In this document: positions 1-30,365 of the stretch, in pieces
Position numbering within the stretch: position 1 is the stretch's first letter
How the letters are laid out: each line of letters opens with the position of its first letter
Assembly (NCBI GenBank): GCA_905207905.1
Contig: CAJLNC010000025.1
Coordinates: 1 to 30,365 of the forward strand
DNA length: 30,365 bases
From: an uncultured Lachnospiraceae bacterium
GTDB lineage: Bacteria > Bacillota_A > Clostridia > Lachnospirales > Lachnospiraceae
Direction: 5' to 3'
Position numbers and translations under genes: made by a program
The notes under the pieces: generated by a model
What the model saw: only the letters and a program-made list of their open reading frames with translations
What the model was told of the DNA's origin: nothing
The model's database searches: none

Positions 1-153
1 CAGAGCGGTAAGAAAGTGTGGATGCTTGCAAGGCTGGAAGGCAGAATGATTACTGATGAAAAGATTGATGTAGAGACGACTGCATGGATGACGGCAATGG
101 GGATGAAAGTGGAACAAGCAAATTTAGAAAGTCAGGATTACTTTGAAGGCTGA
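1..153 (+). CDS. 3' end of an unidentified gene, DUF932-like segment
   Basis: An open frame runs in from the left edge and ends at TGA 151-153, giving the last 50 residues of a protein. The segment SGKKVWMLARLEG resembles the GKxxWLLARL stretch of DUF932 proteins, which are common on plasmids and integrative elements. The usual continuation (a PYLVFSNSHDG-like stretch) is absent, and the protein stops about 30 residues later. It may therefore be a truncated or rearranged DUF932 gene, or another family altogether. An intrinsic terminator follows at once, so this is the true end of a transcription unit. The family call is a weak motif impression; the reading frame and stop are clear. Confidence 0.4.
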   Translation, partial: QSGKKVWMLARLEGRMITDEKIDVETTAWMTAMGMKVEQANLESQDYFEG

Positions 154-156
154 TAC

Positions 157-205
157 AAAAATGCTGTAAAACTTACATGAGATGAGTTTTGCAGCATTTT
201 TGTGT
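157..205 (+). terminator. Intrinsic terminator after the left-edge gene
   Basis: A 17-bp stem pairs 157-173 with 185-201 (one G-U pair) around an 11-nt loop. The 3' arm ends in a run of T that serves as the U-tract. The stem starts 4 nt after the stop codon of the partial gene. Confidence 0.85.
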
Positions 206-288
206 TGCAGTTAAAATATTAAGATTATAAGTAAATGATCAAAAACAATAATTTTAAATAGTGATAATAAAAATGAAAAGTAAAAATA

Positions 289-317
289 TTGACAAAATAG
301 ACAAAATAAGATAGAAT
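289..317 (+). promoter_or_regulatory. Sigma-A type promoter of the sugar ABC operon
   Basis: TTGACA (289-294), a 17-bp spacer and TAGAAT (312-317) make a near-consensus promoter in AT-rich DNA. The predicted start is near 324. It is the only strong match upstream of the binding-protein gene. Confidence 0.7.
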
Positions 318-586
318 TAAACAAAAATAGTAGTGAAAAATGAGAAATGTTAACGAAAAATATTTGTTCGAGAATAAATATTGCATCATAAGAGCCAATA
401 GGAAAGAGAAAGAGCGAAAGTTATCTTATACATTTAGAATGCGTGATGACAGATGAAAAATAGAAAAGATAGAGCGTACTTAATAATATAAGAACTTTCT
501 AAAAGGCTAATTTGTATATTCAAACAGAAAAAGATTTTTTCGGGATGGGGGATCGGAAAATGAAGCTGTTTAAGAATATAGAACTA

Positions 587-612
587 TGTAACTGGAAAAG
601 GTTTTAGTTACA
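587..612 (+). promoter_or_regulatory. Inverted repeat upstream of the sugar-binding protein
   Basis: The arms TGTAACT (587-593) and AGTTACA (606-612) are perfect inverted repeats, with AAAA/TTTT inside them. In DNA this could be an operator; in RNA, a hairpin with a 2-nt bulge about 40 nt before the start codon. No regulator gene lies next to this operon, so the ligand is unknown. Confidence 0.4.
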
Positions 613-651
613 AATTTTTCAAAAACTATATAATAAAAGGAGGGTTTTACT

Positions 652-1587
652 ATGAACAAGAAAATGTTAGCATCCATATTAATGGTTACGGTTATGTCAG
701 CCAGCATGACGGCAGCACCGACGGTATATGCGGAGGAAGAGGGAAAAGTTTATGGGGTTTCTGTTATGACACATAATAATAGCTTCTTTTTGGCTGAAAT
801 TGAAGGCGTGAAAGGAGCTATTGGTGAAAAGGATGAAATTATGGCGCCTGATCCGGCATTGGATATTCAAACGCAGATTGATCAGATCAGTGACATGATC
901 AGTTCCAAAGTGGATGTGATTTTAGTGGATGCGATTGATTCGGAGGGTATAAAACCGGCACTAAAGGAAGCAGAAGAAGCTGGAATTCCTGTTATTGCAA
1001 TTGATACAGAAGTAGCTGATACAGAATTGGTAAAATCCACAATTGTATCAGACAATGTAGATGCGGGACGTTTGGCGGGACAAGCATTAGTAGATGCCAT
1101 GGGCGGTTCTGGTAAAGTGGCGCTAATCGATCATAATGAAGTAGCCTGTGTTAGAGACAGAACCGATGGTTTTGAAGAAATCCTGAAAGATTATCCAGAT
1201 ATTGAAATCGTGTATCGTCAGAGTGCACATGGAAATGTAACGGAGGCCCAGGAACATACAGAGGTAGCTCTTCAGGGAGATCCGGATATTACAGGGATAT
1301 TTGCAATTAATGATCCGACAGCAGCTGGTTGTGTGGCAGCTATCAAGGGCGCTGGTTTAGAAGGAATTCATGTTGTAGCGATTGATGGATCGCAGGATGC
1401 AATCGATATGATTAAATCTGGCGATTTGCTTTGTACAGCAGCTCAGTCTCCACAGCAGATTGGTGCAAAGGCAGTAGAAGTTGCACAGGCAATTTTTGCA
1501 GGAGAAGAGTATGAAGATATGTATATTATACCGATTACGAATATAACTGCAGAAAATGCTGAGGAGTTTGATGGAAAACAGTTTTAA
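652..1587 (+). CDS. Ribose-type sugar ABC transporter substrate-binding protein
   Basis: 311 residues of the Peripla_BP_4 (RbsB-like, CUT2) family. It captures a sugar or sugar-like solute outside the membrane and passes it to the permease encoded downstream. Residues 1-27 look like a Sec signal peptide ending VYA before EEEGK. There is no cysteine lipobox, unusual for a Gram-positive binding protein, which is normally a lipoprotein. Motifs typical of the family include IDQISDMISSKVDVILV, GIPVIAIDTEV, an EVACVRDRTDGF stretch, and FAINDPTAAG followed by VVAIDGSQDAIDMIKSG. The ATPase and permease genes follow after a terminator-like hairpin. The AGGAGGG site before the ATG supports this start. 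The substrate cannot be read from sequence; pentoses, galactosides, inositol and autoinducer-2 are all possible for this family. Confidence 0.9.
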   Translation: MNKKMLASILMVTVMSASMTAAPTVYAEEEGKVYGVSVMTHNNSFFLAEIEGVKGAIGEKDEIMAPDPALDIQTQIDQISDMISSKVDVILVDAIDSEGIKPALKEAEEAGIPVIAIDTEVADTELVKSTIVSDNVDAGRLAGQALVDAMGGSGKVALIDHNEVACVRDRTDGFEEILKDYPDIEIVYRQSAHGNVTEAQEHTEVALQGDPDITGIFAINDPTAAGCVAAIKGAGLEGIHVVAIDGSQDAIDMIKSGDLLCTAAQSPQQIGAKAVEVAQAIFAGEEYEDMYIIPITNITAENAEEFDGKQF

Positions 1588-1614
1588 TTGCTGAGTTCTT
1601 AAAATAAAATTTGG

Positions 1615-1657
1615 AAACAGGCTCCAAAAAATTTTAGAAATAAGGAGCCTGTTTTTC
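1615..1657 (+). terminator. Intercistronic terminator/attenuator between binding protein and ATPase
   Basis: A perfect 11-bp stem, AAACAGGCTCC (1615-1625) with GGAGCCTGTTT (1644-1654), is followed by further T. It lies 27 bp after the binding-protein stop and about 60 bp before the ATPase start, with no obvious new promoter between them. Partial read-through would give more binding protein than membrane components. Confidence 0.8.
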
Positions 1658-1715
1658 TATGAAACTAATAAGATTGTTTGCGTTTTGTTTTCTTTAACTT
1701 GGCGAAGGAGAATAT

Positions 1716-3230
1716 ATGACTGGAAAAACAATATTAAAAATGGAAAATATCAGAAAAGAATTTCCAGGTGTGGTTGCTCTGGACGATATTTCTTTTGATT
1801 TAAAAGAAGGGGAAATACATGCGTTGCTGGGGGAAAACGGAGCTGGAAAGTCTACGTTAATAAAGGTTTTAGGTGGGATTCATCAGCCGGATAAGGGAAA
1901 TATCTATATTGATGGAGAGAAAGTTGAGATAAAAAGTGTTCAAGATGCCCAGAAATGTCGTATAAGCATTATCCATCAGGAGCTGTGTCTGGCAAAGAAT
2001 ATGACTGTGACTGAAAATATATTTATGGGGCGTATGGAGACCAATAGTCTCGGGATGGTGAGAGATAAAGAGTTAAATCGAAAAGCGCGCGAGATTATGG
2101 ATACATTTGGGCTGGAGGGCATTGATCCGGAACAAAAGGTAGGGAAGTTGACTACTGCACAGCAGCAGATGGTAGAAATCGCAAAGGCACTTTCTATGGA
2201 TGCCCATATTATCGTAATGGATGAACCTACTTCTTCGCTGTCTGATAAGGAAGTACAGAAGTTATTTGACTTTATTCGTACATTGAAGAGGAAGAATATT
2301 TCTATTATTTACATTTCGCATCGGTTAGAGGAAATATTTACTATTTGTGATACTATTACGGTGATCCGAGATGGGCAGTATATTGATAGTATGCCGGTGA
2401 ACGAAACGGATAATGAGAAGTTGATGAGTTTGATGGTAGGGAGAGAATTTAGAGATGTTTTTCCGGAAAAAACATCTAGGCGAGGAAAGGAAATCTTTCG
2501 AGTGGAGCATTTATCGAGTCCGGGAAGACTAAAAGATATTAATTTTGTTTTGCATGAAGGAGAAGTACTTGGTTTTTACGGCCTGATAGGAAGCGGACGA
2601 ACAGAAATTATGAGAATGATTTTTGGTATAGATCCGATTGAAAAAGGAAAAATTTTTTTGGAAGATAGAGAGCTACAGGATATAAGTCCTCAAAAAGCAA
2701 TAGAAGCTGGAATTGCTTTTTGTCCGGAAAGTAGGAAAGAGGAAGGACTGATCTTGATACAGGATATTGATTATAATGTTACTATTAGCAGTTTGAAAAA
2801 AATAATAAAAGGGATTAAGTTAGATAAAGCAAAAAATTGGGATATTGTAGACGGGTATTGCAAAAAGCTGAGGGTAAAAACTCCGTCCTATCAACAAAAG
2901 GTTAAGAATTTAAGCGGGGGCAATCAGCAAAAAGTCGTTCTTGCTAAGTGGCTGGCAACGAAACCGAAAGTATTAATATTGGATGAACCCACACGTGGTA
3001 TCGATGTAGGAGCAAAGCAGGAAATTTATCAGTTGATTAAAGAAATGGCAGATGCAGGAATTGGAGTTATATTGGTATCTTCAGAGCTTCCAGAAGTTAT
3101 TCATTTAAGCCACAGAGTTGTCATCATGAGAGAGGGGCAGCAGGTGGAAATTCTTGAAGAAAAAGATATAAAACAAGAGATTATCATTAGAAAGGCGTTG
3201 GGGGGAGATAAAAATGGCAAAAAAGAATAA
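1716..3230 (+). CDS. Sugar ABC transporter ATP-binding protein, double-ATPase (RbsA/MglA type)
   Basis: 504 residues with two fused ABC ATPase domains, the usual size for CUT2 ATPases. Domain 1 has Walker A GENGAGKST (residues 39-47), the atypical signature LTTAQQQMVEIAKAL and Walker B IIVMDEPTSSLS. Domain 2 has the degenerate Walker A GLIGSGRTE near residue 288, signature LSGGNQQKVVLAKWL and Walker B VLILDEPTRGID. This asymmetry is normal for the family, in which the two nucleotide sites are not equivalent. It powers import through the permease encoded by the next gene, whose ATG lies inside this gene's 3' end (17-bp overlap), implying translational coupling. GGCGAAGGAG precedes the ATG. The gene belongs to the AT-rich left block. 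Confidence 0.95.
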   Translation: MTGKTILKMENIRKEFPGVVALDDISFDLKEGEIHALLGENGAGKSTLIKVLGGIHQPDKGNIYIDGEKVEIKSVQDAQKCRISIIHQELCLAKNMTVTENIFMGRMETNSLGMVRDKELNRKAREIMDTFGLEGIDPEQKVGKLTTAQQQMVEIAKALSMDAHIIVMDEPTSSLSDKEVQKLFDFIRTLKRKNISIIYISHRLEEIFTICDTITVIRDGQYIDSMPVNETDNEKLMSLMVGREFRDVFPEKTSRRGKEIFRVEHLSSPGRLKDINFVLHEGEVLGFYGLIGSGRTEIMRMIFGIDPIEKGKIFLEDRELQDISPQKAIEAGIAFCPESRKEEGLILIQDIDYNVTISSLKKIIKGIKLDKAKNWDIVDGYCKKLRVKTPSYQQKVKNLSGGNQQKVVLAKWLATKPKVLILDEPTRGIDVGAKQEIYQLIKEMADAGIGVILVSSELPEVIHLSHRVVIMREGQQVEILEEKDIKQEIIIRKALGGDKNGKKE

Positions 3231-4185
3231 AAAGGATACTTTGACAGGAAGTAAAAATCCGATAGTCCGTTTTGTAAAAGAAAACGCAGGAACCTTATTA
3301 GCACTCTTATTTCTTTGCATACTTCTTTCTGTTTTAGTGCCAGAAAAATTTTTGACATATAATAATTTAAGGACAATTCTAAGATCGATCTCAACAACTG
3401 CAATAGTGGCGTTTGGAATGACATTTGTTATTATTACCAGCGGAATAGATTTGTCCGTGGGATCTGTGATCGCATTATCAGGCACACTGTGCGCAGGACT
3501 GATTAGCAGTGGTTGTAATTATGTTTTGGCAGTACTGGCAGGATTAGCAGTTGGAACTCTTTGCGGTGTGATTAATGGTTTTATAATTTCCAGAACGCCC
3601 ATTCCGCCGTTTATTGTGACAATGGCTATGATGAATGTTGCGCGTGGTGCAAGCTACATTTATTCATCTGGTAAGCCGATACGAACTCCTGACGATTTTG
3701 GATCTTTTGGAAATGGATATATTCTTAGTATTCCAGTACCTGTTATTGTAATGATAGGATTAATGGTAATCTGTATTTTGCTTCTTTCTAAAAGCAAATT
3801 TGGACGTTCGGTTTATGCCATTGGTGGAAATGAAGAGGCAGCAAAGTTTTCTGGTATTGATACAAAGAAAATTGTATGGTTAGTTTATATATTGATTGCA
3901 TTTTTGGCCTCGATTTCGGGGATTATTACGGCGTCTCGTTTATATTCGGGTCAACCTACAGTTGGACAAGGATTTGAAATGGATGTAATTGCGGCAACAG
4001 TGCTAGGTGGAACCAGTATGTCTGGTGGTGTGGGAAAAATTGGTGGGACTATGATAGGTGCTATTATAATCGGTGTATTATCGACAGGTATGAACTTGCT
4101 GAAAATACCTTCATTTTACCAGATGATTGTAATGGGGCTGGTTGTATTGGCGGCAGTTTATATTGATGTATGTAGAAAAAAATGA
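3214..4185 (+). CDS. Sugar ABC transporter permease (RbsC type)
   Basis: 323 residues of the BPD_transp_2 family, with about 8-10 hydrophobic segments starting near residue 30. Family hallmarks are TFVIITSGIDLSVGS and the C-terminal GGTSMSGGVGKIGGTMIGA glycine-rich loop. It forms the membrane channel, probably as a homodimer, with the RbsA-like ATPase and the binding protein upstream. A GGGGGGAG ribosome site inside the end of the ATPase gene precedes the ATG, supporting the overlapping start. A weak terminator hairpin follows at 4224-4278. No sugar kinase or isomerase accompanies the three genes, so the substrate remains open. Confidence 0.94.
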   Translation: MAKKNKKDTLTGSKNPIVRFVKENAGTLLALLFLCILLSVLVPEKFLTYNNLRTILRSISTTAIVAFGMTFVIITSGIDLSVGSVIALSGTLCAGLISSGCNYVLAVLAGLAVGTLCGVINGFIISRTPIPPFIVTMAMMNVARGASYIYSSGKPIRTPDDFGSFGNGYILSIPVPVIVMIGLMVICILLLSKSKFGRSVYAIGGNEEAAKFSGIDTKKIVWLVYILIAFLASISGIITASRLYSGQPTVGQGFEMDVIAATVLGGTSMSGGVGKIGGTMIGAIIIGVLSTGMNLLKIPSFYQMIVMGLVVLAAVYIDVCRKK

Positions 4186-4223
4186 AAAGCTAGAGTAAAC
4201 TATTGAAGTAAAACTACAGAGTA

Positions 4224-4278
4224 ATGGCCTTTTACAGTTGATATGATCTGGAGTATTGATTGTAAGAGGTCATCTTTT
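4224..4278 (+). terminator. Probable terminator of the sugar-transport operon
   Basis: A 13-bp stem pairs ATGGCCTTTTACA (4224-4236) with TGTAAGAGGTCAT (4261-4273) using two G-U pairs, with a 24-nt loop and CTTTT after the stem. It lies about 40 bp after the permease stop. The long loop makes it weaker than the other terminators here. Confidence 0.5.
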
Positions 4279-4413
4279 ATGATGAGCGAGGTAGAAGTAT
4301 TGAAGAAGAGAATTTAAATGGTAAATAAGATAGATTTTAAGTGGCTGTTATTAAAATGAGATTTTTAGTATATAAACGGAAATTTATGAAACGATTAGTT
4401 CTGACAATGTAAA

Positions 4414-4542
4414 ATGGAAATGCTGGATTTCAAGGAAAAATATCTGGGATTGAAGAATGAGGTGAACTTCTTGATGAATAATGTGACAGACGGTGCCAGA
4501 GAGCACAGAGTTTATCGAAGAAAAGCATATGGATTTTTTTGA
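4414..4542 (+). pseudogene. Possible small ORF or gene remnant, 42 codons
   Basis: A frame from ATG 4414 to TGA 4540-4542 encodes a charged peptide with the stretch NEVNFLMNNVTDGAREHR. It ends in a run of seven T; losing one T would extend the frame by only a few codons to a TAA. There is no good ribosome site and I do not recognise the sequence. It could be the 3' remnant of a deleted gene or chance coding. It is listed because it is the only plausible frame in this gap. Confidence 0.2.
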
Positions 4543-4552
4543 GGCTCTTTAA

Positions 4553-4581
4553 TTGAATAGGAAGCTTTGTAATGCTATACT
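4553..4581 (+). promoter_or_regulatory. Extended -10 promoter of the DUF6020-like gene
   Basis: TTGAAT (4553-4558), a 17-bp spacer and TATACT (4576-4581) preceded by TGC form an extended -10 promoter. The predicted start is near 4588, just ahead of the ribosome site GGGAGAGAG (4592-4600). This argues that the in-frame TTG at 4553 is part of the promoter and not a start codon. Confidence 0.75.
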
Positions 4582-4606
4582 GAGAAAAAAATGGGAGAGA
4601 GCAGTT

Positions 4607-6256
4607 ATGAATTTTAATAAAAAGTCTGTAGGAAAAAAGTTTCCTATTGTTCCTATTTATGCAGCGGCAGCGCTGATTTTTGGTCTTTCCAGCGGAGTGA
4701 TGACGTTGATTCATTTCAGCGGTTCTGTCTGGGGGACCGTACAAGAAAACTATATGCTGCCAATGAGCTTAAAGACGGTATTCATTTTCCTGGGAGTTTC
4801 AGTGCTTACTTATGCGCTTCTGAGTATGGGCACTTATTTTATCCCCAAAAGGGTCAGCGGCTTTTTGCCAGAATGGTGGAGTGACAAAAGATTTCTTGTC
4901 CTTGCAGCCGTTCTATTATTTTTGGCCTGGCTGCCTTACTACTTGTCTTATTATCCGGGAGGGATTTATTCGGATACCTTTGCCTCCATTTCTATGGCCC
5001 TGGGAAATGGAGAATTGAAAAATACCCATCCTGTTATTTATACGCTGATGCTCAGGGGTGTGATCGAGTTTTTTGAAGGTTTTGGAGGAACCCTGTTCCA
5101 GGCACTGGCCGCCTTTTTTGCCCTTCAGATGCTGGCGGTGGAAGGGACGATCCTCTATTTTATATGGTGGATGTTAAAGCATAAGCTGCCCAAATGGCTG
5201 GCAGTCTGTTCGATGATCTATCTGATCTTTTTTCCGCTGGTTCCATTAAACGCAGTTTCTGTATGGAAGGATATTCCTTTTAGCCTTGCAGTTTTGTTTT
5301 ATACATTAAATTTGATTGATTTATATTTACAGCATAAAAGAGATGAGAGAAGTTATGGAGCTTCTGTGGGCTGCATGGTGTGGGGACTTTTGGTGATCCT
5401 CACCAGAAATAATGGGATTTATATCGTGGTGGGAACTACGGTGTTTTATATATTGGCCACCTTTCGGCATTATAAAAACAGGAGATATGGAGGCGTAGTT
5501 TATGGTCTGATGATCCTAGGGATTTTGCTTTCAGTGGTGATCGAAGGGCCGGTGTACAAAAGCATGGGGGTAAAGGAACGGAATTTTACAGCATTTCTGG
5601 GGATACCTCTTCAACAGGTAGGAAGAGTCGTTGCCTATGATGGGACGATTACAGAAGAACAAAAAGTACAGCTTGAACGATTTATGCCCTACGAAGAAAT
5701 GAAGGCAAAGTATGTTCCCTGTCTGACGGATAGTCTAAAATGGGATGCTTCTTTTCAGCATGACTATATGAATACCCATAAAAATGAATTTTTCCGGCTT
5801 TGGTTTGAGTTGCTTCTTCAAAATCCGAAAGAATATGTGAAAGCGTATATTATGAATACAGCGGGATTTTGGTGTCTCAATGTGGCTGGATTTGATGCCT
5901 ACATACAAAATAATGTATGGCCCAATACAAGCGGTATTGAACAGACAGATCTGTTTCAGAAGTGGTTTGGATTTTCCTTTCAGAATGTGGTGAATCCTAA
6001 AAAAGCAATCAGTTCCGCCTGGTATTTTTGGTTTTTGTTCTTTAGCATGGTGATCTGTTGGAAGCAGTTTGGCTTTAGAAAGCTGGCAGTGTATATGCCG
6101 CTCTTTTTGGTGTGGGCAACACTGATGGCAGCCACGCCGATTGCGGTTTCTATGAGATATGTGGAGCCATTGATTTTTGCAGCGCCTCTGTTTGTGGGAA
6201 TTTTGCTGCTTATGCAGAGGGAGGAAGGCTGGAGAAAGAATAGCCTCACAGAATAA
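4607..6256 (+). CDS. Polytopic membrane protein, DUF6020/GT-C glycosyltransferase-like
   Basis: 549 residues from ATG 4607, chosen for its GGGAGAGAG site 6 nt upstream; the longer frame from TTG 4553 overlaps the promoter. It has roughly 12 hydrophobic segments spread over the whole length. A short loop after the third or fourth segment carries YYPGGIYSDT (YPG at 116-118, Asp123) and then NTHPVIYT (His141-Pro142). This YPG...D...HP pattern is typical of DUF6020-like proteins and recalls the first extracytoplasmic loop of GT-C lipid-linked sugar transferases. A role in cell-surface glycan or lipid modification is therefore an inference; no catalytic test can be read here. It has its own promoter, and tcdA follows after 31 bp. 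Confidence 0.7.
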   Translation: MNFNKKSVGKKFPIVPIYAAAALIFGLSSGVMTLIHFSGSVWGTVQENYMLPMSLKTVFIFLGVSVLTYALLSMGTYFIPKRVSGFLPEWWSDKRFLVLAAVLLFLAWLPYYLSYYPGGIYSDTFASISMALGNGELKNTHPVIYTLMLRGVIEFFEGFGGTLFQALAAFFALQMLAVEGTILYFIWWMLKHKLPKWLAVCSMIYLIFFPLVPLNAVSVWKDIPFSLAVLFYTLNLIDLYLQHKRDERSYGASVGCMVWGLLVILTRNNGIYIVVGTTVFYILATFRHYKNRRYGGVVYGLMILGILLSVVIEGPVYKSMGVKERNFTAFLGIPLQQVGRVVAYDGTITEEQKVQLERFMPYEEMKAKYVPCLTDSLKWDASFQHDYMNTHKNEFFRLWFELLLQNPKEYVKAYIMNTAGFWCLNVAGFDAYIQNNVWPNTSGIEQTDLFQKWFGFSFQNVVNPKKAISSAWYFWFLFFSMVICWKQFGFRKLAVYMPLFLVWATLMAATPIAVSMRYVEPLIFAAPLFVGILLLMQREEGWRKNSLTE

Positions 6257-6287
6257 AACTATAATAAGAGATAAAGGAAATAATAGA

Positions 6288-7097
6288 ATGAAATTTTTGC
6301 AGGAAGAGGAAAAAAAGTTGTTTCAGGAGAAGCGGATTTACCAGGAACAGGAAAAGACAGAAGATACTAGCCCTGCTGGGGGCTCCTACGATCCTAAGGA
6401 AGCTCTCTCCCGCACCAGCGCTCTGATCGGAGACGAGGCGGTAGAAATCTTAAGACAGGCAACGGTAGCCATTTTTGGACTGGGAGGAGTGGGCGGCCAT
6501 GCGGCGGAGGCTCTGGCAAGAAGCGGCGTGGGGCATTTTGTGCTGGTGGACAGCGACCGGGTAGCCATGAGCAATTTAAACCGTCAGGCAGTGGCCACTG
6601 TGGCGACCATCGGGGAATATAAGACGGAAGCCATGCGCCAAAGGATCCTGACCATCAATCCGAATGCGCAGGTGGAGACACACTGCTGTTTTTTTCTTCC
6701 GGAGACGGCAGATCAGTTTGACTTTTCCGGATACTCGTATGTGGTGGATGCGGTGGATACCGTGACTGCCAAGGTGGAGCTGGTGATGAAGGCTCAGGCT
6801 GCGGGGGCGCCCGTCATCAGCAGCATGGGGGCAGGAAATAAGCTGGATCCTGCCGGCTTTCAGGTAGCGGACATTTATAAGACCAGCGTGTGTCCTCTGG
6901 CAAAAGTGATGCGCAGAGAATTGAAAGCCCGGGGAGTAAAAAAACTGAAGGTGGTGTACTCCCAGGAACTTCCGGTGCTGCGCCAAAGAGTGCCTGCCAG
7001 CATCGCTTTTGTGCCTTCTGTGGCAGGGCTGATCATGGCGGGGGAAGTGGTAAAGGATCTTACAGAGGAGGCCAGAAAACGGCGGGGGCAGGAGTAG
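6288..7097 (+). CDS. tcdA: tRNA threonylcarbamoyladenosine dehydratase TcdA
   Basis: 269 residues of the ThiF/E1-like family. TcdA uses ATP to cyclise t6A37 in ANN-decoding tRNAs to the ct6A form, acting in the cytosol. Visible hallmarks are LSRTSALIGDEA near residue 40, nucleotide loop GLGGVGG (64-70), VLVDSD (85-90), SNLNRQ (95-100), DAVDT (154-158), SSMGAGNKLDP (178-188) and TSVCPLAKVMRRELKARG with Cys202. The ATG at 6288 was chosen because the upstream extension overlaps the previous gene in another frame. Even so, about 40 charged residues precede the conserved start of the fold; the real start could be slightly later, but no other ATG is available. The gene is probably co-transcribed with the membrane protein upstream. 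Confidence 0.9.
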   Translation: MKFLQEEEKKLFQEKRIYQEQEKTEDTSPAGGSYDPKEALSRTSALIGDEAVEILRQATVAIFGLGGVGGHAAEALARSGVGHFVLVDSDRVAMSNLNRQAVATVATIGEYKTEAMRQRILTINPNAQVETHCCFFLPETADQFDFSGYSYVVDAVDTVTAKVELVMKAQAAGAPVISSMGAGNKLDPAGFQVADIYKTSVCPLAKVMRRELKARGVKKLKVVYSQELPVLRQRVPASIAFVPSVAGLIMAGEVVKDLTEEARKRRGQE

Positions 7098-7209
7098 AAA
7101 AGACGAGGGGGGAGAATAGAAAACAGAAGAAACAGGCAGAGCAGAAGGGGAGCAGCAAGAGATCAGCAGGGGAGAAAAGAAACAAAATTAGGAGAAGCAG
7201 GAAGCGTGT

Positions 7210-7923
7210 ATGGAGAAAATTCGGGAATATTTATTCAGTAATCAGGATCTGGGGTTTCGGGATTTTAACGCAAAATTGATCCCCAATGTAGCAAAAGAGC
7301 GTATCATCGGAGTGAGGACGCCTATTCTGCGGAAGCTTGCCAGAGAACTGATAACAAACGGACAGTGGGAGGCTTTTTTTCAGGAATTGCCTCATTATTA
7401 TCAGGAGGAAAATTGCCTTCACGGGTTTATTTTGGGGACAAGGAAGGCAGACTATGAACAGGTAATAGAGGACGTGGAAAGATTCCTGCCCTATGTAGAC
7501 AACTGGGCTGTGTGCGATACTATCAGCCCTAAGATTTTCCGGAAGCATCTGGAGGATGTGTATGAGAGGATATGCAGATGGGTGAGAAGTGACTGCGAGT
7601 ATACGGTGCGGTTTGCGGTGGTTACCCTGCTCCAGTTTTTTCTGGATGAAGAATTTCAGCCGGAAATGCTGGAACTGGTTGCTTCCCTCCACAGGAAAGA
7701 GTATTATATCAATATGGCGATTGCCTGGTACTTTAGTTTTGCCCTGATCAAACAGTATGAGACAGCTTTGCCGCTGTTAGAGAGCGGAAGACTGGATCCC
7801 TGGATCCAGAACAAGTCCATTCAGAAGGCGGTTGAATCCTATCGGATCAGTCAGGAGCGGAAGGCGTATCTGAAAACGCTGAAGGCAAAGAAAAAGGATG
7901 GCAAAACTATTACAGAAAAGTAA
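7210..7923 (+). CDS. DNA alkylation repair protein, AlkD-type HEAT-repeat glycosylase
   Basis: 237 residues of the DNA_alkylation family (PF08713), which excises cationic alkylated purines such as 3-methyladenine and 7-methylguanine without base flipping. The N-terminal part has the typical IGVRTPILRKLAREL segment (residues 33-46). The motif VDNWAVCD gives Trp99 and Asp103, with the same i/i+4 spacing as the catalytic Trp and Asp of Bacillus cereus AlkD. The rest is helical, as expected for HEAT-like repeats. The ATG at 7210 follows AGGAGAAGCAGGA. The 112-bp purine-rich gap after tcdA shows no promoter, so co-transcription is likely. Whether this member repairs DNA or is one of the inactive paralogues is not decided by sequence. 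Confidence 0.88.
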   Translation: MEKIREYLFSNQDLGFRDFNAKLIPNVAKERIIGVRTPILRKLARELITNGQWEAFFQELPHYYQEENCLHGFILGTRKADYEQVIEDVERFLPYVDNWAVCDTISPKIFRKHLEDVYERICRWVRSDCEYTVRFAVVTLLQFFLDEEFQPEMLELVASLHRKEYYINMAIAWYFSFALIKQYETALPLLESGRLDPWIQNKSIQKAVESYRISQERKAYLKTLKAKKKDGKTITEK

Positions 7924-8049
7924 GGCTGCCAGCAAAACAGTGGGAAAATGATGGGAAAACAATCAGTAAAAGAATAAGAAAAGCAGCAGAGAAAGCAGCA
8001 AAAAAGCAAGGATAAAATAAATAAGAAAAACAAAGACAGGAGAACTGGA

Positions 8050-9267
8050 ATGAGAGCATACGAAAGACTTTTAAATTATGTAAAGATTTACACTACAAGC
8101 GATGAGAACAGTACAGCTACGCCGACTACAGAGCGTCAGTTTGATTTGGCAAGAGTGTTGGTGGAGGAGATGCAGGCCCTTGGAGTGCAGGGAGCTAAGG
8201 TGGATGAGAACTGCTATGTATACGGTTGGATTCCGGCTACACCGGGATATGAGGACAAGCCCGCCATTGGCCTGATTGCCCATTTGGACACCACTCCGGA
8301 TTTTTGCGGGGAACATGTCAATCCGCAGGTTCATGAGAACTATGATGGAGAAGATGTGGTTCTGGGAGACAGCGGAAAAGTGCTCTCTGTTCAGACTTTT
8401 CCTCATCTGAGGCAGCTGAAAGGAAGAACTCTGATCACCACAGATGGAACTACGCTGTTGGGAGCAGATGACAAGGCGGGGGTTGCAGAGATCATGACCG
8501 TTGCAGAGGAATTGCTGAAAGGAACGATGGCTCATGGAAGGGTGTGCATTGCGTTTACACCAGATGAAGAGGTGGGAAGCGGCGCAGGAAAATTGGATAT
8601 TCCGGGGCTGGGGGCAGAGTTTGCCTACACGGCGGACGGAGGGTGCGAAAATGAGATCGTGTATGAAAATTTTAATGCCAGCGGAGCTGAATTTGAGATT
8701 CGAGGCATGAACATTCATCCCGGTGAAGCCAAGGATAAGATGGTCAATGCAGCCCTGGTGGCTATGGAGATCAACAGTATGCTGCCGAATTTGGAAACCC
8801 CGGCTCACACAGATCTGTATGAAGGCTTTTTCCATCTCTGTGAGATGGAGGGAACGGTGGAGCAGGCTAAATTGCAGTACATTATCCGGGATCACAGCGC
8901 AGCCAGTTTTGAAGCACGGGAGAAAACCCTGAAGCATATTGCCAAGATTCTGAATGAAAAGTACGGCGAAGGCACCGTTACTCTGAAGATCCAGGAGCAG
9001 TACCGGAATATGATTGAAAAGATTGAACCCTGTATGCATCTGGTCGATCACGCAAAGGCAGCGATTCGGGAATTGGGTATGGAGCCCAACACGGATCCCA
9101 TCCGGGGAGGTACAGACGGTGCTCAGTTAAGCTTTCGCGGACTGCCCTGTCCCAATCTGGGAACTGGCGGTTACGCTTACCATGGCCCCTATGAGCACAT
9201 TACCGCAGAGGGTATGGATACGGCAGTACAGGTGATGCTGGGCATTTTAAGAAGATATGCAGAATAA
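8050..9267 (+). CDS. pepT: Peptidase T (tripeptide aminopeptidase)
   Basis: 405 residues of metallopeptidase family M20B; releases the N-terminal residue of tripeptides in the cytosol. Di-zinc ligands and catalytic residues are all visible: His78 and Asp80 in IAHLDTTPD, Asp140 in LLGADDKAG, Glu173-Glu174 in FTPDEEVGSG, Asp196 in YTADGG, and the C-terminal His in AYHGPYEHI. The IHPGEAKDKMVNAA and RGGTDGAQLSFRGLP motifs are characteristic of PepT rather than other M20 enzymes. GACAGGAGAACTGG precedes the ATG. A 126-bp A-rich gap separates it from the AlkD-type gene. Length matches the family. Confidence 0.96.
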   Translation: MRAYERLLNYVKIYTTSDENSTATPTTERQFDLARVLVEEMQALGVQGAKVDENCYVYGWIPATPGYEDKPAIGLIAHLDTTPDFCGEHVNPQVHENYDGEDVVLGDSGKVLSVQTFPHLRQLKGRTLITTDGTTLLGADDKAGVAEIMTVAEELLKGTMAHGRVCIAFTPDEEVGSGAGKLDIPGLGAEFAYTADGGCENEIVYENFNASGAEFEIRGMNIHPGEAKDKMVNAALVAMEINSMLPNLETPAHTDLYEGFFHLCEMEGTVEQAKLQYIIRDHSAASFEAREKTLKHIAKILNEKYGEGTVTLKIQEQYRNMIEKIEPCMHLVDHAKAAIRELGMEPNTDPIRGGTDGAQLSFRGLPCPNLGTGGYAYHGPYEHITAEGMDTAVQVMLGILRRYAE

Positions 9268-9283
9268 TAGATAACAGATAAGC

Positions 9284-9332
9284 ACTTAGCTGGAGGGCTG
9301 AGGAGCAGAGCTTTCCCGCCCCTCAGCTAAGT
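9284..9332. other. Intergenic inverted repeat after pepT
   Basis: The arms ACTTAGCTG (9284-9292) and CAGCTAAGT (9324-9332) are perfect inverted repeats. Inside them AGGG (9294-9297) pairs with CCCT (9320-9323) around one bulged base. No T-run follows, so it is not a canonical terminator; it may be a processing or stabilising hairpin or a partial terminator between pepT and the phosphoesterase gene. Confidence 0.5.
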
Positions 9333-9348
9333 CAGACAGGAGTACAGG

Positions 9349-10056
9349 ATGCGGTATTATATCTCTGACCTGCATTTTTATCATCAGGTATTAAATGAAC
9401 ATATGGACTGCCGTGGGTTTACAGATGGGGAGGAAATGAACCGTTATATGATTCAGCAGTGGAATCAGAAAGTCAGAGAAAATGACGAGGTGGTGATCCT
9501 TGGGGATCTGTCTGTGGGCAAGGGAAAGGCTACCAATGCCATTGTGGAGCAGCTGAAGGGAAAGTTATTCCTCATCCAGGGAAATCATGACCGCTACATT
9601 GGGGATAAGCACTTTGATGAGAGCCGTTTTGGCTGGATCAAGCCATACGCGGAGCTGTATGACAATAAGCGGAAGGTGATCCTCTCCCATTATCCCATTG
9701 TCTGCTACAATGGCCAGTACCGGAAGAAGAAAGACGGTTCTGACCGCACCTATATGCTTTACGGCCATGTTCACAATACTTTTGATGAGCTTTTGGTAGA
9801 TCAGTTCCAGAGACTGACCAGGGAATTCAGGCGTGAGATTAAAGGCCAGGAGGGGCTGCAGAATATTCCCTGCCATATGATCAACTGCTTCTGTATGTTT
9901 TCTGATTATCAGCCCCTGACTCTGGACGAGTGGATCGAGAATGACAGGAGACGGAGGGAAGGGCCGACAGAAGACAGGGGACTGAGGGAGCTGCCGGCTC
10001 AAGAAGTGAGGCTGGAGAACGCGCAGGATTTAGAGGTATCAGAGGACTTGTCATAA
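9349..10056 (+). CDS. Calcineurin-type metallophosphoesterase
   Basis: 235 residues with the full five-motif set of the family: DLH (Asp7, His9), GD (Asp53), GNHD (79-81), His114 in SHYP and GHVH (139-142). These bind a di-metal centre and hydrolyse a phosphoester. The substrate is unknown; stand-alone family members act on nucleotides, phosphoproteins or phosphodiesters. There is no signal peptide or membrane segment, so it is cytosolic. The last 40 residues are highly charged and probably disordered. GACAGGAGTACAGG precedes the ATG. The gene converges on the response-regulator gene with only 26 bp between stop codons. Confidence 0.88.
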   Translation: MRYYISDLHFYHQVLNEHMDCRGFTDGEEMNRYMIQQWNQKVRENDEVVILGDLSVGKGKATNAIVEQLKGKLFLIQGNHDRYIGDKHFDESRFGWIKPYAELYDNKRKVILSHYPIVCYNGQYRKKKDGSDRTYMLYGHVHNTFDELLVDQFQRLTREFRREIKGQEGLQNIPCHMINCFCMFSDYQPLTLDEWIENDRRRREGPTEDRGLRELPAQEVRLENAQDLEVSEDLS

Positions 10057-10082
10057 GAGAAAAGAGATTTCCCGTATTAGCG

Positions 10083-10916
10083 TTAGTTTGTATTGCCCCT
10101 ACTTTGCGCCTGCTCTTGGTAGCGTTTGGGAGTCATACCATAATATTTCTTAAATACAGCGTCAAAATGCTTGGGGGAGACGTATCCGATCTCTTTTGCA
10201 ATATCACTGATTTTTCCCGCAGTATGGGTGCGAAGCAGCAGCGCCGCCCGTTCCATTCGCAGTCGGAGAATATATTTTGAGTAGGATTCTCCACGCTCTG
10301 ATTTGAAAATGCTACTTAGGTAGGCGGGATTAATATGCATACGGTCAGCAATTTCGTTTAGGGAGAGGGGTTCGGCATAGTGTTGCTGAATATAATCCCG
10401 CACCCGATCGATCAGAATATTGGAGGGTTCTGTTTCTGATTCAGAGGGAGCGGAAAGGTTAGGATTTTGAAACCCGACAGTGGAAGGAATTGCCGGGGAA
10501 AGGGAATGGGAACTGGGGGTGTCTTCGGGAGCAGAAGAGACCCCCAGGCGTTTTTCAGCCAGACGCTGAAGTACCTGGTGGAGTTCCAGATCCTGAAGGG
10601 GCTTTAAAAGATAATCGAAAACTCCGGCGCGGACGGCGCTCCTGGCGTATTCAAATTCGTCATATCCAGTGAGAAGAATGACGTCAGTATCCGGATAATT
10701 GTGGCGGATGTACAACGCCAGCTCAATTCCGTCCATCTCTGGCATTTTGATATCTGAGATCACCAGATCATAGCTCTGGGTTTTGAGCAGGGCGAGGGCT
10801 TCCACTCCGTCTCTTGCGCAGGCACAGGTGCTCCATTGCTTGTGAATCTGATTTAAATTTGTCATAAGATATTCTCTCATTAAGGGTTCATCTTCGACGA
10901 TGAGTGCTTTTAACAT
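10083..10916 (-). CDS. Response regulator, AraC-type output (YesN-like)
   Basis: 277 residues. Receiver domain 1-120 carries the acidic pocket Glu8-Asp9, phospho-acceptor Asp55 in ISDIKMP, Thr83 in LLTGYDEFEY and Lys105 in DYLLKP. A Ser/Pro-rich linker (about 128-165) leads to an AraC-type double helix-turn-helix at about 172-272, with LSLNEIADRMHINPAYLSSIFKxExG and ISDIAKEIGYVSPKHFDAVFKKYYGMTPKRYQ. It is encoded 12 bp after the YesM-type kinase gene, with AGGAGG before the ATG. YesM/YesN pairs usually sense extracellular carbohydrate and activate adjacent sugar transporters, so the divergent binding-protein operon at 12930 is its probable target. Confidence 0.95.
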   Translation of the reverse strand: MLKALIVEDEPLMREYLMTNLNQIHKQWSTCACARDGVEALALLKTQSYDLVISDIKMPEMDGIELALYIRHNYPDTDVILLTGYDEFEYARSAVRAGVFDYLLKPLQDLELHQVLQRLAEKRLGVSSAPEDTPSSHSLSPAIPSTVGFQNPNLSAPSESETEPSNILIDRVRDYIQQHYAEPLSLNEIADRMHINPAYLSSIFKSERGESYSKYILRLRMERAALLLRTHTAGKISDIAKEIGYVSPKHFDAVFKKYYGMTPKRYQEQAQSRGNTN

Positions 10917-10928
10917 CTGTGGTTCCTC

Positions 10929-12713
10929 CTAATCGTTTAGAGGAAGAGAGAGGGTGACAGTGGTGCCCGCTCCTTCCCTTGATCTAATTTCCAGTTTTCC
11001 CTGATTTTTATATTTTATTTGTAGCCGTTTCTGAATATTTATGAGTCCAATGCCGCTTTGGCTAAAAGGAGAGTCGGCTTCGTAATCGTTTAGTTTTTCC
11101 TGGAGTTGAGTCAGGGCGGCGGAAGACATGCCATCTCCGTTATCCTGCACGGAAATTTTCAGGCAGGACTCCTGAAGCAAAATTGTGATTAGGATTTCAC
11201 TCCTGCGGTGAGCGGTCTGAAAACCGTGAAGCAACGCATTTTCCACCAGCGGCTGTATGGTTAGAGCGGGAAGATGATACTCAGGCAGCGGGTCGGGAAC
11301 AATGATTTGGTATTGGAGGGCATCATGGCGCAGCTGTTCCAGTTTTAGATAGCTCTCCGTAATCTTTAATTCTGTATTTAATGTAATTTCCCGGTTGGAG
11401 TTAACCATTCCCCGAAGGAGTGTGGCCAGCTGTTCAATACCGGATACGGCCTCTGGATAATAGCCGCATTTAATCAACAGGCTAAGAGAATTTAAGGTGT
11501 TAAATAAAAAATGAGGCCGAATCTGATGATAGAGAGCATCAAACTGCGCTTTTTTCTGCAAATATTTTGCTTCATACACCTGTTTTGCCAGTTCGTTTTC
11601 CTGGGCGATCATTTGCTGGATCTGATCCAGCATCTGGTTAAAGGCTTTGTTTAAATATGCGATCTCGTCTGTACCTACGGTTTTGGCACGAATAGACAGG
11701 TTGCCGGCCTGCACCTGTTCCATTACCTCCACGGTCTGATAGAGCGGGCGGAGGCGCTTTCCGATGCTGTAGCGGGACAGCAGGATTCCCAAAATGGCAA
11801 TGCCAAGAGCCAGTAGCAGATTAAACAGCAGAGTGGAATGGGCAGATTTTGTCAGCTCTGACACAAGATTGACAGAGACAAGAGTCCAGCCCATGGTGGG
11901 AATGGTTTGAGCGTTCAGCAGGTAGGAGGAGCCGTCTAAGGTGACGGAGGAAAAACCGTTTTCAGGGAAAACACTTCGAAAATCTTTGGCGGCAATTCCT
12001 GGCAGAAGTTCAGAGTGGCTGTAAATTAAATCCCCGCAAGAATCCATGAGAAAGAAAGCGCCGCCGTGACTAACGGTAATGCGGTCGCATACCTTTTTGA
12101 TTCCATTGTAATTGGCGTCTACCCGGATAACTCCCAGAATATTGCTATTGTTATCTAAGCTGCACAGCTGTTTGGCAATGGAGAATACAGAGTAGGAGGG
12201 ATCTGTTTCCGAGGCTTCCGCAGGAATATAGATGTAATCCAGGGAGGAATAGGCAGACTGAAACCAGGATTCTTCCTGATAAGTATCATGGATATCCTGA
12301 TAGCCGGAGCGACCGCTGGAATAAATCACGTCCGAGAGAATAGATACCCTTAAGATATCTTTTCTGGGCTGGGTCATCACTTGCCCCAGGTAATCCTCAA
12401 TGTTTCGTTTTTTACTGAGAGCTTCCTGAGGATTTTGGGGGAGCGTCTCCAACTGCGACATGATTTCTGTATTGTAGTAAGGGCTTAAACAAAGCCTGGC
12501 TACTTCATCTAGGTAATTTTCAATATTCAAAGCCGTCTGTTCCACAAGCTGCTGCGTATTTTGAGCGGATTGCAGCTGGTATTGGGAGGTAAAACGCAGA
12601 TGGCTGATGAGAGCGATCAGAATGGAGGACAGAATGAACAGCCAGGACATAAAGAGGAGCAGCCTGCGCTTAATGGTATTTCCGCCAAGAAGCAGTTTGA
12701 TTTTATGAACCAT
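10929..12713 (-). CDS. Sensor histidine kinase, YesM-like
   Basis: 594 residues from ATG 12711-12713, preferred over an upstream frame start at 12821 because AAAGGA lies 8 nt before it and a good promoter lies just upstream. Order: membrane segment near 17-38, a roughly 260-residue extracytoplasmic dCache-like sensor, second membrane segment near 295-315, HAMP linker, then a His_kinase domain with the phospho-acceptor His in QIRPHFLFNTLNSL and an HATPase domain with N-box QPLVENALLHG, DNGDGM and SGIGLINIQKRL. It phosphorylates the YesN-like regulator encoded next. Since the operon across the divergent promoter handles alpha-1,6-glucosides, the signal is probably such a sugar or its loaded binding protein. 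That link is inferred from position. Confidence 0.95.
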   Translation of the reverse strand: MVHKIKLLLGGNTIKRRLLLFMSWLFILSSILIALISHLRFTSQYQLQSAQNTQQLVEQTALNIENYLDEVARLCLSPYYNTEIMSQLETLPQNPQEALSKKRNIEDYLGQVMTQPRKDILRVSILSDVIYSSGRSGYQDIHDTYQEESWFQSAYSSLDYIYIPAEASETDPSYSVFSIAKQLCSLDNNSNILGVIRVDANYNGIKKVCDRITVSHGGAFFLMDSCGDLIYSHSELLPGIAAKDFRSVFPENGFSSVTLDGSSYLLNAQTIPTMGWTLVSVNLVSELTKSAHSTLLFNLLLALGIAILGILLSRYSIGKRLRPLYQTVEVMEQVQAGNLSIRAKTVGTDEIAYLNKAFNQMLDQIQQMIAQENELAKQVYEAKYLQKKAQFDALYHQIRPHFLFNTLNSLSLLIKCGYYPEAVSGIEQLATLLRGMVNSNREITLNTELKITESYLKLEQLRHDALQYQIIVPDPLPEYHLPALTIQPLVENALLHGFQTAHRRSEILITILLQESCLKISVQDNGDGMSSAALTQLQEKLNDYEADSPFSQSGIGLINIQKRLQIKYKNQGKLEIRSREGAGTTVTLSLPLND

Positions 12714-12750
12714 AGAAACAATCCTTTCCACAAAACGTATTTGTACATTG

Positions 12751-12779
12751 ATTATAAGGGGAACAGTGAGAAAAGACAA
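12751..12779 (-). promoter_or_regulatory. Promoter of the YesM/YesN-type genes
   Basis: Read on the minus strand: TTGTCT (12779-12774), a 17-bp spacer and TATAAT (12756-12751). The predicted start near 12744 leaves a leader of about 30 nt before the kinase ATG. Confidence 0.7.
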
Positions 12780-12832
12780 TCCTGAAGAAAAAACATCTAA
12801 AAAAATGGGACTCAAATCCAAAAATTATGGAA

Positions 12833-12862
12833 TATACACCAAGAGGGAAAGCTGTGTATAAT
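12833..12862 (+). promoter_or_regulatory. Probable activator-dependent promoter of the isomalto-oligosaccharide operon
   Basis: A perfect -10, TATAAT (12857-12862), has only a weak -35 (TATACA, 18-bp spacer). A good -10 with a poor -35 is what an AraC-type activated promoter often shows. The predicted start is near 12869, about 60 nt before the binding-protein ATG. Confidence 0.55.
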
Positions 12863-12929
12863 AGAATTATCAAAAAACCTTAACAAGCTGCAGCAAAATA
12901 AGGGAACAGACAAATGGAGGATGTAGCAC

Positions 12930-14216
12930 ATGAAGAAAAGAATGAATGGGACGATTGCACTGTGTATGAGCGCAATAATTACAGCAGGATGTTTTGGCCC
13001 GGCCCTTACAGCGAATGCAGAAAATGCAGACCTCTCCTTTTTTACAGGAAAGGTAGAAACCGTAGAGCTGCTAGATGAGATCATCGAGGAGTTTAATGCT
13101 CAGGAAAACGGGATTACTGTGGAGCAAGAGTATCAGAATGACGCCAGCAATATTATTAAGATTAAATTTGCTTCCGGAGAAGTGCCGGATATTGTGACAA
13201 CCTATGAGCAGCAATATGTAGATCAGGGCAAGTATCTGGATCTGTCTGATATGGACAGCGTTTGGAATCGATTGATTCCTTCCATGAAGGACAGCTGTAC
13301 AGATGTAAACAGCGGAAAGCAGTATCGTATTTGTACCAATATGACTATGGCAGGTTTCTTCTATAATAAAGAGATCTTTGAGGAGCTGGGACTTGAGCCG
13401 GCAGAGACCTGGGAAGAGTTTGTGAAAAATTTGGAGACGATCAAGGCAGAAAAAGAGGGAGTGGATCCCTGGTTTATCTTCGGAAGCGAAGCATGGCACC
13501 TGGGACATCTGATCGAGTTTATTCCTCACGGATATATTAAGGCAAAATACGGAGCCATGGAAACCAAGAAAGCAATGCTGGAAAATGATAAGAGCATCTT
13601 GAACTTTGGTGCAGCAGATGGAGCTATGGCAGTGTTCGCACAAGGGCTGCTGGATCTGCAGGAAAAAGGACTGATCAATGAAGATGTACTCACAGCGACC
13701 AGCGATAACTGCATTGATGCATTTGTATCCGGCGAGACGGCAATGTTCAGTAACGGAATGTGGTGCCTGTCTGGTATCCTGGAGAAGGCTCCGGATATGG
13801 CAGACAAGATCGGATTTGCCCCATATCCGGCTATGATGGAGGACGGAGAACCCATGGTCTTGGTGGCAGAGGACTCCGGTTACAGCATTACCGCTGACTC
13901 CGCACACACAGAAGAAGCCAAGGTATTCTTAGAGTATTTATTCAGCCCTGAAAACCAGAAGCGGTATGCAGAGAGCCTGGGATCTCCCTCAGCTTTCACA
14001 GATGTGGAAGCGCAGTGGGCGCCGGAGGCTGTGGTAGAGGGTGTGAATCAGGCGGTAGAGACTGCGGCAAATATCGGCTATACTAATGAAAAGCCTGCTG
14101 GATTTTCCGGTGATGATGCAGGCCGTATGGTACAGGATCTGCTGGCAGGAACCTACACAGCAGAAGAGTTTGCAGTTGCTTATGAGCAGGCATGGGATGC
14201 AGGATTTACTTCATAA
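12930..14216 (+). CDS. Extracellular solute-binding protein (family 1), isomalto-oligosaccharide ABC transporter
   Basis: 428 residues of the SBP_bac_1 (CUT1) family. It has a signal peptide at the N-terminus with ITAGC at 17-21 (possible lipobox, Cys21) and also ALTANA before Glu31 as an alternative signal-peptidase I site, so anchoring is uncertain. Family features include an EIIEEFNAQENGITVEQEY start, DIVTTYEQQYVDQG, YNKEIFEELGLEPAETWEEF and the C-terminal EAKVFLEYLFSPENQKRYAE. Genes downstream encode two permeases, a GH66 enzyme and an oligo-1,6-glucosidase, so the ligand is probably an alpha-1,6-linked gluco-oligosaccharide; this rests on context. TGGAGG precedes the ATG. The gene diverges from the sensor kinase and is followed by an intercistronic hairpin. 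Confidence 0.93.
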   Translation: MKKRMNGTIALCMSAIITAGCFGPALTANAENADLSFFTGKVETVELLDEIIEEFNAQENGITVEQEYQNDASNIIKIKFASGEVPDIVTTYEQQYVDQGKYLDLSDMDSVWNRLIPSMKDSCTDVNSGKQYRICTNMTMAGFFYNKEIFEELGLEPAETWEEFVKNLETIKAEKEGVDPWFIFGSEAWHLGHLIEFIPHGYIKAKYGAMETKKAMLENDKSILNFGAADGAMAVFAQGLLDLQEKGLINEDVLTATSDNCIDAFVSGETAMFSNGMWCLSGILEKAPDMADKIGFAPYPAMMEDGEPMVLVAEDSGYSITADSAHTEEAKVFLEYLFSPENQKRYAESLGSPSAFTDVEAQWAPEAVVEGVNQAVETAANIGYTNEKPAGFSGDDAGRMVQDLLAGTYTAEEFAVAYEQAWDAGFTS

Positions 14217-14227
14217 GTTTTGAACGG

Positions 14228-14271
14228 GAGCCTGAAGCTTGAAGAACCAGAGGTTTGACGGCTTCGGGCTC
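14228..14271 (+). promoter_or_regulatory. Intercistronic stem-loop between binding protein and permease genes
   Basis: An 11-bp stem pairs GAGCCTGAAGC (14228-14238) with GCTTCGGGCTC (14261-14271) with one G-U pair. There is no U-tract, so it is more likely to stabilise the upstream mRNA or cause partial termination. It lies 12 bp after the binding-protein stop. Confidence 0.6.
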
Positions 14272-14293
14272 AAACTTTGCCTGGAGGGATATT

Positions 14294-15157
14294 ATGCAAA
14301 GAAAAAAGAGATGTATGACGCAGTTTTTGTCAGTACCTGCCTTGCTTTTGTTTTCCGCTTTTTTTGTCTATCCGTTGCTGCGAGGCGTGGGAATGAGTCT
14401 GACAGACTGGGACGGAATGGGGACGGCTCATTTTGTGGGACTGAGAAATTTTATTCAGTTTTTTGGAGATAAACGTGCCATTAATGATATTAAGACAACC
14501 CTTCTGTTTGCAATTGGAAGCGCAGTGCTGTTGAACCTGGTAGGTCTAGGCTATGCGTTGCTGATGAATACAAAATTCCGAGGAAAGAGCCTTGCTAGAA
14601 TGATCATCTATCTTCCGGCGATTATCAGCCCTTTAATTATGGGATATATCTGGTACTTCCTGCTTCAGCCGGGACGGGGATATCTGGTGTACGCTTTAGA
14701 GCAGTTGGGGCTTCCGGATCTGCTGGGCAACTGGATGAGTTCTTATGGTTCTGCCATGACGGTACTGATTCTGGTGAATGTATGGCAGTTTTCGGGAATG
14801 ACGATGATTATTTATCTGGCAGGGCTTCAGTCCATACCGGCAGAGCTTTTGGAGGCCGCCAGAATGGACGGGGCGAATACCTGGCAGTTGTTCCGTAAGG
14901 TAACACTTCCGTTGCTGCTCCCGGCAATCCGGATCAATGTAGTGACCAATATTATTGGTTCTCTGTCTGTATTTGATATTATCATGTCTCTTACCGAGGG
15001 TGGGCCGGGATATGCCACAGAAAGTTTGAGTATTTATATCATGCGTATGTGTTATGGAAGCAGAACCGGATATTCTACAGCGGTAGCGTTAATCCTGTTT
15101 TTGATTATCCTGATACCAGTCTTGATTTCTTTGAGATTGACCAGGGAGAAGGAGTAG
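14294..15157 (+). CDS. Sugar ABC transporter permease, MalF-type
   Basis: 287 residues from ATG 14294, chosen over an upstream TTG because GGAGG lies 6 nt before it. About six membrane segments are visible. The conserved cytoplasmic EAA loop, EAARMDGANTWQLFRKVTLPLL, contacts the ATPase. The first membrane segment begins near residue 12, and the DWDGMGTAHFVGLRNF segment after it is typical of CUT1 permeases. It pairs with the second permease encoded 6 bp downstream. No ATPase gene is present in the operon. Confidence 0.93.
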   Translation: MQRKKRCMTQFLSVPALLLFSAFFVYPLLRGVGMSLTDWDGMGTAHFVGLRNFIQFFGDKRAINDIKTTLLFAIGSAVLLNLVGLGYALLMNTKFRGKSLARMIIYLPAIISPLIMGYIWYFLLQPGRGYLVYALEQLGLPDLLGNWMSSYGSAMTVLILVNVWQFSGMTMIIYLAGLQSIPAELLEAARMDGANTWQLFRKVTLPLLLPAIRINVVTNIIGSLSVFDIIMSLTEGGPGYATESLSIYIMRMCYGSRTGYSTAVALILFLIILIPVLISLRLTREKE

Positions 15158-15163
15158 GGGCAC

Positions 15164-15991
15164 ATGAAAAAAAAAGGATGGAAAATAGTACGGATGATGC
15201 TGATCTTGCTGATCTGTATTTTATGCATCATTCCGTTTTATGTATTATTGGTTTTGGCATTAAACTCTCCTCAGAGGGTGTTTTATGAGGGAAATATTTT
15301 TGTCCCGGATTTTTACTGGCAGAATTTCGCAGATGCCTGGGAACAGTCAAAAATCGGAAGCGCTATGCTGAACTCTGCAATTATTACAGGGGGTACCTTG
15401 CTTTTGACGATTGTGCTGGGAGGACTGGCAGGCTATGCGATTGCCAGATATCGAACTAGATTCAATAAATTTGTATTTGGTTTGCTGTTATCTTGCATGA
15501 TGATTCCGGGAATTATTAATACCGTTCCGCTGTATACCATGATGAGAAAAATCCATGCAGTAAATACACTGTGGGGAATGATACTGGTTTGTTCCACCTT
15601 GGCGATGCCCTCAGCTGTTTTTATTTATACTACGTTTATCGGTGCGCTGCCCAGGGAATTAGACGAGGCAGCGGCTTTGGACGGCTGCACTGGAGTCTCG
15701 GTATTTTGGAAGGTCATCTTCCCTGTGATCAAGCCGGCAACGGCCTCCTTTGTAATCCTGAATGGCTTTGGTATCTGGAATAACTATGCGCAGGCAGTTT
15801 TTTTCCTCCAGTCCAGGTCAAAACAAAATATTCCTCAGGCCTTGTCGGTGTTTTTCCAGCAATTTGCAGGAGCAAAATGGCATCTGATGGCGGCGACAGC
15901 TACGATTGCCATTATCCCGGTGGTGATTATTTTCCTGATTTTCCAGAAACAGTTTATCAATGGTCTGGCAGACGGAGCATTAAAAGGATAA
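15164..15991 (+). CDS. Sugar ABC transporter permease, MalG-type
   Basis: 275 residues with six hydrophobic segments and the EAA loop ELDEAAALDGCTGVSVFWKVIFPVIKPA. The N-terminus MKKKGWKIVR followed by a long hydrophobic stretch and the PFYVLLVLALNS motif are characteristic of MalG-like permeases. It forms the channel as a heterodimer with the MalF-type permease encoded 6 bp upstream. GGAGAAGGAG, inside the end of the preceding gene, is the ribosome site. The GH66 gene follows after 14 bp, so all five genes form one operon. Confidence 0.93.
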   Translation: MKKKGWKIVRMMLILLICILCIIPFYVLLVLALNSPQRVFYEGNIFVPDFYWQNFADAWEQSKIGSAMLNSAIITGGTLLLTIVLGGLAGYAIARYRTRFNKFVFGLLLSCMMIPGIINTVPLYTMMRKIHAVNTLWGMILVCSTLAMPSAVFIYTTFIGALPRELDEAAALDGCTGVSVFWKVIFPVIKPATASFVILNGFGIWNNYAQAVFFLQSRSKQNIPQALSVFFQQFAGAKWHLMAATATIAIIPVVIIFLIFQKQFINGLADGALKG

Positions 15992-16005
15992 GGAAAGGAT
16001 AAGAT

Positions 16006-17637
16006 ATGAGATTCGATATTTTTCCAGTAAAAGGGCAGTTTTGCCCCGGAGATACCGCAGCATTTTATATAGAAAATTCGGGGGAGGCATCCTTGGCAGA
16101 GATCCGAGTGACTGCTTTAGATGGCTCAGTTGTCAAGAAGAGATATCCCCTTTCTCAGGGCCGTCAAAGAGCAGGGCTGAATGAGACGGTTTTTAAGATC
16201 GGTGGATATGGAGTTGAGGCAGATTTTTATCAGGGAGAGGAGCTGTTAGCTTCCTGTCGTACCGCTTTTGAGGTACGGGAGCCGGGAGAAATTATCCGTT
16301 ATGGCTTTCTCAGCGATTTTGCTCAAAAAGATGCAGGCTGCGAAGATGTAGAATGTATGGCAAAAATGCATATTAATACCGTACAATTTTATGACTGGTC
16401 CTGGCATCACGATCACCTGGTTCCCTTGGAGGCGGAGTATACGGATATGATGGGGAAGAAAAATAGCCTGCCGGTGGTGAAGGAGAAGATCGAAGCCTGT
16501 CACAGCCATGGAATGAAAGCTATGGGTTATGGAGCCATTTATGCTGCTTCGAAAGAGTATCAGCGGCAGCATTCCGATGAGAGTCTGTATGACGGAAGCG
16601 GAAGTCCGCTGTGCTTTATTGATACCTTTTATCTGATGAATCCCTCTAGGGAGTGTTCCTGGCACGACCATATTATTGAGCAGTATCAGGCATCGGTAAA
16701 AGAGGTGGGCTTTGACGGGATCCACATGGATACCTACGGAACCCCCAAAACTGCGCTGGACGCTCAGGGAAAAATGGTGTATCTGGAGGAAACCTTCCCG
16801 GATCTGATTGGAGATGTTAAGAAAAAACTTCAGGAGGTGCATCCCTCTCCCATGCTGATTTTTAATAATGTGGGGGGCTGGCCCTATCAGACCACGATGA
16901 CGGCAGATCAGGAGGCAGTGTATATTGAAGTATGGCCACCCAATTATCGGTATCATCATCTGGTACGCCTGATTGAAGATGCTTCCCTTAGCGGGAAAAC
17001 GGTAATCCTGGCGGCTTATCCTGCACCTTTCCGGACGGATACTCCCCAAAGGGCTTTGGAGAGTCAGCTGTTTTTATCCTATGTGATCGCCATGACAGGG
17101 GCCACTCAGTTGTTTTTCGGTGAAGAAAACGCAGTGATCACGCAGGGATACTATGGGGATTATACCAGATTGTCAGAGGAACAGCTGAGCAAAATCCGCG
17201 CTTATCAGGATTTCTTTGTACGGTACGGGGAGATCTTTTATGACAAAACTCTGAAAACAGTTAGCATGACTCATCAGGGTTGGGATAATCCGGAGTATAT
17301 TATGGAGCCAAAAGGCAGCGCAGACGGTGAGCCAGGGACTTTGTGGTATTATATCCGGGAGAACAAAGATAAAAAAGTGATTTCTATTTTAAACTTAAAA
17401 CAGAACGACGATCTCTGGAATGAGGGAAAGCAGACTCCCGAAAAGGAGGAGCAGGTTCATATTCGGATTCAGACCCTAAAAGCTCCAAAGGCAGTATGGT
17501 TTGCCTCTCCTGACCGGGAAGGAGGGGATCTCCAGGTGGCCCAGTATCAGTGGGTGAAGGCGGAACAGGGAATGATGGTTTCCCTGAAAGTGCCGGTATA
17601 CCGGTGCAGCACAGTGGTTTTAGAACTGCAGAAATAG
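16006..17637 (+). CDS. GH66 family glycoside hydrolase (dextranase/cycloisomalto-oligosaccharide-type), intracellular
   Basis: 543 residues of glycoside hydrolase family 66, which acts on alpha-1,6-glucan (dextran) either by endo-hydrolysis or by cyclisation. A beta-sandwich-like N-terminal domain (about 1-95, with FCPGDTAAFYIENSG) precedes a barrel domain. The nucleophile Asp242 in GFDGIHMDTYG and acid/base Glu308 in VYIEVWPP match the known GH66 pair, 66 residues apart compared with 68 in Streptococcus mutans dextranase (from memory). There is no signal peptide, no anchor and no inserted CBM35, so the enzyme is cytosolic and shorter than secreted dextranases. It probably trims imported long isomalto-oligosaccharides for the GH13 enzyme encoded next. 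A cyclising activity cannot be excluded. AAAGGA precedes the ATG. Confidence 0.88.
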   Translation: MRFDIFPVKGQFCPGDTAAFYIENSGEASLAEIRVTALDGSVVKKRYPLSQGRQRAGLNETVFKIGGYGVEADFYQGEELLASCRTAFEVREPGEIIRYGFLSDFAQKDAGCEDVECMAKMHINTVQFYDWSWHHDHLVPLEAEYTDMMGKKNSLPVVKEKIEACHSHGMKAMGYGAIYAASKEYQRQHSDESLYDGSGSPLCFIDTFYLMNPSRECSWHDHIIEQYQASVKEVGFDGIHMDTYGTPKTALDAQGKMVYLEETFPDLIGDVKKKLQEVHPSPMLIFNNVGGWPYQTTMTADQEAVYIEVWPPNYRYHHLVRLIEDASLSGKTVILAAYPAPFRTDTPQRALESQLFLSYVIAMTGATQLFFGEENAVITQGYYGDYTRLSEEQLSKIRAYQDFFVRYGEIFYDKTLKTVSMTHQGWDNPEYIMEPKGSADGEPGTLWYYIRENKDKKVISILNLKQNDDLWNEGKQTPEKEEQVHIRIQTLKAPKAVWFASPDREGGDLQVAQYQWVKAEQGMMVSLKVPVYRCSTVVLELQK

Positions 17638-17666
17638 TATTAGGAAGGAAGAGAGGGGCAGAAAGC

Positions 17667-19313
17667 ATGGGAAAATGGTGGGAAGAAACAGCAGTCTATC
17701 AGATTTATCCCAGAAGTTTTCGGGATTTCAATGGAGATGGAATTGGAGATCTTAAAGGGATCATAGAAAAACTGGATTATTTAAAGTGGCTTGGAATTGG
17801 TGCGGTGTGGATTTGTCCGGTGTATGATTCACCCAATGTTGATATGGGATACGATATCCGAGATTATGAGAAGATCATGCAGGAGTTTGGCACGATGGAG
17901 GACTTTCTGGAGCTTTTGGAAGAGCTCCACAAGCGGGAAATGCGGCTGATTATGGATCTGGTTGTGAATCATACTTCTGATGAGCATATGTGGTTCCTTG
18001 AGGCGAGAAAGTCCAAGGAAAATCCTTACCGGGATTATTATATCTGGAGAGATGGGGAGTCGGATATTCCGCCCAATAACTGGTCATCGTTTTTTACCCC
18101 TTCTGCCTGGAGCTATGAGCCGGTGACCAAACAGTGGTATTTGCATTTGTTTTCTCAGCATCAGCCGGATTTAAATTGGGAGAATCCCGGAATGAGGGAA
18201 GCTGTTTACGGAATGATCAATCGCTGGCTGGATTTGGGAGTGGACGGTTTCCGCATGGACGTGGTGACGTTGTATGCAAAGGATCCGGCTTTCCCGGACA
18301 GCAAGGAGGCTCCTAATTTTGACGGATATTCCTTTGGAGGAAATTATTTTACCGCTCAGCCCAAGCTCCATGAGTATCTGCGGGAAATGCGGGAACGCTG
18401 CTTTGACGGGCGGGATTGTATGTGCGTGGGAGAGGGAACCTGCGTGAGTTCCAGGGAAGCAGGGGAACTGATCTGTGATGGAAGAGAGTTAGATCAGATC
18501 TTTCAGTTTGACCTGATGGACATCGACGGGGGAAAAGATAAGTGGGATGTGATTCCGTTTTCCTTAAAAAGGCTGAAAGAGATTGTGGAAGAGTGGAATC
18601 AAAATTTGAGCTGGAATACCCTGTTTTGGAGCAATCACGACCAGCCAAGGGCAGTGTCCCGTTTTGGAAGCGTTAAGACGGAAGAATTTAGAGTCCGTTC
18701 TGCAAAAATGCTGGGAGCAGCGATGCACCTGCTGAAAGGCACCAGTTATATTTATCAGGGGGAAGAGATCGGCATGACGAATGTGGAGTTTCAGGAGGAG
18801 AGCCAGCTGATGGACGTGGAAAGCCTGAATTTTCTGGAAACTGCCAGAAAAAATGGGGTATGGCAGGAGGCCTGGGCCAGTGTTTTGAAAAAAGGCAGGG
18901 ACAATGCAAGAACGCCCATGCAGTGGTCAGATCAGCCAGGTGCAGGATTTTCTGAGAGCAAGCCCTGGATTATGGTGAATCCCAATTATAAGACCATCAA
19001 TGTAAGAAAGGCCTATGAGGATCCGGATTCTATTCTTCATTTTTATAGGGAGCTAATTCGACTGAAAACCTCCAGCCATGCGCTGACCTATGGAGAGTTT
19101 CACAAACAGTTGTGGGATCATTCCCAGATCTTTGCCTACAGCAGGGAAGATGAAAAAGAGCGTTATCTGATCCTCTGTAATATGTCGGATACTCCGGCGG
19201 AATATCAGATTCCGAAGGGATTTTCCAAAAGTTGGAAAGTTTTTGGGAATATGAAAACCAGTGTGTCCGGCAGGCTGGAAGCCTGGGAGACTCAGGTGCT
19301 TCTGGCAAAATAG
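17667..19313 (+). CDS. GH13 oligo-1,6-glucosidase (isomaltase type)
   Basis: 548 residues, typical length for GH13 subfamily 31. It cleaves terminal alpha-1,6-linked glucose from isomalto-oligosaccharides. Conserved regions: DLVVNHTS (98-103), GFRMDVV with nucleophile Asp198, VGEGT with acid/base Glu256, and SNHDQPRAVSRFG with His324-Asp325. QPDLNW (166-171) is the subfamily region V. The residue after the nucleophile is Val199; in this subfamily Val favours alpha-1,6 and Thr favours alpha-1,4 substrates, so isomaltase specificity is predicted. There is no signal peptide. ATG 17667 fits the conserved WWEETAVYQIYPRSF start; the upstream open frame overlaps the GH66 gene and is not coding. It is the last gene of the operon, with terminators after it. 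Confidence 0.95.
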   Translation: MGKWWEETAVYQIYPRSFRDFNGDGIGDLKGIIEKLDYLKWLGIGAVWICPVYDSPNVDMGYDIRDYEKIMQEFGTMEDFLELLEELHKREMRLIMDLVVNHTSDEHMWFLEARKSKENPYRDYYIWRDGESDIPPNNWSSFFTPSAWSYEPVTKQWYLHLFSQHQPDLNWENPGMREAVYGMINRWLDLGVDGFRMDVVTLYAKDPAFPDSKEAPNFDGYSFGGNYFTAQPKLHEYLREMRERCFDGRDCMCVGEGTCVSSREAGELICDGRELDQIFQFDLMDIDGGKDKWDVIPFSLKRLKEIVEEWNQNLSWNTLFWSNHDQPRAVSRFGSVKTEEFRVRSAKMLGAAMHLLKGTSYIYQGEEIGMTNVEFQEESQLMDVESLNFLETARKNGVWQEAWASVLKKGRDNARTPMQWSDQPGAGFSESKPWIMVNPNYKTINVRKAYEDPDSILHFYRELIRLKTSSHALTYGEFHKQLWDHSQIFAYSREDEKERYLILCNMSDTPAEYQIPKGFSKSWKVFGNMKTSVSGRLEAWETQVLLAK

Positions 19314-19321
19314 AGACTGGG

Positions 19322-19340
19322 AAAAGGCGCACTGCCTTTT
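19322..19340 (+). terminator. Small hairpin just after the glucosidase gene
   Basis: AAAAGGC (19322-19328) and GCCTTTT (19334-19340) form a perfect 7-bp stem with a 5-nt loop, 9 bp after the stop codon. The T-run is part of the stem, so termination may be partial; a stronger terminator follows. Confidence 0.5.
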
Positions 19341-19397
19341 GGATAAAAACGAACTCTGAAAGGAGAAGCCATTCTGGCTGCGGAAGAATAAAAAAAT

Positions 19398-19455
19398 AAA
19401 GCCTCTGCGAAGTCTGTGCGTTTATGCTGCGGCAGTCTTTGCAGAGGCTTTTTCC
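19398..19455 (+). terminator. Strong intrinsic terminator of the isomalto-oligosaccharide operon
   Basis: AAAGCCTCTGC (19398-19408) pairs with GCAGAGGCTTT (19441-19451), continuing inward through AAG/CTT and TGCG/TGCGG-CA elements, and ends in TTTTT. It is A-rich on the 5' side and may act in both directions. It isolates the glycyl-radical operon downstream. Confidence 0.9.
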
Positions 19456-19548
19456 GGTTTTACAAACAAGCAGTCTGAAAATCGCCCAAAAATATTCCGT
19501 TCTATTTGTATAATTCTAACAAAATCACCAATCCAGGAGAAAAACTAT

Positions 19549-19577
19549 TTGACTTTTTAGGATGCTTCTACTATGAT
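19549..19577 (+). promoter_or_regulatory. Promoter of the glycyl-radical operon
   Basis: TTGACT (19549-19554), a 17-bp spacer and TATGAT (19572-19577). The predicted start near 19584 lies inside the tandem operator-like repeats, an arrangement expected for steric repression. Confidence 0.75.
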
Positions 19578-19609
19578 TACATTAACGATAATGTTAACGA
19601 TAATGTAAT
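19576..19609 (+). promoter_or_regulatory. Tandem LacI-type operator candidates
   Basis: The 12-bp unit TTAACGATAATG occurs twice back to back (19582-19593 and 19594-19605). Each sits in a near-palindrome centred on CpG (CATTAAC/GATAATG at 19580-19593), as LacI-family operators usually are. The whole block is also bounded by the perfect inverted repeat ATTACATTA (19576-19584) and TAATGTAAT (19601-19609). It overlaps the -10 end and transcription start. The LacI-family gene at 22965 is the natural candidate regulator. Confidence 0.65.
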
Positions 19610-19725
19610 TGCCGGGAAAACGATTCTATATCGTGAAGGAAGAAGCAGAACAGCTCTTAAAGCTGCGGAGGTATGGGAGACGGGATACGGAGAAACAGAA
19701 CAGGCGGAATGGAGGATGAGATGGT

Positions 19726-20583
19726 GTGACAACGGGAGTAGTATTTGATATCAAGGAGTTTGCAGTTTATGATGGGCCGGGGCCCAGGCAGACTGTATTT
19801 TTAAAGGGCTGTCCCTTGCGGTGCAACTGGTGCCATAACCCTGAGGGTCTTTCCAAATGCCCTCAGCTCATGGTCAGCAAGGCCTCCTGCCAGCACTGCG
19901 GGAAATGCGCCCAGGTTTGCGACTACGGCTGCGATCCGGCACAGTGCGTAGCCTGCGGAAAATGTATTCCAGTGTGCCCCTTGCATTTGAGAACCATTGC
20001 AGGGGAGGAGATGACGCCGGAGGAGTTGGAGCGCAGGATCCGTATGAACAGCGATTACTACGCCAGATATGGGGGCGGAGTTACATTTTCCGGAGGAGAG
20101 CCGTTGATGCAGGCATCCTTCCTGATGGAGGTGCTGGATCGGCTTCCGGATCTTCACAAGGCCATAGAGACCTCAGGATATTGTAAGGGTGAGATATTCC
20201 AGGAGGTGGTGGATCGCCTGGACTATGTGATGATGGATCTGAAGCTGTTTGACCCGGAGAAGCATAAAAAATATACGGGAGTCAGCAATCAGCAGATTTT
20301 AGAGAACGCCAAGCGGCTTTGCAGAGGGGATAAGCCTTTTGTCATTCGAATCCCGGTGATTCCCGGAGTGAATGATAATGAAGAGAATTTCAGAAAAACG
20401 GCGGAGTGGATTGCGGGAGCGCCGATGCTTCAGAAGGTGGAGCTGCTGCCCTACCATAAAACAGCGGGAGCCAAATATACTATGGTAGGAAAATCCTATG
20501 AGCCGATTTTTGATACAGAAAAAAAAGTATGGATTTCCAAGGACATTTTTCAAGAATATGGAATAAGGAGCGAGATATTATGA
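19726..20583 (+). CDS. Glycyl-radical enzyme activase (radical SAM, PflA family)
   Basis: 285 residues starting at GTG 19726, with GGAGG 10 nt upstream. It uses S-adenosylmethionine and a [4Fe-4S] cluster to abstract a hydrogen from the radical glycine of the partner enzyme. The radical-SAM motif is Cys29-x3-Cys33-x2-Cys36 in FLKGCPLRCNWCHNPE. A ferredoxin-like insert with two CxxCxxCxxxC sets (Cys55, 58, 61, 65 and Cys74, 77, 80, 84) binds two extra clusters, as in activases of dehydratase-type enzymes and unlike the shorter PFL activase. GGGVTFSGGEPLMQ (116-129) binds SAM. Its TGA overlaps the ATG of the enzyme gene (ATGA), showing translational coupling and identifying the partner. Confidence 0.95.
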   Translation: MTTGVVFDIKEFAVYDGPGPRQTVFLKGCPLRCNWCHNPEGLSKCPQLMVSKASCQHCGKCAQVCDYGCDPAQCVACGKCIPVCPLHLRTIAGEEMTPEELERRIRMNSDYYARYGGGVTFSGGEPLMQASFLMEVLDRLPDLHKAIETSGYCKGEIFQEVVDRLDYVMMDLKLFDPEKHKKYTGVSNQQILENAKRLCRGDKPFVIRIPVIPGVNDNEENFRKTAEWIAGAPMLQKVELLPYHKTAGAKYTMVGKSYEPIFDTEKKVWISKDIFQEYGIRSEIL

Positions 20584-22655
20584 CAGACAAAATTCAGGCA
20601 ATGCGGAAATTTTTCGTAGAGGAAAAGCAGCAGAAGGCAGTGCGGAAGCCTGCCGGAGATGTGTATGAGCTGGCAAAACAGTTTGCCAGCGAGGGCGTTG
20701 GTGATGTGGATCGTGCCACCAGGCGGCTTCTGTGGGTGCTTAAGAAGGAAGAACCGGTACTGTTCCCCGGAGAGCGGATCGTTTTTACCAGAACCGTATC
20801 AGAGATTCCGGAGATCTTTACAGAGGAGGAGATGGAGCAGTTAAAGGCAGAACACTGGATCCACGAAAAGGGAGACGTGTGCAACATTAATGTAGATTAC
20901 ACCCTGCTTCTCCACACCGGACTGACCAAGAAGCGGGAAGAGCTGGCAGATGAGGCCGAAAAGCTGGAGACTGCCGGTGAGGCAGAGAAGGCTCATTATC
21001 TCAGATGTCAGATCCAGATTTTGGAGGCAGTGCAGAATCTGGCAGATCGGTATCAGGCTCTGGCAGAGAAAGAGGGAAATACCCTGGTGGCTGAGACCTT
21101 AAAGAAGGTGCCGGCCAACGCTCCGGAGACCTTCTTAGAGGCGCTGCAGATGTTTCGAATCCTTCATTATACGATGTGGTGCGGAAGAAATTACCACAAT
21201 ACAGTGGGACGTTTTGACCAGTATATGTATCCTTATTTTAAGAGAGATCTGGATCAGGGGATTTATGATGAGGACAGTGTGCTGGAGCTTCTGGAGGAAT
21301 TTTTCCTGACCTTTAACCGGGACAGCGATCTGTATCCTGGAATGCAGCAGGGAGATAATGGCCAGAGTATGGTGCTGGGAGGATTAAATCCTGACGGAAC
21401 AGACAGCTATAACGAGCTTTCCAGGCTCTGCCTTCTCGCCAGCCTGAATTTAAAGCTCATCGATCCCAAGATCAATCTCAGAGTACATAAGGATACTCCA
21501 TTGGATACGTATGTGCTGGGAACAGAGCTTACAAAGCAGGGACTGGGATTCCCTCAGTATTCCAATGATGATGTAGTGATTCCGGGCCTGATGGAGTTGG
21601 GTTACGAAAAAGAGGATGCTTATAATTATGTGATGGCGGCTTGCTGGGAATTTATCATTCCGGGTGTTGCCATGGACATTCCCAATATTGAGGCAGTTAG
21701 CTTTACGAAGGCTGTGGAGGACGCAGTGTTTGACAAGCTGGAAACCGCCGGAGATTATGAAACCTTCTTAGGAGCAGTGAAGCAGAATATTCAGGATCAG
21801 GTAGACGGGCTGTGCGGAAGGATTAAGAATCTCTATGTATTCCCGGCGCCCTTTGTGTCTTTGATGACCAAGCCTTCCAGCAGCCGGATCCCGGACATTT
21901 CTCTGGGAGGCAAATACAACAATTTTGGTTTCCACGGAACGGGAATTGCCACTGCGGCGGATTCTCTGGCAGCCATTAAGAAATATATCTACGAAGAGAA
22001 GAGCGTGACTCCGGAGGAAATGATCGATGCGCTGAAGCACAATTTTGAGGGACATGAGCTTTTGGAAAATAAGCTGCGCTACGATACCCCCAAGATGGGA
22101 AATAACAATGACTATGTGGACAGTATTGCAGCAGGACTGCTCAATGATTTTGCAGATTCCTTAAAGGGTAAGACCAATGAGCGGGGCGGCATTTACCGGG
22201 CAGGAACAGGCTCTGCCATGTATTATATCTGGCATTCCAAGGATATGCCTGCCACTCCGGACGGAAGAATGGCAGGGGAGGGAATCGCGGCCAACTATTC
22301 TCCCAGCCTGTTTTCCAGATGCAAGGGTCCGGTTTCCATTATTCAGTCCTTTGCAAAACCGGATTTGAAACGGGTGGTAAATGGAGGGCCGCTGACATTG
22401 GAGCTCCATGATACGGTGTTCCGTACAGAAGAGAGCATCCGGAAGGTGGCGCTTTTGGTAAAATCCTTTATGGATCTGGGCGGTCATCAGCTTCAGCTGA
22501 ATGCAGTGAACCGGGATACCATGCTGGATGCCCAGAAACATCCGGAGAAATACAGAAATCTGATCGTACGGGTCTGGGGCTGGAGCGGTTATTTTGTGGA
22601 GCTTGACAAGGAATACCAGGATCATATTATCCAGAGAATGGAATTGGTGGTTTAG
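20580..22655 (+). CDS. Glycyl-radical enzyme of unknown substrate (dehydratase/eliminase-like)
   Basis: 691 residues from ATG 20580, with AAGGAG 9 nt upstream. The catalytic thiyl site is Cys355 in VMAACWEF, with Glu357 two residues on. This Cys-x-Glu arrangement is shared by glycyl-radical dehydratases and lyases and differs from the Cys-Cys pair of pyruvate formate-lyase. The radical loop is RVWGWSGYFVEL with Gly667 as the radical site; the bulky WGW differs from the RVAGYS/RVSGYS common in characterised members. ATPDGR at 558-563 is conserved. The protein is shorter than PFL (about 760) and glycerol dehydratase (about 787). No microcompartment, dehydrogenase or transporter gene accompanies it. 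A nearby LacI regulator hints at a sugar or sugar-phosphate substrate; Escherichia coli PflD/YbiW act on anhydrohexitol phosphates. The exact reaction is unknown. Confidence 0.9.
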   Translation: MTDKIQAMRKFFVEEKQQKAVRKPAGDVYELAKQFASEGVGDVDRATRRLLWVLKKEEPVLFPGERIVFTRTVSEIPEIFTEEEMEQLKAEHWIHEKGDVCNINVDYTLLLHTGLTKKREELADEAEKLETAGEAEKAHYLRCQIQILEAVQNLADRYQALAEKEGNTLVAETLKKVPANAPETFLEALQMFRILHYTMWCGRNYHNTVGRFDQYMYPYFKRDLDQGIYDEDSVLELLEEFFLTFNRDSDLYPGMQQGDNGQSMVLGGLNPDGTDSYNELSRLCLLASLNLKLIDPKINLRVHKDTPLDTYVLGTELTKQGLGFPQYSNDDVVIPGLMELGYEKEDAYNYVMAACWEFIIPGVAMDIPNIEAVSFTKAVEDAVFDKLETAGDYETFLGAVKQNIQDQVDGLCGRIKNLYVFPAPFVSLMTKPSSSRIPDISLGGKYNNFGFHGTGIATAADSLAAIKKYIYEEKSVTPEEMIDALKHNFEGHELLENKLRYDTPKMGNNNDYVDSIAAGLLNDFADSLKGKTNERGGIYRAGTGSAMYYIWHSKDMPATPDGRMAGEGIAANYSPSLFSRCKGPVSIIQSFAKPDLKRVVNGGPLTLELHDTVFRTEESIRKVALLVKSFMDLGGHQLQLNAVNRDTMLDAQKHPEKYRNLIVRVWGWSGYFVELDKEYQDHIIQRMELVV

Positions 22656-22682
22656 GGGAGAAATAGCCAGTTAATACACTGG

Positions 22683-22812
22683 AAAGAGGCTGCTGAAAAA
22701 TACGGCTTCTGGCGGACTTTTGATACGTTTTCTTTGAAAAAGATTTTGATTTTCGGAGAAAATTATTGGGAAAGATACCGCAGACTGTATTTTACAGCAG
22801 TTCTTTTTGTTT
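22683..22812 (+). repeat. MITE-like long inverted repeat acting as a terminator
   Basis: The outer arms 22683-22703 (starting AAAGAGGCTGCTG) and 22787-22806 (GTATTTTACAGCAG...) pair nearly throughout. Inside, TCTGGCGG and CCGCAGA continue the stem. The unit is about 125 bp and ends in TTCTTTTTG, so its transcript would terminate. Terminal inverted repeats of this length resemble small non-autonomous elements (MITEs) in Lachnospiraceae. Only a genome search would show whether it is repeated. Confidence 0.5.
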
Positions 22813-22906
22813 CATGAAAAAACTTTTTTGTAATGTTCTTCAGGAGTTCCATCATCTTTTTATATTCAGTTATTATTAGTATTAATCGGGAAAGCCTGGA
22901 AAAAGG

Positions 22907-22935
22907 TTGACAAATATTGCATTTCAAATTAACGT
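22907..22935 (+). promoter_or_regulatory. Promoter of the LacI-family gene
   Basis: TTGACA (22907-22912), a 17-bp spacer and TAACGT (22930-22935). The -10 matches only at its three most important positions. It is covered by the palindrome at 22927-22942. Confidence 0.5.
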
Positions 22936-22942
22936 ATTAATT
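22927..22942 (+). promoter_or_regulatory. Palindrome over the lacI-type promoter, possible autoregulatory operator
   Basis: AATTAA (22927-22932) and TTAATT (22937-22942) flank CGTA. The half-site ATTAACG is identical to that in the tandem repeats upstream of the glycyl-radical operon, suggesting that one regulator binds both. Confidence 0.45.
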
Positions 22943-22964
22943 AGGAAGAGAAGGAGGTGGCAGG

Positions 22965-24029
22965 ATGAGACGCCAACCACAGAAAAAAGCCGTGACGCTG
23001 AAAGATTTGGCAGCTAAAACAGGCTATAGTATCAATACGGTTTCCAGAGCCCTTCGGGGAAAGGATGACATTTCACTGGAGACGGTGGAAAAAATTAAGA
23101 AGGCGGCCAATGAGATGGGTTATATCAATAATACCATTGCCTCTTCTCTGCGCTTAGGATATACCAATACTATCGCGGTAATTTTGGGGGATATTTCCAA
23201 TCCTCATTTTGCTATTATGACAAAAGAAATCGAAAATCACGCCAGAAAAGACGGCTACAGCGCTATTTTGCTCAATACCAACGAGAACAGTGAGGATGAG
23301 TTAAAGGCGATTAAGACAGCCATCAATAAGAGTGTGGATGGAATTATCATCTGCCCCTGTCAGGAGAAGCCGGATAATATCAAATTTCTGATGGCTTCCG
23401 GGGTGCCGTTTATCCAGATCGGACGGCGCAGTGAGGGAATGGATGCCAGCTATGTGGTGTGTGATGACGTGTACGGAGGTTATCTGGCAGCTTCCTATTT
23501 GCTGGATCGGGGACATGAGCGTATCCTGTTTTTGAAGGGGCCTTCTTATATTTCCAGTTCACGTGAGCGGTATGAGGGGTATGTACAGGCTCATAAGGAG
23601 CGGGGGATTCCGGTGGACGAAAAGCTGGTTCGGGAAATTTCTGTAGCTTCCAGCAATGTTTTCCAGGTGATGGAAGAGGTGATGGAAGAGAAAACAGAAT
23701 TTACGGCGATTTTTGCATTTAGTGACAGCGTGGCCTGGGAGGCCTGGACCTGGCTGGAACGTCATGGCTATAAGGTTCCAGGAGACTATTCCCTGATTGG
23801 TTTTGACCACATTCAGTCCAGAATGGCCATTCCTTTCCAGCTTACCACGATCAGCTCTTATAAGGCGCAGATGTCCATTACCGCCCTGGACTGTCTGATG
23901 AACAAGATCCGTCCCGGCAGTGCCGCAGATCATGGCTGTGAAGAAAACTGCCATCATGTGATTAAGACTGCTCTGGTGGAAGGGGCGACGGTGCTGGAGC
24001 GAAAAAAGCAGAGAACCGAAAATCCTTGA
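22965..24029 (+). CDS. LacI-family transcriptional regulator
   Basis: 354 residues. The N-terminal helix-turn-helix, VTLKDLAAKTGYSINTVSRAL (residues 10-30), and hinge helix INNTIASSLRLG are followed by a periplasmic-binding-like effector domain: IAVILGDISNPHFAIMTKEIE, DGIIICPC, GHERILFLKGP, AIFAFSDSVAWEAW, and GDYSLIGFDHIQSRMAIPFQLTTI. It probably represses the glycyl-radical operon upstream through the tandem operator-like sites and may repress itself. The ligand is likely a sugar or sugar derivative, as is usual for the family. AAGGAGGTGG precedes the ATG. The sequence shows no truncation. Confidence 0.95.
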   Translation: MRRQPQKKAVTLKDLAAKTGYSINTVSRALRGKDDISLETVEKIKKAANEMGYINNTIASSLRLGYTNTIAVILGDISNPHFAIMTKEIENHARKDGYSAILLNTNENSEDELKAIKTAINKSVDGIIICPCQEKPDNIKFLMASGVPFIQIGRRSEGMDASYVVCDDVYGGYLAASYLLDRGHERILFLKGPSYISSSRERYEGYVQAHKERGIPVDEKLVREISVASSNVFQVMEEVMEEKTEFTAIFAFSDSVAWEAWTWLERHGYKVPGDYSLIGFDHIQSRMAIPFQLTTISSYKAQMSITALDCLMNKIRPGSAADHGCEENCHHVIKTALVEGATVLERKKQRTENP

Positions 24030-24347
24030 CTGTAAACCAGGTTTATACTGTATGATTAAGGCAGTAAAGAAAGAAAAGGGCTTCACGAAAGGGGAAAGTT
24101 CTGCCCGGAAGGAGCGTGAGGCCGTGGGAGGCAAAGTACGACAGTCAAAGAGGCGGAGGAATTTTTACGATCCTTTTTGTGTACGGGATCGTGAGACGGA
24201 TAGAAATTCTTTTGATCACGGATACCGTTGTGCTGCTTGGACTGCTGTGTGTGGGCTTGGTGAAGATTTCTGTCAATGCGGCTTTTTGCCGCATTGACAG
24301 AAATCTTTGGAGAGCGCATCTGGTTTATGGGGCTGTGGGGACAAAAC
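24030..24347. other. Intergenic region with two hairpins between convergent genes
   Basis: 318 bp between the LacI-family stop and the minus-strand hydrolase stop. Open frames on both strands lack ribosome sites and family features. It contains a 7-bp stem (ACGATCC 24167-24173 with GGATCGT 24186-24192) and a perfect 20-bp inverted repeat (24263-24307). One frame from 24116 encodes a hydrophobic stretch that could be an eroded membrane-protein piece; I cannot identify it. Confidence 0.4.
24263..24307. repeat. Perfect 20-bp inverted repeat with 5-nt loop
   Basis: The arms 24263-24282 and 24288-24307 are exact inverted copies around TTTTT. The structure sits about 40 bp beyond the hydrolase stop and about 235 bp beyond the LacI-family stop. 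It may terminate transcription from both sides, although neither flank has a proper U-tract. Confidence 0.7.
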
Positions 24348-25601
24348 CTACAGCTGAAATTCGTATACATACCCTTCTTCCCCATAATGTTCGTTTCCGG
24401 TCCAGAGGATGGTCCGGTCTGTGAGGTCATAGACTACGCTGTGTACGGTGCAGCCGTTGCTATCGTCGTTGTTCCAGTTCCGGCGCCCTACCTGGGCCAG
24501 CAGTCCCATAGCGTCCTCCTTGTCTGTGAAGATCCCTTCTTTTTTCTGAAGCTGGCTGTGGAGCAGTTCATAGCGGTCAAGCCCGGCCTTCTCCTCATCG
24601 GATTTATAGTAGCCGGGATTTACAATGAAATTGGTAACGCACTGATACTCTTTGGAAGCCATGGCAGGATCGCTGTCGTTGTAGGTGACTACCAGTTTTC
24701 GTTTGCCTCCGTCATTGTCTTTTTTGTCAGTCTCATTGACCCACTCCAGGATGGCGCTCTTCCCAGTGGAATCTGCGATCATATAGTGGTAGGAGGTTCC
24801 GGCGGAATCATGGAGGTCATACTGGGAGATCATTTCCACGGCTTCCTCTACGCTGTCTGCATAATCCAGAACCATGCGAAGCATAGTGGTGGAGGTAAGA
24901 TCCGGTTTGTCGGTGTTCTGATCTGTGGGAACAGTTTCCTCTCCCCCCTGATAAGTCATGTAAATACCGCAGCTTACGCCTGCGTCGTTCATGCCGTCTA
25001 AGGGAGCATAGGTGGCTGCCAGGGCTTTTATCCGATCCATCAGGCTGCTGACACCCTTTTCTTTGTCAATGCCGATAAACTGAAGATCCGCCGTGGAGAC
25101 GGAGGCGTGGCGCCCCTTTCCGGGCTTGGTGAACACGATGCAGGTGTTAGTCTGCTTAAAATCATAATTTCTGGCAAACAGCCGATGGCCTTCCGAGGTA
25201 GCCCCGGTAAAGGAAGAGCAGGCAATGTCGCTCTCGCTGATGGATACGTCGATGAGCCCTTTGGTAATGTGTTTGGTGACAAAATCAATGAGTTCTGCAT
25301 CATTGGAGGCTCCACCCTGAGCCAGGAAATCATCAAAATAGTAGTCCCCGGACACCTTCATCTGGTAGACGGCGCCGTCCTGATGCGCATCGTTGGAGGC
25401 GCTTAGCTGCTTGATGGAAGCAGCGGATAAAATTTCATTGTGCCACAGGCCGAAGATGCCGCCAGCCCCCAGTGCAACCACTGCCAGCAGAGTCAAAAGG
25501 CAGATGGGGAGTATCTTTTTTTTCTTTTTTGAAGCGACGGAACTGTTTTTTGTTTTATTTGCTCCATTCTCATTCGGTTTTTCATTCACATCTTGCTTCA
25601 T
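24348..25601 (-). CDS. Membrane-anchored Ntn hydrolase, choloylglycine/linear amide C-N hydrolase family
   Basis: 417 residues. A Lys/Asn-rich cytoplasmic tail (1-29) is followed by one membrane segment (about 30-52), and the rest lies outside the cell. The probable nucleophile is Cys128 in DIACSSFTGATSEGHRLFARNYDF; Cys followed shortly by a G-x-RNxD motif (Arg144, Asn145, Asp147) is the mark of the bile-salt-hydrolase, penicillin-acylase and C45 acyltransferase families. Other supportive stretches are DGMNDAGVSCGIYMTY, TTMLRMVLDYADSVEEAV, HYMIADSTGKSAILEW and VTNF. In this family the Cys usually becomes N-terminal by cleavage; here about 127 residues precede it, so self-processing would release the enzyme from its anchor. 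The substrate is unknown: an amide, N-acyl amino acid or bile salt. AGGAGG lies 8 nt before the ATG. Confidence 0.8.
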   Translation of the reverse strand: MKQDVNEKPNENGANKTKNSSVASKKKKKILPICLLTLLAVVALGAGGIFGLWHNEILSAASIKQLSASNDAHQDGAVYQMKVSGDYYFDDFLAQGGASNDAELIDFVTKHITKGLIDVSISESDIACSSFTGATSEGHRLFARNYDFKQTNTCIVFTKPGKGRHASVSTADLQFIGIDKEKGVSSLMDRIKALAATYAPLDGMNDAGVSCGIYMTYQGGEETVPTDQNTDKPDLTSTTMLRMVLDYADSVEEAVEMISQYDLHDSAGTSYHYMIADSTGKSAILEWVNETDKKDNDGGKRKLVVTYNDSDPAMASKEYQCVTNFIVNPGYYKSDEEKAGLDRYELLHSQLQKKEGIFTDKEDAMGLLAQVGRRNWNNDDSNGCTVHSVVYDLTDRTILWTGNEHYGEEGYVYEFQL

Positions 25602-25740
25602 TTGGTAAATCCTCCTGTAAAAATAGTAGTAAGTAAATGTATAGAAGCTGCTTCCAACAGATCATGGCCCGGTTTCCGCGGATCGGATTGAAAAAGGGTC
25701 ATAGAAAGTGCTGGCATTCATCTTTTGAGTGGTTCACAAA

Positions 25741-25794
25741 ATAAATAGTTAAAAAAATAAATAGTTAAAAAAATGAACAGTTAAAAAGATGAAC
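25741..25794. repeat. 16-bp tandem repeat, 3.4 copies
   Basis: The unit ATAAATAGTTAAAAAA occurs at 25741-25756 and 25757-25772. A variant, ATGAACAGTTAAAAAG, is at 25773-25788, and the partial copy ATGAAC ends at 25794. On the minus strand each full unit shows TTAACT or TTAACTG, so it could be a regulator-binding array for the hydrolase gene or a simple slippage repeat. Confidence 0.8.
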
Positions 25795-25932
25795 GAAAAT
25801 CAGGATACAGGATATTTTGGATTCTGTCAATCTGTTTTTAAGTTTTCTTCCCATTCCCTTTTTGCAATCTCCGGTATGTTCTATTTTCTAGCTCTGAAAC
25901 TTTCGTATTTTCCACTTTTGATACTTCCTGTA

Positions 25933-25967
25933 CTTTACACGGCTTTACATTTCTGCAAAAATATGAC
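25933..25967 (+). promoter_or_regulatory. Candidate Pho-type control site upstream of pstS
   Basis: CTTTACA occurs at 25933-25939 and 25943-25949, then a -10-like TATGAC at 25962-25967. Direct repeats of a TTTACA-like hexamer in place of a -35 element recall PhoP/PhoB-activated promoters. The 10-bp period differs from the usual 11, so the match is tentative. Confidence 0.3.
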
Positions 25968-26178
25968 CTGTTTTTTTCTTAGATTTTACAAAACAGTGGT
26001 TTTGGACTTTACCCGGAGGTTTTATTGTTGTAACTGTGGTTCGGAACCGGAGTAAGATCCGGCGGGCCAGATGGATTACAAAGCAGGGTGCTGCGAAATA
26101 CAGTTCAAAACAGTATTTTGTAAAACGCCCAGGTGAGAGCAGCCGTATGGAAGACGGCGGAAAGAAGAGGAGAATAAG

Positions 26179-27051
26179 ATGATGAAAAAATTTGTGAATG
26201 TAATGATGGCTATGGCTTTTACAGCAGCTTGTACCGGTATGACTGCAATGGCAGCAGACTTTGACGCGTCCACAGAGATTTCTGTAATGTCCAGAGAGGA
26301 CGGATCCGGAACCAGAGGCGCTTTTGTAGAATTGTTTGGAATCGAGCAGAAGGATGCAGAGGGAAATAAAGTGGATATGACCACGGAGGAAGCTGCAGTG
26401 ACCAACAGCACTTCTGTTATGATGACTTCCGTAGCAAACGATGAATATGCCATTGGATATATTTCCCTGGGTTCTCTGGATGAAACCATCAAGGCAGTAG
26501 AAATCGACGGTGCAGCCCCCTCTGTGGAGACTGTAAAGGACGGAAGCTATGGCATTGTAAGACCTTTTAACATTGTAACCGGGGCTGAGGTGAGTGCAGC
26601 GGATCAGGATTTTATCAATTTCATCCTCAGCGCTGACGGTCAGGCTGTGGTAAATGAGAGCGGCTACATTGCACTGGATGGAGGAGAGGCATTCACTTCC
26701 GACGGTTCTGAGGGCAAGATTGTGGTAGGCGGTTCCTCTTCCGTATATCCGGTTATGGAAAAACTGGCAGAGGCTTATGCCAAGTTAAACCCCAATGCGG
26801 AGGTGGAAGTCCAGAGTACGGACAGCACCACAGGCGTTACCTCTGCCCTGGACGGCACCTACACCATTGGCATGGCATCCAGAGAGCTGAAGGATACAGA
26901 GACAGAAGCAGGGGCAGTGGCTACAAAGATTGCAGATGACGGTATCGCCGTGATCGTGAACAATGACAACCCCACAGAGGCTCTTACCTCTGAGCAGGTA
27001 CTGGCAGTTTACACTGGGGAAGTAACCACCTGGGAAGAACTGGCTGAGTAA
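26179..27051 (+). CDS. pstS: Phosphate-binding protein PstS, circularly permuted form
   Basis: 290 residues. It captures phosphate for the PstCAB transporter encoded downstream. A signal peptide covers about 1-26 (AMA before Asp28); TAAC at 15-18 could instead be a poor lipobox. Motif order is reversed compared with ordinary PstS. The part that is normally second comes first: SREDGSGTRGAF (38-49), EYAIGYISLGSL (89-100), the DGSYGIVRPFNI stretch (121-132) and FILSADGQAVVNESGYIAL (148-166). The part that is normally first follows: VGGSSSVYPVMEKLAEAY (183-200), STDSTTGV (213-220), GMASRELKD (231-239), GIAVIVNNDNPTEALTSEQV (255-274) and YTGEVTTWEEL. All phosphate-loop elements are present, so it should be functional. 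AGGAGAATAAG precedes the ATG. It is encoded upstream of pstC, with a hairpin between. Confidence 0.92.
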   Translation: MMKKFVNVMMAMAFTAACTGMTAMAADFDASTEISVMSREDGSGTRGAFVELFGIEQKDAEGNKVDMTTEEAAVTNSTSVMMTSVANDEYAIGYISLGSLDETIKAVEIDGAAPSVETVKDGSYGIVRPFNIVTGAEVSAADQDFINFILSADGQAVVNESGYIALDGGEAFTSDGSEGKIVVGGSSSVYPVMEKLAEAYAKLNPNAEVEVQSTDSTTGVTSALDGTYTIGMASRELKDTETEAGAVATKIADDGIAVIVNNDNPTEALTSEQVLAVYTGEVTTWEELAE

Positions 27052-27171
27052 TCCGCAGGAAAGAAACTTGGGATTTCTGGAAGAAACGACAGGAGATCCC
27101 GGAACTGGAAAGTCTGGACGGACGCAGCCGAAGCGGAATGACAAGGGCTGCAATTCCAGAACATCAGATGG

Positions 27172-27230
27172 AGCGCTGCAAAACAAGAAGGCAGGAAACC
27201 GACAGGCTTCTTCCTTTTGCAGCGCTTTCT
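27172..27230 (+). promoter_or_regulatory. Intercistronic stem-loop between pstS and pstC
   Basis: AGCGCTGCAAAA (27172-27183) and TTTTGCAGCGCT (27215-27226) are perfect inverted repeats, extended inside by AGAAG (27186-27190) and CTTCT (27207-27211). TTCTCTT after the stem is a poor U-tract, so partial termination or mRNA protection is likely. The 200-bp gap shows no other gene. Confidence 0.75.
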
Positions 27231-27251
27231 CTTGGGAGGAAATGGAAGTAA

Positions 27252-28124
27252 ATGGCAGTTATAGATTTCTGGAAAAAATATCGGGAAAACATTATGAAAT
27301 ATGTTTTTTTGGCAGCAGCCTGCGTATCCATTCTGGCAGTGGCGCTGATTTGTATTTTCCTGTTTGGAAATGGAGTTCCGGCAATTATGGAAATCGGCCC
27401 GGTGAAATTTCTTTTTGGATTAAAATGGAAGCCGGGAAACAACATCTATGGGATCTTTCCCATGATCGTGGGAAGTATTTACGTCACTGCCGGGGCAATT
27501 CTGGTGGGAGTGCCCATTGGCTTCCTCACTGCAGTTTTTCTGGCAAAGTTTTGTCCGGAAAAGCTCTATAAGATCTTTAAGCCTATGGTGGATCTGCTGG
27601 CAGGCATTCCCTCTGTTGTGTACGGCTTTTTTGGGATTGTGATCATTGTCCCCTTTGTCCGGGACTGCATCGGAGGCAAGGGAAACAGCATTCTGACTGC
27701 ATCGCTCCTTCTGGGTATGATGATTCTGCCTACCATTATCAGTGTGTCCGAAGCAGCCATTCGGGCAGTGCCGGAGAGCTACTATGAGGGTTCCCTGGCC
27801 TTGGGAGCCACTCATGAGCGCAGTGTTTTTTCTGCCATGCTTCCGGCTGCAAAATCCGGCATTATGGCCGGGGTGATTCTGGGCGTGGGCCGGGCCATTG
27901 GGGAGACTATGGCAGTTATTATGGTGGCGGGCAACCAGCCCAGGCTTCCGGACAGCATTTTAAAGGGAGTCCGCACTTTGACTGCCAACATTGTGATGGA
28001 GATGGGATATGCCACAGACCTTCACCGGGAAGCGCTGATTGCCACCGGCGTGGTGCTGTTTGTATTTATTCTTTTGATTAATCTGCTGTTTTCCATTGTG
28101 AAAATGCGCGGGGAAAGGGCGTAG
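27252..28124 (+). CDS. pstC: Phosphate ABC transporter permease PstC
   Basis: 290 residues with about six membrane segments. PstC features are the GGxxxF-type start region, the loop GIFPMIVGSIYVTAGAILVGVPIGFLTAVFLA, GIPSVVYGFFG, and the conserved ATPase-contact loop with EGSLALGATHERSVFSAMLPAAKSGI followed by GRAIGETMAVIMVAGN. It forms the phosphate channel with PstA. ATG 27252 follows GGGAGGAAATGGAAG; the spacing to GGGAGG is a little long, but no other in-frame start fits. pstA starts 3 bp after its stop. Confidence 0.95.
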   Translation: MAVIDFWKKYRENIMKYVFLAAACVSILAVALICIFLFGNGVPAIMEIGPVKFLFGLKWKPGNNIYGIFPMIVGSIYVTAGAILVGVPIGFLTAVFLAKFCPEKLYKIFKPMVDLLAGIPSVVYGFFGIVIIVPFVRDCIGGKGNSILTASLLLGMMILPTIISVSEAAIRAVPESYYEGSLALGATHERSVFSAMLPAAKSGIMAGVILGVGRAIGETMAVIMVAGNQPRLPDSILKGVRTLTANIVMEMGYATDLHREALIATGVVLFVFILLINLLFSIVKMRGERA

Positions 28125-28127
28125 ACT

Positions 28128-29072
28128 ATGAACGGAAATGCAACCACTGCAATCAATGTGAATCTTACGCCGGACATTCGTCCGGAGAGGGATCCGGCAG
28201 AAAACATTGTGGGAATCAATCGGGTAAGTTTTCGGGAACGGCTGAAATCCTACAAGCGTACTCCGGGTTCTCTGGTGCTTTTAATACTGGTATCTTTATC
28301 GGCTCTGATTACGGCAGCGGTACTGGTATTCCTGGTGGGCTACATCTTGATAAAAGGGATTCCTTATCTGACGCCGGATCTGTTTGCCTGGGAGTATACC
28401 TCTGATAATTGTTCGGTAGTCCCGTCTATCATCAATACCGTATTGATGGCCTTCCTGGCTCTGATCATTGCGGTACCCTTTGGCATTTTTGCAGCTGTGT
28501 ATCTGGTGGAGTATGCCAACAAGGGAAATAAGCTGGTAAAGGTGATTCGGATCACCGCAGAAACCCTTACCGGGATTCCATCCATTGTGTACGGTCTGTT
28601 TGGTATGTTATTTTTCGTATCTGCTCTTCACTGGGGCTTCTCCCTGCTGGCAGGATCCTTTACCCTGTCCATTATGATCCTGCCCACTATTTTGAGGACT
28701 ACGGAGGAGGCGCTGATGTCTGTGCCGGATTCTTTTCGGGAGGGCAGTTTCGGATTGGGAGCCGGAAAGCTGCGGACGGTGTTTCGTATTGTGCTTCCCT
28801 CCGCAGTTCCCGGGATCCTCTCCGGTGTGATCCTGGCCATCGGCAGGATCGTGGGGGAGACGGCCGCTCTGATTTATACGGCAGGATCTGTGGCAAAGGT
28901 ACCGGAAAATGTGTTTTCCTCCACCAGAACTCTGGCCGTACATATGTATAATTTGTCCAATGAAGGGCTGCATGTGAATCAGGCTTACGCCACAGCCGTG
29001 GTGCTGCTGGCCGTGGTGATTCTCATTAACTGGCTTTCCGCCAAACTGGCCAAAAAGGTGGCAAAGGTATAA
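28128..29072 (+). CDS. pstA: Phosphate ABC transporter permease PstA
   Basis: 314 residues with six membrane segments after an unusually long hydrophilic N-terminus (about 48 residues). Hallmarks: [79 protein letters not shown] and [15 protein letters not shown]. It pairs with PstC; the gene begins 3 bp after the pstC stop, inferring translational coupling. GGGGAAAGGG inside the end of pstC is the ribosome site. Confidence 0.95.
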
Positions 29073-29176
29073 GGGCAGCTAAAGACAGAAGCGTCCAATA
29101 CCAGAAAAATGGGGCTGCGGTATGGAAAAGGCAGCCAAAGACAGAAGTGCAAAAAGCTAGAGGAAAAGGATTGAAT

Positions 29177-29926
29177 ATGAGCAAAATATCTATCAAAAAT
29201 TTAGATTTGTATTACGGAAGCTTCCATGCCTTAAAAAGTGTGAATATGGAGATTCCGGAGAAAAAAATAACTGCCTTTATCGGCCCTTCCGGCTGTGGAA
29301 AATCCACCCTGTTAAAATCGCTGAACCGGATGAACGATCTGGTGGAGGGCTGCAAGATCACCGGCCAGGTGCTTTTAGACGGTCGGGATATTTATCGGGA
29401 TATGGATGTGAATCTGCTGCGGAAGCGGGTGGGCATGGTATTTCAGAAGCCCAATCCCTTTCCAATGAGTGTGTATGACAATGTTGCCTATGGGCCAAGA
29501 ACCCATGGGGTTCGTTCTAAAGCGAAGCTGGATGAGATCGTGGAGAAATCTCTGAGGGATGCGGCAATCTGGGAAGAATTAAAGGACAGGCTGAAAAAGA
29601 GCGCCCTGGGACTTTCCGGCGGACAGCAGCAGAGACTTTGCATCGCAAGGGCTCTGGCCGTACAACCGGAGGTGCTTTTAATGGACGAGCCTACCTCCGC
29701 CCTGGATCCCATCTCCACTTCCAAGATCGAAGACCTGGCACTGGAGCTGAAAAAGCAGTATACCATAGTGATGGTGACTCACAATATGCAGCAGGCAGTG
29801 CGAATCTCCGATGAGACGGTATTTTTCCTGCTGGGAGAAGTGGTGGAATCCGGAAATACGGAGGAACTGTTCTCCATGCCAAAGGACAAGCGGACAGAAG
29901 ATTATATTACAGGGAGGTTTGGCTGA
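29177..29926 (+). CDS. pstB: Phosphate ABC transporter ATP-binding protein PstB
   Basis: 249 residues from ATG 29177, which follows AAAGGATTGAAT; a longer frame from 29147 is not supported. Walker [10 protein letters not shown] (36-44), Q-loop [19 protein letters not shown] (88-106), signature [15 protein letters not shown] (146-160), Walker [14 protein letters not shown] and switch His in [14 protein letters not shown]. The PNPFPMS motif after the Q-loop is specific to PstB. It powers phosphate import with PstC and PstA. The stop is 1 bp before the phoU start. Confidence 0.97.
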
Positions 29927-29927
29927 T

Positions 29928-30365
29928 ATGCGCAACCGGTTTGACCAGCAGCTGGAGGAGCTGAATAAAGAAATCATTAATATGGGATCCATGATCGAAC
30001 AGTCTATAGAGACCGCTGTGGAAGCTTTGATCCATCAGGATGTAAAAAAGGCCAGGAAGGCGATGGACAGCGATGACGCTATTGACCGTCAGGAAAAGCA
30101 GATAGAGAATCTCTGTCTGAGAATGCTGCTGCAGCAGCAGCCGGTGGCAAAGGATCTGCGGGTGATCTCCGCAGCGCTGAAAATGATTACGGATATGGAG
30201 AGAATCGGGGATCACGCGGTGGATATCTCAGAGCTGGCCATTATTATGGCAGGACAGCCTTATATGAAAAAGCTGGAGCACATTGACCAGATGGCAAAGG
30301 AGACCATGATCATGCTCATCAGCAGCCTGGAAGCCTATGTGAACAAGAATCAGGAGCAGGCTAGG
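29928..30365 (+). CDS. phoU: Phosphate transport regulator PhoU, 3' end beyond window
   Basis: The first 146 residues of PhoU; the gene runs off the right edge. Helical repeat hallmarks are present: MRNRFDQQLEELNKEIINMGSM, DSDDAIDRQEKQIENLCLRMLLQQQPVAKDLRVISAALKMITDMERIGDHAVDISELA, which carry the E-x-x-x-D metal ligands of the first repeat. PhoU restrains PstCAB and PhoR-type kinase signalling when phosphate is plentiful. GGGAGG, about 10 nt upstream in the pstB end, is the ribosome site. The second repeat is only begun in the window. Confidence 0.97.
   Translation, partial: MRNRFDQQLEELNKEIINMGSMIEQSIETAVEALIHQDVKKARKAMDSDDAIDRQEKQIENLCLRMLLQQQPVAKDLRVISAALKMITDMERIGDHAVDISELAIIMAGQPYMKKLEHIDQMAKETMIMLISSLEAYVNKNQEQAR

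Follow-up and report, generated by a model that had tools for sequence, protein, structure and literature searches.

A circularly permuted PstS in the pst operon of an uncultured Lachnospiraceae bacterium

The pstS gene and its operon

The stretch of DNA analyzed here (the window; 30,365 nucleotides) carries a forward-strand open reading frame at 26179..27051 that begins with ATG and encodes a 290-residue PstS-type protein in which the two halves of the usual sequence are swapped. A putative signal peptide covers approximately residues 1-26 (26179..26256), with a likely cleavage site between TAMA and AD, and a regex scan of the protein found no clear lipobox, only a weak TAAC. The part that comes second in canonical PstS, including the SREDGSGTR phosphate loop, lies at residues 33-166 (26275..26676) and corresponds to positions 162-294 of TIGR02136, the NCBIfam PstS model, and to residues 152-273 of the structure 4gd5. 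It is followed by a linker (residues 167-178; 26677..26712) that bridges the former C- and N-termini, and by the canonical first part with GGSSSVYP (residues 179-290; 26713..27048), which corresponds to model 40-156 and 4gd5 34-146. In the loci gathered, 7-19 residues separate the two half-model matches, most often 9. An earlier note on this DNA had described a 290-residue protein running from SREDGSGTR to GYIAL and then from GGSSSVYP to YTGEVTTWEEL, and the motifs are located where it placed them (SREDGSGTRGAF at residues 38-49, GYIAL at 162-166, and GGSSSVYP at 184-191). The YTGEVTTWEEL motif is present as well, but it is not the exact end of the protein, since the C-terminal end, YTGEVTTWEELAE, extends two residues further and the new C-terminus falls after TTWEELAE.

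The same note placed the gene upstream of pstCAB-phoU, and the expected frames do follow on the forward strand. These are pstC (27252..28124) and pstA (28128..29072), presumed from sequence type and operon order, and then what we take to be pstB and phoU. The pstB ATPase gene (29177..29926) starts at an internal Met chosen within the ORF 29147-29926, while phoU (29928..30365), with a start chosen inside the ORF 29811-30365, is cut by the end of the window. The pstS-pstC gap (27052-27251) folds with a minimum free energy of -70.6 kcal/mol (z -4.19) and contains a strong forward-strand hairpin (AGCGCTGCAAAA/TTTTGCAGCGCT; 27170..27230), which was not among the terminators listed by a terminator scan. 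Perhaps this hairpin limits read-through, such that the receptor exceeds the permease.

This gene order recurs widely. In the best 80 of at least 552 confirmed relatives, a PstS with its parts in C-N order was followed by PstC within 600 bases and then by PstA at 80/80 loci, the window pstC and pstA serving as queries for those two genes, with pstB present in 74/80 and phoU in 63/80; the six loci lacking pstB end soon after pstA, whereas several of those lacking phoU do not. By record title, the 80 loci include Lachnospiraceae, Oscillospiraceae, Streptococcus, Eggerthellaceae, Treponema, and Desulfovibrionaceae, and none of them contains a pstS frame in the canonical order. Because pstS lies directly ahead of this permease pair (pstC, then pstA) both here and at all of these loci, the window PstS is probably the working phosphate receptor of its operon. 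Two permuted pstS genes lie in or near one operon at four loci (L191, L056, L016, and L204). Elsewhere in the window, a choloylglycine hydrolase family protein (PF02275; 24348-25601, reverse strand) adjoins the pst operon on the other strand, and a glycosyl hydrolase family 66 protein (16006-17637, forward strand) shares its stretch with an extracellular solute-binding protein (PF01547; 12930-14216).

Circular permutation in sequence and structure

As found, the window PstS matches TIGR02136 in two stretches that stand in reverse order, the better of which pairs residues 180-289 with model 40-156, and the whole protein scores 185.8 bits. Each half was also recovered when searched alone, the N-type piece at model 40-156 (107.6 bits, 6.5e-31) and the C-type piece at model 162-294 (91.4 bits, 5.6e-26), while a version of the protein rotated at the cut yielded a single stretch over model 40-294 (203.1 bits). 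Collinearity with the model is absent in the natural order and present only after rotation. In PDB sequence searches, the natural-order protein was collinear with 4h1x (PstS 2, SP_2084, of S. pneumoniae) over residues 29-288 (5.2e-61) and matched 4gd5, 4q8r, and 1twy in two swapped stretches each, whereas the rotated protein matched 4q8r, 4gd5, and 1twy in one stretch each and 4h1x in two. The control, a canonical PstS (P0240) found using the PstS of a genome in Blautia's family, matched 4gd5 in a single stretch and split into two against 4h1x; this sequence control took the place of a canonical structure model, whose pLDDT of 58.1 was too poor for use. Because rotation merges the two out-of-order PstS matches and splits the 4h1x match, we conclude that the window PstS is a true circular permutation of PstS.

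Profile matches falling in two stretches might also be produced by two tandem partial copies with a missing half or by a broken gene, and the earlier note had named tandem copies, along with a normal topology, as the outcomes that would speak against a permutation. Neither was found. The half-profile searches returned one copy of each PstS half, with neither missing, and the two stretches are complementary (model 162-294 and 40-156). The order of the parts is identical at 80/80 of the loci described above, and a homologue, 4h1x, has been solved, all of which makes tandem copies or a broken gene scarcely conceivable. The predicted model of the window PstS (pLDDT 90.2) agrees with 4h1x at an rmsd of 1.5 A over 256 residues (45-46% identity). 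This VIA-align comparison follows chain order and by itself could not reveal the swap; in it, the canonical PstS entries are aligned across just one of their halves. Both the sequence and the fold of the window protein match 4h1x, which is only ~45% identical and has the same swapped order, collinearly along the whole chain. The canonical PstS of C. perfringens (4gd5 and 4q8r) and V. cholerae (1twy) are homologous over both parts and share the same loop motifs, but their parts are opposite in order and become collinear with the window PstS only after rotation.

Judging from the structural comparison, the swapped pieces are sequence halves rather than the two lobes, and the cut apparently falls within a single lobe. 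The new termini would fall between the helix of TxEQV..YTGxxTTW and the strand preceding SREDGSGTR, with the old N- and C-termini connected through the short linker. Such a cut would make one lobe, divided in canonical PstS, continuous and would divide the other, so the N-terminal tether of the exported protein, which by regex bears a lipid anchor in most relatives, would now leave from the opposite lobe.

The swapped fold is already solved, as 4h1x was released in the PDB in 2012, and part of the novelty falls for this reason. The openly licensed PMC papers contain no mention of 4H1X that we could find, and no description of a PstS permutation was found among the titles and abstracts listed there. 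What the present analysis adds is a survey of the permuted form, evidence that it probably has a single origin, and the near-exclusion of permuted and canonical PstS described below. PstS, which we take to belong to a different class of substrate-binding protein from TpMglB-2 of Treponema pallidum, also has a different cut point. TpMglB-2 has been described as a naturally permuted ABC substrate-binding protein; it binds glucose and is placed by its authors with Type I/Cluster B (PMC4990184).

The permutation also affects naming. Because its halves are swapped, the window PstS falls under the curated TIGR02136 cut-off of 206.6 bits as found (185.8); its rotated form also scores below it (203.1). 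The protein passes Pfam PF12849 (PBP_like_2) with 117 bits against a gathering cut-off of 27. The four permuted homologues listed with an NCBI name (P0055, P0081, P0183, and P0229) are called substrate-binding domain-containing protein. The four canonical homologues so listed (P0278, P0292, P0302, and P0321) go by phosphate ABC transporter substrate-binding protein, in one case as a PstS family protein. A genome whose permuted PstS scores below the cut-off can consequently appear to have a pst operon without a receptor.

Distribution and origin of the permuted lineage

Using the window PstS as query (E <= 1e-35), we surveyed groups of genomes that are named by the record title of their centre genome and that include the centre itself. 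The permuted PstS was found in 40/196 genomes of Clostridia (39 of 41 rows cover both halves and two are short), 12/79 of Coriobacteriia, 5/120 of Spirochaetota, 2/151 of Bacilli, and 1/118 in the phylum of a Desulfovibrionaceae genome, the single case being the centre genome. The permuted form is thus common in Clostridia, whereas its occurrence in Actinomycetota, Spirochaetota, Desulfovibrionaceae, and Streptococcus is patchy, a distribution that suggests transfer. The belief voiced in the earlier note that related Lachnospiraceae carry similar proteins holds, but its range was too narrow, as other families and phyla carry them too.

Permuted and canonical PstS rarely share a genome. When 28 genomes picked from the 80 loci were searched with TIGR02136, the permuted PstS was the only clear PstS in 24. 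Ten of the first 14 had the permuted form only, while four (three Streptococcus and Thermoclostridium) also had a canonical one; the second 14 contained no clear canonical PstS, with two showing one weak extra match each (20.8 and 18.8 bits). Both forms coexist in the Streptococcus genomes, and S. pneumoniae, the source of 4h1x, likewise has a canonical-order PstS1 (4exl), which sets it apart from those 24 genomes. Among 60 genomes of Blautia's family (Lachnospiraceae by title), 16 had the permuted pattern, 22 had a canonical PstS over the cut-off, and 0 had both. One genome, G052, has a permuted operon plus a canonical-order PstS below the cut-off (156.4 bits, 206-aa frame). The latter (L166, G052:C12) has its own PstC, PstA, and PstB; its PstC and PstA fall on a long branch with L165 in the PstC+PstA tree, and this system may serve another substrate. 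We then searched 299 genomes of the same family with P0071, which carries both orders, and the 150 matches listed comprised 83 permuted in 79 genomes and 67 canonical in 66. Genomes with both kinds numbered 0 among these 150 matches against 17.4 expected under independence, a comparison that involves related, non-independent genomes and leaves 24 further matching genomes and weaker matches beyond the 150. Below the 150 matches listed, a second gene, of canonical order, occurs in one genome. At locus L209 (G1063:C28:2500-6000), a 467-aa canonical PstS frame contains an inner segment that is repeated exactly, reflecting either a recent duplication or an assembly error.

For the trees, 49 permuted rows were chosen from 130 distinct permuted frames gathered by likeness to the window PstS. 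A phylum survey, of which 150 matches were listed, was used only for picking the canonical operons; L167, which lacks PstC, was excluded beforehand, and removal of L173, L178, and L186 (no PstC or no two-part PstS) reduced 43 loci to 40. In the PstC+PstA tree of these 49 permuted and 40 canonical operons, one branch parts the two kinds with an SH-aLRT support of 100, and of 99 after seven rows were dropped for the careful trees (five on long branches, L185 because of its gaps, and L112 because it duplicates L207). Put into a common order, the PstS sequences require one change, with support of 67 in the quick tree and 94/83 in the careful tree of the reduced set, in which 96% of 200 bootstrap trees likewise need one change. 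Since a single step separates the permuted and canonical operons in the PstC+PstA trees, the permutation probably had one origin and has remained associated with one lineage of transporter.

More than one origin would fit the N-part tree, which alone needs two changes, albeit without support, and the support of just 67 for the full PstS in the quick tree, and other independent permutations could be missed in rows baited with the window PstS. Yet one change suffices for PstC+PstA (100), for the C-part (93), and for nearly all of the bootstrap trees, and linker length is nearly constant; we therefore regard repeated origin as very unlikely. Separate origins of the two PstS halves, for which the unsupported two changes of the N-part against the one change of the C-part were considered, were rejected. 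The likely route to a single permutation would be a tandem pstS duplication followed by loss of the outer halves, and no second PstS piece is left in window frames of at least 60 residues. Duplication models predict proteins with three halves, and of the 239 proteins gathered, a set that includes the window's, nine have them: six C-N-C and three N-C-N (P0060, P0064, P0071, P0088, P0122, P0144, P0213, P0215, and P0216; 415-443 aa, from metagenomes). Their sequences differ among themselves, as living intermediates of the permutation might, but each lies on a single contig from one source. Moreover, P0071, P0122, and P0161 are 100% identical over their first 252 residues and then diverge, with P0161 continuing into a tRNA-synthetase-type domain, a pattern as from branching assemblies, and on visual inspection the joins coincide with conserved motifs. 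Three-half spans were also absent (0) from the 150 matches listed for the 299 genomes, as was any canonical-order pstS frame from the 80 loci. Thus, it is unlikely that these proteins are living intermediates.

Probable function and docking of the permuted receptor

With a probability of roughly 90%, we consider the window protein to be the substrate-binding PstS of a Pst-type ABC importer for phosphate, with a chain that underwent circular permutation, most likely on a single occasion. It would bind phosphate in the usual cleft and hand it to PstC-PstA, with PstB driving transport and PhoU exerting regulation. The phosphate-site motif residues R39, G42-R46, S187, S188, S216, S234, and R235 are invariant in 40/40 permuted sequences and are presumably equivalent to the phosphate contacts of E. 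coli PstS. The two TIGR02136 scores below the cut-off weaken this explanation, and the presence of both a permuted and a canonical-order operon in G052 weakens it as well.

Work on unencapsulated S. pneumoniae bears on this question, though 4h1x is tied to the PstS2 studied there by name only and the pneumococcal operon lies outside our trees. There, a pst1 and pst2 double deletion is reported to cut Pi uptake by ~50% at 1 mM, from which its authors implicate both Pst systems, and at 200 uM after Pi limitation Pst1, but not Pst2, is needed for optimal uptake (PMC4913102). The single pst mutants showed no drop in uptake at 1 mM Pi, which also weakens the phosphate-importer reading (PMC4913102). 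The string 'permut' is absent from the main text of the paper. A PstS-like receptor for another oxyanion, served by a Pst-like operon, might be suggested by the cleft motif, which is D-S-T-T-G here versus G-S-G-A-G in canonical Lachnospiraceae relatives. Against this stand the invariance of the SREDGSGTR-type and SR-L motif residues in 40/40 sequences, the pst operon context, the 24/28 chosen genomes in which the permuted PstS is the sole clear PstS, and the implication of Pst2 in pneumococcal Pi uptake (PMC4913102). We judge another oxyanion to be highly improbable and retain phosphate as the probable substrate.

Five PstA positions mark the permuted operons (L85, F86, Y90, N94, and S96), all within a stretch of twelve residues encoded at 28380..28415 on the forward strand. 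Of the PstC marker positions, 3/9 fall in GNQPRLPDSILKGVRTLTANI and the other six elsewhere. The PstA stretch and GNQPRLPDSILKGVRTLTANI are probably extracytoplasmic loops, the PstA one probably turned toward the receptor, for which reason their clustering may reflect co-adaptation at the dock or just shared ancestry. We tentatively entertain, as a possibility rather than an expectation, that a single permutation moved the N-terminal tether between lobes, that receptor and transporter co-adapted, and that as a result the two kinds have ceased to exchange components and, Streptococcus aside, seldom occur in the same genome. The canonical and permuted receptors, each paired with a separate transporter lineage, offer a comparison provided by nature, in which the importance of chain order and of the tether's position for docking can be examined. 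By regex, 24/130 distinct permuted PstS frames have no lipobox, including the window protein and three from Blautia (L020, L027, and L028); some of the 24 are from diderms, one is a fragment (L030), and L016 and L190 are likely regex misses. An untethered receptor would be odd in monoderms.
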